The notes under the pieces: generated by a model | Databases searched by the model: none | What the model saw: only the letters and a program-made list of their open reading frames with translations | Told to the model about the DNA's origin: nothing | From: Candidatus Gastranaerophilales bacterium | Lineage (GTDB): Bacteria > Cyanobacteriota > Vampirovibrionia > Gastranaerophilales > Gastranaerophilaceae | Direction of reading: 5' to 3' | Assembly: GCA_944323155.1 (NCBI GenBank) | Contig: CALURL010000008.1 | Location: 1-64,000 of the forward strand | DNA length: 64,000 bases | Made by a program: the position numbers and the translations under genes | Shown here: piece after piece, positions 1 to 64,000 of the stretch | How positions within the stretch are numbered: position 1 is the first letter of the stretch | Layout of the letters: each line of letters begins with the position of its first letter

Positions 1-43
1 CCTGTACAAATTTTTCTAATGTTGGTGTTAAAGATATGTTCAT
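1..43 (-). CDS. N-terminal edge of a ParD/CopG-like antitoxin (partial)
   Basis: Only the first 14 residues are inside the window, reading MNISLTPTLEKFVQ from an ATG at 43. A GAGGT Shine-Dalgarno lies just upstream. ParD-type antitoxins typically open with a short beta strand followed by LEKFV, which begins the ribbon-helix-helix fold. If so, a ParE-type toxin should follow just outside the window. The call rests on a very short sequence. Confidence 0.55.
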   Translation of the reverse strand, partial: MNISLTPTLEKFVQ

Positions 44-240
44 AAAATACCTCATTTATAACAATATATATCTATATAATAACAAAGATTGTTACAAATT
101 TCAATTATGTAAATAAATTTCCCAACAATTATACAATTTTGTGATAAAAACTAACAGCGGGTCAAATACTGAAACAAGTTCAATAGATAATCTGTTTAAT
201 ATTAAATTTCTGGCTTTCGGTTATGCATACTCTTATCCAT

Positions 241-269
241 AAAAAAAGACTCTAAATATAGAGTCTTTT
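241..269 (-). terminator. Intrinsic terminator after tRNA-Leu
   Basis: An 11-bp perfect hairpin (AAAAGACTCTA, 4-nt loop, TAGAGTCTTTT) is followed on the minus strand by a run of seven T. It lies directly 3' of the tRNA. It could also work on the plus strand. Confidence 0.8.
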
Positions 270-272
270 AAA

Positions 273-356
273 TGGTGTCGGAGAAGGGACTCGAACCCTC
301 ACAGATTTCTCCATACGCACCTGAAACGTACGTGTCTACCATTTCACCACTCCGAC
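273..356 (-). tRNA. tRNA-Leu (CAG)
   Basis: On the minus strand the acceptor arms GTCGGAG/CTCCGAC pair, followed by discriminator A and an encoded CCA. The anticodon loop TTCAGGT sits on the stem TACGT/GCGTA and gives anticodon CAG. The T-arm GGTTCGAGTCC and a long variable arm are typical of a class II tRNA-Leu. Confidence 0.95.
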
Positions 357-376
357 ATTTAACTTATATTTAATTT

Positions 377-691
377 TTATTTCGTTTCTTCTCCAATCCA
401 GTTTAGATATTTGTCCAGACCAGAGTTAATATCAAAACTTATAACTTCTGGAACTTCATAGTCATGCAATTCTTCAATTCGTGACTTTAAACTCTCAAAC
501 AAACTCTTTTTTGTTTTTATTATCATTAAGAATTCTTTGTCTTCAACTATTTCACTGTTCCAACGGTATATTGAAGTCAGGTTTGGAATAATATTAACAC
601 AAGCTGCCAATTTTTCATCTACCAAAATTTTTGAAATTTGTTTAGATTTTTCAAAATTGTTTATTGTACATAATACTAATATGTATTCCAT
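377..691 (-). CDS. cutA: CutA1 divalent-cation tolerance protein
   Basis: At 104 residues this is the full length of the small trimeric CutA1 family. The family hallmarks are visible: a CTINNFEKSKQISKILVDE opening, the LAACVNIIP motif near residues 28-36, YRW near 42-44, and the C-terminal HDYEVPEVI segment. CutA1 is linked to copper and divalent-cation tolerance, but its molecular activity is not settled. The ATG has no Shine-Dalgarno and sits 6 nt after a TAATAT box, so the mRNA is probably leaderless. The promoter lies in the 3' end of the next gene upstream. Confidence 0.93.
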   Translation of the reverse strand: MEYILVLCTINNFEKSKQISKILVDEKLAACVNIIPNLTSIYRWNSEIVEDKEFLMIIKTKKSLFESLKSRIEELHDYEVPEVISFDINSGLDKYLNWIGEETK

Positions 692-697
692 ACATAT

Positions 698-726
698 ATA
701 TTAATTAAATCATCTTATTTTGTAAA
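698..726 (-). promoter_or_regulatory. cutA promoter with leaderless spacing
   Basis: On the minus strand TTTACA (721-726) is followed by 17 nt, then TAATAT (698-703), then 6 nt, then the cutA ATG (689-691). The expected transcription start falls on or beside the A of the ATG. Confidence 0.65.
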
Positions 727-1925
727 GCTTTTTCTTTATTATATCTATATTTTGTGAAAAGATTTGAGCTTCCGGCAATAAAAAATCCCATAACTCCAAT
801 TCCAAAAAGTATTGGAACAGATGATATAAATAGTTTCTCTTTCAAAAGTTTTTTGTATAAATTATCATAGTCACCGCCGCGTCGTTCTATGATTTTTTGA
901 GTCAGCGACTTTAATTCTTCCAGCCGGGGAACGTTTAAATCCTTTTTCACAAGCTCTTTGCATTTGCCTGTTTTATATAAAAGTTTATTAAAACCTTTTT
1001 CTAATAACTCATTACCGGTTATAATATAAAATCCGACAAGCGGGAATCTGAATAGTGTTTCAAGGAAATTCTGCCGGCCTCTATCTTTTGAGGCTCCAAA
1101 ATATCCTGCGCCGCCAACTAATACACAAGATGTCAATTGGCCTTTACTCATTGTCAACTTTCCATTATTATCAGCAAAATCTAAACTAAAATATTTATTA
1201 AAAAATCTTTCACGCTTTGGATTTTTGCTGAAAAATTTTGTACCTGGTGCAAGAATTGCCTCTGAAATATTTTGCAAAAATTTTAAATTGCGCCCTCTTG
1301 TAATTAGTAAGGAACTCATTGCAAGGCAGCCTCCGAATATAGCGGCTGCACGCTTAATATTTTTCTTTGCACTAAGCTCTACTTTTTTATTTAGAATTTC
1401 ATCCTTTTTATTCGATTTATCAAGATTAGCAATATTATCAAAGTTTCCTTGTTTAAACATTTTCAAGGTCATCAAGTTTTTAATATAATTAAGAGTAAAT
1501 TCTATTAAAGGAATTGCAAAACCACTTAAAGCTAAAGCAGCCTTAACAGGCATTAAGGTTTTATTTGCAGGTACTTTTGATTTTAATAGTTCTACCGCTG
1601 GAATAGAAAGTTTTTGTTTTAGAGAAGAATTTAATCCTTTTGAATAAACTTTTCTAAAAACATTCTCGCCTAATAAAGTCGGACAATAATAGACAAGTCC
1701 TGATTCTGCAAGTTCTAAAAAAGAATTTTCAGCCAAATCAGCTTTGCTTCTTGCAAAAACCGCCTTGGGTACAAGCCCTGTCATTGTGTCCTGAAAAAAT
1801 TTAACATGAGAAAGACCTGAACCGCCTTCTTGTATAGAAATAACTTTACTTGCAGCCTTTAATCCTAAACCAAGACTGGTATTTATTCCAAATTGTGTAT
1901 TGTTATTAATTTTATTAGTTTTCAT
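705..1925 (-). CDS. Unknown membrane-associated protein, 406 residues
   Basis: I do not recognise a family. The start NNNTQFGIN is polar, with an FG dipeptide. Hydrophobic stretches lie near residues 125-145 (ALALSGFAIPLIEF), 193-208 (AAAIFGGCLAMSSLL), 265-285 and 370-390 (ILFGIGVMGFFIAGS), separated by Lys-rich segments. This style of several short hydrophobic pairs in a basic protein recurs at 5895-7619 and 39374-40069 and looks lineage-specific. The ATG has an AAAGGA site about 10 nt upstream. No catalytic motif is visible. It may sit in or on the inner membrane. Confidence 0.7.
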   Translation of the reverse strand: MKTNKINNNTQFGINTSLGLGLKAASKVISIQEGGSGLSHVKFFQDTMTGLVPKAVFARSKADLAENSFLELAESGLVYYCPTLLGENVFRKVYSKGLNSSLKQKLSIPAVELLKSKVPANKTLMPVKAALALSGFAIPLIEFTLNYIKNLMTLKMFKQGNFDNIANLDKSNKKDEILNKKVELSAKKNIKRAAAIFGGCLAMSSLLITRGRNLKFLQNISEAILAPGTKFFSKNPKRERFFNKYFSLDFADNNGKLTMSKGQLTSCVLVGGAGYFGASKDRGRQNFLETLFRFPLVGFYIITGNELLEKGFNKLLYKTGKCKELVKKDLNVPRLEELKSLTQKIIERRGGDYDNLYKKLLKEKLFISSVPILFGIGVMGFFIAGSSNLFTKYRYNKEKALQNKMI

Positions 1926-1974
1926 CTATGTAATTTCCTTTATAATCTAAAATAATTAACGCTATAAACAGGGT

Positions 1975-2015
1975 AAAAAAAATGACCTGCAATTTTAATG
2001 AGTACAGGTCATTTT
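1975..2015 (-). terminator. Intrinsic terminator-like hairpin
   Basis: The arms AAAATGACCTG/CAGGTCATTTT enclose a 15-nt loop and are followed on the minus strand by a run of T. It is the second of two stem-loops between the GNAT operon and the unknown gene at 705-1925, so it may belong to that gene's leader rather than end a transcript. Confidence 0.55.
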
Positions 2016-2060
2016 ATAAAATCGATTAATAATTAAAATTATTTTAAATTATCGCCAACA

Positions 2061-2086
2061 AAAATTACCTGTCTCAATTAACAGGT
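2061..2086 (-). terminator. Terminator of the wecG-GNAT operon
   Basis: The hairpin ACCTGT/ACAGGT with an 8-nt loop is followed by AATTTTT on the minus strand. It lies about 100 nt past the stop of the GNAT gene. Confidence 0.6.
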
Positions 2087-2189
2087 GCCACCAAGATTGA
2101 AGGTTTGAATTTTTGTTTAACATAAAATTACATTTCCTTTTTCAGTAAAATAAAATTATCACATTGATATTAAAAAGTCAACAAAAATT

Positions 2190-2765
2190 TTATTTTATTT
2201 TTGAAAGCACCTCCTGGTAATGAATAATATTTTTATGGAGCAGCATAAAAATATTATTTATCACACTTTGAGTAAATAATTTGCCAGGAGAAAAATTATT
2301 ATATGCAATGAAATACAAATCCATAGGTAACATGCCGTCTTTATTTGGATAATAGTAATCTATATCCAATTTTACAGCTCCTAAATTTTTATAGAATTTT
2401 ATGCGGCGTAATGTGTTATTACAAGTTAAATCAGGTTTTTCAACTTCTAAATAACAACCGTTATAATCTGAATAATATTTTTTCAAATTTAACATAATCA
2501 GGCTTCCATAACCTTTACCGTGGAAATCTTCTAAAATTGCTATATAATCAAGCCAAATTACTTTATTAATATTATCTTTTGCAACAATCACATAGCCAAT
2601 AGTTATGTTATCCATTTTTGCAAGCAGCAATTCATAATTAGTTTTTTCCAGAAGATTTACAAACGCATCATAATCCTTTAATTCTGAAACTGGAAACTGT
2701 TTTTTCATATCAGAATATACAAAGTCAAAAATATTAGGATCTGCTTTTTTTAAAATCAATGCCAT
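2190..2765 (-). CDS. GNAT-family N-acetyltransferase
   Basis: The 191-residue protein has the GNAT acetyl-CoA motif A near residues 82-88 (FHGKGYGS, matching R/Q-x-x-G-x-G/A), preceded by a beta strand with WLDYIAI. A later YLEVEKPD...RRIKFYKNLGA segment matches GNAT motif B (neighbouring aromatic residues). The substrate cannot be told. It ends a compact minus-strand run behind YhcH, transketolase-N and WecG, which hints at sugar or surface-metabolite modification. There is no clear Shine-Dalgarno, and the start lies 5 nt after the yhcH stop, so it is probably coupled. Confidence 0.85.
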   Translation of the reverse strand: MALILKKADPNIFDFVYSDMKKQFPVSELKDYDAFVNLLEKTNYELLLAKMDNITIGYVIVAKDNINKVIWLDYIAILEDFHGKGYGSLIMLNLKKYYSDYNGCYLEVEKPDLTCNNTLRRIKFYKNLGAVKLDIDYYYPNKDGMLPMDLYFIAYNNFSPGKLFTQSVINNIFMLLHKNIIHYQEVLSKIK

Positions 2766-2770
2766 AAATT

Positions 2771-3214
2771 TTATTCAACACAAATTTTAACAACTACCTT
2801 TTTTACTTCAGCAGGATATTTCTCAAAATTCATCTGAGGTTTATGCGCCTCACCAGGCTCAAATACAGCGAAATATCCATTTTCTAGACAAACCGTGTTT
2901 GTTTGATATTCCGGATTTTCAAAAAATACAATGTCTCTATCAGCATTGTAATCTTCTCTTACTTGCAAATTCTTTGAAGTAAAATCAATTCTTTCATTAC
3001 CCGATAATAAAATTTGAATATCAATAAACTTCTTATGAGCTTCAAAATAACAATTTTCATGCGATTTTGTTAAATAAGTCTCAACATTTGCAAAATCTGT
3101 TTTATTAATCTGATGTCTGCCTAAAGATATATCAGAATTTATATTTTTTACAAAACAAATAATGTCTTGTGAAAAACTATATTTATCAATATTAGAAATT
3201 TTATCAAAAATCAT
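2771..3214 (-). CDS. YhcH/YjgK/YiaL family sugar-metabolism protein
   Basis: The 147-residue protein matches the DUF386 beta-barrel family: HKKFIDIQILLSGNERI near residues 61-77 and FAVFEPGEAHKPQM near 114-128. The conserved His/Glu set is expected to bind a metal. Relatives such as NanQ act as anomerases on sialic acid or related sugars. The exact sugar here is unknown. It lies between the transketolase half and GNAT, with an AGGGATTGAG-type ribosome site. Confidence 0.88.
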   Translation of the reverse strand: MIFDKISNIDKYSFSQDIICFVKNINSDISLGRHQINKTDFANVETYLTKSHENCYFEAHKKFIDIQILLSGNERIDFTSKNLQVREDYNADRDIVFFENPEYQTNTVCLENGYFAVFEPGEAHKPQMNFEKYPAEVKKVVVKICVE

Positions 3215-3227
3215 ATTAGCTCAATCC

Positions 3228-4052
3228 CTATTTTAATTCCTGCAGTGCACGCTCATAATCCTCTTTATTCGGAGCTTTTCCATGCCACCCTGCGTTATTT
3301 TCCATAAAACTTACGCCTTTTCCTTTTATGGTATTAGCAATAATTGCAGATGGTTTATTATTAACTTTAGCCCATTCTATGGCATCATAAATTTCAGACA
3401 TATTATGACCGTCTATTTTTTTTACATCCCAGTTAAATGCTTTTAATTTTTCATCAAGCGGCTCCAGTGATTTAATATTTTCAGTACAACCGTCTATTTG
3501 CAAATTATTTTTATCAATAATGGCAATTATGTTATCAAGTTTGTACTGAGCAGCATGCATAAAAGCTTCCCAGACACTGCCTTCTTGCAGTTCACCATCA
3601 CCGAGAAGAACAAAAACATGAGCAGGATTATTATCTAGCTTTAATCCTGTAGCCATTCCGCAAGCAATGGACAATCCCTGCCCTAAAGAACCGGTTGCAG
3701 CATCAACACCGGGGCAAAATGTTGCTGGATGCCCCTGCAAACGAGAACCTAAGAGTCTAAAAGTCATTAATTCATCTTTTGGGAAATATCCAAGTTGTGC
3801 TAAAACAGAATACAAAATAGCAGAAGCATGTCCTTTTGAGAGAACAAATCTATCGCGATTATTGAAATCCTTACTTTCAGCCCACTTCGGACAAAGTTTC
3901 ATGCACTTGTGGTATAAAACTGTCATAATATCTGTTGCTGACAAAGCACCGCCAATATGACCTGATTGGGCATTATAGACCATTTTTATGATATTTTGTC
4001 TGCTTTCAAGTGCTAATTTTTTTAACTTTTCAATTTCTGTATTATCTAACAT
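3228..4052 (-). CDS. Transketolase, N-terminal (thiamine-diphosphate) subunit
   Basis: The 274-residue protein covers only the ThDP/pyrophosphate-binding half of transketolase. GHIGGALSATDIM (near 31-43), SKGHASAILY (72-81), GSLGQGLSIACG and the ThDP motif GDGELQEG...NN (near 151-179) are all visible. Split transketolases encode the C-terminal half as a second gene, normally adjacent. Here the neighbours are yhcH downstream and wecG upstream, and no C-half occurs in the window. The start follows the wecG stop with no gap. The partner may be elsewhere in the genome, or the enzyme may be specialised. Confidence 0.9.
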   Translation of the reverse strand: MLDNTEIEKLKKLALESRQNIIKMVYNAQSGHIGGALSATDIMTVLYHKCMKLCPKWAESKDFNNRDRFVLSKGHASAILYSVLAQLGYFPKDELMTFRLLGSRLQGHPATFCPGVDAATGSLGQGLSIACGMATGLKLDNNPAHVFVLLGDGELQEGSVWEAFMHAAQYKLDNIIAIIDKNNLQIDGCTENIKSLEPLDEKLKAFNWDVKKIDGHNMSEIYDAIEWAKVNNKPSAIIANTIKGKGVSFMENNAGWHGKAPNKEDYERALQELK

Positions 4053-4790
4053 TTAAACTCTCCCGAATAATTTTTCTTTAAAAACTTTTAACACAAATAA
4101 CGGTAAAGTAGGGAAAATTCTTTTGAAGCGTTTTGGGTCTTTAACCGTTCTATAAAGCCATTCAATACAAAGAACCTGATAAATTTTTGGAGCTCTCTGT
4201 ACTACACCTGACCAAACATCAAAACTTCCTCCAACACCTATCATTAAAGCTGCAGGAATAATTGTCTTTGCTTTTGCGATAAATTCCTCTTGTTTTGGTG
4301 AACCTAATGCAACAAATACAAGTGCTGGATTTACATTTTTCAATTCTGATAAAATCTGTTCATCATCTTTAAAATATCCGTCATGAGCATATGCAACTTC
4401 AATTTCCGGAGTTTCAGCCTTTAAGTTTTGTATAGCTTTTTCAAGAATTTCGGGTTTAGCACCTACAAAAGCAATACTTCTTCCGGCTTTAGCATAGAGA
4501 TCTATCAGTTTTCTTGAAAACTCAATTCCCGCAATACGTTTCACATTATGTCCGAGAATCTTCAACCCTAATTCAACACCGACTCCATCAGGAATTACGA
4601 GTTCTGCCTTATTTATAATACTGGCAAAAGCAGGATTTTTACCGGCATTAATTACCATTTCCGGATTTAAAGTTACAACCTGACCGCTTATATTACACGC
4701 ATATTCAAGTGCACTGTTAATATCAAATGTGTCTATATTCAAGCCCTGCAGGCATACTGTGTTTCTATCCATAAACTTATTATAATTCAT
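4053..4790 (-). CDS. WecG/TagA/CpsF family glycosyltransferase
   Basis: The 245-residue protein has the family signatures TLNPEMVINAG (near 39-49), IPDGVGVE (66-73), the FVALGSPKQEEFI segment and GVGGSFDVWSG. The C-terminal EWLYR...KRFKRIFPT segment is also characteristic. These enzymes add an N-acetyl-mannosamine-type sugar to a lipid-linked intermediate at the inner face of the cytoplasmic membrane. A second Met at residue 7 is a possible start, and neither start has a strong Shine-Dalgarno. It heads a tight run wecG-tktN-yhcH-GNAT. Confidence 0.9.
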   Translation of the reverse strand: MNYNKFMDRNTVCLQGLNIDTFDINSALEYACNISGQVVTLNPEMVINAGKNPAFASIINKAELVIPDGVGVELGLKILGHNVKRIAGIEFSRKLIDLYAKAGRSIAFVGAKPEILEKAIQNLKAETPEIEVAYAHDGYFKDDEQILSELKNVNPALVFVALGSPKQEEFIAKAKTIIPAALMIGVGGSFDVWSGVVQRAPKIYQVLCIEWLYRTVKDPKRFKRIFPTLPLFVLKVFKEKLFGRV

Positions 4791-4811
4791 TTTTTTTCTC
4801 AGGTAAAGTAA

Positions 4812-5837
4812 TTAATCAATAACTTTTGCAAGTTTAAACAAATAATCATCTTTTGCAGTTGTCTGCAAACCTTTAGGGATAAAGTTCTCTTCAAACTTCA
4901 TAACCGCATATCTGTCAGTCATGCCAGAAATATAATCTGTTACGATTCTTTCAATTTTACTTTCTTCGCAGATTGGTTCAAGCATTTCTTTGTATAAAAA
5001 GAATAATTCTTTTACTACATTTCGAGCTTTCTTCTCTTCTAACTTAGCCGGCGAATCTATATAAACATTATCAAACATCCATTGTCTAAGTTTTGTAGTA
5101 TAATGCCAGGCTTCCTCGCTCATAGAAACAATAGGCTTATTTGTAGAATTAGAAACTATTTCATGAATCATTTTGTTTAGTCGCTTACTCTGAACAGACG
5201 AAAAATATTCTATACAGTCTTTTGGTAAGTCATTTTCTACAATAATTCCGGCTCTGATAGAGTCTTCAATATCGTGATTTATATATGCAATTTTATCAGC
5301 AAGCTGAACAACTTGAGCTTCCGGAGTTTTTGGAGTATATCCCCAGGTATGTGTTAATATGCCGTCAATAGTTTCCTGACATAAATTCAAATCCTCAAGC
5401 ACTTCTACCACACGAACACTTTGAATATTATGATGAAAACCGCCTTTTACAAGTTCATTCAAAACACCTTCACCGCAATGCCCAAAAGGAGTATGACCAA
5501 GATCATGCCCGAGAGCAATTGCTTCAACCAAATCTTCATTCAAATCAAGTGCACGCGCAATTGTACGGCCAATCTGAGAAACTTCAAGAGTATGAGTTAA
5601 ACGTGTTCTAAAATGGTCATCAAACGGAGAGAGAAACACTTGTGTCTTGTGTTTTAAGCGCCTAAATGCTTTTGAGTGAAGAATTCTATCTCTGTCTCGT
5701 TGAAAATTTGTTCGTAAATCACACTCATTTTCAGGCTTTTTTCTTCCCTTTGAAAATCTGCTTTTTGTTGCAAATTCACTTAAATTATCTATTTCTCTTT
5801 GCTCAAGTTTATATCGAATTGATTCCGTTTCAATCAT
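4812..5837 (-). CDS. dgt: dGTP triphosphohydrolase (HD domain)
   Basis: The 341-residue protein hydrolyses dGTP to deoxyguanosine and triphosphate. The opening CDLRTNFQRDRDRILHSKAF is diagnostic of the Dgt family. Metal-binding residues are visible as His82 (THTLEVSQIGR), His111-Asp112 (GHDLGHTPFG) and a later Asp in QLADKIAYINHDIED. A GAGGA ribosome site precedes the ATG. It lies 21 nt upstream of wecG and may share its transcript. Confidence 0.93.
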   Translation of the reverse strand: MIETESIRYKLEQREIDNLSEFATKSRFSKGRKKPENECDLRTNFQRDRDRILHSKAFRRLKHKTQVFLSPFDDHFRTRLTHTLEVSQIGRTIARALDLNEDLVEAIALGHDLGHTPFGHCGEGVLNELVKGGFHHNIQSVRVVEVLEDLNLCQETIDGILTHTWGYTPKTPEAQVVQLADKIAYINHDIEDSIRAGIIVENDLPKDCIEYFSSVQSKRLNKMIHEIVSNSTNKPIVSMSEEAWHYTTKLRQWMFDNVYIDSPAKLEEKKARNVVKELFFLYKEMLEPICEESKIERIVTDYISGMTDRYAVMKFEENFIPKGLQTTAKDDYLFKLAKVID

Positions 5838-5894
5838 AATAAATCCTCACTTTGTTTCTTTGCGGTTAAATTATATCAAAAACATACAGCCTAA

Positions 5895-7619
5895 CTATAC
5901 TGTTTTAGGTTGAATTTTCGCAGCTTCAATATCAATTTCATTTTGAGGTGAAATATTTTGCTGACGTTTTGCCTTCATATTCTTTCTCATATCATCAACA
6001 TATATGCCGACTCTATTCATAATTGCACCTGATAACAAGCCGATTAATATGGCCTTGCTGCCCGATACAAGTCCTGCACTGCAATACAGAGAAGTTCCCA
6101 CTGCTGCAACTACAGGAATACCGGATTTTAAGGTTACTGAAATCTTTTCATCCCTGCTATCTGCTTTGGTCAAACCATAACCGATTGCTCCTATAGAAAA
6201 TAGAATTGACAGAACATCAGTTGGAGCTGAACCCAAGACCAAATCACGTAATTTATCATAAAATTGAACAGTCTCCAAATCTATTGCCTTATCAAGAGAT
6301 TTCACTGATTTATAAGCTTCTTTTTTCAATTTCAAATATTCATTTCTAGGTAAAATTGCTTTGTATATCGTAAGCAATTCCTGAAGAGCTCCTTTATCAT
6401 TTTTGGAAATAAGTGCACGCACTTCATTAATATAACCTGAAACCTGTCTTACAGCATCTTCACTGTATTTGTATTTAGAAGATAATTCAAAATAGTTTTC
6501 TGAAAGTTTTTGTAAATCTTCCATTATAATATGATTAATTGCGACTCTTTCCTGCACTTCATTATTACCTGAGAGTTTTTTATATGAATTCAAGCTGTTT
6601 CTCAGGCGTCTGATTACTTCTCGAGAGGATTTATCTGCCGGATCCAAAAATTTATCTATATTATCAAGGGCTGTGTTTGTTGCCTTATAATTATCTAAAA
6701 TATCATGAGTTATAGTCTGGCGTAATTTTGAAACTTCATTTGCCATTTTCATTTTATCTGCTTTTATATAATCATCTGCGATAAAAGTTTGCCAAACATC
6801 TTTTGAACCCAAAGATTTTAATGTTCTAAAATTTTTACCCCAAAAATAATCAAATAATCCATTAACAGATTTTTTCATTTCATTATATCTTGAATTCCTT
6901 GCACTTTTTCCAAAGCCGTTTTCAAGATTAATATTTATTGATGTGACAAGATCAGATGCTTGCCGAAGCAGCTCTGTCAAAGAATATTCCCTGCCGTTTA
7001 CATTATAGCGTTTTGCCATTGCTCCCGGTTGATTTAATAATTCAGTGTTAATATTTCCAAGTTTAAATGCAAAATTTTCAAAACGCTTATTGGCCGTGTT
7101 ATATGAAGAAATAACCGTATTTCTGCCAATTTTTTCAAATAAACCTGTTACGGCTTCATGCATTTTTCTTGTAATTTTGCGGGTACCGTTTTTACCCCAC
7201 ATCAAACGCTGAAATCCTACATCTTTCCAGGAGGTTATATTATTTATACTTTCTGATTTTTTCAAAAAGGATTCTATTCCTCTTAGAGAAATAATATAAA
7301 ACTCTTCAAACTTACTTACGGTCTTGCCTGCCTTTATGTTGGCAACTTTCTGTTCCAAGCGTAGTTTTAATTTATTTAAAAATTTTCCTGTATTTTTTGA
7401 CGCAAAACCTCTAACAAGTGCAAGGGTGCCGAAACCAGCAATTAATGCACCTATTGCAATTGATTTTGATAATTTTCTTGTTTTACCTTCCTCTCCGCCA
7501 TCTTTGACTTTGTCTATTTCCTGTAAAGACGTTAAATAATACGCATTCTTTGCAGTTGAGAATGTGCTGAACGGGGATGTGTTTATATTATTATTTACGC
7601 CAGATACAGAATTAATCAT
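5895..7619 (-). CDS. Unknown long helical protein, 574 residues
   Basis: I do not recognise a family. The N-terminal 45 residues are Ser/Asn-rich and polar. A hydrophobic stretch follows near residues 53-72 (IAIGALIAGFGTLALVRGF). The middle 380 residues are Lys/Asn/Glu-rich and predicted by eye to be helical. The C-terminus has two or three hydrophobic stretches (VLSILFSIGAIGYGL, GIPVVAAVGTSLYCSAG, ILIGLLSGAIM) before a basic tail. No active-site motif is seen. It stands alone between dgt and lpxB and resembles the protein at 705-1925 in composition. Confidence 0.7.
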   Translation of the reverse strand: MINSVSGVNNNINTSPFSTFSTAKNAYYLTSLQEIDKVKDGGEEGKTRKLSKSIAIGALIAGFGTLALVRGFASKNTGKFLNKLKLRLEQKVANIKAGKTVSKFEEFYIISLRGIESFLKKSESINNITSWKDVGFQRLMWGKNGTRKITRKMHEAVTGLFEKIGRNTVISSYNTANKRFENFAFKLGNINTELLNQPGAMAKRYNVNGREYSLTELLRQASDLVTSININLENGFGKSARNSRYNEMKKSVNGLFDYFWGKNFRTLKSLGSKDVWQTFIADDYIKADKMKMANEVSKLRQTITHDILDNYKATNTALDNIDKFLDPADKSSREVIRRLRNSLNSYKKLSGNNEVQERVAINHIIMEDLQKLSENYFELSSKYKYSEDAVRQVSGYINEVRALISKNDKGALQELLTIYKAILPRNEYLKLKKEAYKSVKSLDKAIDLETVQFYDKLRDLVLGSAPTDVLSILFSIGAIGYGLTKADSRDEKISVTLKSGIPVVAAVGTSLYCSAGLVSGSKAILIGLLSGAIMNRVGIYVDDMRKNMKAKRQQNISPQNEIDIEAAKIQPKTV

Positions 7620-7709
7620 AAATCTACTACTTTTTGACTAACCTTATATATTCTTAAACAAAAAATTTACGTAAAATTTGCTTATTTATAAAAAATTTTT
7701 AAAGATTTA

Positions 7710-8834
7710 TTACATATTTAAAGCTTTTAAAATTTCTTCTGCAGCCTCTTTTGAAGAAACTTTGTCAGATAATAATGCCTTTACATCACCAAGCTGTTTT
7801 ATTGTATTTTCACGATATGATTCATCATAAAGCAATTTTTCAATTTCATAAGAAATATTTTCTACATTAACCCTATGTTCAATAATCTCTGGAACTATCA
7901 TCTTATCTGCAATAATATTGGGCAGAGAAACTTTATTAATACATCTTACAAGAAGGTATATTAAATAAAACAAATAAGGGCCGCGATAAGCAATAATCAT
8001 TGGAGATTGATACAAAGCAGCCTCTAAAGCAACTGTTCCTGAAGCAAGAATTAATGCATCAGAGACACTTAACAACGCTTGATTTTCACCTTTTATAACC
8101 TTGAAATCAGTATCTTTTAAATATTTATTATAAACATCATCACGTAAATTTGGGGCATGAGAAATACAAAATTGTAATTCAGGATGGCGCTTCTGCAATT
8201 CTTTTGCAGACTTTATAAACACATCCATCAAATATTTTAATTCAAATTCTCTTGAGCCCGGAAAAATTGAAACAAGTTTTTTGTTGATATCAAAACCATG
8301 TTTTTTAAAAAATTCTTCTTTATCAGCTTTAGGAGGGAGCTGCGATACAAGCGGATGCCCACAATAATGAGTCTTTATCCCGTGACTTTCATATAATTGT
8401 TTTTCAAAAGGGAAAATACAAAGAACTTCATCTATATTTTTCTTTATTGTATTTATGCGCCATTTACGACTAGCCCACACTTGAGGCGGAATATAATAAA
8501 ATACTTTTATACCAGCTTTTTTCAAAAATTTTGAAATGGATAAATTAAATGCGCCATAGTCAATCAACAAAACTAAGTCTGGTTTAAATTCCTTTGTGAG
8601 GTAGTCAACAACACGCCTGCCTAACATTAAATGGTCAACAATTATTTTAAAAGAAAGGCCAACTGCCCCCATTTTTTTTTGGTCACTGAATAACTTTACA
8701 CCTGCAGCCTTTAAGTTTTCGCCGCCTATTCCTTCCAATATAATTTCAGGATTTCTGGTTTTTAAAAACTGTGCGACACGGGAAGCATGTATGTCTCCGG
8801 AATATTCACCTGTTATAATAAAAACTTTTTTCAT
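7710..8834 (-). CDS. lpxB: Lipid-A-disaccharide synthase
   Basis: The 374-residue GT19 enzyme joins UDP-2,3-diacylglucosamine and lipid X to make the lipid A disaccharide at the inner membrane. Visible signatures are GEYSGDIHASRV (near 8-19), LEGIGGENLKAAG, IDYGAFNL (near 92-99), YYIPPQVWASRKWR (near 113-126) and PGSREFELKYL. The ATG lies three bases past the lpxI stop, so it is translationally coupled. It shows that this organism makes lipid A. Confidence 0.95.
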   Translation of the reverse strand: MKKVFIITGEYSGDIHASRVAQFLKTRNPEIILEGIGGENLKAAGVKLFSDQKKMGAVGLSFKIIVDHLMLGRRVVDYLTKEFKPDLVLLIDYGAFNLSISKFLKKAGIKVFYYIPPQVWASRKWRINTIKKNIDEVLCIFPFEKQLYESHGIKTHYCGHPLVSQLPPKADKEEFFKKHGFDINKKLVSIFPGSREFELKYLMDVFIKSAKELQKRHPELQFCISHAPNLRDDVYNKYLKDTDFKVIKGENQALLSVSDALILASGTVALEAALYQSPMIIAYRGPYLFYLIYLLVRCINKVSLPNIIADKMIVPEIIEHRVNVENISYEIEKLLYDESYRENTIKQLGDVKALLSDKVSSKEAAEEILKALNM

Positions 8835-8837
8835 AAA

Positions 8838-9653
8838 CTATACAGCCATAATTACTATGCCATTGTCATCCGCATATTGAATAACCTTTTCTTGATCAAC
8901 GATAATTGTTTCATTAGCTTCTACAGCAATCAAATTCGCTTTATATCTTTGCATTGTTTTAAGAGTTTTTAAACCAATTGCAGGGATGTCAAAACGTTTG
9001 TCCTGAGAAGGTTTTGAAACTTTTACAACAACAGCATCTTTCTTAGCAAGTTTTGCACCGCGTTTGATGCACATATCAGTACCTTCAATAGCCTCAACAG
9101 CCATAATCATTTTATCTTTAATTACAACAGACTGTCCGACATCAATTTTGCCCATTTCCTTTGCAAGCCAAAATCCATAATTTACATCTTCCAGTTGCTC
9201 TTTTGTCGGTTTTAGTTTTCCAAGAACTCCGGCAGGTATCATTAAATTCTTTATAAAAATAGTTTGATCTAATACTGTTATGCCGCTTTTTTCAAATTCT
9301 TTTACAATCAATAGCATAACTTCATCATCATTAAGTCTTTGTGCTGCTTTTAAAAGTTCAATAGCGCGAGCATCAAACTTATGCAGCTGTAATAAAACTC
9401 TTTTATGAACTTTGCCTAAAAAAGTTGCCTGTTTGATACTTTCATCCTTAAGGATTTTTTCAATTTTATTAACTTCACCAGGATGGCAGGAATACACTTT
9501 TGAGCAATATTTTTTTAATTGTCTTAAATTATCTTTTGCTAAAGAGATACAGATTACATCAAATCCATTTTCTTTAGCATACTGAGCCATTTTTACCGGC
9601 AAAGTGCCATCGCCTGCAATTAATCCTTGTTTATTTTCCAACATTATTGACAC
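8838..9653 (-). CDS. lpxI: UDP-2,3-diacylglucosamine pyrophosphatase LpxI
   Basis: The 271-residue protein is the LpxI (DUF1009) type of lipid A enzyme, which makes lipid X and replaces LpxH. The start GLIAGDGTLPVKMAQYAK and the C-terminal block with EGTDMCIKRGAKL...VKVSKPSQDKRFDIPAIG are characteristic. It starts at GTG 9653 or at an ATG three codons later. An AGAGGA site is about 10 nt before the GTG. It lies directly upstream of lpxB, so lipid X passes to the next enzyme in the operon. Confidence 0.95.
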   Translation of the reverse strand: MSIMLENKQGLIAGDGTLPVKMAQYAKENGFDVICISLAKDNLRQLKKYCSKVYSCHPGEVNKIEKILKDESIKQATFLGKVHKRVLLQLHKFDARAIELLKAAQRLNDDEVMLLIVKEFEKSGITVLDQTIFIKNLMIPAGVLGKLKPTKEQLEDVNYGFWLAKEMGKIDVGQSVVIKDKMIMAVEAIEGTDMCIKRGAKLAKKDAVVVKVSKPSQDKRFDIPAIGLKTLKTMQRYKANLIAVEANETIIVDQEKVIQYADDNGIVIMAV

Positions 9654-9698
9654 AATTAATAGTCCTCTTATTTCCAGTATTTATTATATCACAATAAT

Positions 9699-10328
9699 TT
9701 ATTTTTTTAGAGAGTTAATTTCATCAACCTGCTGTTTATTTAGCAAAACAGGTCCTCCTAAAAGTTTTGTATTAAATAAAACTTGTGCATAACCTTCTGC
9801 CATTTCAAGCTTTAAATATGCACTTTTAATATCTTTATCACCAACGATAACTCCGTGGTTAGCCATCAATACAACATCATAATCGTCAAAATATTTTGCT
9901 GTTTTTTCAACCAAATCAAATGATGAAGGCAAACCATAATCAGCCAGAGGAATTTGCCCAAAATAAAATATATTTTCAGGCATTACCGGTTCATCCAGTG
10001 CAATTCTGCATGTTGCAAAAGTACTTAGATATGGCGAATGCATATGCAAAATATAGTTTATGTCTTGACGTTTTTTATAAAATTCAACATGAAGCATTTT
10101 TTCTGATGAAGCTTTTTTATTGCTATCTATAACGTGTCCGTCAAAATCAATTAGAACCAAATCTTCTTCAGACAAAAACTCATTAGCTGAACCGGATGTT
10201 GTAATAAGAATTTTATCATTAAAACGGGCAGACATATTACCGGAAGTTCCTGGTGTCAAATTCTTCTGTCCGCAGAGTTTTCCATACTCTATCAATTCCT
10301 GTTTTAGTTTGTATAAATCTTCACTCAT
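9699..10328 (-). CDS. Class II aldolase/adducin family protein (fuculose-1-phosphate aldolase-like)
   Basis: The 209-residue protein has the class II aldolase features: GTSGNMSAR (27-35), a TTSGSAN phosphate-binding loop (44-50), acidic Glu near 75, the zinc His pair HMH (95-97) and a third His in ANHGVIVGD. It probably cleaves a ketose- or aldose-1-phosphate such as fuculose-1-phosphate to DHAP and an aldehyde. Methylthioribulose-phosphate dehydratase is a related alternative. Its start codon overlaps the lptD stop by one base, so it is translated with the envelope operon, although its link to lipid A is unclear. Confidence 0.85.
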   Translation of the reverse strand: MSEDLYKLKQELIEYGKLCGQKNLTPGTSGNMSARFNDKILITTSGSANEFLSEEDLVLIDFDGHVIDSNKKASSEKMLHVEFYKKRQDINYILHMHSPYLSTFATCRIALDEPVMPENIFYFGQIPLADYGLPSSFDLVEKTAKYFDDYDVVLMANHGVIVGDKDIKSAYLKLEMAEGYAQVLFNTKLLGGPVLLNKQQVDEINSLKK

Positions 10329-12493
10329 TAAATATCTTCCTTATCAGGATCCTCAATATCTATTACTTCTGCATATATCTTTTTAACAGGAGCTTTCATT
10401 TCGGTATTTTCTTCAAAAGTTATTAACTTTTCCTCTTTTTCATCACTTTTAGCCAGCTTATCCGGATTTTTAATTTCCATTTTTTCATATTCTAAAGAAG
10501 AACCTTTTGTATCCATATAAACATTTACTGCAAAATAAGTCTGTCCTCTAACAACATCATAGCCAACACTAAGCTTTAAATCGTCAGGGCCAAATGATAC
10601 AATAAATGAATTTTCCTGGAACAATTTTCCATTCAAAGAATCGTCAGTCAATGTCATAGACCCAGCCCAGGCCAGTGTTAAATACTTATTAACCCTCCAG
10701 GCTTCACGAATATATACATTAGAATGTCCATAACGATAAGCATCAAAAACAGGCATAGGCGTATTATCTTGATAACCTGATATGAAATATCCGAATTCCT
10801 GCATCCAGTGTTTATATTGAGTATGAAAACGAGGTCCAACACGACCGACAAATTGGGTATCTCCTGTACCATACACTGCAGCACTTCCCTGCAGCACCGC
10901 ATCAATATTAAATCTTATTGCGTTCTTTGGATCAATATAATGATACAAGTTTTGTGATAACTCAGCCATATATTTACCACGGATTGTGCCTATATTATTT
11001 ATTGCAATATCTTCACCATACCTGTTTTCATCGTTATCCTGCATATAACCAAACGATGCTCTATGACGGAATGATAAATCCAAACCCTCTTTTATAGTAT
11101 TAGGTACAAGAACTTTGTCTTTATATACAATTTCTGCTGTATATTTTGGAATTCTCATACCAAACCACCATTCATCCATATATGAATTAGCACCATATTG
11201 AATTAATAATTTATCATCAAGCTGCTGTTTGCCTCGTAATACAAAGATATCATTTGCAGAACCATACATAAATTCAGTACGGTTTGTACCGCTTACATAC
11301 TTCAAACCTCCGCCAAAACCGATTTTATCTTTGTAATTCAGCATAGGCATAACCTTAACAATAGCACCGTTTGGAATATCAAATACAAAACCAGGTCCAA
11401 TGAACATACCTAATTTTGTTCGTGATCCAAATTCAGGATAATTGGCCTCGAAATATTCCTGCTTTTTGTTTGTATGAGCAGTAAATGAAGGTATTGTAAA
11501 AAGTTCATGATCACCATAGCAAATCGTTGCGTCTCTTAAAGAAATAACGTCATGGTCTTTTTTTGCATCCACAACAACTTTTTCTGCCTGAATTTTTATT
11601 GCAGTATTGCCTAATTGATCCGCAAGAGAAGATTCCTCACCCTCAGGAATTAACATAGAGTTAAAGACTTCTCCGCCTATCATTCTGTTATGAAAATTTA
11701 TTACATGCGATTCTTCAGATACAAGCTTACCTCTATTCAATATAATTTTATCCTGCTGTGAAGACGCAGAGCGTGCTTTTATTGTTAAATATGTCTTTTT
11801 AGAATTTACATTTTCCATAAACGAATTTTCTTCATTCATGTTAACCTGTATAAAATCACCTTTGATTACATTATCATCTCTAATAACTTCAACATTACCA
11901 TAAGCTTTTAGGATATTTGAATTATTGTTATAAATCATTTTATCAGCTTTTAGGGTAACACTTTGCGGTGGAAATACAAGAATTGGTTTTCCAGTTGCAA
12001 TTATATTTTGAGTTTCTTCATCGTAATCTATGTTATCTGCATCTAATAAAGCATCATTAGAGGCAACCTGTTCCTTTACCCCGCCAGACAGCTCTATTTT
12101 ATTTTCAGACATTTCTTCTTGAGAAGTTTCTGCAGGAGAAATATCTAAATTTTTATCTATAACTTCACTATCAACTGCCTCTTCTTTAATGAGTTTAGCA
12201 TGTTCTTTTTTTTCGTTTTCAAGAATTTTCTCTGCATCTCGCAAATCTTTTGTACGGAAATAATTTGTTATTTTTATACGGCATTTTTTAAACAAAGGAG
12301 TAGCCTTTAAAGGAGTTGTAAGATTTTTAGGCTCATTAGATTTAACTTCAGGTCCTGGAATAATCGGGGCTTCATAGAAAAATTCCTGAATATTCTCCAA
12401 ATCTTCAGGGGAATTAAACAGCTCCTTTGCCGCAAAAACTGGATTTGCGGCAAATAACAATAAAAATATAAATAGTATTGATTTTTTCTTCAA
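10328..12493 (-). CDS. lptD: LptD/OstA-like outer-membrane LPS assembly protein
   Basis: The 721-residue protein has a signal peptide (SILFIFLLLFAANPVFAA). A 140-residue Glu/Lys-rich segment follows, then an OstA/LptA-like beta-jellyroll near 165-230 (LKADKMIYNNNSNILKAYG, then GNVEVIRDDNVIKG). The rest is rich in aromatic-ended beta strands, as in a barrel (FMYGSANDIFVLRG, YFISGYQDN). In LptD the barrel inserts LPS into the outer leaflet. The start is TTG at 12493, with a GGCAGGGAA ribosome site overlapping the upstream M23 gene. Its place with lpxI, lpxB and an EnvC-like gene supports the envelope role. The barrel is divergent, so lptD is a likely rather than certain name. Confidence 0.82.
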   Translation of the reverse strand: MKKKSILFIFLLLFAANPVFAAKELFNSPEDLENIQEFFYEAPIIPGPEVKSNEPKNLTTPLKATPLFKKCRIKITNYFRTKDLRDAEKILENEKKEHAKLIKEEAVDSEVIDKNLDISPAETSQEEMSENKIELSGGVKEQVASNDALLDADNIDYDEETQNIIATGKPILVFPPQSVTLKADKMIYNNNSNILKAYGNVEVIRDDNVIKGDFIQVNMNEENSFMENVNSKKTYLTIKARSASSQQDKIILNRGKLVSEESHVINFHNRMIGGEVFNSMLIPEGEESSLADQLGNTAIKIQAEKVVVDAKKDHDVISLRDATICYGDHELFTIPSFTAHTNKKQEYFEANYPEFGSRTKLGMFIGPGFVFDIPNGAIVKVMPMLNYKDKIGFGGGLKYVSGTNRTEFMYGSANDIFVLRGKQQLDDKLLIQYGANSYMDEWWFGMRIPKYTAEIVYKDKVLVPNTIKEGLDLSFRHRASFGYMQDNDENRYGEDIAINNIGTIRGKYMAELSQNLYHYIDPKNAIRFNIDAVLQGSAAVYGTGDTQFVGRVGPRFHTQYKHWMQEFGYFISGYQDNTPMPVFDAYRYGHSNVYIREAWRVNKYLTLAWAGSMTLTDDSLNGKLFQENSFIVSFGPDDLKLSVGYDVVRGQTYFAVNVYMDTKGSSLEYEKMEIKNPDKLAKSDEKEEKLITFEENTEMKAPVKKIYAEVIDIEDPDKEDI

Positions 12494-12504
12494 ATTCCCT
12501 GCCT

Positions 12505-13638
12505 CTAGATATAATTTAACGGATTATTAGGTTTACCGTTAACCCTTACCTCAAAGTGACAATGCGGTCCTGTACTATAACCGGTAGTTCCTTCATAACC
12601 AACGACCTCGCCTTTTTGCACAAACTGTCCCTGACGTGCCCTTATTGAGGACATATGAGCATACAGCGTTGTAATAGGACGACCGTTAACACGTCCATGG
12701 TCAAGAATTACAACTTTACCATATCCGCCATACCAGCCGGCGTAAATTACTTTGCCTGCATTCGAAGCTCTGATACTGCCGTGATTAGGTCCTGCAATAT
12801 CAACACCGGAATGGAATGTTCTACTATTAAAAATAGGGTGAGTTCTCCAGCCAAAAGGAGAAGTAATTCTTCCGCTTATAGGGCGCATAAATCCTGTGGA
12901 TGTTATCTTAACCGTTGATGAGCCGCTGTTTCTGCTAATCATACTTTGAATGCTGGCTGACTGACGTGCAAGCTCTCTTTCTGCTCGTTCATAAGTTGCT
13001 CTATCTGTTTTGTACTTATGAATCATGCTCTGATTTTGAGCAATTGCATTTTTAATATATTTTTTCTGAGAATTTATTTCATTAATAGATTGCGCAAGTT
13101 CTGTTTTTCTTGCCTGAATATCCTGTTTCATTTTGGCAATCTTTTCAGACTTAACTTTTACAGCCATCAGCTTTGCATAATCTTTTTTCAGAACAATTTT
13201 TTCAAAATAAACAACATCAAGCAAAGAGTTTAAATCCTGCGCATCAAAAATCAATTCAAACATACCTGTTCTCTGGTTTTTAAATACCTGACGGATTCGG
13301 GAGCGCATTGCAACATTTGCTTTATTGAACTCTGCAATAGAAGAGGCTAAATCCTTTTCCATTTTTGCAAGCTGAGATTCAAGATTTCTATACTGAGCTT
13401 GAGTTGACTGTAAAGAAGCTGATGCAGACTCTAATCTTTGCTGATTTTTGTATAATTTATTTTTTTCCAAGTGTTCAAGGATTTTTAATCTCTTAACTTT
13501 TTCATGAGCCGCTTTTTGCTTTTTCTGAATAGTATGAAGCTGGCTGCAAGAAGCAGTCTGCGGCTGAAAAACAGAAATCATCAGCACAGATAAAAAAACT
13601 ATAAATATTTTATTTATAAATGTGTTATTTATAATCAC
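12505..13638 (-). CDS. EnvC/NlpD-like murein hydrolase activator, M23 domain
   Basis: The 377-residue exported protein has an N-terminal hydrophobic signal (residues 10-28) and a long coiled coil near 32-235, rich in Gln, Lys and Ala. A C-terminal M23 LytM domain covers about 260-377. Zinc ligands are intact: HSGVD (His and Asp near 282-286) and HCHFEV near the end, with TLYAHMS between. Coiled coil plus LytM is the EnvC layout. EnvC itself has lost the zinc ligands and activates amidases, so this protein may keep endopeptidase activity. It precedes lptD by 11 nt. Confidence 0.9.
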   Translation of the reverse strand: MIINNTFINKIFIVFLSVLMISVFQPQTASCSQLHTIQKKQKAAHEKVKRLKILEHLEKNKLYKNQQRLESASASLQSTQAQYRNLESQLAKMEKDLASSIAEFNKANVAMRSRIRQVFKNQRTGMFELIFDAQDLNSLLDVVYFEKIVLKKDYAKLMAVKVKSEKIAKMKQDIQARKTELAQSINEINSQKKYIKNAIAQNQSMIHKYKTDRATYERAERELARQSASIQSMISRNSGSSTVKITSTGFMRPISGRITSPFGWRTHPIFNSRTFHSGVDIAGPNHGSIRASNAGKVIYAGWYGGYGKVVILDHGRVNGRPITTLYAHMSSIRARQGQFVQKGEVVGYEGTTGYSTGPHCHFEVRVNGKPNNPLNYI

Positions 13639-13645
13639 TCTTATC

Positions 13646-13750
13646 CTACTTAATTAGAAGAGGCAACATCATTAAACCGACAGTCCAGGCTATAAAAGTT
13701 ACTGCTATAATTCCGATTATCAATCTTTGATGTTTTCTAAAAAATTCCAT
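13646..13750 (-). CDS. Small single-span membrane protein, 34 residues
   Basis: An ATG at 13750 with a good TTAGAGGAAATAT ribosome site opens a 34-codon frame beginning MEFFRKHQRLIIGIIAV. It has a basic N-terminus and one hydrophobic span, and ends LPLLIK. It stops 7 nt before the M23 gene, so it is probably the first gene of the envelope operon. No family is recognised. It resembles the anchor of SurA/PpiD-like chaperones without the rest. Confidence 0.65.
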   Translation of the reverse strand: MEFFRKHQRLIIGIIAVTFIAWTVGLMMLPLLIK

Positions 13751-13829
13751 ATATTTCCTCTAAGTTTCAAGACTGGTTCATTAACATTGTACTATCAAAA
13801 AAATGAAAGTGCAATTAGTTAAAATTTAT

Positions 13830-13858
13830 TTGCAAAAATTCGAAAAATCTATTAATAT
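13830..13858 (+). promoter_or_regulatory. Promoter with leaderless spacing (P-loop/TPR gene)
   Basis: TTGCAA (13830-13835), 17 nt, TAATAT (13853-13858), 6 nt, ATG at 13865. No Shine-Dalgarno lies between the -10 box and the start codon. Confidence 0.65.
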
Positions 13859-13864
13859 TACTTT

Positions 13865-16303
13865 ATGAAGTACAAGTTTATAGAATCAAGCATAGACAAA
13901 AAAACAATTTTAAAAACAGAAAGCAATATTGATCCTTTTTTTCTGGAAAATAATGTTAATCAGGTTGAACAAATAATTAATTTTTTACAAAATGAAAAAC
14001 AACTTTTAATTGTATCTGGTTTTCTAGGAACTGGAAAAGATACTATTACCAAAGAAGCTTTGAACTATCTATGCGGAAATACTATTGTATTATCTTACAA
14101 TTGTTTTGAGACAACTATTCTTGATGATATATTATTAAGTTTTTTCGATACTTTCAGAAAACTTACACTTCAGGGAATTATTCAAACGCCTAAAGCTAAA
14201 TCAGAAAATTTTACACAAAAAATATCTTCCTACTTCCAGGCAATAGAAAAACCAATTGTAATTGTTGTCAGTTCATTTGAAGAAATTTTGAAAGATAACA
14301 AACAAGAAATTATAAATTTTTTTATTCATCTTGCAGGGTTTAATAAAGTTAAAATTATACTTACCGGAAGAAAGTTTGATCTATCTGAATTTGAAACGAA
14401 ATTTGATTATGAAAAAGTAAAAATATTGGCATTGGACAAAGGTATTTTTGAGAAATATCTCCGCGCGCATGATATAAAGCAAATAGGACCTATCTCAGAT
14501 GAATTGTATAAACACACAAGAGGTTATTGGTTTTATACATCACTTGCAGTTAAAATTATTAATCTAAGAAAATTAAATCTTGTTGATTTTCTTGCAGGTT
14601 TTACTAAAAGTCTTATGTCATTCAATGACTTTATTTTACGAGAAGCTCTGTCATTTGTGGATCCTATAAGCGGTCATCTTTTCAGATTTCTTACAATCAT
14701 GCGTCATCCGGTTAGTATAAAATTACTCAAGACATTGAATTTATATAACGAGGAAAAAGAAACTTTTTTTCTTGAAAACATGATACTTGCTAAAGATAAA
14801 GATTGCCTGTACATTCAGGATTATTTCAAAATAATAGCAGATAATTCAATTCCTGAGAATATATCAATTAAGCTTCACAGAGGATGCAGTGAATTGTACA
14901 ATACCCAGCTTCCTCTAAAACCATTGGAGCGCGATATTCTTGTGTCAAGACAAACTATGAGAAAAGAAATTGAATATCATAATATGTTCCTGCCTAAAAA
15001 GCCGTTAATACAACAAAAACCTATATCAGGTGTTGATTTTATTGAATATGGAAATTCAAATGTTGTTAAACCGCAAGAAGAAAAACTTACTTCTGAAACT
15101 AAAACAGAAAAAGATAATAAAATTAAACAAATATCATTTGTCTTTGACTCTGAAGAAAATGAAATGGCAATAATGAATAAAATTGCCCACTCTATTAATA
15201 CTTTCATCGACAAAACAGAACAGAAAGAAAGAGAACAAGCAGAAATAAAAAAACTTTCACTTATAGACTTAATCAATCTTGCAAAAGAAAAAGAACTAGC
15301 ATATGAATACAAAAAAGTAGTAATTATTTATCAACGGGCACTGGAACTTGAAAACGACGACGATTATTACACATTCCTGCCGACAATTTACACAAAACTT
15401 GCCCAATGCTACAAAAATCTTTCAGATTGGTTTAATTCTCTAAAATACAACGAATTAGCTTTGAAATTCTACCAATCAACCGGAGATCTTGAAAAAATTA
15501 ATGAAATAAAATATGAAATCGCAAATATATATTATGTAACCTTCAAGCATGATAAAGCAAAAGAACTTATTGACGAAATTCTTGAAAATGGTGCGATTAC
15601 TAAAAATCTTGAAGTTAAAACATACTTATTACTTGCGAATTTATCAGAAAATACTTCTGATAAAAATATCGTTGCAGAATACTATAAACATGCAGCCGAT
15701 ATTGCTGATAATTCAATAGAAAAACCAGTTCTTTCTGAATTGTATTTTAAATATGCACTTACACTTGATGAAGATGATGACTTAGAAAATGCTCTCAAAT
15801 TTTACAAAAAATGTATTGAAATTGATTCTAATCCAAAAATTAACTTATTTTTGTCATCTGCCTTAACCAATATTGCAACGATTTATGAGGAACATGGAAA
15901 AATAAATTATGCGATTAAATATTATGAACAAAGCCTTAAAGTAGACGAAAAAGATTTAAATTACAATGGGATTTACCTATCTTCAATTAAACTTGCAGAA
16001 ATTAATGTAAAAACATCTCCTCAAAAAGCTCTTGAATACCTTAAACGCGCGAAAGACTGCGCTCTTGAATTAAATGAAACTTTCTACATAGCTTCTGCAG
16101 ATATTGCACTTGGCGATTTTTATTACAATAGAAAAGATAACGAACTTGCAATGAAACATTATGTTTCAGCATACAAACTTGCAAAAAATAATTTCAGCAA
16201 AGATAATATATTTAAAATTGAAATGAGAATAAGTGATATTAAACTCAGAATTGGCTCAGATAAGTTTGATATTATGGCAAAAGAAATGAATTATGCAGAA
16301 TAA
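13865..16303 (+). CDS. P-loop NTPase with C-terminal TPR array
   Basis: The 812-residue protein has a Walker A motif GFLGTGKDT (52-60), a Walker B-like IVIVVSSFEE (near 137-147) and a sensor-like KIILTGRKFD. The ATPase core is therefore roughly residues 30-250, followed by a helical region to about 350, a charged linker, and tetratricopeptide repeats from about 465 to 790 (for example YKKVVIIYQRALELE, ALKFYKKCIEID, AIKYYEQSLKVDEK). This resembles STAND/MalT-type signal proteins, but no DNA-binding or enzyme effector domain is seen. It overlaps rsmG by 11 nt. Its role is unknown. Confidence 0.85.
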   Translation: MKYKFIESSIDKKTILKTESNIDPFFLENNVNQVEQIINFLQNEKQLLIVSGFLGTGKDTITKEALNYLCGNTIVLSYNCFETTILDDILLSFFDTFRKLTLQGIIQTPKAKSENFTQKISSYFQAIEKPIVIVVSSFEEILKDNKQEIINFFIHLAGFNKVKIILTGRKFDLSEFETKFDYEKVKILALDKGIFEKYLRAHDIKQIGPISDELYKHTRGYWFYTSLAVKIINLRKLNLVDFLAGFTKSLMSFNDFILREALSFVDPISGHLFRFLTIMRHPVSIKLLKTLNLYNEEKETFFLENMILAKDKDCLYIQDYFKIIADNSIPENISIKLHRGCSELYNTQLPLKPLERDILVSRQTMRKEIEYHNMFLPKKPLIQQKPISGVDFIEYGNSNVVKPQEEKLTSETKTEKDNKIKQISFVFDSEENEMAIMNKIAHSINTFIDKTEQKEREQAEIKKLSLIDLINLAKEKELAYEYKKVVIIYQRALELENDDDYYTFLPTIYTKLAQCYKNLSDWFNSLKYNELALKFYQSTGDLEKINEIKYEIANIYYVTFKHDKAKELIDEILENGAITKNLEVKTYLLLANLSENTSDKNIVAEYYKHAADIADNSIEKPVLSELYFKYALTLDEDDDLENALKFYKKCIEIDSNPKINLFLSSALTNIATIYEEHGKINYAIKYYEQSLKVDEKDLNYNGIYLSSIKLAEINVKTSPQKALEYLKRAKDCALELNETFYIASADIALGDFYYNRKDNELAMKHYVSAYKLAKNNFSKDNIFKIEMRISDIKLRIGSDKFDIMAKEMNYAE

Positions 16304-16886
16304 AGAATTTTATAACAACTATATAAAAGTATTCCTAAATCAGAATTCTAAATTGAATTTGATATCAAAAAATGATGAAAAATTTCTATGGGAAAAACAT
16401 ATTTTTGACAGCCTTTCAATAGAACTATTTTTTAATAAATACGGCAAAGGAAAAACTCTTCTTGATATTGGAACAGGAGGCGGCTTTCCGGCACTTCCAA
16501 TTGCCATAACCTATCCTGATATAGAAGTTTACCCTCTTGATAGCATAAGAAAAAAAATTAATGCAATAACAGAGATAAAAGAAGAATTAAATCTTCAAAA
16601 TGTCCATCCAATATGCAACAGGGCAGAAAATATTAATCAAAAATTCGATATAATAACCTCTCGTGCTGTTGCACCGCTTTATAAAATTACTGGATATGCA
16701 ATGCCATTATTGAACAAAGACGGATATTTTGTAGCATACAAATCTTTAAAAGCCAACGAAGAGATTTCTGAAGCAAAAAATATTCTAAAAAAATATAATG
16801 CCGAAGTTGTTGATGTAATTCAATATGATTTGCCGCTTGCAGAAAATCATACAAGAAATTTGATTGTAATAAAGTATATTTCTTAG
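16293..16886 (+). CDS. rsmG: 16S rRNA (guanine-527-N7) methyltransferase
   Basis: The 197-residue Rossmann methyltransferase has the SAM motif LLDIGTGGGFPALPIAI (near 53-69), the acidic residue in YPLDSIRKK, and NRAENI...DIITSRAVAPL. All are typical of RsmG (GidB). It methylates N7 of G527 in the 16S rRNA 530 loop. It starts inside the end of the TPR gene and so is translationally coupled. Confidence 0.95.
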   Translation: MQNKEFYNNYIKVFLNQNSKLNLISKNDEKFLWEKHIFDSLSIELFFNKYGKGKTLLDIGTGGGFPALPIAITYPDIEVYPLDSIRKKINAITEIKEELNLQNVHPICNRAENINQKFDIITSRAVAPLYKITGYAMPLLNKDGYFVAYKSLKANEEISEAKNILKKYNAEVVDVIQYDLPLAENHTRNLIVIKYIS

Positions 16887-17342
16887 CGGCATTAAACATT
16901 GTATCAAAATACAAGTTAAAAACATAAAAAAAACCACTCATTTCTGAGTGGGTCGTTTTCTGCATCCTAATGGTCTCTTTTAGTGTTTATTATTTAGGAG
17001 TTTATATGTTTTTGGGGTTAATGAATTCTATTTATATTTAGTGTTTCAGCTACACTTAAATCTTATGTAATTATTATTACATAACAGATTTTAAATGTCA
17101 ATAATATGTTTTAATATATTTTTCTAAATTCCTGAAACGTGCATATAGTGTAGAATTCACACTTTACAAAACTTAATATTATGTTAGATTTTTGTATTTT
17201 GTGGGTAAATATATTTGCCTGACTTTTGAGGATAGTATTTATAAAAAAATATTAAAAAATATTAACTTTTTTAATTTAATTTAGCAATTATTTACTATTT
17301 ATATACTTTATATATATAAATACACGATTAAAGGATTATACT
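16887..17342. other. Gene-free stretch between rsmG and the small proteins
   Basis: These 456 bases hold one clear hairpin near their start and very AT-rich sequence after it. An 11-codon frame (MFLGLMNSIYI) with a TTAGGAG site near 17005 is too short to call. Several TATA-like boxes before 17343 probably form the promoter of the next gene. I see no other gene or RNA. Confidence 0.5.
16929..16955. terminator. Hairpin terminator after rsmG
   Basis: A 7-bp stem CCACTCA/TGAGTGG with loop TTTC. It is preceded by eight A, giving T8 on the minus strand, and followed by GTCGTTTT on the plus strand. It is stronger on the minus strand but well placed to end the rsmG message. Confidence 0.6.
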
Positions 17343-17618
17343 ATGCCAGATGGAAAAATAGATGCTATAAAAAGACAATATTTCAATCCTGTTGATGCTG
17401 TTAAACTTTACACAGACATTAATACCAGAACAGCAGAAGAAGTCAGACATTTAAGTGCTGAAAACAATCCATTTGCAAATACAAGAAGTCAATTAGGATT
17501 GTGGCAGCAGCCGACTGCAGGATATGTCGGTCAGGTTAACGGTGAACCTCCGACTGAATACACTTCTAAAAACGGGTATATAGAAGAAGTTCAAAGAACA
17601 TTTGTAATGTTTGCTTAA
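17343..17618 (+). CDS. Unknown small soluble protein, 91 residues
   Basis: No family is recognised. The ATG has an AAAGGA site 8 nt upstream. The protein is polar, without signal peptide or membrane span, and includes an NPF tripeptide (SAENNPFANTRSQLGLW) and a PPTEYTSKNGYIEE segment. A second small gene with its own NPF (GINPFQKL) follows after 13 nt, which suggests the pair work together. The pair ends at a strong terminator. Confidence 0.65.
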   Translation: MPDGKIDAIKRQYFNPVDAVKLYTDINTRTAEEVRHLSAENNPFANTRSQLGLWQQPTAGYVGQVNGEPPTEYTSKNGYIEEVQRTFVMFA

Positions 17619-17631
17619 AAAAGAGGATATT

Positions 17632-17889
17632 ATGTTTAATCAAGGCGGATTATCGGAAATAAAGGAAATTACTGGTGCCAATGCAGCAAATATGTCTGCG
17701 GTGCAGGGAACTACTATTCCATACCAGTTTGGAGATATTACCCGCGCAAATTTTGGACGGGGCAGCGAAACCGCCGCAAACAGAGCATTAAATATAGATG
17801 AAATATTTATGGATAAAAATGCAGTGGGTATAAATCCATTCCAAAAACTAACTCCTGATCAGGGACAAAAATTACACACTATAGGATAA
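17632..17889 (+). CDS. Unknown small soluble protein, 85 residues
   Basis: The start at 17632 (MFNQGGLSEIKEITG) is chosen because an AAGAGGAT site precedes it; an upstream in-frame ATG at 17611 overlaps the previous gene. No family is recognised. The protein has YQFGDITRANFGRG in the middle, with two FG dipeptides, and INPFQKLTPDQGQK near the end. It has no signal peptide or membrane span. Confidence 0.65.
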   Translation: MFNQGGLSEIKEITGANAANMSAVQGTTIPYQFGDITRANFGRGSETAANRALNIDEIFMDKNAVGINPFQKLTPDQGQKLHTIG

Positions 17890-17930
17890 AAAAGACGACT
17901 TTCGAAAATTCAAAAGCCGTCTTTTTTGTT
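17888..17930. terminator. Bidirectional terminator
   Basis: The arms AAAAGACG/CGTCTTTT with flanking A and T runs enclose an 18-nt loop. It lies between the two small plus-strand genes and the end of the minus-strand aminotransferase, so it can serve both. Confidence 0.7.
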
Positions 17931-17944
17931 ATTTATTTTTTGTT

Positions 17945-19069
17945 CTATACAGCCGCTGCAGTTTTAGAAAGTTCAATACATTCTTTAACTGTTTTAGCAA
18001 CTGTTCTTTGTTCTTCTTCTGTTAATTCAGGGAACATTGGCAATGAAATAACCAATTCAGTGTTCTTTTCTGAAACAGGCAATGAACCTTTGCCAACTCC
18101 AAGATATTCATGAACTTTTTGCAAGTGCAAAGGAATAGGATAATAAAGCATTGCACCTATACCTCTTTCTTGAAGCATTTTATGAACTGCATCTCTGTTA
18201 GGAATTTTAATAGTATATTGATGATAAACACAATATGTATTATCCAATTCTTTAGGTGTTTGAATGTCTTTACAGTCAGCAAATAATTCATTGTAATAAT
18301 AAGCGTGTTTACGTCTCATTTCATTCCATTGTTTAACGTGAGGTAATTTAACACGCAAAATAGCTGCTTGAATTTCATCAAGACGGCTGTTAACACCAAT
18401 TTCGTCATGATGATAACGAATTGCACCGCCATGGTTACGCAAAGCAACAACTCTATCGCGCAATTTTTCATCATTAGTCATTATAAGACCACCGTCACCC
18501 ATACCGCCTAAGTTTTTAGTAGGATAGAAGCTTAAGCAGCCGAAATCGCCAAATGTTCCGACCATTTTGCCTTTATATAAAGCACCAATTGCCTGACAGC
18601 AGTCTTCTATAACATGTAAGTTATGACGTTTTGCAACATCCATAATAACATCCATATCACAAGGCTGACCGTATAAATGAACAGGTATAATAGCCTTAGT
18701 TCTTGGAGTAATAGCAGCTTCCAATTTAGAAGCATCCATATTGAATGTATCTTCATCAATATCAACAAAAACCGGTTTTGCACCGACAATACCAATAGCT
18801 TCAGTTGTTGCAACGAATGTAAATGCAACAGTTATAACTTCATCGCCAGGGCCGATATCCAAAGCTCTCAATGCTAAATGTAATGCATCAGTTCCGGAAT
18901 TTAAGCCAACTGTATACTTGCATCCGATAAAATCTGCTAATTCTTGTTCCAAAGCCTTAGTATTAGGCCCTAAAATATAAGAACCTGAGCGTAAAACTTC
19001 ACAAACTGCTTTTTCAACTTCCGCACCAATAGTTGCGTACTGACGTTTTGAATCCAAAATAGGTATCAT
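17945..19069 (-). CDS. DegT/DnrJ/EryC1/StrS family sugar aminotransferase
   Basis: The 374-residue PLP enzyme has the family motifs GLNSGTDALHLALRAL (near 56-71), IPVHLYGQP, VIEDCCQAIGA (the Asp of ED contacts PLP) and FYPTKNLGG, where the Lys forms the Schiff base. Such enzymes transaminate nucleotide-linked keto sugars for O-antigen or similar glycans. It has an AGAAGGAGAT ribosome site. It lies beside the O-antigen ligase and the heptose kinase, which fits a role in surface sugar synthesis. The exact sugar is not determined. Confidence 0.93.
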   Translation of the reverse strand: MIPILDSKRQYATIGAEVEKAVCEVLRSGSYILGPNTKALEQELADFIGCKYTVGLNSGTDALHLALRALDIGPGDEVITVAFTFVATTEAIGIVGAKPVFVDIDEDTFNMDASKLEAAITPRTKAIIPVHLYGQPCDMDVIMDVAKRHNLHVIEDCCQAIGALYKGKMVGTFGDFGCLSFYPTKNLGGMGDGGLIMTNDEKLRDRVVALRNHGGAIRYHHDEIGVNSRLDEIQAAILRVKLPHVKQWNEMRRKHAYYYNELFADCKDIQTPKELDNTYCVYHQYTIKIPNRDAVHKMLQERGIGAMLYYPIPLHLQKVHEYLGVGKGSLPVSEKNTELVISLPMFPELTEEEQRTVAKTVKECIELSKTAAAV

Positions 19070-19230
19070 ATTTATCTCCTTCTTACTACCACTTTTGTAG
19101 TTATACCCTTAATTATAGTTTATCACATCTTTTCCATGCCTTTATAAAAGCTTAATAACCTATAAAGACAAAATCAGAATTTGTCACTTGAATAGCCGCC
19201 GTAGAAATATCAATATAGCAAATGAAATTA

Positions 19231-20547
19231 TTAATCATTATTAATAATAAGATAACTTCTCAAAATCGCAACCATTGTCCAGAATACAAATTGAATCTGC
19301 GGTCTGAAAAACACAGTATCAACAAACCCGTGAACACATACTGAACATACGGAAATTATACAAGCAGCAACAAGAATAACCGCTTTTATATCAGCAGATT
19401 TTAATATGAAATCAACAGATTTTTTAATAAGAGTAATCAAAAATCCAACAAATGCTAAAAGAGCGAAAATTCCACTTTCTACAGCTATTTCAAGAAAAAT
19501 ATTGTATGCGCTCAATGCATCAAATCCTGTTTTCATATAAAGCCCGTAGATTTCTCTGAAATTTTGATTACCGACTCCAATTCCCAAAAGCCAATTGTCT
19601 TTAAACATTTGCAAAGAAGAATGATAAACATTAAACCTGAACGAATTGGAAGAATCATGCCTCATTGCAAAAATAGACAATACTCTTGCGCGTAAAGAAG
19701 TTACAAACAACAAAGCCATAGTCATTAATGCAATAACAGCACCTATGATAGATAAATAAATTTGTTTGTAATTATTCCACAAAAATTTTGCAGAAACAGC
19801 GAACATCAAAACCATTGCCGTCATTAGTCCAATATAAGAACCTCTGCAGCCGGTTAAGAATAATGTTATTACGCTCAACAAAGCTATAACCAGCCAAACA
19901 AGTGAAAATTTATACTTTTTATCTGCTAAATAATATGCTGATAAGCCAAATATTGCAGGAATTCCAGCAAGAAGATACCCGCCGAATAAGTTTGGATTAA
20001 AAGGTTTTAATGTTCCATAAACTCTTGTCATAACTTCTTCAGGGTTCAAAGATGAAACATCCTGCCAGGAAGAAATTTCTTCTACATGAGCGAAATTCTG
20101 CAAAAAACCTATAATTGACTCAAATCCGAGACACAAACCTATACAGCCAAGTATAAAAGGAATTTTAGATTTATTATCCTTTAAAAACTGAACCATTGAC
20201 ATATAAAAAGCTAAATAAGTAAAAGTTTTCATAAAGCCCTTAAAACTCAAATGAAACAGAGTTGAGCCAAACAGGCTTATGATAACAATCATAAAATATG
20301 CTAAAAGCCACAGTTCAAAACTTTTACATTCAAGCCTTGCACCACGCACTGTAAAAAGCTTTATTATTGTCAGAAAGACAGTAATCAAAGCAATAAAACC
20401 GATTACGTCAGAAGACATAAAAGTAGACGTTAAATATACTGCAATTATCGATATGAAAATCAGTTTATCAATATTTTGCAAAAATAAACTGTTTTCGTAT
20501 AAATAATTCAATTTGTTTTGAGAAAAATTAATTATATTATTGAACAT
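19231..20547 (-). CDS. O-antigen ligase/polymerase family membrane protein
   Basis: The 438-residue protein has about 10-12 hydrophobic segments. The Wzy_C/WaaL signature appears as LTGCRGSYIGLM (near 230-241), and the large periplasmic loop contains SNSFRFNVYHSSLQMFKD, then NWLLGIGVGNQNF. Arg and His residues in these loops are typical of O-antigen ligases. It would join undecaprenyl-linked glycan to lipid A-core, or polymerise it, at the periplasmic face. It overlaps the DUF4330 gene by 11 nt. Confidence 0.88.
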   Translation of the reverse strand: MFNNIINFSQNKLNYLYENSLFLQNIDKLIFISIIAVYLTSTFMSSDVIGFIALITVFLTIIKLFTVRGARLECKSFELWLLAYFMIVIISLFGSTLFHLSFKGFMKTFTYLAFYMSMVQFLKDNKSKIPFILGCIGLCLGFESIIGFLQNFAHVEEISSWQDVSSLNPEEVMTRVYGTLKPFNPNLFGGYLLAGIPAIFGLSAYYLADKKYKFSLVWLVIALLSVITLFLTGCRGSYIGLMTAMVLMFAVSAKFLWNNYKQIYLSIIGAVIALMTMALLFVTSLRARVLSIFAMRHDSSNSFRFNVYHSSLQMFKDNWLLGIGVGNQNFREIYGLYMKTGFDALSAYNIFLEIAVESGIFALLAFVGFLITLIKKSVDFILKSADIKAVILVAACIISVCSVCVHGFVDTVFFRPQIQFVFWTMVAILRSYLIINND

Positions 20548-21103
20548 TGTCAGCTTCGTTAATAGATTTATCTAACTCTTTATCATCAGTAGACTGCATT
20601 ACGCGCAAATCAGAAACAGTTCCGGTAAATTTATAATCTTTACCTTCCAACGTAATAGGCAATCCCATTTTAACCTTGTTACCGCCAACAACAGCGCCGT
20701 CTTTAGTAATTTTTGCTGTATCAGTCAAAGTAACAAGAACATCATAAACATTTGCCTGTGAAAGGTCATCAACAACCATTACTTTATTTGTTTTCAAAAC
20801 AGGAAGAACAACTTTTCTTCGATCAGCCTTTACATTGACTATATCAAGGTCAGAATATGGAACGTTTCTTATACTGATAAACGTTTTTTCGCCGGCTCTA
20901 ATCGGCAAATCTTTACCTGTAAAAGTTATTCCTCTGATGTAAACCTGAAAAGAAATTTGAGAAGTTGCTTCAATCTGCTTTGCTGCAGTTTGTCTAAAAT
21001 TTTTATAAGTAACAAAACCTACAGCCAGTGCAATAATAACACCTAAAATAATAATTAAATCAACTGGTTTAATTTTTTTTAGTGTTTCTAACAAATTTTG
21101 CAT
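20537..21103 (-). CDS. DUF4330 family membrane-anchored protein
   Basis: The 188-residue protein has one N-terminal membrane span (VDLIIILGVIIALAVGFVTY, near 14-33) and a beta-rich outer domain. The layout matches DUF4330 proteins, which are often encoded beside polysaccharide export and O-antigen genes. Its function is unknown. A TAGGAG site precedes the ATG. It lies between the heptose kinase and the O-antigen ligase, overlapping the latter. Confidence 0.75.
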   Translation of the reverse strand: MQNLLETLKKIKPVDLIIILGVIIALAVGFVTYKNFRQTAAKQIEATSQISFQVYIRGITFTGKDLPIRAGEKTFISIRNVPYSDLDIVNVKADRRKVVLPVLKTNKVMVVDDLSQANVYDVLVTLTDTAKITKDGAVVGGNKVKMGLPITLEGKDYKFTGTVSDLRVMQSTDDKELDKSINEADNVQ

Positions 21104-21130
21104 AAAAATTTCTCCTATTTTAGAATTTGT

Positions 21131-22135
21131 CTACAACTCTTTTACAGCTGCCAAAAGTTCATCTATTGTTGTTGTCGCGCAACCGAATTGACGAACAACG
21201 ATACTTGCTGCGATATTACCGATAATAGCAGCATACGCAGCATCAGCACCAGCTGCAAGAGCCAGCGTGTATACGGCAGTAACCGTATCTCCTGCACCTG
21301 TAACATCAAAAACTTCTGATTTATTGAATACAGGTATTTTTGTATAATTTTTATTCGGCCTTGTAACAAACATACCATCAGCCCCGCAAGTTATCAAAAT
21401 AGATTTTGCACTAGTTTGTTCTAACAGTTTGTCACCGGCTTTTTTTAAATCGTCTTCACTATTAATAAAAAATCCGACAGATTTTTGCGTATCAGGAAGA
21501 TTAGGCGTCATTGACGTAATATTTTTATATGTATCTAAATCTTTTTGAGCATCAACCACAACTATTTTATTGTGTTTATTAGCAAGTTCAATTGTTTTTT
21601 CTATAATTTTCGGGGTCAAAGTTCCTATATGATAATTTGAAAGAATAACTGCATCATGTATCGGGATTGCTTTTTCAATATTTTCAAGCACTTTTGCTTC
21701 AACATCAGGTGCCAAAAAGCCATCTGTTTGACGGTCAATACGAACAATCTGCTGTGTAATAGATGTTGTAATAGAACCTGAAATTCTTGTTTTAGTTGTA
21801 GTTTTTCGAGTTTTGTCAACAACAATGTATTCACAATTAACATTAGCTTTTTCGAAAGTTTCTCTCAATTGTTCTGCCTGAAAATCTTCACCGCAAACTC
21901 CTATAACAGAAACTTTACCGTTATTAAGCGTTGAAACGTTATGAGCCGCGTTAGAGGCAGCACCAAGAATAAGTTTTGTATTGGAATGACGAAGAATTAA
22001 AACAGGAGCTTCACGGGAAATCCGTTCTGCATCACCGTAAACCATCTCATCTATAGCTAAATCGCCAACAACCAACACTTTGGGTTCACACAATTTTTTT
22101 ATATAAGAAATAATTTGTTCTCTATTCACAAACAT
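21131..22135 (-). CDS. D-glycero-beta-D-manno-heptose-7-phosphate kinase (PfkB family)
   Basis: The protein (334 residues from the ATG at 22135) has LVVGDLAIDEMVYGDAERIS, PFKB fold motifs, and the C-terminal catalytic signature FDVTGAGDTVTAVYTLAL with the Asp base in GAGD. It matches the kinase half of HldE (RfaE1). It would phosphorylate heptose-7-phosphate for LPS core heptose. The adenylyltransferase half is absent, so a separate protein must supply it. The start with a GGAAGAAG site is preferred over an in-frame codon at 22183. Confidence 0.87.
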   Translation of the reverse strand: MFVNREQIISYIKKLCEPKVLVVGDLAIDEMVYGDAERISREAPVLILRHSNTKLILGAASNAAHNVSTLNNGKVSVIGVCGEDFQAEQLRETFEKANVNCEYIVVDKTRKTTTKTRISGSITTSITQQIVRIDRQTDGFLAPDVEAKVLENIEKAIPIHDAVILSNYHIGTLTPKIIEKTIELANKHNKIVVVDAQKDLDTYKNITSMTPNLPDTQKSVGFFINSEDDLKKAGDKLLEQTSAKSILITCGADGMFVTRPNKNYTKIPVFNKSEVFDVTGAGDTVTAVYTLALAAGADAAYAAIIGNIAASIVVRQFGCATTTIDELLAAVKEL

Positions 22136-22189
22136 AACTATCTTCTTCCAAGGATATGTTACCACAAACAAAATTTTTAGCAAAATAGA

Positions 22190-22218
22190 GTAAAAACTTC
22201 CATTCTGGAAGTTTTTAA
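22190..22218 (-). terminator. Terminator of the prepilin-like gene
   Basis: A 10-bp hairpin AAAAACTTCC/GGAAGTTTTT with loop ATTCT. The T run on the minus strand lies about 35 nt past the stop at 22254. Confidence 0.75.
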
Positions 22219-22253
22219 CAAGTAGTTTTAATTTTAAAAATTTAATACATACT

Positions 22254-23060
22254 TTACCATGGATAATCGTCTTTTATCTGCCAGCCGTCATACTGGATAA
22301 GACCACCACACCAAGCGCCTGAAAACTTATTATTTGAGTCATATTTACATCCTCTGGCACCATTCAACAAATTCTCTCTTGTTTGGCCTATCCCATACAT
22401 ATTAATTTTCGATGAATTTGGTTCAATTATTAAAGTAAAAACATCTCTTCCATAAATATTAGGACCTTTTTTACCATTTATGTCAACCATAATAAAAATT
22501 ATATAACCATATTTTGTAACACCGCCATGATTGGCGCCACCATCATTATCATAAGCTAATTTAACTACCATACCATCATTCATTATAAAACGATAATCGT
22601 TATAACTTGATTGATTCGCAGACACACGTAGCGAGCCGTCACGATTATATATTTCATAAGAACACTTTGTTCTTCCTGATGTACCAGAGGGGCAATTTTC
22701 TACTTTTTTAATATTTGGGATTAAATATTTATTTGCAAAATTGTTCAAAGCACTATTAGTTTCTGAGGCATCCAGCCCGCTAACATACCCCCAGCCGGAC
22801 ATATCGCCGTAATCCTTCTGTGCCATAACAAGTGCCTGACTTATTGTTGTATAAGCTTTCTTTAATTGAGTTACTGTTACATTTTTTTGATAATTTAAAA
22901 TTACAGAAGGTAAGGTCATTGCAGCAACAACACCTATAATTCCTAAAGTTATCAAAACTTCCGCTAAAGTAAATCCTAGTGACTTCTTAAATTTAATACA
23001 TACAATATCACTACTATAACAAGTATATGTAGGTTGGGCTTTCAGCCCAACAAATTTCAA
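22254..23060 (-). CDS. Type IV pilin/type II secretion pseudopilin-like protein (body of a split frame)
   Basis: The prepilin signature GFTLAEVLITLGIIGVVAAM is clear: Gly at -1, Phe +1, Glu +5, then a hydrophobic helix. A globular domain with Cys pairs and a GWG/WCGG-rich C-terminus follows. This frame opens only at a weak TTG (23060) and its leader runs through a GTTGGGC hairpin repeat. A strong AGGAGG site and ATG lie upstream at 23128, but a ten-G tract puts them one base out of frame. With 8 or 11 G the two frames fuse into one about 54-residue leader plus pilin. As sequenced the gene is probably off or poorly expressed. Confidence 0.85.
   Translation of the reverse strand: MKFVGLKAQPTYTCYSSDIVCIKFKKSLGFTLAEVLITLGIIGVVAAMTLPSVILNYQKNVTVTQLKKAYTTISQALVMAQKDYGDMSGWGYVSGLDASETNSALNNFANKYLIPNIKKVENCPSGTSGRTKCSYEIYNRDGSLRVSANQSSYNDYRFIMNDGMVVKLAYDNDGGANHGGVTKYGYIIFIMVDINGKKGPNIYGRDVFTLIIEPNSSKINMYGIGQTRENLLNGARGCKYDSNNKFSGAWCGGLIQYDGWQIKDDYPW
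23033..23051. repeat. GTTGGGC hairpin repeat
   Basis: Perfect 8-bp arms GTTGGGCT/AGCCCAAC with a 3-nt loop. It lies inside the leader coding region of the prepilin-like gene. A related palindrome with the same GTTGGGC core occurs at 55062-55081, so this may be a dispersed REP-like element. Confidence 0.6.
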
Positions 23061-23074
23061 TATATTACCTGAAA

Positions 23075-23128
23075 CTACCTCTGCGCCTGTGCCCCCCCCC
23101 CGTGAGCACGTCTTATCTCTTTGTACAT
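23075..23128 (-). CDS. Leader frame of the prepilin-like gene, cut off by the G tract
   Basis: An ATG at 23128 lies 3 nt after an AAGGAGGAAT ribosome site. The frame MYKEIRRAHGGGAQAQR stops at TAG after 17 codons because the ten-G tract shifts it. One more G, or two fewer, would join it to the pilin frame without a stop. As a separate 17-residue product it has no expected function. Confidence 0.7.
   Translation of the reverse strand: MYKEIRRAHGGGAQAQR
23092..23101. repeat. C10/G10 homopolymer, candidate phase-variation tract
   Basis: Ten consecutive C on the plus strand (G on the coding strand) start ten codons into the leader frame. Such tracts are highly unlikely by chance in DNA this AT-rich, and are typical sites of slipped-strand mispairing. 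Confidence 0.8.
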
Positions 23129-23170
23129 AAATTCCTCCTTTATTTTATATATTAATATTATAAAATATGA

Positions 23171-23200
23171 TTGAATTTTTTACAAGATATTGTATATAAT
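23171..23200 (+). promoter_or_regulatory. nagA promoter with leaderless spacing
   Basis: TTGAAT (23171-23176), 18 nt, TATAAT (23195-23200), 6 nt, ATG at 23207. No Shine-Dalgarno lies between the -10 box and the ATG. Confidence 0.65.
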
Positions 23201-23206
23201 GAAAAT

Positions 23207-24121
23207 ATGATTTACAAAACAAAACTAATAATAGAACAACATTTTCATGGCTGCTTTGGAATTGATTTCAATACTGCTTCTGTTGATGATATTCTAGATT
23301 TGTCTAAAGAAATTTTGAAATACGGTATTGGCGGAATTTTTCCGACCATAGTAACTGATACAGTTGAAAACACAAAACAAGCTATAACAAATATTAAAAA
23401 GGCCAGCGAAAAACAAACTGCTGATATGGCTAAAATTTTAGGGATTCACCTTGAAGGCATATTCTTAAACCCTGAAAAAAAAGGAATTCATAATTCAGAA
23501 CTTTTTCTAAAACCGACAATTGAGAATTACAAACTTATTGAAGATGATTTTATAAAAATTCAAACCCTTGCTCCGGAATTAGATGAAAATCTTGAGTTAT
23601 GTAAATATTTAACAAACAGAGGCATAAAAGTCCATGCCGGTCACTGTATAGGCGGAGATTTGACGGAATGCACAGGAGTAACGCATCTTTTTAACGCAAT
23701 GTCAGGAGTTGCACACAGGGAGAAATCAACTGCGCTTTCTGCTCTTATAAACGACAATATTTATACTGAAATTATTGCAGACGGCGTACATGTCTGTGAT
23801 GACGCTTTAACTTTAACATTCAAAACAAAACCCGCAGATAAAATTATATTAATTAGCGACTGCCTTCCAATTACAAAAAGCAGCTTAAAAGAAACGGTAT
23901 TTGCAGGAGAAAAAGTATATTATGACGGTATAAAAGCGACTTCAAAAGAAGGGACAATTGCCGGAAGTACAACACTTTTGCCAGACATAATTAAACGCCT
24001 CGCAAAAGTAAAATTGTTTAATCCAGAATATATTAATAATCCATACAGATACCATAATATAGATTTAAACGGACATCTTGAATGGGATGACGATTGGAAT
24101 TTGATTAATGTTTTATGCTAG
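23207..24121 (+). CDS. nagA: N-acetylglucosamine-6-phosphate deacetylase
   Basis: The protein (304 residues from the ATG at 23207) removes acetate from GlcNAc-6-phosphate. It shows EQHFHGCFGIDF near the start (the metal His-x-His position), HLEGIFLNPEKKGIH, VHAGHCIGG, HLFNAMSG, and the catalytic Asp in ISDCLP. It is shorter than the usual roughly 380 residues because the N-terminal beta-sandwich strands are missing and the frame begins at the barrel. A TTG at 23171 would overlap the promoter -35 box and is rejected as a start. deoB follows 33 nt downstream. Confidence 0.88.
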   Translation: MIYKTKLIIEQHFHGCFGIDFNTASVDDILDLSKEILKYGIGGIFPTIVTDTVENTKQAITNIKKASEKQTADMAKILGIHLEGIFLNPEKKGIHNSELFLKPTIENYKLIEDDFIKIQTLAPELDENLELCKYLTNRGIKVHAGHCIGGDLTECTGVTHLFNAMSGVAHREKSTALSALINDNIYTEIIADGVHVCDDALTLTFKTKPADKIILISDCLPITKSSLKETVFAGEKVYYDGIKATSKEGTIAGSTTLLPDIIKRLAKVKLFNPEYINNPYRYHNIDLNGHLEWDDDWNLINVLC

Positions 24122-24154
24122 AATAGTAGACTAATAATAGAAAAGGGGTAAAAC

Positions 24155-25324
24155 GTGAAAAGAGCAATTTGTATGGTTATTGATTCAATGGGTATAGGCG
24201 CAATGCCGGATTGTGAAAAGTTCAATGATATTCCGCAATGCAATACCCTCAAAAATGTATGCGAATTTAATAATGGACTTAATGTTCCTGTTATGCAGAA
24301 AATGGGGCTTGGAAATATTCAAGACTTTATGGGGATTGCAAAAGAAGAAAACCCTATTGCACAATACGGGACAATGGAAGAAAAATCAAACGGGAAAGAT
24401 ACCACAACAGGTCACTGGGAAATGGCAGGGGTAATTTCTGAAAAACCTTTCGCAACATACCCGCAAGGTTTTCCTGACGAGCTTATAGAAAAATTTATCG
24501 AAGAAACAAATTGCGGCGGAGTTCTTGCAAATCGTCCGGCATCTGGAACTGCAATTATTGCAGAACTTAACGATGAACACCATAAAACAAAATTTCCAAT
24601 AGTTTATACAAGTGCAGACAGCGTGTTTCAAATAGCTCTTGATACTGATTTAATTCCGCTTGAAACCCTTTATAAATGGTGCAAAATCGCAAGAAAAATT
24701 CTTGATGAAGGAGATTACAACGTTTCAAGAGTTATAGCAAGACCATACAAAGTAATCGACGGTAAACCTACAAGAATTTCCAAAGACAGACGTGATTACT
24801 CTATGATTCCTCCTCATAATCTTCTAAACGAAATTCAAGAAAAAGGCGGCAAAGTTATTGCAATAGGGAAAATTGAAGACATTTTTTCAAAATCCGGGAT
24901 TACTCATGCAATACATACAGGCTCAAATAAAGAAGGCCTTGAATTAACTTTAAAAGCCGTTAAAAATGAACTTGATTTAGACAAAATTCAGGTTGCAGAT
25001 TGCGGGAATGAAGATTTTGAATTTATCTTCACCAACCTTGTTGATACTGATATGCTTTACGGCCACAGAAACGACGCAAAAGGTTATGGCAAAGCAATTG
25101 AAGAAGTTGACACTTACCTGAAAAGTATTCTTGAAAACCTAAAAGACGATGATATTCTGATAATAACAGCTGATCACGGATGTGATCCTACAGTACCGGG
25201 AACAGACCATACAAGAGAATATGTACCTATTTTAATATACGGAAAAAAACTCGAAAGCAAAAATTTGGGATTAATTAAAGGCTTTGACTTTATTGCGGAA
25301 GTTGTAAAAAAACATTTATTTTAA
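24155..25324 (+). CDS. deoB: Phosphopentomutase
   Basis: The 389-residue alkaline-phosphatase-superfamily enzyme interconverts ribose/deoxyribose 1- and 5-phosphates. The motif DSMGIGAMPD (near 9-18) holds a metal Asp, DTTTGHWEM (near 88-96) holds the phosphorylated Thr, and ADHGCDPTVPGTDHTREY near the C-terminus holds the metal His/Asp residues. The start is GTG with a GGGGTAAAAC ribosome site. It is probably co-transcribed with nagA. Confidence 0.95.
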   Translation: MKRAICMVIDSMGIGAMPDCEKFNDIPQCNTLKNVCEFNNGLNVPVMQKMGLGNIQDFMGIAKEENPIAQYGTMEEKSNGKDTTTGHWEMAGVISEKPFATYPQGFPDELIEKFIEETNCGGVLANRPASGTAIIAELNDEHHKTKFPIVYTSADSVFQIALDTDLIPLETLYKWCKIARKILDEGDYNVSRVIARPYKVIDGKPTRISKDRRDYSMIPPHNLLNEIQEKGGKVIAIGKIEDIFSKSGITHAIHTGSNKEGLELTLKAVKNELDLDKIQVADCGNEDFEFIFTNLVDTDMLYGHRNDAKGYGKAIEEVDTYLKSILENLKDDDILIITADHGCDPTVPGTDHTREYVPILIYGKKLESKNLGLIKGFDFIAEVVKKHLF

Positions 25325-25334
25325 TGATTTACAA

Positions 25335-25362
25335 TTGAAATTTTAAATTTTTAGGTTATAAT
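25335..25362 (+). promoter_or_regulatory. Ferredoxin promoter
   Basis: TTGAAA (25335-25340), 16 nt, TATAAT (25357-25362). The expected start is near 25369, giving a leader of about 45 nt that ends in an AAGGAG ribosome site. Confidence 0.65.
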
Positions 25363-25368
25363 AGCTTT

Positions 25369-25383
25369 GTGAAAAATTTTCAC
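25369..25383. promoter_or_regulatory. 15-bp palindrome at the ferredoxin transcription start
   Basis: GTGAAAA-A-TTTTCAC is a perfect inverted repeat placed at the predicted start of transcription. It could be an operator or a 5' stabilising hairpin. No regulator is assigned. Confidence 0.45.
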
Positions 25384-25414
25384 ACACTAATAAATAATAT
25401 AAGGAGAAAAGAAA

Positions 25415-25591
25415 ATGACAGTAAAAATTAACGACGGATGCATCGGATGCGGCGCTTGCGCATCAATTTGTGAAGAAGTATTTACAGTAGATGATGTTGC
25501 TACAGTTAACGAAGCTGCAGTTGAAGCAAACATGGATTGTGTTAAAGAAGCTGCAGAATCTTGCCCTGTTGGCGTTATCGAAATTGAATAG
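25415..25591 (+). CDS. Small 4Fe-4S ferredoxin
   Basis: The 58-residue protein begins MTVKINDGCIGCGAC. It has a C-x2-C-x2-C run plus a further Cys (DGCIGCGACASICEE) near residues 9-19 and a distant ESCPVG near 49-53, so it binds one [4Fe-4S] cluster in a single-cluster ferredoxin fold. It carries electrons in the cytoplasm of an anaerobic-type metabolism. AAGGAGAAAAG is a strong ribosome site, and its own promoter and terminator make it a single-gene unit. Confidence 0.93.
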   Translation: MTVKINDGCIGCGACASICEEVFTVDDVATVNEAAVEANMDCVKEAAESCPVGVIEIE

Positions 25592-25611
25592 TTATAAAAA
25601 AAATATTTTTT

Positions 25612-25648
25612 AAATAACCGTAAGATTTTATCTTACGGTTATTTTTTT
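25612..25648. terminator. Ferredoxin terminator
   Basis: A 15-bp hairpin AAATAACCGTAAGAT/ATCTTACGGTTATTT with a 3-nt loop is followed by T on the plus strand. The minus-strand gene that ends at 25647 may also use it. Confidence 0.85.
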
Positions 25649-26132
25649 ATTGAGGAAGTTCACATTCAAAATTAATTTTTACAATCTTTGAATTATGTCC
25701 GGCAGAAGAATAAACAGTATTTCCCTGTTCATCAATAAATGATATTGGAGTACATATATATTTGTTTGTCACTGCAGGCTGGTTTGAAGGTCTTTCAGTT
25801 TGTTTTCTTCGTTCAAAATCATTCAGAATATCTCTAACTCTGCTTTCTATTCTAGAATCAATATTTGATTCCAGACGGGATATCTCCATTCTTGTATCAT
25901 TTCTCAGCCTATCGAATTCTGAACGATCAAACTCGCCTGATGAATGAGAATTATCATCATAGTTTCTATCATAATGGTCAGGGACAACTCTATCCTGTTC
26001 AGACTGATGAGAATTTTCTGTATTTTTAGCTTTATCAGCCATCATTGGAGCACTTATAATCATTACAATTCCAAGCACAATCACAAATATTATACCGACA
26101 CCCATAGCGGATATTGCTTTTCGTTTTGCCAT
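25647..26132 (-). CDS. Unknown membrane-anchored protein, 161 residues
   Basis: The start at 26132 (MAKRKAISAMGVGII) follows a GGAGGG ribosome site; the in-frame codon six residues upstream does not. One hydrophobic span (residues 9-30) follows a basic N-terminus. A His/Ser/Asp/Arg-rich segment and a charged helix (about 70-115) come next, then a small C-terminal domain with CTPISFIDEQGNTVYSS. No family is recognised. The outer part probably faces the periplasm. Confidence 0.65.
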   Translation of the reverse strand: MAKRKAISAMGVGIIFVIVLGIVMIISAPMMADKAKNTENSHQSEQDRVVPDHYDRNYDDNSHSSGEFDRSEFDRLRNDTRMEISRLESNIDSRIESRVRDILNDFERRKQTERPSNQPAVTNKYICTPISFIDEQGNTVYSSAGHNSKIVKINFECELPQ

Positions 26133-26176
26133 AAACCCTCCGTTTATCATTATTATTGAAAATTATAACACAGCCA

Positions 26177-26214
26177 CTAAAAAATAAGCTCATATAGAAT
26201 AATGAGCTTATTTA
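26177..26214 (-). terminator. PEP carboxykinase terminator
   Basis: A hairpin AATAAGCTCAT/ATGAGCTTATT with a run of T on the minus strand, just past the pckA stop. Confidence 0.75.
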
Positions 26215-26218
26215 GAAA

Positions 26219-27868
26219 TTATAATTTTATTTGAGCGACAACATCTTCGAGTGCCTGTAAAGCATCGGGCGGAAGTTTATCAACACCGTTTTTCTCTGTT
26301 TCACGTGATTTTATGAAGTTTATTCTGTCATTCATACGCGCAATAAATTGCTCTGCGTAATTTTTATCTGCAAAAGAAGTATTAAAACCTTCAATATCCA
26401 TAATTTCAATATCAGAAAAGTTTTCCCACTTATGAAAATTAGCCCGAGCCTCTACAATAGCTTCAATTATGCCTAAAGTATGTGCTGGTTTAACTTTTTC
26501 CCCCATAAATTCACCGGTATTCAGGATATAACAATCAACGCCGTCAGAAATTAACTGTTTAAATCTTTCGTAATCAATAGAAAGCGGATATACTCTAAAC
26601 GGATTTGCATAAGGTTCAACAACAAGAGCATCAGGATCAACTCCTTGCGCAAGTCTTTCGGCTGATGAACGTTTTGTTGCAAGCGTAGCACCCATTGCAG
26701 CACCTAAAGAAGCTCCTGAAAGTTTAATTACAGGAGGAATTGTAGGATCTTTCATTAACCAGAAAATTGCATTAATCGGTTCATTAATTCTGTCAACTCT
26801 ATTTGGAGTCCACAATTTTGATTTAACCGCACGCCCGTTACCGTTTCGAATATCTTCTGTAATAGAGACAATCTTTCCGTTGCTCAATTGTATAGCTCCA
26901 ACATTTTGCTGAGTAAGAATATATTTGTTATCCTCACATCCAATTGGATAATCAGCAGTTTTATCAAAATACGCAGGCTCTAATGCTATTGAATATTTGT
27001 CATGAACATTAATTATAAAAGCATCGTCGTGTAATACAGTAATATCATATTTATTGTTATGTTTTGCATGAGTTATGGTTGATTTGCCGGAGCCTGAAAG
27101 ACCAAATACAGCAGCTTGAAAAGATTTTCCATTATCGAGATTATATCGTTTCATACCGCCATGGCATGAGGCATAGCCATTACGGGAAGCGGCACCCCAT
27201 GCAAGAGTTAAGGTACCTTTTTTATGTTCACCTAAATATCTCATACCCAAAATTGCGGCACAATTGTGCTCAGGATCAAAAAATGTTAATCCGTAAGGGA
27301 AATCAGGATGAGACCAGTCAGGATCTGAAAATACAAATATATCTCCTTCCGGAAGTTCTCTGGATTTAGAATACATTTTATCATATTCCTCATTGAAATA
27401 CTGAAAATTCAACATCCAGGAATAAATTGTATTCTCAAAACATTCCGGAATAAGAAGATGAGCCTTTATCATAAAGTCTTCATCCAGTCCGACAACAACC
27501 TGAGCTTTATACATAATCCTGTCACGCGTATTGTAAACAGCTTCTCTGATTATAGGCAGTAAGTATGCTAAATCGCAATTAGGTTCCCCGACAATTCTTC
27601 TTGCTGCAGTACAGCGTCCGACAACCGCTCCGTCATTAAATAACAACTGATTAGCCTTTCTAGGAAGACCTATTTTTTCAGGATTAAAAACAGGCATTCC
27701 TGTGAGTTCAACCGTTCCTGGGCTGTTTTTTGCAAGCTTATAAGCCTCGGCAACAGAACTTATTTCCCTCACATTATTCCCGAAAAACGGTGCAGTAATT
27801 GTTGTACGCGCGGCTGAATAATATTTTTTTAACTCATCATTATTCGTAAAAAACTCTTTTGTTGCCAT
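26219..27868 (-). CDS. pckA: ATP-dependent phosphoenolpyruvate carboxykinase
   Basis: The 549-residue protein has the PEPCK P-loop GLSGSGKST (near 253-261), LHDDAFI as the second nucleotide/metal motif, and the substrate segment [20 protein letters not shown]. It links oxaloacetate and PEP, with ATP/ADP. The P-loop is GSGKST rather than the common GTGKTT, so it belongs to a divergent branch. AAAGGAGAAATA is a strong ribosome site. It is divergent from ilvD. Confidence 0.87.
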
Positions 27869-27978
27869 TATTTCTCCTTTTATTGAATAAAAATGGAATA
27901 TTAATTTCTAACTATATTAACATTATTTGCAAAAACTTACAAGAAAAAGAAAACTGTTCCGAATTTTTAATCTTGATA

Positions 27979-27984
27979 TATAAT
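27979..27984 (+). promoter_or_regulatory. ilvD -10 box with leaderless spacing
   Basis: TATAAT ends exactly 6 nt before the ilvD ATG at 27991, and there is no Shine-Dalgarno. The -35 region (TGTTCC, 18 nt upstream) is weak. Confidence 0.55.
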
Positions 27985-27990
27985 AGATTT

Positions 27991-29640
27991 ATGAAAAGTG
28001 ATAATATAAAACAGGGAATAGCAAGAACAGCTCACCGCGGGCTTTTAATGGCAACCGGCGTTAGCAAAAAAAATATAAATAAACCATTTATCGGTATAGC
28101 AAGTTCATTTTCTGACTTAGTCCCCGGGCATATTGGAATGCGGGATTTAGAACGCCAGATTGAAAAAGGAATTCATTCAGCAGGCGGACAGGCTTTTGTT
28201 TTTGGAGTTCCTGCCATCTGCGACGGGATTGCAATGGGACATAGCGGAATGCGGTATTCTCTTCCTTCAAGAGATTTAATCGCAGATTGCGTTGAAAGTG
28301 TCGCCCAAGCGCACCAGCTTGACGGTATTGTAATGCTTTCCAACTGTGACAAAATTACTCCCGGAATGCTTATCGGGGCTTTAAGATTAAATATCCCTGC
28401 AATAATCGTAACAGCAGGGCCAATGTTAGATGGTTCCTGCAGAGGCGAAAACAAATTAACAATGGTTTCAGGAGCTTTTGAAGCTGTTGGCAGATACAGA
28501 GCCGGTGAAATTACCAAAGAGCACTTAATCAATCTTGAAGAGGAATCATGCCCATCAGCAGGCGCATGCCAGGGTATGTATACTGCAAATACAATGGCAA
28601 GCCTCACTGAAGTTATGGGAATGAGTTTACCTTTCTGCTCATCATCTTCAGCCGTTTCTTCAAGAAAACGAAGAATTGCTTTTGAAAGCGGTATGGCAAT
28701 TATTGATTTAGTAAAGAATGACATAAAACCTTCTGATATAATCACAAGAGAAAGCTTACGGAATGCAATCACTGCCGACCTTGCACTCGGCGGTTCTACA
28801 AATACTTTCCTTCACATTCTTGCAATAGCAAATGCCGGAGGAATAGATATTACGCTCAATGATTTTGAGGAATTAAGCAGAAAAATTCACCAGATTGTAA
28901 AAATAAACCCTTCATCATCACTTACAATGACAGATTTTCACAATGCCGGCGGAATCCCTGCTGTTTTAAAATCACTGTACAAGTTTCTTTTTGATACCCC
29001 GACAGTTTCAGGAATTTCAACGAAAGAAATTGCAAAACAGGCGTGGGCTGATACTTCAGTAATTCCTGAATATGACCAATCTACATATACTCAGCCGGGA
29101 CTTGGAATTTTATACGGAAATATTGCAAAAGACGGGTGTGTCATAAAAATTTCCGGTGTAGATCCTGAATGCTACGAATTTGAAGGCACTGCAAAAACCT
29201 TTGATAGTGAAGAAGAAGCAATGTCTGCTTTAGAGAATGATAAAATAAAAGAAGGTGATGTTATAGTAATCCGCTATGAAGGCCCGAAAGGCGGCCCAGG
29301 GATGCGGGAAATGCTTGCACCAACCTCACTTCTTGTCGGCAAAGGTTTAGGTAAAAAATGCGCCCTGATAACTGACGGACGATTTTCCGGTGCTACACGC
29401 GGGATTTGTGTAGGGCATATTTGTCCAGAAGCTGCAAACGGCGGAGTCATTGCCTTAATTGAAAATGGTGACAGAATAAAAATAGATATTCCAAATAGAA
29501 AAATTAACCTTTTAGTTGATGATAAAATTCTTGAAGAACGCCGAAATAACTTAAAACCATTTGTCCCGCGCGTAAAATCCGGCTATCTTGCCAAATATGC
29601 AAAAAACGTTCAAGATGCCTCGCACGGTGCAATTGTTTAA
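27991..29640 (+). CDS. ilvD: Dihydroxy-acid dehydratase
   Basis: The enzyme (549 residues from the ATG at 27991) makes 2-keto acids for valine and isoleucine synthesis, using an Fe-S cluster. Conserved segments are [53 protein letters not shown] and [12 protein letters not shown]. Three cluster Cys ([15 protein letters not shown], and an earlier Cys) are present. An upstream in-frame extension to 27859 lacks family similarity and overlaps the pckA start, so it is rejected. The Fe-S gene follows 6 nt later. Confidence 0.95.
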
Positions 29641-29646
29641 ACAAAT

Positions 29647-30753
29647 ATGAAAACGCTAAACGACTTTAAAAAAGAAATTAATAAATGTTCCAAATGCGGC
29701 CTATGCCAATCAGTTTGCCCTGTTTATAAAATTACAGGCAACGACTGCGCGGTATCACGAGGCAAATTTGTTATGCTTGACGGAGTTTTAAAAGGTGATT
29801 TAAAACTAAACAAAAACATTGAAAAATATCTTGATTTGTGCCTAAAATGCGGGAAATGCAAAGATTTCTGCCCCAGCAATATTGATGTTTGTGAAATATT
29901 TAATATCGCAAAATATGAATGCTCTAAAAATACATTTCACTGGAAGTTATTGAAATTTTTAGAATCAAAATTTGTATTCGGAAATGTAATACACTTTTTT
30001 AGAAAATTTCCGTTCACACATCGCTATAAAATAATTTCCCAAACTTCTAACCCGAAACTTAAAGTAATTTATTTTAAAGGCTGTGTAAATGAAGTTTACC
30101 CTAAAGTTGAAAATGCATTAAAAAAGATTTTTTCAAATTTGGATATTGAAATTATTGAAAAGGATTTTGATTGCTGCGGCCTGCCTTTTCTTTCAAGCGG
30201 AAATATGGAAAGATATGAACAAACGGCAAAACATAATATAGAATTACTAAACGGCGGCTATGATTATGTTCTGACAGACTGCGCAAGCTGCGCGTATACA
30301 TTATCAAATTATAAAAAACATTTCAAAAATATAAATCTGCCCCCAATAATTAATGCAGGAGAACTTTTAGCAAAAGAGGATATGAAATTTGTATTTGAAA
30401 AGCCTGTTAAAATTACATTCCACAAGCCCTGCCATCTTGAAAATGATGATTTTATAAAACTAATATTTCAAAAATGTGAAAATATTGAATACATAGAAAT
30501 GGAAGGCTATGATGACTGCTGCGGATTTGCCGGCGAATTTGCAATAAAAAATCCAAAAATTTCAAAAGAGATTTCAAAGAAAAAAATAACAAATGCTTTA
30601 AAAACAGAGGCCGATTATATAATTACAACCTGCCCTGCCTGTGTTATGGGACTGACCCAAGGGCTTATTACTAATAAAATTTTCACAAAAAAATCGCCAA
30701 AAATTTTAAACTTAATGGAATTTCTGGCAAATGCAAAAATTATAAAATCTTAA
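29647..30753 (+). CDS. Fe-S oxidoreductase subunit with two CCG domains (GlcF/LutA-like)
   Basis: The 368-residue protein has two 4Fe-4S motifs near its start (CSKCGLCQSVCPVY at 15-28 and CLKCGKCKDFCPSN near 61-74). Two cysteine-rich domains follow with FDCCGLPFL and DDCCGFAGEF. This is the layout of the glycolate oxidase iron-sulfur subunit and of lactate/glycerol-3-phosphate dehydrogenase partners. The flavin partner is not adjacent. It is 6 nt after ilvD, so it is in the same transcript. The substrate is unknown. Confidence 0.88.
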   Translation: MKTLNDFKKEINKCSKCGLCQSVCPVYKITGNDCAVSRGKFVMLDGVLKGDLKLNKNIEKYLDLCLKCGKCKDFCPSNIDVCEIFNIAKYECSKNTFHWKLLKFLESKFVFGNVIHFFRKFPFTHRYKIISQTSNPKLKVIYFKGCVNEVYPKVENALKKIFSNLDIEIIEKDFDCCGLPFLSSGNMERYEQTAKHNIELLNGGYDYVLTDCASCAYTLSNYKKHFKNINLPPIINAGELLAKEDMKFVFEKPVKITFHKPCHLENDDFIKLIFQKCENIEYIEMEGYDDCCGFAGEFAIKNPKISKEISKKKITNALKTEADYIITTCPACVMGLTQGLITNKIFTKKSPKILNLMEFLANAKIIKS

Positions 30754-30835
30754 AGGACTGAAAGCCCAATCTTCACTCTTCCAGAAAACATTTTCACATG
30801 TTAACGCTTTTACCGCAAAACAATTAGGAATTTCC

Positions 30836-30862
30836 AAAGGACTACCATGGGTAGTCCTTTAA
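30836..30862. terminator. Bidirectional terminator between the Fe-S gene and proC
   Basis: A perfect inverted repeat AAAGGACTACC/GGTAGTCCTTT with a 3-nt centre. The gene to its left reads in, and proC ends 32 nt to its right. Confidence 0.7.
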
Positions 30863-30893
30863 ATTGTTAAAATTCTATTTATGTCAAAGCTTA

Positions 30894-31706
30894 TTATTTT
30901 CCTAATTCATGTGCTTTTTGAGTGGTTTTTTCGATGACATCGTGGAATAATTTGTCCGAATGTTCGTCATTCATTACAGAAATTCCAACAAATGTGCATC
31001 CGCCTTTTGTTGCAACATTATCTATCAGAGTTTGAACAGAAGTTTCGCCGCGGTTTTCAATCATTCTGGCAGAACCAACTGCTGTCTGTGTGGCTAATAG
31101 CAATGATTTTTCGTATTCCAATCCTAATTTTTCTCCAGCACGCGCCATATCTTCAATAACTTTATAGAAAAATGCAGGCCCTGAGCCTGAAATAGCAGTT
31201 ACAATATCAATTTGCTCTTCTGACACTTCAATGCACTTTCCAATATTAGAAAGAAGATTCATAACAAATTCAGCATCCTCATCCAAAGCATAAGCCCCTT
31301 TACAAACTCCGCTCATACCTTCCAAAACAAGAGCCGGAGTGTTTGGCATAACCCGTATTACTCTATTTTGGCCGACAACATTCTCAATCTTTTCAGTAGA
31401 TACCCCTGCTGCTATTGAAACAAGTAATTTTTCAGGAGTCAATTCTGATTTAATTTCCTCTAAAATATCAACAACATAATTTGGCTTTGTTGCAATAAAA
31501 ATAACATCACTATCCATAACAAGTGCCTTATTATCAGTTATAACTTCAATATCAAGGCGTTTTTGTGCAGACTCTGCAACCTCAGGATTAATTTCAGCTC
31601 CCTTTATCATATTTTTAGGCAAAAATCCTGAAGCAAGTACTCCTTTAATAATTGCACTTGCCATTTTACCACAGCCAATAAAACCAACTTTTACATTTTT
31701 GTTCAT
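30894..31706 (-). CDS. proC: Pyrroline-5-carboxylate reductase
   Basis: The 270-residue enzyme makes proline from pyrroline-5-carboxylate with NAD(P)H. The Rossmann motif GFIGCGKMASAIIKG (near 8-22), RVMPNTPALVLEGMSG and the C-terminal signature QTLIDNVATKGGCTFVGI are clear. The start is ATG 31706. It is divergent from rpmH. Confidence 0.95.
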   Translation of the reverse strand: MNKNVKVGFIGCGKMASAIIKGVLASGFLPKNMIKGAEINPEVAESAQKRLDIEVITDNKALVMDSDVIFIATKPNYVVDILEEIKSELTPEKLLVSIAAGVSTEKIENVVGQNRVIRVMPNTPALVLEGMSGVCKGAYALDEDAEFVMNLLSNIGKCIEVSEEQIDIVTAISGSGPAFFYKVIEDMARAGEKLGLEYEKSLLLATQTAVGSARMIENRGETSVQTLIDNVATKGGCTFVGISVMNDEHSDKLFHDVIEKTTQKAHELGK

Positions 31707-31733
31707 ATTATTTAACCTGTCCCTCTCTTAATG

Positions 31734-31762
31734 TTGACTAATAATTTTTTTTCATTTAACAT
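31734..31762 (+). promoter_or_regulatory. rpmH promoter
   Basis: TTGACT (31734-31739), 17 nt, TAACAT (31757-31762). Transcription would start near 31769 and leave a leader with an AAAGGAAT ribosome site before the rpmH ATG. Confidence 0.6.
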
Positions 31763-31805
31763 AAAAATTATACGACAAATATAATATAAATAAAGGAATT
31801 AAAAA

Positions 31806-31958
31806 ATGAGACGTACACTAGAAGGAACAAAAATTAAAAGACAACGTGTAAGCGGTTTCAGAGCAAGAATGGCAACCCCTGGCGGAAGAGAAGTATTAAA
31901 CAGACGCCGTGCTCGTGGTCGTCATAAATTAGCTATTACCGCTAAAAAACGTGCTTAA
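31806..31958 (+). CDS. rpmH: 50S ribosomal protein L34
   Basis: The 50-residue very basic protein begins [18 protein letters not shown] and contains [20 protein letters not shown]. This is the L34 signature, though L34 proteins more often open MKRTYQP. The ribosome site is AAAGGAAT. rnpA follows, as in most bacteria. Confidence 0.97.
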
Positions 31959-32033
31959 TTGAGCCAAGCATAGGGGCTTAATACAGACTTGCAGAATTGT
32001 AAGAATGTAAAAAGCATTTGACGCAGGGCGAAA

Positions 32034-32393
32034 ATGTTAAAAAAGCAGTATCGATTAAAAAACAAATCAGCATTTAATGCTACTTATAAAGTTAAAAACT
32101 CCTCCCACAAGGGTGGAGTAACTTTGTTTGCAGGTTTAAAGAAAAAAGATTCCGACACAATAACCCGTGTCGGTTTTGTCGTCAGCAAGAAAACTCACAA
32201 ACGCGCAACGAAAAGAAATCGACTAAAAAGATTAATGCGCGAAAGTTACAGGCAGCTATTGAAAGAAAATCAAACAGGACTTGCAGATAACTTTATATCT
32301 TTAATCTTTGTCGGCAACGAACACGCTCTTGATAAAGACTTTCTACAAATGAAAAGTATTATAAAAAAATTGCTGGATGGTATAAAATGTTAG
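32034..32393 (+). CDS. rnpA: Ribonuclease P protein component
   Basis: The 119-residue basic protein helps RNase P remove tRNA 5' leaders. It has the conserved start LKKQYRLKNKSAFNATYK and the RNA-binding signature KRATKRNRLKRLMRE (near 57-71). It follows rpmH, and its 3' end overlaps the next gene by 7 nt. Confidence 0.95.
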   Translation: MLKKQYRLKNKSAFNATYKVKNSSHKGGVTLFAGLKKKDSDTITRVGFVVSKKTHKRATKRNRLKRLMRESYRQLLKENQTGLADNFISLIFVGNEHALDKDFLQMKSIIKKLLDGIKC

Positions 32394-32908
32394 AAGGAAT
32401 ATATGTAGAAAATGTTTTTAACCATAAATCACTACAGCCATATATTCCATGTCCGCAAGAAACGTCAGGTTATAACTTAGGTTCTCAAGCAATCTACAGA
32501 TACTCCCTGCAAGATTCAGACTATCCTATACTAAGCATTGCAGAACCTCTGTTTGACGGAAACGGAGATATGATTCCGCCAGGACACTATGAACTTGCAC
32601 TGTCTGATGAAAAAGATTTTTTTATACTTATGCAGTCAAAAAATCCACGCGCCATAATTCCGGTATTCAAAGTTGAAGAAGATAAAACCGAAGCAAAACG
32701 TTTAAATGATCCCAAATATAAAAAACAACTAAAAAAAGAAGCAAAAGAACGAGAAAAAACGAATAAAAAACGTGCAAAAGCAGGAATGCCGCCAGATGAA
32801 CCTTCAGTTTATATGGAAGCGACTATTGAATATATAAAAAATGGTGAATATTATTTAATAAAATATCAACGTGGAACAATAAAAGCCTGGGGAGCATTCA
32901 AAGGATAA
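32387..32908 (+). CDS. Unknown protein coupled to rnpA, 173 residues
   Basis: No family is recognised. In many bacteria yidD and yidC follow rnpA, but this protein lacks the YidD cysteines and the YidC membrane spans. It has LFDGNGDMIPPGHYELALS near 60-78, a Lys/Glu-rich helix near 105-130 and a C-terminal YYLIKYQRGTIKAWGAF. The start ATG lies inside the rnpA end, so it is coupled. The N-terminal half may be a small beta domain and the middle a basic linker. Confidence 0.75.
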   Translation: MLEGIYVENVFNHKSLQPYIPCPQETSGYNLGSQAIYRYSLQDSDYPILSIAEPLFDGNGDMIPPGHYELALSDEKDFFILMQSKNPRAIIPVFKVEEDKTEAKRLNDPKYKKQLKKEAKEREKTNKKRAKAGMPPDEPSVYMEATIEYIKNGEYYLIKYQRGTIKAWGAFKG

Positions 32909-32919
32909 AAGGTAAAATT

Positions 32920-33705
32920 ATGAACGCAAACTATCATATGCATACAAGTTTTAGTGATGATTCTACATTTAAAATGGAAGATGTTGTAAAAACAGCAATA
33001 TCCTGTGGTTTAGATGAAATATGTATTACAGATCATCTTGACTTGCTGACTTATGAAAAAATAAATTTTCCGTTTAAAGCTTATGAAAAAGAATTCCAAT
33101 ATTGTAAAAATAAATATTCAAATCAGATAAACATAAAACTTGGCATGGAATTTGGAATTCAACGAGGAACAATCGACCGCTTTAATAAAATTTTCACAAT
33201 GTTAAATTTTGATTTTATAATAATGTCTTGTCACGTAATTGGCGACAAATGGCTTTTTAACCAAAGTTTTCAAACAGGAAAAACTCAAGAAGAATATAAT
33301 AAAAAATACTACGAAGAAATTTTATACCTTGTAAATAATTATAATAAGTTTTCAGTACTTGGCCACCTTGATGTAATAAGGCGTTATGACCGATACGGCG
33401 ACTATGCATTTGAAGAAGTAAAACCAATGATAGAACAAATACTAAAACGAGTAATCTCTTGCGGTAAAGGCATAGAACTAAACACTTCAAGTTATAGATA
33501 TAAATTAACAGATAGTATGCCATCACATAATATACTAAAATTATATAAATCGCTTGGCGGCGAAATAATCACACTCGGCACGGACTCACATCGCCCTATA
33601 GATGTAAACTGCCATCTAGATGAGGCAAGAAAACAATTAAAATCACTTGGTTATAAATATTATTGCACATATAAAAACATGGAACCAGAATTTCATGAAC
33701 TGTAA
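32920..33705 (+). CDS. PHP-domain histidinol-phosphatase-like phosphoesterase
   Basis: The 261-residue PHP fold shows the metal motifs YHMHTSFSDDS (near 5-15), ITDHLDLLTY (near 35-44), GMEFG, MSCHVIGD, HLDVIRRYDRY and GTDSHRP. This resembles HisK-type histidinol phosphatase, which acts late in histidine synthesis. No other his gene is in the window, so the substrate is unproven. It starts 11 nt after the preceding gene. Confidence 0.85.
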   Translation: MNANYHMHTSFSDDSTFKMEDVVKTAISCGLDEICITDHLDLLTYEKINFPFKAYEKEFQYCKNKYSNQINIKLGMEFGIQRGTIDRFNKIFTMLNFDFIIMSCHVIGDKWLFNQSFQTGKTQEEYNKKYYEEILYLVNNYNKFSVLGHLDVIRRYDRYGDYAFEEVKPMIEQILKRVISCGKGIELNTSSYRYKLTDSMPSHNILKLYKSLGGEIITLGTDSHRPIDVNCHLDEARKQLKSLGYKYYCTYKNMEPEFHEL

Positions 33706-33795
33706 AAAAGGTACTTGATTTTTGTTTTTTAGCATTTAATAATTGGATGTGGTAAATGATAATTGTAGTTTTCAAACCACCAAAAATTAAAATAA

Positions 33796-33872
<77 letters not shown>

Positions 33873-33882
33873 AGTAAAAAGC

Positions 33883-33919
33883 AATAGAGATAAGGAATTA
33901 AGCTTTATCTCTATTTTTT
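33883..33919 (+). terminator. tRNA-fMet terminator
   Basis: Arms AATAGAGATAA/TTATCTCTATT with an 11-nt loop, followed by a T run. Confidence 0.8.
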
Positions 33920-33940
33920 AATTTTTTTAAACTTTTATCA

Positions 33941-33962
33941 TTTTGGGTGACTTTTGGGTGAC
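33941..33962. repeat. Tandem 11-bp repeat
   Basis: TTTTGGGTGAC is present twice head to tail, 70 nt after the tRNA and before the tyrosine recombinase. It could be an arm-type binding site of the recombinase or a scar of past integration. Confidence 0.5.
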
Positions 33963-34118
33963 TGTTTATCAATATATCAGACTTCAATTTCGCAATTTTA
34001 GAATTGACCAATTTTTAAGTTGTTCATTTTTCATAATAATAATTGATTAATTAAAATTTTTGAGCTTGCTCTGCTGTTCAAAAATAGTTTTGTTATGGAA
34101 TTCGGAAAGGGAAAAATT

Positions 34119-34661
34119 ATGAACATTGTTGAACCAATCAGGCAAAAAAGAGATTTGGAAAAAATTGAAAGCATATTAAAAAGACAAAACCTCAGAGATT
34201 TACTAATTTTTACAATAGGCACAAATTGTGGACTTAGGATTTCAGACATTTTAAATTTAAATGTAGGAGATGTCAGGGATAAGGAATACATTTGTATTAC
34301 GGAAAAGAAAACAGGCAAATACAAGAGATTCCCGATTAATTCAAAACTCAAACCTATGTTTATGAAGTTTACTCAAGACAGAAAGGCAGATGAGCCATTA
34401 TTTTTATCCATTTTTCATAACAGAATGGAAAGAACGCAGTGTTATAGAATTGTACATGAAGCCTGCAGAAAAGCCGGACTTGAATACAATATTGGTACGC
34501 ACACTCTCAGAAAAACTTTCGGTTATCATCATTATCAAAAATTCAAAGACATTGCCATGCTTCAAAAAATCTTTAACCATTCTTCTCCACAAATAACTCT
34601 TAGATATATAGGAATAGATCAAGATATGATTGACTATAGCTATAAAAATTTTACTTTATAA
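34119..34661 (+). CDS. Short tyrosine recombinase (catalytic domain only)
   Basis: The protein (180 residues from the ATG at 34119, preceded by GGAAAGGG) holds the whole tyrosine-recombinase catalytic core: Arg in NCGLRISDILNL (near 36-47), Lys near EKKTGKYKR, HTLRK with the His-x-x-Arg pair, the second His in NHSSPQIT, and Tyr in LRYIGI. The usual N-terminal core-binding domain is absent, as in FimB/FimE-size invertases and some small phage integrases. It follows a tRNA, a common integration site. No second attachment copy was seen. It may be an integrase remnant or a DNA invertase. Confidence 0.85.
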   Translation: MNIVEPIRQKRDLEKIESILKRQNLRDLLIFTIGTNCGLRISDILNLNVGDVRDKEYICITEKKTGKYKRFPINSKLKPMFMKFTQDRKADEPLFLSIFHNRMERTQCYRIVHEACRKAGLEYNIGTHTLRKTFGYHHYQKFKDIAMLQKIFNHSSPQITLRYIGIDQDMIDYSYKNFTL

Positions 34662-35167
34662 TACCAATTCAATAAAAAAATAACTCAACATAATATCTAT
34701 TGAGTAGAGTTGGAAATTAAATTCTGAGAAGTGATGCTATAAAAATATGGGTTATACAGATATATGATTTTTCAACAAATCAAATCCTATACTTTTCTAA
34801 ACGCAATAAATGTTTCTATAAAAGATAAAGGTGGGGCTGTAATTTTTGCAATCTATGAATATGTGTTGAGGAGAGCATAAATGATTTAAAATTTGTCAAA
34901 ACCAACAAGTATAATGTTTTGTGTTTCAATGAATTGTAGTGAATATAATCTATATGTTTGTATAAATCTTCTTCGTTTCTTATAATATAGTTATAGTGTC
35001 GACTTTGCCAAACTCCTTATTGATATTGCAATTATTTCAAAATTAAATTTTGATAATGCTTATTTAAAGCTATCTTTTAATAATTGAATATTGTGTATTA
35101 TGATTGTATGTTACAAATGTTATAAATACAAGATTATTGCAATTATTAAAATATCTCTTATAACTAC
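34662..35167. other. Gene-poor stretch with a transposase remnant
   Basis: These 506 bases have no intact gene. A minus-strand fragment at 34918-35016 reads as part of a REP-associated tyrosine transposase. Apart from that fragment I see only AT-rich sequence without clear signals. Confidence 0.6.
34918..35016 (-). pseudogene. Fragment of a REP-associated (IS200-like) tyrosine transposase
   Basis: Translated on the minus strand the segment reads GVWQSRHYNYIIRNEEDL and then YKHIDYIHYNSLKHK. These match the conserved C-terminal region of RAYT/TnpA-REP proteins (WQ-R-Y, IIRNEEDL, HIDYIHYNPVKH). It has a stop just upstream and no start codon, and the frame breaks downstream, so it is a decayed remnant. 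The missing upstream part would carry the HUH and Tyr residues. Confidence 0.75.
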
Positions 35168-35833
35168 TCATAATAATTTATTATTGCTACCATTTAAAAA
35201 GTCATATGTTCGTTTTATCTCTTCCATTATGTATTTATAAGATTTTTCTATTCGATTATTTTTTTCAACTTGCGTAGTATTAGGTTTTATTCCTGCCACG
35301 ATATCTATTAAATTTAAAAGTCTTATTTTAGTATCTTCAATGCTTGCGCTTAAAATTGTTGCTACCTTTTTTGGTAGTGTTGAATTTTCTTCAATTGCGA
35401 TTTTAACACGGCCCTGACTATTTATACTTTCTATAATCTTATCTAGAAGTATGTTATCTGCAACTTTACCTACTGCTTCTTCAGGTATATTGTACTTTTT
35501 TGCACTTAATTCTTCTACAGCTTTAAGTAACTCTGAAGGGGTTTTGCAATTAACAAATCGTTCAAGGAGTTTTTTATAAAACGCGGCTTTCAAACTGCTT
35601 TCATATATGTACAGGTAAGTTGTAGCTATATGTTTATCGGAAAAATCTGCAATTTCTTTATTATTTAAATTTTTAATTATATTTCTTAGCTCTTTTATAT
35701 CTATGTTTTTAATGGATTTTTCACACATATTTTTCATAAATTGTCTTACACGTGCGAAACTGGTGCCATCTACCAAACATCCGTCGGGACTTACATATTT
35801 ACAATAATAAAAAATATTATGCTTAATAAGCAT
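35168..35833 (-). CDS. Unknown protein, 221 residues, in the accessory patch
   Basis: No family is recognised. It is largely helical by eye, with Cys near residues 11, 19, 37 and 93, a Lys/Glu-rich C-terminal half and no signal peptide. No Shine-Dalgarno is visible. The first five codons lie in a perfect 15-bp palindrome (35819-35833). It faces the recombinase and transposase remnant and is probably part of a transferred or decaying element. Confidence 0.6.
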   Translation of the reverse strand: MLIKHNIFYYCKYVSPDGCLVDGTSFARVRQFMKNMCEKSIKNIDIKELRNIIKNLNNKEIADFSDKHIATTYLYIYESSLKAAFYKKLLERFVNCKTPSELLKAVEELSAKKYNIPEEAVGKVADNILLDKIIESINSQGRVKIAIEENSTLPKKVATILSASIEDTKIRLLNLIDIVAGIKPNTTQVEKNNRIEKSYKYIMEEIKRTYDFLNGSNNKLL

Positions 35834-35953
35834 AATATAGCATACAATATAAGTATTTGTTATTTATAAAAAAAATATATATAATAAAAAGTAATAATTT
35901 ATATTAGGAGTAATGTGTTTGACACAAAAAATATATAAAAAATGAGGTAAAAA

Positions 35954-36991
35954 ATGTTTAGAAAATTTTTGGTTTTTATAGTAACACTAATACTAATTAT
36001 TGGAGGCACAACAATGAGTATGGCAAAAAGTAACGACTGGGACAAGACTTTCGCAAAAAGCGATAAGATTGATGTAAAAAAAGTAAGTTTTAAAAACAGA
36101 TATGGAATAACACTTGTTGGAGACTTATATACACCAAAACATAAATCTTCAGACAAAATGGCTGCAATAGCTGTAAGCGGTCCTTTTGGAGCCGTGAAAG
36201 AACAAGCCTCTGGATTATATGCACAAAACATGGCAGAACGAGGTTTTATAACATTAGCATTTGATCCTTCCTATACAGGCGAAAGCGGAGGAGAACCGCG
36301 AAATGTTGCTTCTCCGGATATTAATACAGAAGACTTTAGTGCAGCAGTAGATTTTTTAAGCAATCAGCCTGACGTTGATCCTGATAAAATTGGGATTATC
36401 GGAATATGCGGCTTTGGCGGTTTTGGAATAAATGCTGCTGCAATGGATACAAGAATTAAAGCTACTGTTGCATCTACAATGTATGATATGACAAGAGTTT
36501 CTGCTAAAGGGTATTTTGATGCAATGGACGAAAAAGCCCGCTATGAATTAAAAGAATCTCTTAACAAACAAAGAACAGAAGATTTCAAAAACGGGACTTA
36601 CGCTAAGGCTCCAGGGCTTCCAGAAAAACTAACAGGTGAAGAACCTCAATTTGTAAAAGATTACTATGGATATTACAAAACTCCACGCGGATTCCATAAA
36701 CGCTCAATAAATTCTAACGGAAACTGGAACACTACATCATCATTGTCTTTAATCAATATGCCGATATTACAGTATAGTGGAGAAATTAAAAACGCAGTAC
36801 TAATTATTCACGGAGAAAAAGCTCACAGCCGCTATTTTGGAGAAGATGCGTTTAAAAAACTTAAAGGCGATAATAAAGAATTATTAATTGTTGATGGGGC
36901 AAATCACGTTGATTTATACGACAATTTAGATAAAATACCGTTTGATAAAATGGAAGAATTTTTCACAAAATATCTAAAGGAGAATAAATAA
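35954..36991 (+). CDS. Exported alpha/beta hydrolase (dienelactone-hydrolase-like)
   Basis: The 345-residue protein has a signal peptide (LVFIVTLILIIGGTTMSMA) and an alpha/beta hydrolase core. The nucleophile elbow GICGFGGFG (near 153-161) has Cys where most esterases have Ser, as in dienelactone hydrolases. Further conserved segments are FDPSYTGESGGEPR, VLIIHGEKAHSRYF and the catalytic His in DGANHVDLYD. A GAGGT ribosome site precedes the start. It overlaps the following cupin gene and heads a three-gene operon of exported proteins. Confidence 0.87.
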   Translation: MFRKFLVFIVTLILIIGGTTMSMAKSNDWDKTFAKSDKIDVKKVSFKNRYGITLVGDLYTPKHKSSDKMAAIAVSGPFGAVKEQASGLYAQNMAERGFITLAFDPSYTGESGGEPRNVASPDINTEDFSAAVDFLSNQPDVDPDKIGIIGICGFGGFGINAAAMDTRIKATVASTMYDMTRVSAKGYFDAMDEKARYELKESLNKQRTEDFKNGTYAKAPGLPEKLTGEEPQFVKDYYGYYKTPRGFHKRSINSNGNWNTTSSLSLINMPILQYSGEIKNAVLIIHGEKAHSRYFGEDAFKKLKGDNKELLIVDGANHVDLYDNLDKIPFDKMEEFFTKYLKENK

Positions 36992-37446
36992 TGAAAAAAT
37001 TATTATTTATAATATCATTACTACTAATGACCGGAGGAAGTTTAGCTATGGCAGAAGAATTAAATCAACCATTTGCGCTAGGAGAAATTAATCCTTATAG
37101 CAAATATTTTACAGGCACTACACACTTAAATAGACTTGTCGCAAAAGATGATATCTGGAATTCTTCAATAGGTAATGTCACTTTTGATAAAGGAGCAAGA
37201 ACTAATTGGCACAAGCATTCCGGCGGACAAATTTTACTTGTAACAGCCGGTGAAGGCAGATATCAGGAAAAAGGCAAAGAAATTCAAATTCTCAAAAAAG
37301 GAGACGTTGTAAAAATTCCGCCAAATGCAGAACACTGGCATGGAGCTGCTCCAAATAGCGAATTCGCTCATATTTCAATTGAGCCAAACCTTCCGAACAA
37401 TGAAACTACATGGCTTGATGCAGTAACTGATGAAGAATATAGGTAA
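36991..37446 (+). CDS. Exported cupin-domain protein
   Basis: The 151-residue protein has a signal peptide (about 1-21) and a single cupin domain. The metal-binding motif NWHKHSGGQILLVTAGEGRY (near 69-88) supplies two His and a Gln, and GDVVKIPPNAEHWHG (near 106-120) supplies the third His. Its start overlaps the hydrolase stop by one base, and the next gene starts 8 nt later. Such cupins usually bind a metal and act on small carbonyl or aromatic compounds. The substrate is unknown. Confidence 0.87.
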   Translation: MKKLLFIISLLLMTGGSLAMAEELNQPFALGEINPYSKYFTGTTHLNRLVAKDDIWNSSIGNVTFDKGARTNWHKHSGGQILLVTAGEGRYQEKGKEIQILKKGDVVKIPPNAEHWHGAAPNSEFAHISIEPNLPNNETTWLDAVTDEEYR

Positions 37447-37454
37447 GGCGGTTT

Positions 37455-38303
37455 ATGATTAGAAAAATAGTAACGATATTTTTAGCATTAATGCTTTCGC
37501 AAAATATTATCTTTGCGGCAGCAGTGCAAAATGAGGACAAAAACATGACAAGAACAGATATTTGTAAGGAAAATTATAAAACCCTTTTTAATGGAGAAGC
37601 TCTCACCAATGAAGGCAATGATCCTGAAATGATGAATATTCTCCAAAAATATATCTTTGGAGAAGTTTTTACTGTTGGCAAACTTGATATGAAAACAAGA
37701 GAAATGATTACTGTTGTATCTTTAACAACACAACAAACCCTGCCACAGTTAAAGTCTCACATACACGCAGCTTTGAACGTTGGAGTTACACCAATAGAAT
37801 TGAGAGAAGCAATTTACCAATGTGCTCCTTTCATAGGATTTCCAAAAACCTTGAATGCTCTTAACATACTAAACGAAGTGTTCAAAGAAAGAGGGATTAA
37901 AACTCCTCTTAAATCAACAGCCACAGTTAAAGAACAAGAAAGATATGAAAGAGGTTTTGCAATTCAAAATCCTATTTATGGAAATGAAATAAAAGAGTCA
38001 ATTTCAGGCTTGCCGGATAATATGGGCGAAGATGTTTCAATGTTCTTGACAGAAGTTTGTTTTGGAGATTTTTACACACGTGAAGGTCTGGATTTAAAAA
38101 CAAGAGAATTATTAGTAATAAGCCTTCTTGTTACGACAGGTAACACTTCTGTTCTAAAAAGCCATATAAAAGGCAGCTTAAAAATAGGAAATTCTAAAGA
38201 AACAATTACAGCAGCAATTATTCAATGTTTGCCATATGTAGGATTTCCAAATACTTTAGCAGCCTTAAGAACCATGAAAGAAGTTCTGCAGGAAGAAAAA
38301 TAG
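37455..38303 (+). CDS. Exported double carboxymuconolactone decarboxylase-like protein
   Basis: The 282-residue protein has a signal peptide (IVTIFLALMLSQNIIFAAA) and two carboxymuconolactone-decarboxylase (AhpD-like) repeats. The first is near 65-145 (TREMITVVSL..HIHAALNVGVTPIELREAI) and the second near 190-275 (TRELLVISLL..HIKGSLKIGNSKETI). Neither has the AhpD CxxC, so it is not an obvious peroxidase partner. It ends the hydrolase-cupin operon, before a hairpin terminator. A periplasmic version of this usually cytoplasmic fold is unusual. Confidence 0.85.
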   Translation: MIRKIVTIFLALMLSQNIIFAAAVQNEDKNMTRTDICKENYKTLFNGEALTNEGNDPEMMNILQKYIFGEVFTVGKLDMKTREMITVVSLTTQQTLPQLKSHIHAALNVGVTPIELREAIYQCAPFIGFPKTLNALNILNEVFKERGIKTPLKSTATVKEQERYERGFAIQNPIYGNEIKESISGLPDNMGEDVSMFLTEVCFGDFYTREGLDLKTRELLVISLLVTTGNTSVLKSHIKGSLKIGNSKETITAAIIQCLPYVGFPNTLAALRTMKEVLQEEK

Positions 38304-38318
38304 TTTATATCCAACAAA

Positions 38319-38372
38319 AATGAAATTGCTCTTCAAATTAAAATAAATTTGAAATGAAGGGCAATTTTTTTG
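38319..38372 (+). terminator. Terminator of the hydrolase-cupin-CMD operon
   Basis: Arms ATTGCTCTTCA and TGAAGGGCAAT (one mismatch) are followed by seven T. Confidence 0.7.
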
Positions 38373-38374
38373 TA

Positions 38375-38403
38375 TTGATTTATAGACTTATTTAATTTAA
38401 TAT
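38375..38403 (+). promoter_or_regulatory. EamA gene promoter with leaderless spacing
   Basis: TTGATT (38375-38380), 17 nt, TAATAT (38398-38403), 6 nt, ATG at 38410. There is no Shine-Dalgarno. Confidence 0.7.
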
Positions 38404-38409
38404 TCGGTT

Positions 38410-39291
38410 ATGCAATTAATGTTAAACTTGGGGGCAATATTTTTTAGAATTCTCTCAAATTCTTTTAGTAATGTTTTTCAAAAAAAACTGGCCTGTGAAG
38501 GTGACAATCCCGTTTATATAAATTATGTAAACTATTTAATTCTAAGTTTATTTTGTATCCCTTTTCTGTTTTTTATAGATTATAAAAACTTGTCTTTAGA
38601 ATTTTGGCTTTATGCTATTTTAGATGGGCTAAGCGGAGCATTTGCAAATAGTTTTATGGTAATGGCATTAGAACATGGAGATTTGTCTGTATTAGGGCCG
38701 ATAAACTCTTATAAGTCTGTGATAGGACTACTTGCAGGCATTATTTTGTTACATGAAGTTCCTAATATTTTTGGGATAACAGGAATTGCTCTTATAATTT
38801 TTGGAAGTTATTTTATATTTGACACGCTTGAAGAAAAATTTTCGTTAAAGGTTTTCACAAGAAAAGATATTCAATATAGAATATATGCCTTAATACTTTC
38901 TGCAATTGAAGCTGTTTTCATAAAAAAAGTTATTATACTTTCATCAATAAAAACTTCTTTTATAGCAAGCTGCATTTCTGGAGCAATTTTTTCATACTTT
39001 GTCTTGAAACTTTTTAAAATAAAATTCCGTAAAGAAATCAAAAAAATATCAAAAAAGAGTTTGGCATTCTATATTTCAACAGCTTTTTGCTTCGGAATAA
39101 TGACATATACCACAGCTTATGTATTTAAGCATATGAATGTCGGATATGCACTGTCATTATTTCAACTGTCTATAATTTTAAATCTGTTTCTTGGATATAA
39201 ACTCTTCAGAGAAACAGATATCAAGAAAAAACTTGCAGGTTCAATAATAATTCTTGCAGGTTCAACTATGATAATCCTATTCGGGCATTAA
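38410..39291 (+). CDS. EamA-type DMT transporter
   Basis: The 293-residue protein has about ten hydrophobic segments arranged as two EamA repeats. VMALEHGDLSVLGPINSYKS in the first and KHMNVGYALSLFQLS in the second are the usual helix-4-like segments of drug/metabolite transporters. The substrate cannot be told. It sits alone, with its own promoter, next to a lineage-specific gene. Confidence 0.85.
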   Translation: MQLMLNLGAIFFRILSNSFSNVFQKKLACEGDNPVYINYVNYLILSLFCIPFLFFIDYKNLSLEFWLYAILDGLSGAFANSFMVMALEHGDLSVLGPINSYKSVIGLLAGIILLHEVPNIFGITGIALIIFGSYFIFDTLEEKFSLKVFTRKDIQYRIYALILSAIEAVFIKKVIILSSIKTSFIASCISGAIFSYFVLKLFKIKFRKEIKKISKKSLAFYISTAFCFGIMTYTTAYVFKHMNVGYALSLFQLSIILNLFLGYKLFRETDIKKKLAGSIIILAGSTMIILFGH

Positions 39292-39373
39292 AAATATTTG
39301 AGAATTGTAAATAATTTTAAAGAAATCAGCAATAAAAATTTTTTAGTGATATTAAAACATATGGGATAAAACT

Positions 39374-40069
39374 ATGCTGGCACCAGTTAATCAAAAGTTT
39401 AATATTTATACCAGTGATGAATTTACTGAATTTTATCCGCCTAAGAAAAAAATTAAGCGGAAATTTGATATTACAACCTACCGTTATCACCAAAAAGAAG
39501 ATTTGTCAGTGAATTCTAAATTAAAAATTGGTTTTGGAGCCGCTTTAGGTACAATAATCCCAATGTTTTTCCTTGCAAAGCACCAGAATAAAAATATGTT
39601 TAAACTTCATTTCGGTTTAAAAGAAATGGTTTTGGTGAGCTTAGGCAGTATTGCAGGCGGTGTTGGAGCAGGACTTGCTGTTGACAAAAAAGAACACGCT
39701 AAACAAAAACTAAATGAAGGTGTATTCCAATTTTTAAACGCTTCACTTCCTCCATTGCTGGTAATGCCAGCTATTAAAGGCTGTGAAAAAGTAAAAACAT
39801 TAAACAATATGACAACAAAAGCTATTGCAACTGTCGGAGTTCTATTTGGCGGAATGAAGATTGCGGCGACTTTATCTAACGTAATTAATGATCCTAAAGA
39901 TCTTGAACCCGATAGAAAATTAACGTTTAAAGACGCATTAGCAAATATTGATGATGCATTAGGTATTTTTGTACTTGCAAAAATGCCATTCGCAAAATAT
40001 TTGCATGCGGAAAAGTTACTTCCTGCAATTTATGCCTGGTGCGGATATAGAGCAGGAGAAAGCAACTAA
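39374..40069 (+). CDS. Unknown protein with hydrophobic helices, 231 residues
   Basis: No family is recognised. It is basic, with an N-terminal polar stretch (PPKKKIKRKFD) and hydrophobic segments near residues 50-65 (KIGFGAALGTIIPMFFLA), 83-100 (VLVSLGSIAGGVGAGLAV) and 120-170. The composition resembles 705-1925 and 5895-7619. The ATG has GGGAT 8 nt upstream. The terminal amphipathic pattern suggests membrane association. Confidence 0.7.
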   Translation: MLAPVNQKFNIYTSDEFTEFYPPKKKIKRKFDITTYRYHQKEDLSVNSKLKIGFGAALGTIIPMFFLAKHQNKNMFKLHFGLKEMVLVSLGSIAGGVGAGLAVDKKEHAKQKLNEGVFQFLNASLPPLLVMPAIKGCEKVKTLNNMTTKAIATVGVLFGGMKIAATLSNVINDPKDLEPDRKLTFKDALANIDDALGIFVLAKMPFAKYLHAEKLLPAIYAWCGYRAGESN

Positions 40070-40390
40070 CTACTGGATATTCTCTATTTTTATCTTGCCT
40101 TCATCTTGAACAAATTGAGAATTTCCGTTATTTATTATTTTATGGAATAATGGTCTTTCCTTAATTGTATCTGCTTCAAGTTCTCTTTGATGTTGTTCTT
40201 TAACTTCCTGAATAGATTTTGCATCATTGTATTCCTGACGGCGGAACTCTTGATCACGAAGCATTTGCATATTTCTTGCATTTATTGCACCGGCGTCAAA
40301 AACCCCAGGATTTACAAAACCTCCGTCAAATGCTGATACGCTTTGGAAAGATACTAAAATTATTCCTGTTAATATTAAAAATTTTTTCAT
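40070..40390 (-). CDS. Small exported protein, 106 residues, unknown
   Basis: A signal peptide (FLILTGIILVSFQSVSA, about 4-20) is followed by a short Gln/Glu/Arg-rich helical region (MLRDQEFRRQEYNDAK) and a polar tail. An ATGAGG ribosome site precedes the ATG. It lies 14 nt after the SIMPL-domain gene on the same strand and may be in its operon. No family is recognised. Confidence 0.65.
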   Translation of the reverse strand: MKKFLILTGIILVSFQSVSAFDGGFVNPGVFDAGAINARNMQMLRDQEFRRQEYNDAKSIQEVKEQHQRELEADTIKERPLFHKIINNGNSQFVQDEGKIKIENIQ

Positions 40391-40404
40391 ATAAACCTCA
40401 TTAT

Positions 40405-41130
40405 CTATTTAATCTGAAAATGAATATTTGCAACTGCTGTTACTTTTTTATCAATAGTTGTAGTATCATTTATTCCCATATCAGAGACATTTGTAGAATC
40501 AACAGGAGTTATTTGGAAAACTCCCATCTGAACTGACTGAATTTTTCCAGGCTTGTTATGAGTTGCCTTTAACATAGCAGAAGCACGCTGTTTTGCATCT
40601 GTTGTTGCTTCTTGTAGCAATTCTACTTTCAAATCGGACAAATTTGAATAGAAATACTGAGGGTTCATTACGTTAATATCAATTCCTTTATCCATCAAGC
40701 TTTGAATATCAGAAGCTATTTCTTTTATTTTTTCCACGTCGGTTGAAGTTATAACAAGCGGCTGAAAGAAATTGTAGTAAGCAGCTTCTCCTGTACTGTT
40801 GCCACGCGAATCATATTTGTATGTATAATAACCGTTAGAAGATGTTTGCTCAACATCTTTAGATTGAATACCTTTTTCTTCAAGATATTTCATAACCACA
40901 GGTATTTGTTTCTGTGAAGTTTTATATGCAAGAGCTTTGTTTGCAGCTCGTATTGCAATGTTTATCTCTAATCTGCCGGAATCTGATTTTACTATTTTGT
41001 AAGCAGAACCGGTAACATAAATCGTATCTTTAGACATTGATGAAGTTACTGTCTTTGCAGCAAATATCAAGCCTAAAGCTAATATCAATGCTAAAAACAC
41101 TAACTGAAACTTTTCTAATTTTTCCAACAT
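40405..41130 (-). CDS. SIMPL-domain (DUF541) exported protein
   Basis: The 241-residue protein has an N-terminal hydrophobic anchor (FQLVFLALILALGLIFAAKTV) and a SIMPL domain. Recognisable parts are TIYVTGSAYKIVKSDSGRLE near 36-55, KYLEEKGIQSKDVEQTSS, and the second half LLQEATTDAKQRASAMLKA. Relatives are oxidative-stress-linked or membrane-anchored proteins of unknown activity. A TAGGAGTG site precedes the ATG. It faces the divergent gdhA. Confidence 0.87.
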   Translation of the reverse strand: MLEKLEKFQLVFLALILALGLIFAAKTVTSSMSKDTIYVTGSAYKIVKSDSGRLEINIAIRAANKALAYKTSQKQIPVVMKYLEEKGIQSKDVEQTSSNGYYTYKYDSRGNSTGEAAYYNFFQPLVITSTDVEKIKEIASDIQSLMDKGIDINVMNPQYFYSNLSDLKVELLQEATTDAKQRASAMLKATHNKPGKIQSVQMGVFQITPVDSTNVSDMGINDTTTIDKKVTAVANIHFQIK

Positions 41131-41190
41131 AACACACTCCTATAAACTCTAATAATAAATTTATTATAAACTACTTAAAAAAAAAATCAA

Positions 41191-41219
41191 TTGTACATAA
41201 TCAAAAAATATGCTAAAAT
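41191..41219 (+). promoter_or_regulatory. gdhA promoter
   Basis: TTGTAC (41191-41196), 17 nt, TAAAAT (41214-41219), with an extended TGC before the -10 box. The leader then carries a GGGGTG ribosome site before the ATG at 41260. Confidence 0.65.
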
Positions 41220-41259
41220 TTAAGCACAAGTTTATATTTTATAAAAACGGGGTGTTTAT

Positions 41260-42612
41260 ATGAATGAATATTTAAAAAAAGTGCTTGAAGAAACAAATAC
41301 AAAAAACAGCAATGAATTGGAGTTCCTTCAAGCGGTTGAAGAAGTTTTAACATCACTTGAGCCAGTAATTGACAATCACCCTGAATTTGAAAAAATTGCG
41401 CTTTTAGAAAGACTTGTTGAACCTGAACGAATTATAACATTCAGAGTTCCATGGCAAAATGACAATGGAGATGTTATTGTAAACCGCGGCTTTCGGGTAC
41501 AATTCAGCAGTTTAATAGGGCCTTATAAAGGAGGACTGCGCTTTGACAAAACAGTTAACCAAAGTATTATGAAATTTCTGGCATTTGAACAAATTTTCAA
41601 AAATGCACTTACGGGACTTCCTATAGGCGGCGCAAAAGGCGGCAGTGATTTCGACCCGAAAGGGAAATCAGATAATGAAATTATGAGATTTTGCCAGAGT
41701 TTTATGACAGAATTACAAAGACATATTGGTCAAGATATTGACGTTCCCGCCGGAGATATAGGAGTTGGAGAAAGAGAAATCGGTTATCTTTTCGGCCAAT
41801 ATAAAAGAATTAAAGATATATACGAAGGCGGTGTTCTTACAGGTAAAGGCCTGTCCTACGGTGGCTCTCTTGCAAGAAAAGAAGCAACAGGATATGGACT
41901 TATATATTTTATGCGGGAAATGCTTAAAGCCAATGGCAATCAAACACTTGCAGGAAAAACCGTAACTATTTCAGGGTCTGGAAATGTTGCAATTTATGCC
42001 TGTGAAAAAGCTTATGAATACGGCGCCAAAGTCGTTGCAATGAGTGATTCACAAGGCTGCATTTATGACAAAAACGGTATTAATCTTGATACAATTAAAC
42101 AAATTAAAGAAGTTGAACGCGGTAGAATTAAAGAATATCAGGATTACCACAAAGACGCGGAATATTTTGAACGCCAAAATGATGATTCTCCAATCTGGAA
42201 TATAAAAACAGATATAGCGCTTCCTTGTGCAACTCAAAATGAACTTACATTGAATTCTGCAAAAAAACTTGTTGCAAATGGAGTTATTGCAGTAGGTGAA
42301 GGGGCAAATATGCCAACTGTTAAAGAAGGAATTGAATACTTTTTACAAAATAATATTCTTTTTGCTCCAGGCAAAGCCGCAAATGCAGGCGGTGTTGCGA
42401 CATCTGCAATTGAAATGAGCCAAAATAGCATGAGATACTATATGACATTCAAAGAAGTAGACAAAAAACTTGATACAATTATGGTTAATATATTCAACTC
42501 ATGCAAAAACTATGCTGAGAAATATAAACTTGGAAATAATTACGTGGCAGGTGCTAATATTGCAGCATTCTATAAACTTGCAGAAGCAATAAAGGCTCAA
42601 GGTTTTGTTTAA
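41260..42612 (+). CDS. gdhA: Glutamate dehydrogenase (NADP-type)
   Basis: The 450-residue enzyme interconverts glutamate with 2-oxoglutarate and ammonia. The catalytic Lys lies in GGAKGGSDFDPKGKS (near 125-139). KGGLRFDKTVNQSIMKFLAF, PAGDIGVGEREIGYLFGQYK and the Rossmann motif SGSGNVAIYACEK are all present. The length and sequence style match the hexameric NADP-dependent (GdhA) class. It has its own promoter, so ammonia assimilation is likely. Confidence 0.95.
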   Translation: MNEYLKKVLEETNTKNSNELEFLQAVEEVLTSLEPVIDNHPEFEKIALLERLVEPERIITFRVPWQNDNGDVIVNRGFRVQFSSLIGPYKGGLRFDKTVNQSIMKFLAFEQIFKNALTGLPIGGAKGGSDFDPKGKSDNEIMRFCQSFMTELQRHIGQDIDVPAGDIGVGEREIGYLFGQYKRIKDIYEGGVLTGKGLSYGGSLARKEATGYGLIYFMREMLKANGNQTLAGKTVTISGSGNVAIYACEKAYEYGAKVVAMSDSQGCIYDKNGINLDTIKQIKEVERGRIKEYQDYHKDAEYFERQNDDSPIWNIKTDIALPCATQNELTLNSAKKLVANGVIAVGEGANMPTVKEGIEYFLQNNILFAPGKAANAGGVATSAIEMSQNSMRYYMTFKEVDKKLDTIMVNIFNSCKNYAEKYKLGNNYVAGANIAAFYKLAEAIKAQGFV

Positions 42613-42705
42613 AAATTTTAAAATAAAAGCAATTTTTATAAACAATTTTGTTTAATAATATTGTTAACAAAGCGAGTAGTGTAAACAGTAAAAGAAAGGA
42701 CAAAA

Positions 42706-43071
42706 ATGAAAAAACTATTTATTGTAACATTTGCCACATTTATCGGACTAACATTCGGCTTAATGAATTCAGCTTACGCATGTGATTGCGGATGCAACAA
42801 ACCAAATTGTCAGTGCGAACAACAAAAATGCGATTGTGATTGCTGCCAAAAAGGAGATTGTAACTGCGGCTCTGATTGCAAGTGTCACAAAGTACCAACT
42901 TGCAATTGTTGCGACAAATGTACTTGCGGATGCAAAGCAAAACAAGGTTTCTTTAAACGCCACAAAAAATGTGAATGCAATAAACCTGCACAGCAAACTA
43001 TAGAACAGGCAGAAAAAATTCAAAAATCCGAAGAAACTAAAGAAGTTGCTCCTGTTGAAGAAATAAAATAA
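42706..43071 (+). CDS. Cysteine-rich exported protein (metallothionein-like)
   Basis: A signal peptide (residues 1-25, IVTFATFIGLTFGLMNSAYA) is followed by 21 Cys between residues 26 and 91, mostly as C-x-C pairs and CC doublets (CDCDCC, CNCC, CTCGC). The last 30 residues are Glu/Lys-rich. The mature protein is therefore expected to bind many soft-metal ions or form many disulfides in the periplasm. No family name is assigned. A GAAAGGAC ribosome site precedes the ATG. It could be a periplasmic metal buffer. Confidence 0.75.
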   Translation: MKKLFIVTFATFIGLTFGLMNSAYACDCGCNKPNCQCEQQKCDCDCCQKGDCNCGSDCKCHKVPTCNCCDKCTCGCKAKQGFFKRHKKCECNKPAQQTIEQAEKIQKSEETKEVAPVEEIK

Positions 43072-43083
43072 TATCTTAAATAC

Positions 43084-43132
43084 AACAACAAAAGCAATTG
43101 TGATTATATCAATCACAATTGCTTTTGTTGTT
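43084..43132. terminator. Bidirectional terminator with a 22-bp perfect stem
   Basis: Arms of 22 nt at 43084-43105 and 43111-43132 pair without mismatch around the loop ATATC, with A and T at the outer ends. It serves the Cys-rich gene and the minus-strand gene ending at 43146. Confidence 0.9.
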
Positions 43133-43145
43133 AATTAAACTTTAA

Positions 43146-43610
43146 TTATTCTGCAAAAAGACTTTCTATACGTTCTTGAGAACATGCATTCGGGTCTTTT
43201 TTACGCACCTTAGATGAATTGTATTTGCAATAATTATTAACAACTTCTCTCAAAATCGCAAGCTGCCTCATATTGTAGAAAAATGCAAATTCCGCGTAAT
43301 TATAAGGGTATACATTTTTATAGTTCTCATAATCATTGTTTGTAGCTGGATATATGGATTTTTTGAAGTTAAATAAAGAACTTTCATTATCCGTACAGAA
43401 CTGATAAACACTTTTAGAAAAGAAAATATCTTTTCTGAAATTTTTCGAAATTCTGTCGCAAACAACAGTTTTGTGATAAGAATTTTGAATAGCAGCACGT
43501 CTAGCAGCTCTTGCTTTAGCATTTTCTTCTGCAGTTGCCGCAAAAGCCATATTAACCATGCCTAACATAATTAATGTTAATAATAAAATACTAAATTTAT
43601 TAAATTTCAT
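43146..43610 (-). CDS. Exported protein of unknown function, 154 residues
   Basis: A signal peptide (FSILLLTLIMLGMVNMAFA, about 5-23) is followed by a charged segment (EENAKARAARRAAIQNSYH). Four Cys lie in the mature part (near 51, 72, 127 and 142), which suggests disulfides. No family is recognised. The ATG has no good Shine-Dalgarno. Confidence 0.65.
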   Translation of the reverse strand: MKFNKFSILLLTLIMLGMVNMAFAATAEENAKARAARRAAIQNSYHKTVVCDRISKNFRKDIFFSKSVYQFCTDNESSLFNFKKSIYPATNNDYENYKNVYPYNYAEFAFFYNMRQLAILREVVNNYCKYNSSKVRKKDPNACSQERIESLFAE

Positions 43611-43734
43611 AATATATTTATTTTACACAAAAATTTATAGCCAGGCAGTATCTTAACATTTTTCAATATTATTATTAAAATAATTGAAAGATATTATTTT
43701 TTGGATATACTCAGAATGATAAGAACAAGGTCAC

Positions 43735-44559
43735 ATGGTAGTTGAAAACACGAAATTAGTAAGAGATTATGTCAATCCGTCAAGATTGCCGGATTGGGAT
43801 TATGTAATTAATCCATACACAGGTTGTACATACAAATGCACATATTGCTGCGCAGAATTCATGCAAAGATTCTCCAAACATCAAGAAGATTGGGGAGATT
43901 TTATAGATGCAAAAATTGCAACAAGAGATATTAACTTGATAAAAATTGACGGCGGAAGAATTATAATGAGTTCTGTAACAGATCCTTATAATCCTTATGA
44001 AGAAAGATATAATGTAACAAGAACTATACTTGAACAATTAAAAAACGCGAATATATCATTACATATTGTTACTAAATCAAATTTGGTTTTAAGAGACTTA
44101 GAATTGTTAAAACAATTGAAAAATGTTAGTATTGTTTTCTCCATTGCAACGACTGATGAAAACTTCAGAAAAGATATTGAACCATTTGCCCCTTCTTTTC
44201 AAGACAGACTTAATGCAATTAAAATATTACGCAATGAAGGGATTAATACAATCGCTTACATCTCTCCAATTTTTCCGGAATTAACAAACTACAAAGAAAT
44301 TATTGAATTAACAAAAGATTATGTTTCAGAATACTGGTTAGAAAACCTCAACCTTAGAGGAAGTTATAGACCAAGGATTTTAGCATATATTAATGAACAA
44401 CATCCTCTTTATTTTAACTTATACAAAGAAATATACCGGTTAAAAACATCAAATTACTGGGCAGAAAAAGAGAAAGAAATTTGTGAATACCTTAAAGAAC
44501 GAAATATTAAATACCGTAATTATTTTTATCACGAGAAAAATAGAAAATCATATAAATAA
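43735..44559 (+). CDS. SPL-family radical SAM protein
   Basis: The 274-residue protein has the radical SAM cluster motif CTYKCTYCC (near 31-39), the SAM-binding strand SSVTDPYNPYEERYN, and KSNLVLRDLELLKQL. It is related to spore photoproduct lyase and Rv2578c-type proteins, but spore photoproduct lyase itself is not implied. An AAGGT site precedes the ATG. It is alone between two terminators and may modify nucleic acid or protein. Confidence 0.88.
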   Translation: MVVENTKLVRDYVNPSRLPDWDYVINPYTGCTYKCTYCCAEFMQRFSKHQEDWGDFIDAKIATRDINLIKIDGGRIIMSSVTDPYNPYEERYNVTRTILEQLKNANISLHIVTKSNLVLRDLELLKQLKNVSIVFSIATTDENFRKDIEPFAPSFQDRLNAIKILRNEGINTIAYISPIFPELTNYKEIIELTKDYVSEYWLENLNLRGSYRPRILAYINEQHPLYFNLYKEIYRLKTSNYWAEKEKEICEYLKERNIKYRNYFYHEKNRKSYK

Positions 44560-44587
44560 CCAGTTAAATTAACTGGTTATTTTTTGT
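44557..44587. terminator. Bidirectional terminator
   Basis: The hairpin ATAACCAGTT/AACTGGTTAT with loop AAATT lies between the radical SAM gene and the end of the MlaD-like gene. It is followed by T on the plus strand. Confidence 0.8.
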
Positions 44588-44590
44588 TTT

Positions 44591-45526
44591 TTAGTTCTTT
44601 TTATAGCATCTTTTGCAATTGCCGCCTGATTTACCAAATAAAATGCGCATGCCGCCAAATGGCTTATTCATTGTTTTAGAAATATTACAAGTTATATCAT
44701 CGGTATTTTTCATAATTGAATATGCTTCATCAAGAATACAATCTATCTTAGGTAACATTTGGTCAACATTCGATGTAATTTTTTCTAAATCACCGGTTAA
44801 TTGCTGCGTATTTTCCAAAGTTGTTCTTATTGAAGATGAAGATGTATCAACATTATCAAAAGTATTTGTAAGTTTATTTTTATCAATAGAAGAATCTACT
44901 TTCTCACTCAAACGTTCTAAATTCAGTGTAGTATTTTTCATATTGTCTGTTGTATCTAAAAGATTTTGACGATTTTCTTCTACTATGCTTTTTAAAACTC
45001 CAAATAAATCAGCCAATGCTGATAAAGTCAAATTCAAATTTTCAGCAGACTTTGCCAAATCAGCTTTTATAGCTTCAAGGGATTCAGGATCCTGTGTTGC
45101 AAGGAAAGAATTTAAATCCACAGTTGCTTTACCAGAAATTTTATCCCCTGATTTCAAATAATATATAGAAGGAGCCTCAGGATAGATTAAGTCAATAAAA
45201 TCAACTTCATGCCTGCCCTTTTTTTCACGTTTAAGTTTGGCCACAGTATTAACAGGAAGTTTCAAATCCAAAGGATGCAAAACGATTGTCATTATTGTTG
45301 TTTGATAGTCTTTTGAAGGACGAACATTATAGGCATGCCCGATTTTAAAACCTTTATAATAAACTTCTATTTTATGCCTAAATGGACGTAAATCCTTAAA
45401 TTCAGCTGTGATATATGTATTTTTATGATGATTAAAGATAGCAAGAACAAAAATTATCATTGCTATGAAAGTAATTATACCAATTGCAAGTCTGTACTTA
45501 AAATAAAAATTCTTTATATTATTCAT
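44591..45526 (-). CDS. MlaD/Mce-family lipid transport protein
   Basis: The protein (311 residues from the ATG at 45526) has one N-terminal membrane span (about 13-32), an MCE domain near 35-135 (YITAEFKDLRP, KGFKIGHAYNVRPS), then a long helical region with SIDKNKL and TTDNMKNTTLN repeats. It is typical of the solute-binding subunit of an MCE transporter that moves phospholipid between membranes. The ATPase and permease subunits are not adjacent. The start at 45526 follows a leaderless-type promoter; an in-frame ATG 19 codons upstream is less likely. Confidence 0.85.
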   Translation of the reverse strand: MNNIKNFYFKYRLAIGIITFIAMIIFVLAIFNHHKNTYITAEFKDLRPFRHKIEVYYKGFKIGHAYNVRPSKDYQTTIMTIVLHPLDLKLPVNTVAKLKREKKGRHEVDFIDLIYPEAPSIYYLKSGDKISGKATVDLNSFLATQDPESLEAIKADLAKSAENLNLTLSALADLFGVLKSIVEENRQNLLDTTDNMKNTTLNLERLSEKVDSSIDKNKLTNTFDNVDTSSSSIRTTLENTQQLTGDLEKITSNVDQMLPKIDCILDEAYSIMKNTDDITCNISKTMNKPFGGMRILFGKSGGNCKRCYKKN

Positions 45527-45532
45527 AGTCAG

Positions 45533-45561
45533 AATATATAAACTATTAATATTTTCAGCAA
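45533..45561 (-). promoter_or_regulatory. MlaD gene promoter with leaderless spacing
   Basis: On the minus strand TTGCTG (45556-45561), 17 nt, TATATT (45533-45538), 6 nt, ATG at 45526. No Shine-Dalgarno. Confidence 0.65.
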
Positions 45562-45636
45562 TTGCCCAACTGTGCAATTGCATTAATAAAATAATAGGGG
45601 TTAAATATAATTAAATCTTTTTCATACTTCCAGCTA

Positions 45637-45700
45637 TTCTTAATTCCAACGGAGCCAATCAGGCTCCTTTTTTTTGTGCCACAAGCCTTCTTAATTCCAA
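45637..45700 (+). ncRNA. Orphan terminator flanked by a 13-bp repeat; possible small RNA or attenuator
   Basis: Between two divergent genes the plus strand has a hairpin GGAGCC/GGCTCC (45651-45667, loop AATCA) followed by eight T. No gene reads into it. The 13-mer TTCTTAATTCCAA occurs at 45637-45649 and again at 45688-45700, on either side of it. A TATAAT box lies near 45605. It could be a short RNA of about 60 nt or an attenuator of the next gene. Evidence is limited. Confidence 0.4.
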
Positions 45701-45740
45701 ATCTATTTTAATTTCTATATTTTGAGTTAAAATAATTTAT

Positions 45741-46193
45741 ATGAAAAAGAATTACAGTGAAAACGGGAGAAAACTCTTTAAGGAAGGTTATAACTGCGCG
45801 CAAGCAGTTTTTTGCACATTTGCAGATGATTTAGGAATTGATTTTGAAACAGCATTAAAACTTGCATCTTCTTTTGGCGGCGGTATGGGAAGATTGAGAG
45901 AAGTTTGCGGCGCAGTTAGTGCAATGTTTATGGCTGCCGGTTTAAAGTACGGTTATACAACTCCTAACAATGATATAATCAAAGCAGAACATTACAAAAG
46001 GATTCAGGAACTTGCAGAAAAATTTAAAGAAAAGCATAATACAATTATTTGCAGGGAGCTTTTAGGGTTAAAATGTCAAACAGACAGCCCTATCCCTGAG
46101 AAAAGAACAGATGAATATTACAAAAACCGTCCTTGTGAACAAATAATTGCAGATGCATGCGAAATTATGGCAGATTATTTAGTTAAAAATTAA
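45741..46193 (+). CDS. C-GCAxxG-C-C family redox-type protein
   Basis: The 150-residue protein matches the C_GCAxxG_C_C family: YNCAQAVF near 17-24, LASSFGGGMGRLREVCGAVSAM near 41-62, then spaced Cys (ICRELLGLKCQTD, RPCEQIIADACE). The arrangement suggests a metal or Fe-S site and a redox role that is not known. It has no Shine-Dalgarno. The nearest -10-like box (TAAAAT) ends 7 nt before the ATG, so leaderless start is possible here too. Confidence 0.87.
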   Translation: MKKNYSENGRKLFKEGYNCAQAVFCTFADDLGIDFETALKLASSFGGGMGRLREVCGAVSAMFMAAGLKYGYTTPNNDIIKAEHYKRIQELAEKFKEKHNTIICRELLGLKCQTDSPIPEKRTDEYYKNRPCEQIIADACEIMADYLVKN

Positions 46194-46843
46194 TCTTTTT
46201 TAAACGAATTTTTTACATGGATTGTCAAAATTGGGAATAATTTGTCCCTGCTTCCAAAATGAGAAAATATAAATGTTCTTGGCTTATTTGCTTCAAAAAG
46301 TCCGCGAATTAATTCATTTTGCTTTGAGTAATTTTCAAACTGATATTTGTAAAAATCCATAGTTGTATCATTAACAAGCAAAAACGTTTTGTCTTTAAAC
46401 CATGGTTTCTTCACAGTAATTTCATTATCTTGAAATTGTGAAACTTTAATAATTTCCAAATTTGGGAAAAGCTCTTTCAATTGTTCATCAGTCAATACTG
46501 TATGTACAAATCTTCCTTCATTAAAGTCAATTTTATAGAATTTGAGACTGTGAGCATTATATCCTATCAATTGATAGTTATATAAAAATTCATAAGTAGT
46601 ACCAGTACCATAAAGTTTATTCTGGAATTCGTATTCAGAAAAACTGCCTGTGCCATGAGTTATATGCTTGGTAAATGTTATGCAGTTATTGTCAGAATTA
46701 TGAGTCCACACAGATTGCTCCGGACAATATTCAACTGTTTGATTTTCCTTAATAGCATCATTCAGCATTTGCGGGATATAATCATAAGCTTCGGCAGAAT
46801 TAAATACAAGTAAACCTGCTGCTAGTAAAATTAATTTTTTCAT
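46190..46843 (-). CDS. Exported protein of unknown function, 217 residues
   Basis: The start at 46843 (MKKLILLAAGLLVFNSAEAYD) is preferred because an AGAAGGTG site precedes it and a signal peptide begins there. The mature part is rich in aromatic and acidic residues (YEFLYNYQLIGYNAHSLKFY) with two Cys near 42 and 55. No family is recognised. It probably acts in the periplasm. Its last bases overlap the end of the opposite gene. Confidence 0.7.
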   Translation of the reverse strand: MKKLILLAAGLLVFNSAEAYDYIPQMLNDAIKENQTVEYCPEQSVWTHNSDNNCITFTKHITHGTGSFSEYEFQNKLYGTGTTYEFLYNYQLIGYNAHSLKFYKIDFNEGRFVHTVLTDEQLKELFPNLEIIKVSQFQDNEITVKKPWFKDKTFLLVNDTTMDFYKYQFENYSKQNELIRGLFEANKPRTFIFSHFGSRDKLFPILTIHVKNSFKKD

Positions 46844-46874
46844 ATTGACACCTTCTTCTCTATATTTTTTTATA

Positions 46875-48365
46875 CTACAAACACCGGATAAATCTATCAA
46901 AAGCCTCTTGGCCTTTATTATCACGTTTAAACACACCTGCATCTTCTAATATTTTCACAAATACCAGACCGACTTCGTTTTCCAGAATTTCCATGATATT
47001 AGATTCATTAATATTTTTATACTCAGGTAAAAATTCATCAACCCAATCAGCATGTTTGCTAATTAGTTCGTCTTGACGAATATCACTTCCTGCAAGAATT
47101 GCAGCTGCTAAAGATTTCAATTCTTTATCAAGACGTGATGGCAAAACAGCAAGTCCCATAACTTCTATAAGACCAATATTTTCTTTTTTTATATGATGAA
47201 GTTTTTCGTGAGGATGAAAGACTCCAAGCGGATGTTCTTCTGTTGTTATATTATTCCTCAAAACAAGGTCAAGTTCATACATATCTCCCTTTTTACGGGC
47301 GATAGGAGTTATTGTGTTATGCGGTTCACCGTCAGTTTCTGAATAAATAAAAACAGTTTCGTCACTATAACCTCTCCATTTTTTTAGAATATGCTCTGCC
47401 AATTGAACTAATCTTTCTGATTTTTTATGACGAATACGAATTACAGACATAGGCCATTTTACAATACCGGTTTCTACATCTTCAAAACCAGGGATTTTAT
47501 AATATTTTTCAATTTCAGCACGTGCCATAGCAAACTCATAATGTCCGCCCTGAAAATGATCGTGAGCAAGAATAGACCCGCCAACAATAGGTAAATCGGC
47601 ATTTGATCCCACAAAATAATGAGGGAATTTACTTACAAAATCAAATAGCTTTCTAAATGTATCAGCATTAATAACCATTGGAATATGTTTACTATTAAGT
47701 AAAATACAATGTTCATTGTAATAAACATAGGGTGAATACTGTAAATACCAATGTTCTCCATCAATTTCAAGCGGAATAATTCTATGATTTTGTCTTGCAG
47801 GATGATTAACTCGTCCTGCGTAACCTTCATTTTCAGGACAAAGCATACATTTTGGATAAGAACTCTGTTTAGCATTCTTTGCAGCCGCAATTGCCTTAGG
47901 ATCCTTTTCTGGTTTTGAAAGATTTATCGACAAATCCAGTTTTCCATATTCTGTATCAACAGTCCATCGCAAATCTTTTTTTATGCGATATCTTCTGATA
48001 TAATCAGTATTCTGGCTAAAATCATAAAACCAGTCAGTTGCAGATTTTGGAGACAGTTTATACAATTCATAAAACCATGTTATAACATCATGAGGCGGAG
48101 GAACAAGGCAGCCCATAACCTTTGTATCAAACAAATCTCGATAAACAATGCTATCATCAATAAGATTATTGTTTACTGCATAGTCAAGTATTTCACCTAA
48201 AGCTTGTTCCAGATCAACATTTATATAAGATTCTGCCGGTTCTTCATATGAATCTAGGTTTAGAACTTCTAACAGCCGATTTATATAATAGAATTTGTCC
48301 TCAGTTGTAATTAATTCTTTTTCAAGAGCATATGTAATAAGTTTTTTTATTGTTTTATTAATCAT
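46875..48365 (-). CDS. galT: UDP-glucose--hexose-1-phosphate uridylyltransferase (Firmicutes type)
   Basis: The 496-residue protein matches the GalT type II family, longer than the E. coli type. Signs are YPKCMLCPENEGYAGRVNHP near 172-191, and GGSILAHDHFQGGHYEFAM (near 269-287), which has the His triad region. The enzyme swaps UMP between UDP-glucose and galactose-1-phosphate. It lies directly behind galE with no gap and belongs to the galK-galE-galT operon. Confidence 0.92.
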   Translation of the reverse strand: MINKTIKKLITYALEKELITTEDKFYYINRLLEVLNLDSYEEPAESYINVDLEQALGEILDYAVNNNLIDDSIVYRDLFDTKVMGCLVPPPHDVITWFYELYKLSPKSATDWFYDFSQNTDYIRRYRIKKDLRWTVDTEYGKLDLSINLSKPEKDPKAIAAAKNAKQSSYPKCMLCPENEGYAGRVNHPARQNHRIIPLEIDGEHWYLQYSPYVYYNEHCILLNSKHIPMVINADTFRKLFDFVSKFPHYFVGSNADLPIVGGSILAHDHFQGGHYEFAMARAEIEKYYKIPGFEDVETGIVKWPMSVIRIRHKKSERLVQLAEHILKKWRGYSDETVFIYSETDGEPHNTITPIARKKGDMYELDLVLRNNITTEEHPLGVFHPHEKLHHIKKENIGLIEVMGLAVLPSRLDKELKSLAAAILAGSDIRQDELISKHADWVDEFLPEYKNINESNIMEILENEVGLVFVKILEDAGVFKRDNKGQEAFDRFIRCL

Positions 48366-49355
48366 TTATTTTTGAAAACCTTTCGGATGATTTTTGTGCC
48401 AGTTCCAGGCGGATGCTATAATTTCTTCAAGTTCTGCGTGTTCAGGATTCCAACCTAGAATTTTTCTGGCTTTTTCACTTGAAGCAACAAGTTTTGCTGG
48501 GTCTCCTGCCCGACGCGGGGAAATAATAGCTGGAATAGGATGGCCTGTAACTTTTCTTGCAATTTCTATAACTTCTTTTACGCTAAAGCCGACACCATTA
48601 CCAAGATTAAATATATTGCTTTCTTTGCCTTCATTCAAATATTTTACTGCTAGAATATGAGCCTGAGCCAAATCGGTTACGTGAATATAATCCCTTATAC
48701 AGGTTCCGTCTTTTGTATCATAATCATCTCCAAATATAGCGACTTTTTCCCGCTGCCCGTTTGGAACTTGTAAGATTAATGGGATTAGATGAGTTTCCGG
48801 ATTGTGATCTTCTCCAATAAGCCCTGATTTATGTGCTCCGCAGGCATTAAAATAACGTAGTGAAACATATCTTACCCCGTGCGCATTCGAAACCCATTTG
48901 AACATTTTTTCCATTGATAATTTAGTTTCACCATACGGATTTGTAGGTTCTGTTTTGTCATTTTCTAAAATTGGAATATTCTCAGGTTCTCCGTAAGTTG
49001 CTGCTGTTGATGAAAAAACGATTTTCTTTACATTATGTTCAACCATTGATTTTAGTAAAACCATTGTGCCATAAAGGTTATTGTCATAATATTTCAACGG
49101 ATTAGAAACGCTTTCTCCAACCAGAGAATTTGCGGCAAAATGTATTACAGAATCTATTTTTTCATTATCAAATAAGTTATCCACAAAATTTTTATCTCTG
49201 ATATCACCTTTATAAAAGCGTGCTTTAGGATGACAAGCTTCAACATGCCCTGTTTCAAGATTATCTGCAATAACTACGTCTTCACCTGCTTCTATAAGTT
49301 CATACACAGTATGTGATCCGATATAACCTGCTCCGCCTAAAACTAAAATTGTCAT
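48366..49355 (-). CDS. galE: UDP-glucose 4-epimerase
   Basis: The 329-residue SDR enzyme has GGAGYIGSHTVYEL (NAD motif, 7-20), the catalytic SSTAATYG and YGETK (Tyr-x-x-x-Lys, near 140-144), and NLGNGVGFSVKEVI. It interconverts UDP-glucose and UDP-galactose. TAGGAGAGT is its ribosome site. It is the middle gene of the galactose operon, with galK before and galT after. Confidence 0.95.
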   Translation of the reverse strand: MTILVLGGAGYIGSHTVYELIEAGEDVVIADNLETGHVEACHPKARFYKGDIRDKNFVDNLFDNEKIDSVIHFAANSLVGESVSNPLKYYDNNLYGTMVLLKSMVEHNVKKIVFSSTAATYGEPENIPILENDKTEPTNPYGETKLSMEKMFKWVSNAHGVRYVSLRYFNACGAHKSGLIGEDHNPETHLIPLILQVPNGQREKVAIFGDDYDTKDGTCIRDYIHVTDLAQAHILAVKYLNEGKESNIFNLGNGVGFSVKEVIEIARKVTGHPIPAIISPRRAGDPAKLVASSEKARKILGWNPEHAELEEIIASAWNWHKNHPKGFQK

Positions 49356-49371
49356 ATTTTTACTCTCCTAT

Positions 49372-50658
49372 TTATACAAATTGAATTCCACCTACAGGAC
49401 GTATTGATAATACATGGCAGCTTCCTTTGCCCAAAGCATTTTCAATTTTTTCTTTAAAGACATCTAATTGTTCAACAGGGACAAAAGCCTGAACAGTTCC
49501 TGCAAAACCGCCGCCATGAACTCTGTATGCACCTTTATCCTTCAAAAGTTCATTACACAACGCAAGAGTAAGACCAACTGCTTGCTCTTTTATTGAACCA
49601 CATACGCAGACATTCTGTAAATACATATATGACGATTGTCCTGAAATTCTTACCAATTGAAGAAATGATTCAAAATCACCGTTTTGTAAAACTTCCGCCT
49701 CCTTTTGGGCACGTTCGTTATCATTAAAGAAATGAACTGTTCTTAAAACAGCTCTATCACCTGCAAATTTACGGACTTCTTTTATAGCTTTAAAAAACTC
49801 GTCTTTATTAACTTCACGTAAATAATCTTTTCCAAAATAGTTTGCGACAAGTTTCATTTCGGCTGGAATAGCAGCGTATTCATCTGTTAAATCAGCATGG
49901 TCTGCGCCTGAATCAATTATACATAGTGCATAACCGGTTTTAGCAAAATCAAAATCCACTTTCTTTATAATAGGATTTTCGGTATTTTTAAAATCTATAG
50001 CCACAACAGAACCAACAGAAGATGCCATTTGATCCATTAATCCGCATGGTTTTCCAAAATACACATTTTCTGCATATTGACCGATTTTTGCAATCTCGAC
50101 GTCACTGATTTCATTATTTGCAAAAAGTCCATTTAAAATATTTCCGATTAAAACTTCAAAAGCCGCAGAAGATGACAGGCCTGAACCTTTTAAAACATTT
50201 GATGTTGTATAAGCATCAAAACCTTTAATATCATATCCCATGGATTTAAATTTTGCGACAACTCCTTTTATCAAGGCTTTTGCCTGATTAAATTCTTTTT
50301 CGTCCGGCTGTAAATCGTCCAGATGAATAACATCCATCGAATAACCTTCTGATTGAACCCTGATTACATCAGTATTATTTAAACTTACAGCGGCAATAAC
50401 ATCAAGATTAACACTTGCTGCCAGAACACAACCGTGCTGGTGGTCAGTGTGATTTCCTCCAAGTTCTGTCCTGCCTGGAGCGCTAAAAAGATTTATCTCA
50501 TCGACATTATCAAATATTTTTTCAAAGTTATCAATTGCCTGAATATACCTTTGCGCGTAATAATCTGTGTTATTTACATCTGTGCAATAAATATATGCAA
50601 GTTTTTCTTTATAGTAACCGCACTCAAGTTCTCGTTTAAGCTGTTCTTTTTCTGCCAT
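49372..50658 (-). CDS. galK: Galactokinase
   Basis: The 428-residue GHMP kinase has the galactokinase signature FSAPGRTELGGNHTDHQHG (near 59-77), the ATP loop LKGSGLSSSAAFEVLIGN, and YRVHGGGFAGTVQAF near the end. It phosphorylates galactose at C1. AGAGGATATTT precedes the ATG. It opens the operon galK-galE-galT and is divergent from the sugar porter. Confidence 0.93.
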   Translation of the reverse strand: MAEKEQLKRELECGYYKEKLAYIYCTDVNNTDYYAQRYIQAIDNFEKIFDNVDEINLFSAPGRTELGGNHTDHQHGCVLAASVNLDVIAAVSLNNTDVIRVQSEGYSMDVIHLDDLQPDEKEFNQAKALIKGVVAKFKSMGYDIKGFDAYTTSNVLKGSGLSSSAAFEVLIGNILNGLFANNEISDVEIAKIGQYAENVYFGKPCGLMDQMASSVGSVVAIDFKNTENPIIKKVDFDFAKTGYALCIIDSGADHADLTDEYAAIPAEMKLVANYFGKDYLREVNKDEFFKAIKEVRKFAGDRAVLRTVHFFNDNERAQKEAEVLQNGDFESFLQLVRISGQSSYMYLQNVCVCGSIKEQAVGLTLALCNELLKDKGAYRVHGGGFAGTVQAFVPVEQLDVFKEKIENALGKGSCHVLSIRPVGGIQFV

Positions 50659-50813
50659 AAATATCCTCTACAATATTTTATGCCCGAACAAAATAAAAAC
50701 AAAACATTTAATTAAAGTAGTTTAATATTTTTGAAGTATAAATTTTCTTAAAAAATATGATAATAATATAAAACGTTGGGAATAATATATTATACGTTTT
50801 AGAGGAGAATTAT

Positions 50814-52235
50814 ATGGAAGATTGTCTGCACAACAAAGGTCTTAATAGTGAGACCAGGCTGAAAAAAGCCAGAATGATGAAAATCTTTATTTCTTTTGCT
50901 GCCGGCATGGCAGGTTTATTATTTGGTTTGGATATCGGGGTAATTTCTGGAGCATTACCATTTATCACAACACATTTTGAACTATCAAGCAGGTTACAGG
51001 AATGGGTTGTAAGTACTATGATGCTTGGTGCAGCTTTAGGTGCAATTTCCACCGGCTGGATATCATTCAAACTTGGAAGAAAGAAAAGTTTAATGGCTGG
51101 TGCTGCATTATTTGTTATAGGTTCACTAGGTTCTTCACTCGCACCTAATGTAGTTTGTCTTTTAGTTTCAAGAGTACTTCTTGGTTTTGCAGTTGGAATT
51201 GCATCTTATGTTGCGCCTCTTTATCTTTCTGAAATGGCAGAAAAAGAAGACAGAGGCAAACTTATTTCGATGTATCAAATGATGGTAACTATAGGTATTT
51301 TAGTCGCATTCATTTCTGATACGATATTTAGTTATGGCGGTCATTGGAGAATGATGCTCGGGATTATTAGTATTCCAGCATTATTGTTAATGATTTCTGT
51401 TTTTGGACTTCCGGACAGCCCAAGATGGCTTGCTTCAAAAGGAAAATTTTCTAAGGCTAAAGAAGTTTTATTGTCACTGAGCAGCAGCGATGAAAAAGCT
51501 GAAAATGAATTAATTGAAATAAATGAATCTTTAAAAGTTAAACAGGAAGGATGGGGACTTTTCAAATCAAACAAAAACGTCCGCAGGGCAGTTTATTTGG
51601 GAATGCTCTTACAGGCAATGCAGCAGTTTACAGGTATGAATGTTATATTGTATTATGCACCGCAAATATTTAAACATGCAGGTTTTGCAAATACAGAACA
51701 GCAAATGCTTGCAACAGTCATTTGCGGCTTAACAAATACTCTTGCGACATTAATCGCCATGAAAACAGTTGATAAGCAGGGAAGAAAACCTATTTTAAAA
51801 ATTGGTTTTGCAGGAATTGCCACAGGTACATTCTTACTAGGTGTTTGTCTGTATATGATTAACGCCGGCTTTAGCGCTGCCTGGATATCATTTGCGGCTA
51901 TTCTTATGACTTTATTTACAATTACAAGTTTTGCAATGAGTGCTGGACCGGTTGTATGGATTTTGTGTTCTGAAATTCAGCCGCTTAAGAGTCGCGATTT
52001 TGGCGTAGCTAGCTCTACTACTACAAACTGGATTGTAAACATGATTATCGGAGCCACATTCCTTACTTTAATTAATACATTTGGTATTGCCGTTACATTC
52101 TGGCTTTATACAGGCTTGAACTTACTGTTTATTGCTCTAACAGTAATGCTTGTTCCTGAAACAAAAGGTATTTCTCTTGAAAATATTGAGAAAAACCTTA
52201 TGGATGGGAAACGATTAAGAGATATAGGTGTCTAA
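50814..52235 (+). CDS. Sugar porter (MFS), probable galactose:H+ symporter
   Basis: The 473-residue protein has 12 hydrophobic segments and the sugar-porter motifs [13 protein letters not shown] (near 38-50), GRKKS (near 88-92), [21 protein letters not shown] with the PESPR-like motif as [13 protein letters not shown], and the C-terminal [13 protein letters not shown]. It is in the GalP/AraE/XylE family. Its position beside galK, galE, galT and galM makes galactose the likeliest substrate. It has an AGAGGAG ribosome site. Confidence 0.9.
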
Positions 52236-53269
52236 ATAAACCGATATTGAATTGTTTTATTATAAATTTCTCCCAATCTTAAAACAGGCTGGGGGAAATT
52301 TTTATGATGAACAGCATCCGGGAAATTTTGGCATTCAAGACAAAATCCATAATGATTTTTTATCTGTGAATTATTTTTACCACTCTGCGCGCCGTCTAAA
52401 AAATTCCCGCTATAAAACTGAACTCCAGGCATATCTGTCAAAACTTCCAGACAAATCCCGCTTTGTTCGGATATTGCATAAGCTGCCTTTCGTAGTTTAT
52501 CATCATAATCTTTTATGCACCAGTTGTTATCAAATCCGTTTGCGAATTTTATTTGATAGTATTCACTGTTTATATCATTCCCGATAGATTTTAGCTGTCT
52601 GAAATCCATAGGAGTGTTTTCTACAGAAATAATTTGACCTGTCAGAATTGAATATTCATCGTTTTCAGTAAAACTGTCGGCCAAAATTTGAACTTTCTGC
52701 TGTAATACATTACCACTGTCAAAACCTGATAGATTAAAATATGAATGATTTGTTAAAGAACAAATTGTATCTTTATCACACGTTGCAATGTAATTAATAT
52801 TTAAAGTTTTATCTTTTAAAGTATAAATAACTTCTACATCTAAATTCCCCGGATAACCTTCTTCACAGTCAGGACTATGATAGAAAAATTTTATACCATT
52901 TGTAATTACTTCTGACTTCCAAACCTTTTTATCAAAACCTATTCTCCCTCCATGAAGATGATTTCTGCCATCATTACAAAACAAAGAAAATTTTTCGCCT
53001 TCAAGTTCAAATTCGCCATACTTAATTCTATTACAACAACGCCCGACAGTTGCCCCAATATATTTGTCCTGATTTTCATAAGCAGCAAGGCTGTCATAAC
53101 CAAGTACAACATCTTTCATCAAACCATCTTTATCAGGCACTTTAATTGAAATAATATTTGCACCATATTCTGAAAGCTTAACAACGATATCATTTCCTTT
53201 AAGTTTGTAAATATTAACAACTTCTCCAGTATTTGTCAGACCAAATTTATATTTATCTATCTTTATCAT
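52232..53269 (-). CDS. galM: Aldose 1-epimerase (galactose mutarotase)
   Basis: The 345-residue protein has the GalM motifs [16 protein letters not shown] (near 72-87), [23 protein letters not shown] (with the catalytic His) and [12 protein letters not shown]. The catalytic Glu is in [13 protein letters not shown]. It speeds alpha/beta exchange of galactose so that galK can use it. It meets the sugar porter end to end with a 4-nt overlap. The start has no Shine-Dalgarno, and TATAAT lies 7 nt upstream. Confidence 0.93.
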
Positions 53270-53276
53270 ATTTATT

Positions 53277-53286
53277 ATTATATAAT
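53277..53286. promoter_or_regulatory. Palindromic -10 box shared by galM and the flavin reductase
   Basis: TATTATATAATA is a perfect palindrome that contains TATAAT on both strands (53281-53286 plus, 53277-53282 minus). The plus start then has an AAGGAGG site for the FMN reductase; the minus start is 7 nt before the galM ATG. One box could serve both directions. Confidence 0.5.
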
Positions 53287-53309
53287 AGAAGTATAAAAAA
53301 GGAGGATAT

Positions 53310-53936
53310 ATGAAAGTATTAATGATAAATGGAAGTCCTAATCAAGAAGGATGTACATTTACTGCTTTATCAGAAATTGCGAAATCATTGCAAGAAGAAG
53401 GAATCGATACAGAAATCATTCAAATAGGCAAAAATGCAATTCGTGACTGCATTGGCTGCGGTGCATGCAGAAAAAATGGCGGTACTTGTATTTTTAAAGA
53501 CGATATGGTAAACGAAATTATCGAAAAAGCAAAAACTTCTGACGGTTTTATTTTTGGCTCACCGGTCTATTACGCACACCCTGCAGGAAGGCTTTTGACA
53601 CTATTAGACAGATTATTCTATGCTGGAGGTTCAGCGTTTAGATATAAACCAGGTGCAGCAATAGTTTCTGCAAGAAGAGCAGGAACAACAGCATCTATAG
53701 ATGCTATAACAAAACATTTCACAATTAACAACATGCCTGTTGTTTCTTCAAATTATTGGGCAATGGTTCATGGAAATACTCCTGAACAAGTTAAACAAGA
53801 TTTAGAAGGACTTCAGATAATGCGCCTGTTGGGTAAAAATATGACCTGGATTTTAAAATGTATTGAAGCAGGTAAAAAAGCAGGAATTAACCATCCAGAA
53901 CCTGTCGAAAAAATATATACAAACTTTATCAGATAG
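53310..53936 (+). CDS. NADPH-dependent FMN reductase/flavodoxin-like protein
   Basis: The 208-residue flavodoxin-fold protein begins MKVLMINGSPNQEGCT, the phosphate loop that holds FMN. CIGCGACRKNGGTCIFKDDM near 49-68 has Cys residues typical of the iron-sulfur flavoprotein/multimeric flavodoxin group. FGSPVYYAHPAGRLLTLLDR follows. It likely reduces small molecules or quinones. It has an AAGGAGG ribosome site and its own terminator. Confidence 0.9.
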   Translation: MKVLMINGSPNQEGCTFTALSEIAKSLQEEGIDTEIIQIGKNAIRDCIGCGACRKNGGTCIFKDDMVNEIIEKAKTSDGFIFGSPVYYAHPAGRLLTLLDRLFYAGGSAFRYKPGAAIVSARRAGTTASIDAITKHFTINNMPVVSSNYWAMVHGNTPEQVKQDLEGLQIMRLLGKNMTWILKCIEAGKKAGINHPEPVEKIYTNFIR

Positions 53937-53954
53937 AATAATTATTATAACTAT

Positions 53955-53988
53955 AAGCGGTGTAATATTGAATTACACCGCTTTTTTA
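53955..53988. terminator. Bidirectional terminator
   Basis: Arms AAGCGGTGTAAT/ATTACACCGCTT with a 5-nt loop, then T6 on the plus strand. It separates the FMN reductase gene from the end of the kinase gene on the other strand. Confidence 0.85.
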
Positions 53989-54870
53989 TGAATACAATAA
54001 AATATTGTTAAAATGTAATTCTTTAACAACACTCAAAATTTTATTTATAAAATGTTTATAAGCAGCTCTATCAGCTTCACCAGAAACAATTATATCAGCC
54101 ATTTTAGCAGTTGGGTGAATATGAATTTTTGCTTTATCAGATGCGTTTTTGTAAACTTCATCAGCAGAAGATCCTAGACTTCTTTCTTCTGCGCGTCTGT
54201 AGAATCTTTCTTTTTGCGCTTCTACTGAAACATCAATATAAATTTTGAAATCAAAAGCATCTACAACTTTTTCTGTTAAAGTAAACAAACCTTCTGAAAT
54301 AACAATTTTTGCAGGCAGAGTTTTTGTAACATTATCTTTTCTGATAGCAGTTCCTGACATATCGTATTTCGGGAGATACACAGTTTCTCCGTTCAAAAGC
54401 TGTTTAATATGTTTCTTCATCAATTCTAATTCTAATGCTTCTGGAACATCTAAATCATAATGTTTTGCAAATTCTGCGAAACTTCCGGCTTTTCTAACCA
54501 TCTCAGAACGGTCATAATAATAGTCGTCTGTATTAATTCTTGTAATAATATTATTAACACAATATTCCTGTGCAAAGGCTTGAATTGTATCAATTATATC
54601 ATAAGTAATAGTAGATTTTCCGCTTGCAGTTTCGCCTGCAATACCAATAGAACAAGCCCTATCAGTATAACCGGACAAAAAAAGTGCCAGTTTATGAATT
54701 ATACTATCAGAGACCTTAATTAAAATAGAATCAGAAGAACTCATTTCTTCTTCGAAAATAGATTTTAATCTTTTTTCAACATGTTTCAACAAAATAATAT
54801 TATTTTTTGACGCGCGTTGAGCAAGATGTTGTTTTGCTGATGTAAAACTTTTTGTTACAGTATTTTGCAA
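53986..54870 (-). CDS. Uridine kinase-like P-loop kinase
   Basis: The 294-residue protein has the Walker A motif GIAGETASGKSTITYD (near 74-89) and LPAKIVISEGLFTLTEKVVD, with RINTDDYYYDRSE before it. These match uridine kinase/phosphoribulokinase-type enzymes. The first 70 residues are an extra N-terminal helix region with no known motif. The start is TTG (54870) with an AAAGGA site, since no ATG is near. The substrate could be uridine or another small hydroxyl compound. Confidence 0.85.
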   Translation of the reverse strand: MQNTVTKSFTSAKQHLAQRASKNNIILLKHVEKRLKSIFEEEMSSSDSILIKVSDSIIHKLALFLSGYTDRACSIGIAGETASGKSTITYDIIDTIQAFAQEYCVNNIITRINTDDYYYDRSEMVRKAGSFAEFAKHYDLDVPEALELELMKKHIKQLLNGETVYLPKYDMSGTAIRKDNVTKTLPAKIVISEGLFTLTEKVVDAFDFKIYIDVSVEAQKERFYRRAEERSLGSSADEVYKNASDKAKIHIHPTAKMADIIVSGEADRAAYKHFINKILSVVKELHFNNILLYS

Positions 54871-55181
54871 TTTATAAATCCTTTTTCAATGATTTTAATT
54901 TTTGCTTTACTTTAATAAATCACAAACATAAAAAAAATTGTCTAACATGTTAACAAATTTAAAATATTCTTAACATGAGAACATTTTATGTCCTAATAAA
55001 CTCCGATTCAGAAAAGTTTAAGAGCACTACATCATACAACTTCCGACGGCTATCTAGTGTTGTTGGGCAGGTATGCCCAACTGACTGTTTATTGTATATA
55101 CAACGAACTAAAAATTAAAATACAGTTTTGCCGATTTTTATTATTCTATCTGCACTAATTCTTTAAATGCAGCCTGAAAAA
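54871..55181. other. Gene-free stretch before tRNA-Ser
   Basis: These 311 bases hold an AT-rich region with TAACATGTTA near 54943-54952, the GTTGGGC hairpin at 55062-55081 and no open frame. I see no other gene or RNA. Confidence 0.5.
55062..55081. repeat. GTTGGGC hairpin repeat, second copy type
   Basis: Perfect 8-bp arms GTTGGGCA/TGCCCAAC with loop GGTA. It shares the GTTGGGC core with 23033-23051, and neither has a T tail, so it is not a terminator. It may be a REP-like element. Confidence 0.55.
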
Positions 55182-55268
55182 CAGAGAGGAAGGGATTCGA
55201 ACCCTCGGTGGAATTGCTCCCACACAACCTTTCCAAGATTGCACCTTAAACCGCTCGGACACCTCTCT
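55182..55268 (-). tRNA. tRNA-Ser (GGA)
   Basis: Acceptor arms AGAGAGG/CCTCTCT pair, with discriminator G. The anticodon GGA is in the loop of the anticodon arm, a long class II variable arm is present, and the T-loop reads GGTTCGAATCC. No CCA is encoded, unlike the other two tRNAs here. Confidence 0.95.
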
Positions 55269-55373
55269 ATTTATTTTGTTGGGTTTTAGTTCTTCATGTT
55301 CAATTTTTGATATTTTTTAAAATAACATAAAAATTTATTTTTTTCAAAATTATTATATGATAGAATTAAAACC

Positions 55374-56651
55374 ATGCAAAAGATTGTTAATAAAAACTCT
55401 AACGGGCTAAGCGGAAATATTACTATACCTTCAGACAAATCAATTTCACATAGAGCTGTAATGTTCGCTTCAATCGCAAAAGGAAATTGTATTATTAAAA
55501 ATTTTTCTAAAGGAAAAGATCCGCATTCATCCTTAAACGTTTGTAAAAATTTAGGCTTGGATACAGAATTTTTGGATGAAACAACTATAAAAATCAATTC
55601 TAAAGGCATTTTAATCCAGCCGCAAACTGCACTTGACTGTGGGAATTCCGGGACTACTATGAGACTTATGGCAGGAATTCTTGCCGGACAAAATTTTGAT
55701 TCAACACTTGTCGGCGATTTAAGCCTTTCAAAACGCCCGATGAAAAGGATTATTGAACCACTTTCACTTATGGGAGCGAATATAAAATCAAATGAGTTTA
55801 AAGCACCGTTAAACATTTTTGGAAATAGATTAAATGGAATTATTTACAACTCCAAACTCGCTTCAGCACAAGTTAAATCATGCATTTTACTTGCAGGATT
55901 AAATGCTGAGGGGATAACAACATTTACAGAACCATACACTTCTCGTGACCACACAGAAAGAATGCTTAAATATATGGGGGCAAATATTAATATCAACGGG
56001 AATTCTGTTTCAATCCAAAAATCCGAATTGGAGGCTAAACCTATTGAAATATGCGGAGATATTTCTTCTGCAGCATTTTTCATTGCTGCAGGCTTAATAG
56101 TTCCAAACTCAAAAATAATATTAAAAAACGTAGGTCTTAACCCTACACGTACAGGTATTCTCGAAGCTGCTAAAATGATGGGAGCAGATATAAAAATTCT
56201 TGATAAAAAAACAATTTCCGGTGAAGAAGTCGGTGATTTAGAAGTGTTTACAAGCGGCTTAAAAGGCTGCACGATTGAAGGGGAATTAATTCCGAAATTA
56301 ATTGATGAATTACCTGTAATTGCGGTTATGGCAACTCAAGCAGAAGGAGAAACTGTTGTAAAAGACGCGCAGGATTTAAGAAACAAAGAATCAGACAGGA
56401 TTAAAGCAGTTGTCACAGAGTTGAAAAAAATCCGTGCTGATATTCAAGAAACTCCTGACGGATTCATAATCAGCGGGAAAACAAATCTTAAAGGCGGAGT
56501 TGAAGTTGAAACATATCACGACCACAGGCTTGCAATGAGTCTTTATGTAGCAGGATTAATTTGTGAGAAACCTATTTCAATTAATGGATTTGAATGGGTA
56601 AGCATATCTTTTCCGGAATTTGAAAACTTGTTTACATCATTACAATCGTAA
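55374..56651 (+). CDS. aroA: EPSP synthase (3-phosphoshikimate 1-carboxyvinyltransferase)
   Basis: The 425-residue enzyme makes EPSP in the shikimate pathway to aromatic amino acids. GNITIPSDKSISHRAVMFAS (near 15-34), DCGNSGTTMRLMAGIL (near 88-103), the RPM segment and the C-terminal YHDHRLAMSLYVAGL are diagnostic. The start ATG has no Shine-Dalgarno, and a TAGAAT box lies 7 nt upstream, so leaderless initiation is plausible. No other shikimate gene is near. Confidence 0.95.
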   Translation: MQKIVNKNSNGLSGNITIPSDKSISHRAVMFASIAKGNCIIKNFSKGKDPHSSLNVCKNLGLDTEFLDETTIKINSKGILIQPQTALDCGNSGTTMRLMAGILAGQNFDSTLVGDLSLSKRPMKRIIEPLSLMGANIKSNEFKAPLNIFGNRLNGIIYNSKLASAQVKSCILLAGLNAEGITTFTEPYTSRDHTERMLKYMGANININGNSVSIQKSELEAKPIEICGDISSAAFFIAAGLIVPNSKIILKNVGLNPTRTGILEAAKMMGADIKILDKKTISGEEVGDLEVFTSGLKGCTIEGELIPKLIDELPVIAVMATQAEGETVVKDAQDLRNKESDRIKAVVTELKKIRADIQETPDGFIISGKTNLKGGVEVETYHDHRLAMSLYVAGLICEKPISINGFEWVSISFPEFENLFTSLQS

Positions 56652-56750
56652 CAAAACTTAATAAAACATTTTTATAAAGGCAATTTCCTTTTCATAAAAT
56701 TTTTTATATATACAAGGTTAGGTTATTTTAAATTATTGAAAGGGTAGGTT

Positions 56751-57782
56751 ATGCCAATTCCAGGATTAGGTTATTACAACAATTATGGAGCATACGCAAA
56801 TGCTCTAAGTGATGATTTTATGGCATCACAATATTTTAGACAATTAGCAGATACCGCACAAAATGGTATCAGCGGTTATTATTCAACCGGCAGTTACAGC
56901 AATCAGCCGCAGACAGATACTTTTGAAAAACAAGAAAGCAGCTCTAATTTTGGCAAAGGTCTTTTATACGGCGGTCTAACAGGAGCAGCAACAGGTACAG
57001 GAGTATATTATCTTGGCACCAAACCTGTTGGAGAAACAGAATTAACAAAAGGTTTTGCAAACGAATTCAACAAACAATATGTTAAAAATTTGAAAAGTAA
57101 AGCAATGGAAGAAGCTTTAAAATCCAGAAACTTGAAAAAAGAAACAATCGAAAACTTACTTGAATTTTCAAAATCCGGCGATACAACAAAACTAAGTAAA
57201 GACGCTTCAGACTATTTAACGTCAAAAGGCCTTGCAGGAAACAAAGACGATGCAGCAAAAGCACTAAAAGAAATCAATGATGAAATTGCTGGCAAAGTTG
57301 ATATTCATGATGTAAACTTACAAAACCAGAAATTAGCTAAATACAAAAATCTTGAAGATAAATTCAAAGCATTAACCGATACAAAAAAATCAACACTAGA
57401 AAAATTCTTAATTGAAAATGCTGAAGAATTTGGGCTAAAAGGCGCAGATGATGCCGCAACCAAGCTTAAGGTACAGAATTATATGGGCACCTTAAAAACT
57501 TCCCAAATAAAATCTAAAATTAAATCAACAATTTCAACACAAATCACAAATCAGAAAAACTCTGTAAAACAAGCCCAAAATATTTATGACGATGTATTCA
57601 AACTCTGGAACAAAGACAAAAAATTATTCAATGCAGGCGCAACCGATGAAATAACAAAAGCATGCGAAAATGGTTTGAAAAACTTCAAATTGAAAACAGC
57701 AGGCAAATGGGGTGCAATTGCAGCCGGTGCAGTAGCTTTGGGAACCTGGTTATTTGGCGGTTCTTCAAAAACTCAGGCATAA
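56751..57782 (+). CDS. Unknown helical protein, 343 residues
   Basis: No family is recognised. The N-terminal 60 residues are Tyr/Asn/Gln-rich and low in charge (NNYGAYANALSDD). A hydrophobic segment follows near 69-89 (GLLYGGLTGAATGTGVYYLG). The middle is Lys/Glu-rich and helical, and a short Ala/Gly-rich hydrophobic end (WGAIAAGAVALGTWLFGGSS) closes the protein. A GGTAGG ribosome site precedes the ATG. The pattern matches the other lineage-specific membrane-associated proteins of this window. Confidence 0.7.
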   Translation: MPIPGLGYYNNYGAYANALSDDFMASQYFRQLADTAQNGISGYYSTGSYSNQPQTDTFEKQESSSNFGKGLLYGGLTGAATGTGVYYLGTKPVGETELTKGFANEFNKQYVKNLKSKAMEEALKSRNLKKETIENLLEFSKSGDTTKLSKDASDYLTSKGLAGNKDDAAKALKEINDEIAGKVDIHDVNLQNQKLAKYKNLEDKFKALTDTKKSTLEKFLIENAEEFGLKGADDAATKLKVQNYMGTLKTSQIKSKIKSTISTQITNQKNSVKQAQNIYDDVFKLWNKDKKLFNAGATDEITKACENGLKNFKLKTAGKWGAIAAGAVALGTWLFGGSSKTQA

Positions 57783-57840
57783 ATTTGAATAGTATTACTC
57801 ATTACTCCATTATTGACCATAATCCTTGACCCTTGAACTA

Positions 57841-57877
57841 AATGCTAACTTTATAAAAAAGTTAGCATTTTTTTGTA
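57841..57877 (+). terminator. Terminator after the unknown helical protein
   Basis: Arms AATGCTAACT/AGTTAGCATT with a 9-nt loop and T6 on the plus strand. Confidence 0.8.
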
Positions 57878-57974
57878 AAATAAATTATAATATTTGATTT
57901 ATTTAATAATGTTGTTGTATACTTTGCATGAAAATTTCAATCGCAAACGCAAAAGGTTTTATACATTTAACACT

Positions 57975-59069
57975 ATGACAAATAATCTTATACACAAAAA
58001 AGTAGGAATCCCGCGGGCAATCTCTTATTATAATAACTACCCATTTTATTATGGCTTTTTTAAAGCACTTGGAATAGAAATAATATTATCAGATAAAACA
58101 ACTACAAAAATTATTAATCTTGGAACAAAATATGTGGTTTCAGAAACTTGTTTGCCAATAAAAGTTTATGTCGGACATGTTGTTAATTTGTTAGACAAAG
58201 GCTGTGATGTAATATTTATTCCTTCAATTCAATCAACAGATTACAAAATTAACAACTGCAGTAAAATCAGAGGCTTACCGGAAATAATCAGAAATGTAAT
58301 AAATCGTCCGTTTACAATGATTGAACCAACATTAGACAAAACTGAAAATATTAACTTTTATGATTTTTGGACAGAAACCGCTAAAGCTTTTGGAATAACT
58401 GACAAAAATCAAATTAAATCTGCAATTAATTCCGGCTGGAGAGTTTATAACAATTTTATAGAAATGACTAAATCAGGAGTATCTTATTGTGAAGCGTTAG
58501 AAAATGCCATAAATGGGAAGTTCGAGAAAAAGACAGTAGATCTGGTGAAACCGCTTTCAATAGCAATAATGGCGCATGGATACAACCTTTTCGACGAACG
58601 AATTTCTTTAAATTTAATCAAAAAATTAGAAAAGATGGATGTAAAAGTTTATACATCTTTAAGTGTTACCAGAGAAGAATCGTTAAAAGCCATTGAAAAT
58701 CTTGGAGAAATTCAATATTGGGCTAACGAACTTGAATTAACCGGTACAGCTGCACATTATTTATTAAATAACAAAGTAGACGGAATTATAGCACTTTCAG
58801 CCTTCGGCTGCGGGCCTGATTCTTTAATGGTTGATGAAATTGCTTACCACTGCAAAGAACGAAATATGCCGCTTATTCACTTAACCATCGATGAACACAC
58901 CGGAGAAGCAGGATTTATCACTCGAATTGAAGCTTTTATAGATATGCTTATGAGAAAGAAAAGAAAACTGCTTGATAAAAAACATAAACAAACTACAATA
59001 CAAACCAAATCATTTGAAGAAGCAGCTTCTATTAGAAAAAGCAAAGTTTTAACAGGTTCAATGCAATAA
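57975..59069 (+). CDS. HgdB/DUF2229-like Fe-S protein, copy A
   Basis: The protein (364 residues from the ATG at 57975) resembles the dehydratase-like part of 2-hydroxyacyl-CoA dehydratase and CoA-activase-related proteins. GIPRAISYYNNYPFYYGFFK at the start, SAFGCGPDSLMVDEIA and LTIDEHTGEAGFITRIEAF near the end are shared with the gene at 60085. Cys at 59, near 95 and in the FGC segment align with Cys in copy B and could hold a [4Fe-4S] cluster. No activator ATPase is encoded nearby. An earlier in-frame TTG at 57894 is less likely. Its last base overlaps the PHP start. Confidence 0.8.
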   Translation: MTNNLIHKKVGIPRAISYYNNYPFYYGFFKALGIEIILSDKTTTKIINLGTKYVVSETCLPIKVYVGHVVNLLDKGCDVIFIPSIQSTDYKINNCSKIRGLPEIIRNVINRPFTMIEPTLDKTENINFYDFWTETAKAFGITDKNQIKSAINSGWRVYNNFIEMTKSGVSYCEALENAINGKFEKKTVDLVKPLSIAIMAHGYNLFDERISLNLIKKLEKMDVKVYTSLSVTREESLKAIENLGEIQYWANELELTGTAAHYLLNNKVDGIIALSAFGCGPDSLMVDEIAYHCKERNMPLIHLTIDEHTGEAGFITRIEAFIDMLMRKKRKLLDKKHKQTTIQTKSFEEAASIRKSKVLTGSMQ

Positions 59070-60064
59070 TGTATACCAACGATTTTACAAAACCCTATTA
59101 TTATCCTGGTGCAATTCATATACATACTAAATTTTCAGATGGTTCAGGTGATATTCAGCAAATAACAAGAGCTGCTAAAAAAAACGGACTCAAATGGATT
59201 ATAATAACAGACCATAATAATCTTGAAATTGAAGAAGGATTTTACAATGGAGTTTGCGTAATTAAAGGTGAAGAAATTTCACCGCCAGATTCAAATCACT
59301 ATCTTGCACTTGGCATAAATAAAGTCATAACACCATGTGATAATCCAGAAATTTATATTGAAGAAGTAAAGAAACAAGGCGGTTTTGGTTTTGCTGCACA
59401 TCCAGATGAAGCCGATAACAGAAAAAACAAAGCTAAACCAATAAAATGGACAGATAAAACCATAATTCCTGATGGAATTGAGATATGGAACTGGTTTTCA
59501 GACTGGGCTGATAACTATGATGAAACAAATATTTTAAAAATCGCCTACAGTTATTTTGGCAAAAATAAATTAATAAAAGGCCCGCATAGTGAAACTTTAA
59601 AATGGTGGGATGATTTAAATAATAAAACAAATGATATTATTCCAGCAATAGGCGGTGTAGATGCGCATGCTTTAAAAATCTCAAAATACATAATCCCATT
59701 AAAAGTTTTTCCATACAAATGCATGTTTAAAACAGTGACAAACCTTTTGCAGATAGATGAATTACCGCCAAAAGATTTTAACGCACAAAAAGCTTTAATT
59801 TTAAAATCTATAAAATCAGGTAATAACATTATAATAAACAGACATATAAGAGATGAAATTCCAATAATCAAAGTTTGTGATAAATCTCTTATCATTAAAC
59901 TTTCAGTCAATGCAGAAATGCGTATTGTTTATAATGGTTCTGTAATTCATAAAACAATTAACAAATTTTTGAATTATAAATTAGCTCAACAAGGGAAATA
60001 CAGAGTAGAAATTTATATAAATAAATCTCCATGGATATTTTCTAATCCTTTTATAATAACTTAA
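59069..60064 (+). CDS. PHP-domain metal-dependent phosphoesterase
   Basis: The 331-residue protein has the PHP motifs YPGAIHIHTKFSDGSGD (near 12-28), IIITDHNNLEIEEGF (near 46-60), FAAHPDE and GGVDAHAL, so the metal site is intact. The first 230 residues are the PHP fold, and the last 100 form a beta-rich domain that often follows it. Its ATG overlaps the stop of copy A (TAATG), so the two are coupled. A role tied to the HgdB-like pair is likely but unproven. Confidence 0.83.
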   Translation: MYTNDFTKPYYYPGAIHIHTKFSDGSGDIQQITRAAKKNGLKWIIITDHNNLEIEEGFYNGVCVIKGEEISPPDSNHYLALGINKVITPCDNPEIYIEEVKKQGGFGFAAHPDEADNRKNKAKPIKWTDKTIIPDGIEIWNWFSDWADNYDETNILKIAYSYFGKNKLIKGPHSETLKWWDDLNNKTNDIIPAIGGVDAHALKISKYIIPLKVFPYKCMFKTVTNLLQIDELPPKDFNAQKALILKSIKSGNNIIINRHIRDEIPIIKVCDKSLIIKLSVNAEMRIVYNGSVIHKTINKFLNYKLAQQGKYRVEIYINKSPWIFSNPFIIT

Positions 60065-60084
60065 ATTCGTGTTAGGATACTTTT

Positions 60085-61236
60085 ATGAAAATGAAAGAAA
60101 AACTTGAAAAAGAAAAAATGGGAAATACAATTCCGGCCCAAAACCGTATAATTGCATGGCCAAGAATGGGAAGAATTGATATTCCGCTAAAAGCATTACT
60201 TGTTTCTTTAGGAGCAAAAGTTGTTATTCCGCCGCCAAACAGCAATGAAGCTTTGGAAATAGGTGTTAGAAACAGTATTGAAGGTATTTGTTTACCGTAC
60301 AAATTAAATCTTGCAAATTACATAATGGCTCTTGATAAAGGTGCAAATACTTTAATGATGTTTCAGGCACCAGGCTCTTGCAGACTTGGAAATTATACCA
60401 AAATGGCTCAAAAAACTCTTAAACAAATGGGTTATGAGTTTGACATGGTAATATTTGATATGTACAAAAGCAAGATGAAACAAACCCTTCAGGCTTTCTG
60501 GCATGTAACCCGTTGCATAAACCCGTGGCGATATTACAAAGGTTTTAGCCTTGGGTTTAACAAATTTTTTGCTATAGACACTGCAGAAAGACTATTATTC
60601 TACACACGCCCCAGAGAAATTCATAAAGGTGATGCCGAAAAATGTTACAACAAATGGCTTCAAATAGTCGATGAAACAAATTCTGTGTGGAAAGCAAAAC
60701 AATTAAAAAAACAAATTATCAAAGATTTTAAACAAATTCCAATAGACAAAAATAAAGATGTTCCTATTGTTTATTTAATTGGAGAATTTTTTGTATTGCT
60801 CGATCCATATACAAATCAAAATATTGAAAAAGAATTAGGCGACATGGGCGTAGAAGTTCAGCGCCAGATAATGTTCGGCGATTGGCTGGAACATGTTTTA
60901 AAGCCGTCGATTTTTTACAGAAAAGAATCCCATAGAGAGCGCTCCGTAAGATATGCAGAAAAATATATGAAACGGGCAATAGGCGGGGAATGTATTGAAA
61001 CCATCGGTGATACAGTGTATGCAGCAAAACACGGTGTTGACGGCATAATTCATATTTCTCCATTTTCCTGCATGCCGGAAATTGTTGCCCAAAATATTCT
61101 TCCCAAAGTGAGTAAAGAAGAAGATATACCTGTTATGTCACTGGTTTTAGATGAACAAACAGGCAAAGCCGGATACATCACACGTATAGAAGCTTTTATA
61201 GACCTCGTTAAAAGAAATAAGCTAAGAAAAAAATAA
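60085..61236 (+). CDS. HgdB/DUF2229-like Fe-S protein, copy B
   Basis: The 383-residue protein is a paralogue of the gene at 57975. SIEGICLPYKLNLANYIMA (near 64-82) aligns with the copy A Cys59 region, QAPGSCRLGNY (near 94-104) with its second Cys region, and HISPFSCMPEIV and LDEQTGKAGYITRIEAFIDL with its end. Three Cys in equivalent places in both proteins suggest a shared Fe-S site or a heterodimer. An AGGAT site precedes the start. It follows the PHP gene by 21 nt. Confidence 0.8.
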   Translation: MKMKEKLEKEKMGNTIPAQNRIIAWPRMGRIDIPLKALLVSLGAKVVIPPPNSNEALEIGVRNSIEGICLPYKLNLANYIMALDKGANTLMMFQAPGSCRLGNYTKMAQKTLKQMGYEFDMVIFDMYKSKMKQTLQAFWHVTRCINPWRYYKGFSLGFNKFFAIDTAERLLFYTRPREIHKGDAEKCYNKWLQIVDETNSVWKAKQLKKQIIKDFKQIPIDKNKDVPIVYLIGEFFVLLDPYTNQNIEKELGDMGVEVQRQIMFGDWLEHVLKPSIFYRKESHRERSVRYAEKYMKRAIGGECIETIGDTVYAAKHGVDGIIHISPFSCMPEIVAQNILPKVSKEEDIPVMSLVLDEQTGKAGYITRIEAFIDLVKRNKLRKK

Positions 61237-61360
61237 TAAAATATGTAAAGATTGTGACATTTATCTTACCCATGTGGCTAAATTTTCTTGCTAGATAATT
61301 GTGTTCATGATAGCTTTAGAGAAAGAAAAAGAAGGTCTTAAGTAAAGAGGGGATTGAATA

Positions 61361-62416
61361 ATGGCAACAGAATCCAGAAACAAAATGACATTTGAACGTT
61401 TAAAATATTATAAACATCTCGGGGGGGGGGCACTTGAATGCATTGCCAGCAGGCTTTCACGGACTCCAAAACCTCTGTGTTTTTCACTTATGGTTACAAG
61501 CAAATGTAATTGCGACTGTGATTTTTGTTTCTGGAAATCTAAAAAAGGTCAAGACGATATGCCGACTGATGAAATCGTAAGACTTTTGACAGAAGCCGGA
61601 CAAATAGGTTATATGGATAGCATTCTCTGGGGTGGCGAACCTCTTATGAGACAAGATTTTACAGAAATATGCAAAGCCTCTCATGATGCAGGTTTATATA
61701 CAAAAATCGCGACAAACGGCTGGTTTTTGGAAACTAATCCCGGATTTGCAAAATATACAGATTTGATGTTTGTATCACTTGATGCTATTGGAAAAGCTCA
61801 TGATGATATTCGTCATATGCCTGGAATTTGTGATAAAGTTATGAGCGGTATTGAATACCATAAAGTTCACTCTCCGAAAATGAGAATTTATGTCTGCTGT
61901 ACAGTTTCAACTCAAACTAACTTTGAACAAATTAAAGAAGTTGCACAATACTGCAAAGATGCTGATATATTATTATACTTTACTGTTAATAAAGCTGCTT
62001 CAGTACCTGACGAAGCAGAAAATGTTGTTGAAACAGAACTTGAAAACGAACAATTAGCAGAAATGTTTATAAAAATTAAAGAACTCAAAAAACAAGGATA
62101 TCCAATTAGAAATTCATACTATTTCATGGATTACATTATTAATAAGAAAACATACTATGAATGCCACTGGCCAAGAATTGCAACTGTTATCTATTCAAAC
62201 GGAGAAATGCTTCGCTGTTATGACAGAAAACCTTTTATCAGCGTAAGAAACAGATCTTTGAAAGATGTTATAAAAGATCCTCTGTTTATTGAAACAGTTA
62301 ATAAATGCAAAGACTGCAAACTAGCCTGTGTTGGCAACTACGCGCTTGACGCATCAGGTTTGTGGAAACTTGAGTGGCCGGCTATTAAATCATTAATGGA
62401 AATTGCTATTACTTAA
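61361..62416 (+). CDS. Radical SAM protein with a C-terminal Cys-rich region and a G10 tract
   Basis: The 351-residue protein has the radical SAM motif CNCDCDFC (C49, C53, C56), a WGGEPLMR segment for SAM binding, and C-terminal Cys residues (ECHWPR, RCYDRK, CKDCKLAC) like a SPASM or twitch extension that binds a second cluster. Codons 20-24 include ten consecutive G (61421-61430), read in frame here as Leu-Gly-Gly-Gly-Ala. A change of tract length by one or two would truncate the protein before the catalytic core. A GAGGGG site precedes the ATG. It likely modifies a peptide or a cell-surface component. Its specific reaction is unknown. Confidence 0.87.
   Translation: MATESRNKMTFERLKYYKHLGGGALECIASRLSRTPKPLCFSLMVTSKCNCDCDFCFWKSKKGQDDMPTDEIVRLLTEAGQIGYMDSILWGGEPLMRQDFTEICKASHDAGLYTKIATNGWFLETNPGFAKYTDLMFVSLDAIGKAHDDIRHMPGICDKVMSGIEYHKVHSPKMRIYVCCTVSTQTNFEQIKEVAQYCKDADILLYFTVNKAASVPDEAENVVETELENEQLAEMFIKIKELKKQGYPIRNSYYFMDYIINKKTYYECHWPRIATVIYSNGEMLRCYDRKPFISVRNRSLKDVIKDPLFIETVNKCKDCKLACVGNYALDASGLWKLEWPAIKSLMEIAIT
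61421..61430. repeat. G10 homopolymer in the radical SAM gene
   Basis: Ten G in a row lie about 60 nt after the start codon. GGG codons are not favoured in AT-rich DNA, so the tract looks selected. It is a candidate slipped-strand switch, with the gene in frame at this length. Confidence 0.8.
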
Positions 62417-62468
62417 AAATAAATAATTATAAAAAATCTGGGTTACTTTGGAAATATAAAGGGAAATC

Positions 62469-64000
62469 ATGAAAAAAATAATTACCTTATTATTGTTATT
62501 AACATTCTGTACAGAATCAACTGTGTTTGCAGCAGCTTCAACTTACGCGCCGAACTATAATAACAGTAATATTAATAATCAATATACACAAGTTCAACAA
62601 CAGTATCCGTATCAGAATCAGTACCAGCAGCAATATTCTTTGCAGCAACAGTATCAATATCAGCCAGGCGCATCACAAATTCAAACTGCACCAATTCCTC
62701 AACAAAATGCGACTGCGAAATTACGGTATATTCAGCAGGAAGATGCACGGGCAAATGTAGATGCTTTTGACAATAACTACCAGTCATCAGTATTAAAAAG
62801 CTTGCCAATGCAAACATTAAGCCCGATTGAACAAATGTTTAACGGCAAAGAAGCTGAAGTTTCTGGTAAAGTTCTTCTTCAAGCCGGATATGATTTGTTC
62901 TCTTCACAATTAAATCAACAGACGCAGCCAACAACAGGAAAATTTGATAATTCATATAGACTTAATATCGGTGAAAAACTCAACGTATATTTATACGGTG
63001 ATTCTGTAGATGTAATGGCGATTTCTGGTGCGAATTTGCTGAACCCGATGACAAAAACAGAAGTAGACTCCAAAGGGAATTTATTTATTCAAGGCATAGG
63101 TCTTGTGCCGGCTGAAAATAGAACAATTAACGATGTTGAAACAGCAATAAACAGGTTAGCTTCCCAAAAATATAAAAGCTTAAAAGTAAGGTTAACAGTA
63201 GCATCAGGACAAGAATTTTCTGTATTTGTATACGGTCAGGTTAATCGCCCCGGGAAAGTTCTTGTTGGAAACAATTCCTCTATATTTGATGCCCTAAACG
63301 CTGCCGGAGGCGTGAAAAAAACAGGTACATTAAGAAACATTGCTTACATATCTAATGGCAAAACTAAACAGGTGGATTTATATAAAACCCTTTTTAGCGC
63401 AAACGATGAGAATATAATTCTCAAACCTAACGACAAAATTTTTGTAGATAGAATAGGCAATGTTGCAGCTATTAGAAACGGAGTAACAGTCCCTGCAATT
63501 TATGAAGTAAAAGAGGGCGAAACACTTCAAAAAGTAATATCATATGCAGGCGGTTTGCTTCCGGCAACTCAGGTTACAGAAGTAACACTGACAGGATATG
63601 ACAAAAACACCAAACAACGTAATGCTAATAATATTTCCTGGTCAGATGCTAAAAATACCAAACTAAAAAGCGGTGATTCTGTAGAATTTAGAGAATTATA
63701 CAACACTGCTGAAAATATAGTAACCATTCAAGGTAATGTAAAACATCCGACAACTTATGCATACAAAGAAGGAATGAGATTATCTGATATCTTAAAAAGC
63801 GAAGATGAACTTTTAGAAGAAACATTCATAAATCAGGCTGTTATCAGAAGGGTTTCAGGAAAAGATAATTCTATAGAAACAATCCCTGTTTTCCTAAAAG
63901 AATTCTTTGCAGGTATGAACGATCCGATTTTACAACCAAGAGATATAATTAATGTATATAAAAATACAAATTCACAATTTGTAGATATTTATGGATGTGT
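62469..64000 (+). CDS. Polysaccharide export protein with SLBB domains (partial)
   Basis: The gene starts at ATG 62469 with an AAAGGGAAATC ribosome site and runs past the window end. A signal peptide (IITLLLLLTFCTESTVFA) is followed by a Gln/Tyr/Asn-rich low-complexity region to about residue 75. A Wza-type export domain comes next (YRLNIGEKLNVYLYGDS), then SLBB-like repeats (FVYGQVNRPGKVLVGNN, IQGNVKHPTTYAYKEGM). This is the outer-membrane polysaccharide export family. It directly follows the radical SAM gene by 52 nt. Confidence 0.88.
   Translation, partial: MKKIITLLLLLTFCTESTVFAAASTYAPNYNNSNINNQYTQVQQQYPYQNQYQQQYSLQQQYQYQPGASQIQTAPIPQQNATAKLRYIQQEDARANVDAFDNNYQSSVLKSLPMQTLSPIEQMFNGKEAEVSGKVLLQAGYDLFSSQLNQQTQPTTGKFDNSYRLNIGEKLNVYLYGDSVDVMAISGANLLNPMTKTEVDSKGNLFIQGIGLVPAENRTINDVETAINRLASQKYKSLKVRLTVASGQEFSVFVYGQVNRPGKVLVGNNSSIFDALNAAGGVKKTGTLRNIAYISNGKTKQVDLYKTLFSANDENIILKPNDKIFVDRIGNVAAIRNGVTVPAIYEVKEGETLQKVISYAGGLLPATQVTEVTLTGYDKNTKQRNANNISWSDAKNTKLKSGDSVEFRELYNTAENIVTIQGNVKHPTTYAYKEGMRLSDILKSEDELLEETFINQAVIRRVSGKDNSIETIPVFLKEFFAGMNDPILQPRDIINVYKNTNSQFVDIYGC

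Follow-up and report, generated by a model that had tools for sequence, protein, structure and literature searches.

The DNA analysed here, referred to as the window, is a stretch of 64,000 nucleotides from a Candidatus Gastranaerophilales genome (contig CALURL010000008.1, positions 1 to 64,000). On its minus strand, a ribosome-binding site (RBS) and an ATG lead through a short leader into a run of ten guanines (G10), behind which a prepilin gene lies in a different reading frame. The window contains the following features.

23134..23140, minus strand: ribosome-binding site AAGGAGG (sequence)
23102..23128, minus strand: ATG start (23128) and nine-codon leader MYKEIRRAH (sequence, translation)
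23092..23101, minus strand: G10 tract, putative frame switch (sequence, re-translation, genome comparison)
23075..23077, minus strand: TAG ending the leader frame at G10, i.e. the off state (sequence, translation)
22977..23091, minus strand: linker from the tract to the prepilin, open in the prepilin frame only (translation)
23033..23051, minus strand: inverted repeat GTTGGGCTGAAAGCCCAAC, copy of a dispersed genomic repeat, in frame in the linker
22932..22976, minus strand: prepilin cleavage/methylation motif GFTLAEVLITLGIIG (Pfam N_methyl PF07963, E 1.4e-5)
22254..23060, minus strand: prepilin ORF as it stands, from TTG 23060 (sequence)
22973-22257, minus strand: mature pilin
22191..22217, minus strand: terminator-like hairpin behind the prepilin gene (consensus scan only)
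61421..61430, plus strand: second G10 tract of the window, in frame within a radical SAM gene
61361..62416, plus strand: gene for a radical SAM protein, intact at G10 (PF04055, E 2.4e-11)

Directly after G10 the minus strand reads CACAGGCGCAGAGGTAG, and the leader frame ends at TAG 23077-23075, after 17 codons in all; the distance from ATG 23128 to TTG 23060 is 68 nt. Re-translation in silico gave open lengths of 290, 20, 17, 291 and 21 aa for G8, G9, G10, G11 and G12, respectively, i.e. leader and prepilin ORF form a single frame of 290/291 aa with 8 or 11 G. This agrees with the frame logic put forward in an earlier, sequence-only reading of this DNA, according to which 8 or 11 G join leader and pilin while 9 or 12 G lead to a stop. 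The G tract and the offset prepilin frame are thus confirmed, except that the tract is preceded by nine codons (MYKEIRRAH) and not by ten, as counted before. By shuffling, runs of G8 or longer are expected 0.12 times in the window, and 6 overlapping matches, derived from the two G10 tracts, were found. The RNA families searched at this locus gave no match.

The encoded protein carries a class III signal, with the G|FTLAE motif followed by a hydrophobic helix, and its match to PF07963 is above the cut-off. The model of the mature pilin (pLDDT 88.8) comprises a 53-residue N-terminal helix (3-55) and a beta-rich domain. Profile comparison matched PilA, geopilin and GspG of solved structure (E 4e-6 to 0.009) in the N-terminal helix only, and a whole-fold search of the PDB with the model yielded no significant match. 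Two paralogues are 75% and 72% identical to this pilin, and the genome also encodes a prepilin peptidase (PF01478 at C6:49789-50187).

The genome to which the window belongs (G000; 1.79 Mb, 34 contigs) was examined by DNA and pattern searches. With the leader as a DNA query, dozens of partial copies were obtained, and the proposal that the same leader might precede other prepilin genes was borne out in dozens of cases. In total, 93 G tracts of 8 or more were identified in the 1.79 Mb by pattern search. The prepilin N_methyl motif gave 91 matches; a tract lies within 650 nt upstream in 75 of these 91 genes (on the strand of the gene, 65 read G and 10 read C), the other 16 being without any. The window locus is therefore one member of a set of about 75 genes in one small bacterial genome. 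The sequence-only reading had named a uniform length of ten as the observation that would speak against switching. Exactly ten is indeed the length of 72 of the 92 tracts read in this assembly, but other lengths between 7 and 14 are present as well (11 in 11 tracts, and few at 7, 8, 9, 12 and 14).

The reading frames were compared in 56 same-strand prepilin cases with a clear start. An RBS and an ATG were called in all 56, and the tract starts at a codon boundary after the Shine-Dalgarno (SD) site and ATG in 55; the sole case with another codon phase (L035) has 11 bases and is again off frame. Throughout this set the prepilin frame is one off and fully open, and the on state needs 11 (or 8) G, i.e. 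a length of n = 2 mod 3. The C-tract copies agree: their leader is unrelated and their tract lies in another codon phase, yet 11 is again required. The same-strand set contains 48 G10 copies (off), 4 G11 copies (on), 2 with G12 and 1 with G9, and further on copies are L034 and L056 (C11), L069, L080 and L096 (G11), and L070 (G10, other phase). The on state is found in about 10 of 74 prepilins, which is below the one third expected for random lengths, a comparison that serves only as a guide since the copies are related.

The linker is under coding constraint. Between tract and motif, the prepilin frame contains 2 stops in 1940 codons, both in a decayed copy (L084), whereas the remaining two frames of the same DNA contain 319 stops in 3817 codons (8%). 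Even dispersed repeats inserted in linkers, e.g. GTTGGGCTGAAAGCCCAAC at 23033-23051, leave the frame open. An open linker frame would otherwise be hard to explain, which argues for translation through the tract. Sequestration of the RBS was also considered and rejected: an anti-SD-like stretch lies behind the tract in 22/56 cases, but the predicted accessibility of the SD site was no different from that of shuffled sequences.

Some linkers and prepilin-motif proteins have peculiarities of their own. A dispersed inverted repeat (GTTGGGCT..AGCCCAAC) is found in intergenic DNA as well as in frame inside prepilin linkers, with copies at window positions 23033-23051 and in L007, L008, L011, L027 and L029. 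A tandem repeat of the CTACGCACGTAGATAYCTGCAC type, read as ATHVDTCTNVR in some prepilins, is present in the linkers of L041, L056, L114 and L024. Cysteine-rich EGF-like repeats follow the tract in the prepilin-motif proteins of L069, L070, L080 and L116 (three of the four on), and L096:2-1333 (G11, on) and L101 (G10, off) encode near-identical large prepilin-motif proteins with haemagglutinin-like NTAxG repeats.

Closely related copies differ in tract length. The tracts of two neighbouring paralogues at L072 are 10 and 12 long, and those of L096 and L101 are 11 and 10 long; over 100 flanking bases the two pairs differ at 3 and 2 positions, respectively. In five genomes, 34 of 89 close pairs are unequal in length; none of the 20 close pairs of genome G055 differ, all being identical at 12. 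A search for a second genome of the species, performed across genome contigs with the pattern CAC-G8..13-CACAGGC, matched 14 unrelated genomes and no conspecific copy.

This gene arrangement is spread through the family. A run of at least eight G ahead of a TLAE motif is present in 6 of 13 genomes (own included), the reversed pattern giving no match in the same 13, and G10 or longer is present in 35 of 117 family genomes. In a sample of the phylum, the pattern was found in 49 of 107 family genomes vs 1 of 137 others (that one reads TFAE), although the TLAE motif suits the pilins of this family more than typical TLIE pilins, so that absence elsewhere is unproven. Leaders vary between genomes (MQTMIEI.., MNRFNLN.., MLKNTAITELCP..). 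Tract lengths in the relatives range from 9 to 14 and both states are present, with 8/22 genes on in G047, 5/28 in G055 and 5/17 in G082. The modal length is 10 in G000, 12 in G055 and G082, and 10-11 in G047.

Tracts are also found in eight genes of G000 that do not encode pilins, and these represent the usual classes of contingency genes (GT2, GT8, capsule synthesis, nucleotidyltransferase, radical SAM). Besides the radical SAM gene of the window, genes for a nucleotidyltransferase (L045, G10), a Mur ligase (L094, G10), a capsule synthesis protein (L118, C10) and a predicted membrane protein with no Pfam match (L054, C10) are intact at ten; a GT8 gene (L086) is intact at G11 and a GT2 gene (L057) at C14, while L102 (C10) is broken. 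Thus 7 of the 8 are on vs most prepilins off (Fisher p 4e-5). This shows that ten is a general preferred tract length in this genome. In the Mur-ligase-type gene (L094:571-1998) the in-frame G10 lies mid-gene, which would be costly if the tract is hypermutable and the gene essential. In 10 of 11 unrelated non-pilin tracts a C directly follows the G run, in excess of what the base composition would give (p 8e-6 at 25% C), the loci being L045, L050, L054, L076, L086, L094, L106, L118, L120 and window position 61431.

We consider it probable that about 75 individual prepilin genes of this genome undergo phase variation by slipped-strand mispairing, with off as the common state. In each of these genes, an RBS and ATG of its own are followed by a short leader, the poly-G (or poly-C) tract, the linker and finally the class III prepilin. 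During replication, mispairing would alter the tract length. A tract of 11 (or 8) would place leader and prepilin in one frame, and the pre-pilin would be made, while with 10 bases translation would stop within about 20 codons and the gene would be off. A population would then be composed of different cells with different combinations of pilins. As in contingency loci, the tract lies in an ORF and is longer than expected by chance, unit changes of its length switch the ORF in silico, and the lengths of near-identical paralogues differ. We infer that switching is frequent in living cells, that genes in the off state are not expressed and that the pilins made are built into pili.

The proposal of slipped-strand switching made in the sequence-only reading finds partial support in the gene anatomy, the frames, the near-identical paralogues of different length (G10/G12, G10/G11) and the other lengths and states of the relatives, while the predominance of tracts of exactly ten stands against it. 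The narrowness of the length distribution is the greatest problem, since tracts that slip freely would be expected to scatter. The uniformity needs a further cause: a mutational attractor at 10, gene conversion, RNA-level slippage, or selection that keeps the library silent could each contribute. Moreover, one off frame is strongly favoured (G10 over G9/G12), whereas random drift among off states would use both. Loss of mismatch repair as a cause of tract instability is ruled out, since genes for MutS1 and MutL are present in this genome.

The uniform G10 and the single off frame in G000 would also be expected if the switch operated at the level of RNA, i.e. if the tract were constant and polymerase slippage or ribosomal frameshifting gave some in-frame product from the off prepilins. 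A homopolymer of ten is able to slip during transcription, and a stop in the leader frame lies just behind the tract. The required shift, however, is +1 at G10 in G000, -1 or +2 at G12 in G055 and G082, and none for many G047 genes. Since its sign changes from genome to genome, a single conserved mechanism of recoding is disfavoured, and the conserved direction of shift at a conserved site that characterizes programmed frameshifting is not found here. G11 and C11 copies within G000 require no shift, and unrelated genes are in frame at G10/C10, so that this length is not specific to shifted genes. We therefore regard an RNA-level switch as unlikely.

It is very improbable that the off prepilins mainly form a silent reservoir, donating sequence by gene conversion to a few expressed pilins, with the tract as a recombination start site. 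The many similar paralogues (such as those with 75% and 72% identity to the window pilin), mostly off, would fit such a role, and in deriving pilin diversity from a reservoir of paralogues the set resembles Neisseria pilE/pilS. In that system, gene conversion draws on incomplete silent cassettes, the pilS cassettes being without a 5' end, whereas every gene here is complete with its own start; silent copies that have no start of their own are not found among the same-strand copies, and every copy retains its RBS, ATG and open frame. In addition, an intramolecular G-quadruplex is impossible from a single G10 run.

Long homopolymers are prone to sequencing and assembly errors, and the sequence-only reading had itself pointed out that the length might be wrong; the real tract would then be 11 and every gene on. 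A systematic loss of one base is unlikely, because it would break unrelated genes with a mid-gene tract. Those for glycosyltransferases, a radical SAM protein, a nucleotidyltransferase and a Mur ligase are uninterrupted at G10/C10 or at another length of their own; among the intact unrelated genes, five have a tract of exactly 10, a sixth has 11 and a seventh 14. Lengths of 11, 12 and 14 were assembled elsewhere in the genome and the frame logic varies between genomes, which leaves little probability for such an error. Expression of the prepilin from a downstream start of its own (e.g. TTG 23060, from which the ORF is open), with an irrelevant leader, is hardly credible, since an in-frame start with an SD-like site lies within 240 nt behind the tract in only 10/56 paralogues and such a start does not require a linker open right up to the tract.

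The tracts of G000 also show a strand polarity. The G strand is constant within nearly every contig, and prepilin genes pointing the opposite way carry C10/C11 (L009, L034, L041, L055, L056, L067, L084, L093, L114 and L117). Scored against the G-type flank motif, the flanks of the C tracts gave a mean of +10 on the G strand and -19 in gene orientation, compared with -27 (sd 9) for random sequence. The orientation of the tract cassette in this genome thus follows the G-rich strand and not the gene. The G strand is the G-richer strand in 9/9 stretches of 20 kb, and contig C1 has its last plus-strand tract at 37 kb and its first minus-strand tract at 130 kb, with the skew reversing between them near 127 kb. 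Two weaker tracts in C3 violate the rule, and two minority-strand prepilins of G055 have G tracts, so that the polarity is not general in the family. A bolder and rather doubtful interpretation is that a cassette of about 25 bases (YTAC-G10-CAAGCGCGTA), present in dozens of surface genes, would have its orientation set by replication rather than by the gene, and that nearly the whole pilin repertoire, lying one base out of frame, would be read out by rare DNA slippage or by RNA-level slippage. This would amount to a genome-wide stochastic display of pilins, in which the default length silences the library.

The opa family of Neisseria is far smaller than the prepilin set described in this study. 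In this family of paralogous surface proteins, a CTCTT repeat lies in the leader-coding region of each copy (PMC3960869); each prepilin copy likewise has a leader repeat of its own, the opa repeats being pentameric. Neisseria pilC1/pilC2 offers a precedent for a poly-G tract inside the coding frame of a type IV pilus component: a change from G10 to G9 turns the gene from on to off (PMC5231331). PilC, however, is a tip adhesin encoded by one or two copies, whereas here pilin-like subunits are concerned, with about 75 copies per genome, and, unlike pilC, the switchable set spans a family of non-proteobacterial bacteria. Campylobacter jejuni NCTC11168 has 29 poly-G/poly-C tracts, mostly 8-11 long, that turn surface-modifying genes on or off by frame, and colonies assayed at 28 loci gave 257, 214, 431, 77 and 9 for G8 to G12 (PMC4965091). 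Both genomes have many G/C tracts placed so that their length sets surface genes on or off by frame, and the mode of 10 is the same, but the distribution in C. jejuni is broader than in G000. There are three times more tracts here (counted from at least 8, and from at least 7 in C. jejuni), mostly in one paralogous prepilin family and in the presence of mutS1 and mutL. Our literature search found no report of phase variation, including that of pilins, in Gastranaerophilales, nor of a comparably large set of pilin genes that could be switched in this way. A few pathogens are known to use one-letter switches, and the scale and the pilin target are notable here.

If this interpretation is correct, automatic annotation calls most pilins of this family truncated or frameshifted, and pilin repertoires are probably undercounted. 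The genome would also serve as a natural experiment on why the tracts are kept a single base away from the on length, and on how G tracts are polarised with respect to the replication strands. The repertoire would be several times that of the classical contingency sets of Campylobacter and Neisseria and concentrated in one protein family. A lineage for which the literature searched reports no phase variation would thus display a combinatorial set of about 75 pilins.

Follow-up and report, generated by a model that had tools for sequence, protein, structure and literature searches.

The DNA analysed here, referred to as the window, is a stretch of 64,000 nucleotides with a GC content of 32.7 %, from an assembly of a Candidatus Gastranaerophilales bacterium (1.79 Mb in 34 contigs, 99.7 % complete). 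Only two runs of six or more G or C are present in it, each of ten nucleotides (Table 1), where under a dinucleotide model runs of at least ten would be expected about 0.003 times per 64 kb. One of them falls among the leader codons of a prepilin-type gene; the other, flanked by a C on both sides (61420 and 61431), is in a radical SAM gene. In the original prediction the latter was placed at codons 20-24 of a gene that is in frame, a change of tract length was said to cut the protein before its CxxxCxxC motif, and this gene was said to be on while the prepilin gene is off in the same sequence. The ten G and the frame are as predicted, with the start of the tract misplaced by one codon, since it spans codons 21-24. 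Products of 72 aa at G9 and 25 aa at G11 would both end before the motif (C49, C53, and C56), and at G10 the prepilin gene indeed encodes just 17 aa, against 351 aa for the radical SAM gene. The radical SAM protein also has a match to DUF3463 that is below the cut-off of that family, and it reaches none of the listed NCBIfam cut-offs.

Table 1. Genes and repeat tracts in the window and, in the last three rows, in-frame tract-containing genes elsewhere in the source genome (coordinates within the locus named).
Feature	Position	Strand	Remarks
Prepilin-type gene	22254..23128	-	17 aa at G10, 291 aa with N_methyl motif at G11; end derived from the 291-aa reading
PF07963 match in the prepilin-type gene	22914-22988
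G10 tract (C10 on the + strand) in prepilin leader codons	23092..23101	-	OFF; G11 would be ON
Second DUF2229/HGD-D gene	57894..59069	+	Conserved cluster
PHP-domain gene	59069-60064		Between both DUF2229/HGD-D genes
DUF2229/HGD-D (2-hydroxyglutaryl-CoA dehydratase-like) gene	60085..61236	+	Conserved upstream neighbour
Radical SAM gene, 351 aa	61361..62416	+	ATG at 61361; PF04055, E=2.4e-11; ORF intact at G10
G10 tract in the radical SAM gene	61421..61430	+	Codons 21-23 (GGG GGG GGG) and first base of codon 24 (GCA); in frame (ON)
Polysaccharide export gene (Poly_export, SLBB)	62469..64000, runs off the window	+	Immediately follows the radical SAM gene
GT8 glycosyltransferase gene	L086:1487-2419		G11 in frame, deep within the gene, not at the 5' end
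Nucleotidyltransferase and APH gene	L045:202-1815		G10 in frame, deep within the gene, not at the 5' end
Mur ligase-like gene	L094:1274-2656		G10 in frame, deep within the gene, not at the 5' end

The gene downstream of the radical SAM gene was correctly recognised as a polysaccharide exporter, and it is found directly downstream on the same strand in all 53 full-length radical SAM loci. It had also been taken as a sign of surface switching; on this point it is uninformative, because it is a conserved neighbour with or without a tract. The arrangement of DUF2229/HGD-D, PHP, DUF2229/HGD-D, radical SAM, and SLBB exporter genes is conserved as a cluster across the order (57894-64000 in the window; loci L121-L197).

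Relatives of the radical SAM gene were collected from 77 loci, 74 of which include the N-terminus. The sequence HLGGGALE (or HLFGG or HLAGG) is conserved while its codons vary, with all 74 keeping HL-(G/F/A/I/V/L)-GG and nearly all encoding it with mixed GGA, GGC, and GGT codons. About 70 of the 74 lack the run. It is G10 in L128, L130, and L195, and G8 followed by an A in L126, in frame in every case. When 383 family genomes were searched with other lengths allowed, a run at this motif was present in five and none was out of frame. The genes at L126 and L128 are identical outside the tract, which in one of them is interrupted by a synonymous G to A change, resembling the disrupted tracts of Campylobacter (PMC6321876).

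These comparisons do not favour the suggested role of the radical SAM tract as a control switch in its own right. Variation in its length between close relatives had been proposed as a check, and the tract, where present, is either G10 or interrupted, never out of frame; selection on the protein for three Gly with varied codons, named in the original prediction as a finding that would refute it, describes about 70 of the 74 relatives. It is on balance probable that the run arose by chance from the codons used for a Gly-Gly-Gly-Ala kept by the protein, and that it does not switch, the prepilin tracts being the real switches. The varied codons of the motif, the rarity and constant frame of the run, and the synonymous break in one of two otherwise identical genes are all consistent with this. 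On the other hand, GGG makes up 12 % of the Gly codons in this gene and three in a row would be found in about 0.2 % of genes; about 0.09 such genes are therefore expected in 45, and 4-5 of 74 were observed. In a tree built without the tract codons, at least three changes of label fall on well-supported branches, which makes about three separate origins of the run most likely, each with CTC in front of it. Codon choice would therefore give fewer such runs than were observed, although the run is not conserved and was not seen to vary in length. It is probably a recent, lineage-specific gain, at the protein-conserved Gly-Gly-Gly-Ala, of a run physically like those of the prepilin genes, which is ON and presumably able to slip. 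An incipient switch at this gene is possible; that the G10 tract already works as a functional switch is rather doubtful.

Genome-wide, there are 93 G/C runs of eight or more nucleotides, where 1.6-2.9 would be expected from the composition of the window. The proposal that the two tracts belong to a system of contingency loci, rather than being there by chance, is upheld by this excess, and the system is far larger than was proposed. As anticipated, the tracts are near 5' ends, above all those of prepilin genes. Across 89 distinct contexts, the lengths are 71 G10, 11 G11, three G9, two G8, one G12, and one G14. Flanks of approximately 1.5-2 kb were taken for nearly all of the tract loci, and every tract was translated at its own length and with one base added or removed.

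PF07963, an FTLxE N-terminal motif with a hydrophobic helix, has matches at 84 places in the source genome. A tract is just upstream of 69 of these (59 sense poly-G and 10 sense poly-C) and 15 are without one. The layout is recurrent: an ATG, about nine codons, the run, and then, when read at G11, a short segment leading to (G/A)FTLAEVLITLGIIGVVAAL, the type IV prepilin N-terminus. Counting only those in which start, tract, and motif are all present, there are 70 prepilin genes, 60 out of frame and 10 in frame in the assembly (approximately six in seven OFF), these calls resting on a start picked by script (an ATG with a Shine-Dalgarno sequence) and being weakest where the tract is sense poly-C or the leader has multiple starts. 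Most of the OFF genes are at G10, with G11 being ON, so that a single base separates a peptide of about 15 aa from a complete prepilin, and the downstream frame is intact in the 70 genes. In 49 of the 70 there is no in-frame start between the tract and the motif; these prepilins therefore depend on the tract.

The OFF genes are otherwise intact. A Shine-Dalgarno sequence of at least 5 nt is ahead of 66 of the 69 starts, and a perfect TATAAT is 18-60 nt upstream of 35 of the 69, compared with 12 in shuffled sequences. The mature frames are mostly longer than 200 aa, with a few short ones of 44-133 aa, and there is an internal stop in just one of the 84 PF07963 matches. Purifying selection is evident in pairs of paralogues in which both copies are OFF, with dN/dS of 0.16-0.32 (for alignments exceeding 80 aa; some dS values are above 1, and the figures for those pairs are rough).

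Leaders are about 25 residues long in the largest class and exceed 40 residues in many others. Sense poly-C leaders, in which the tract encodes Pro, are found in the source genome beside the poly-G ones (L041, L055, L056, L067, L104, L114, and L117). Four leaders (L051, L100, L078, and L301) contain inserted repeats between the tract and the cleavage motif, read as PLPMGEGARRAGEG or as VGWAF/VGWAL, and those bearing inserts reach 50-100 residues. Insertions into the prepilin leader appear to be tolerated.

Runs of ten or more are present in 117 of 146 family genomes, with between none and more than 120 per genome. A strict ATGA...G8...FTLAE pattern gave few matches in these relatives, because their leaders are longer than the pattern permits, and a plain tract search was used instead. 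The layout is the same in two genomes of the source genus (G022 and G058), the leader peptides of which differ, and in G022 there are near-identical leaders with G10, G11, and G12 (L222, L226, and L228; L202; L245 and L246). Near-identical leaders span G9-G12, and both ON and OFF states are seen among the copies, the comparison being between paralogues rather than alleles. In other genera the leaders are unrelated and the usual lengths differ; the layout is the same and the genes are again mostly OFF. For example, G009 has mostly G13 tracts, with ON at G12, and G003 mostly G11, with ON at G10. In G122 the tracts are G10, with ON at G11, and in G068 they are C9 or G9, with ON at 10. Among the loci sampled, those of G316 are mostly C10 and those of G098, of the same genus, are poly-G. 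Orthologous prepilins differing in tract length were sought between G098 and G316 and none were found. The tracts of G020 (L302, L308, L314, L320, and L326) are G14-G20, far longer than elsewhere in the family.

Over 13 genomes, 148 loci are OFF and 23 are ON. For the first 146 loci, a pooled binomial comparison against one third ON gives P of approximately 1.7e-8, a value that takes no account of shared ancestry and is overstated, because copies within a genome share the ancestry of their leaders. Grouped by leader family, the loci are most often OFF in nearly all families, which is no more than suggestive.

It is likely that the source genome carries a large slipped-strand phase-variation system in its prepilin genes. 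In the mechanism proposed, each of approximately 70 prepilin-type genes would be expressed from a strong Shine-Dalgarno sequence and, mostly, from its own TATAAT-like promoter, with a tract of G or of C some nine codons past the start and upstream of a predicted prepilin peptidase site. Replication slippage by one base in either direction would reversibly swap the gene between the abortive peptide (OFF) and the full prepilin (ON). Judging from the motif, removal of the leader would take away the Gly or Pro residues added by any in-frame length; since the run is within the removable leader, each in-frame length would yield the same mature pilin. With most copies resting OFF in the assembled sequence, few pilins would be made at once. 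MutS, of mismatch repair, is encoded in the source genome, and the absence of a mismatch repair system was for this reason rejected. Its presence would lower slippage and in this respect counts against phase variation.

Programmed frameshifting, in which the ribosome or RNA polymerase adds or skips a base at a slippery OFF tract while the DNA is unchanged, would fit both the fairly uniform length within the genome (71 of 89 being G10) and the purifying selection on OFF genes. It is, however, an unlikely explanation of the prepilin tracts. The change required differs, being one base more in g1, g41, and g38 and one fewer in g10 and g4, poly-C is used as well as poly-G, and near-identical leaders vary in length. 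That ON is reached by a gain in some genera and by a loss in others, and that poly-C is also usable, argues against frameshifting programmed in one direction. Nor is uniformity of length an oddity, since a tight range is normal for phase-variable tracts, the switches of Campylobacter being similarly uniform at 52 % G9 and 30 % G10 (PMC6321876). Low-level slippage during expression may occur besides switching of the DNA.

Likewise, homopolymers are prone to error and some tracts are at the ends of contigs, therefore it might be supposed that the real tracts are G11 and in frame, and that they were shortened in the consensus by sequencing or assembly. This is very improbable, as runs of G9, G11, G12, and G14 are all present in one genome and in other assemblies it is shortening that would bring genes into frame (G13 to G12 and G11 to G10); with the usual lengths elsewhere being too long, a common bias towards shortening fails to explain the OFF states. 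That the OFF state marks prepilin copies that have decayed, as the few mature frames of 44-133 aa might suggest, is scarcely credible, given open frames of more than 200 aa at most of the 84 PF07963 matches with one internal stop among them, dN/dS values well below 1 for OFF pairs, and Shine-Dalgarno sequences that are intact in nearly all.

Beyond slipped-strand switching in the source genome, a wider reading is proposed tentatively, in which Gastranaerophilales, as non-photosynthetic gut cyanobacteria, would possess dozens of pilins that are OFF by default and independently switched by their leader runs, with a random few made per cell. Leaders and runs would have been replaced repeatedly, between poly-G and poly-C and anew in each genus, with the OFF state kept, and core genes such as the radical SAM gene would be in the course of being recruited.

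Multigene families with independently switched copies are known from the Opa proteins of Neisseria, which are outer membrane proteins encoded by approximately 4-11 genes and switched by CTCTT pentamer repeats in the codons of a cleaved signal peptide. The prepilin genes are similar in forming a multigene family with one independent switch per copy, the switch here being a G/C run in the prepilin leader. The pilC tract of Neisseria is also in signal-peptide codons. PilC differs in being a tip adhesin; its signal peptide is of the ordinary type and there are one or two copies of its gene, whereas here approximately 70 prepilin subunits have their own tracts and are mostly OFF. What is shared with pilC1 and pilC2, which are type IV pilus genes, is a poly-G tract of about 9-10 in the coding region, where a change of one base truncates the protein, G10 to G9 being the change from on to off in Neisseria (PMC5231331). 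Campylobacter jejuni likewise has an AT-rich, host-associated genome with poly-G tracts that are mostly within ORFs and have tight lengths of about 9-10; its 18-39 phase-variable genes per genome compare with 93 runs here, concentrated in one gene family (PMC6321876). In Bifidobacterium breve, also a gut commensal, expression of sortase-dependent pili is tied to replication slippage at an intragenic G-tract, the lengths of which range within the population (PMC9187656). These are, however, sortase pili of a Gram-positive species, from two clusters, and there is no family of approximately 70 genes.

The mechanism is therefore already known; what is new is the scale, the concentration in a single gene family, the lineage, the location of the tract within a prepilin leader, and OFF as the state of rest. 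A full-text search of openly accessible journal papers found no report of phase variation in Gastranaerophilales, and the search for Melainabacteria together with phase variation matched only a survey of flagellins, as judged by its title and abstract. If correct, the prepilin system would be the first of its kind that we could find for this branch of Cyanobacteria and among the largest single-family phase-variable repertoires known to us, in uncultured gut bacteria of the order, its tracts outnumbering the phase-variable genes of C. jejuni more than twofold. Apparent pseudogenes of frameshifted pilins would then be switches, measurable cell-to-cell diversity of pili would be predicted in ordinary gut metagenomes, and selection of particular pilins by the host, by phages, or by competitors would become testable.

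In the source genome, tracts that are in frame are also found in three coding regions that are not prepilins, those of a GT8 glycosyltransferase, a nucleotidyltransferase/APH protein, and a Mur ligase-like protein, as would be expected if single-copy functions rest ON. The tracts sampled in G077 (L367-L384) are mostly within genes that, judged from their sequence, appear to be for surface polysaccharide, and these include both ON and OFF states; one of them (L384) is radical SAM-like and has an in-frame G10. Tracts are at contig ends in the source genome (C17:3 and C29:64) and at several contig ends of G014 and G003, therefore assemblies may break there and such loci may be undercounted. Within each of the source contigs C2, C4, C5, C6, and C7, the tracts are co-directional. 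This co-orientation prompted consideration of a strand function at the DNA level, such as that of a KOPS-like oriented motif, which was rejected because sense poly-C prepilins exist and the tracts follow the genes. The switched genes appear to be mostly on the same strand across approximately 100 kb, perhaps aligned with replication.
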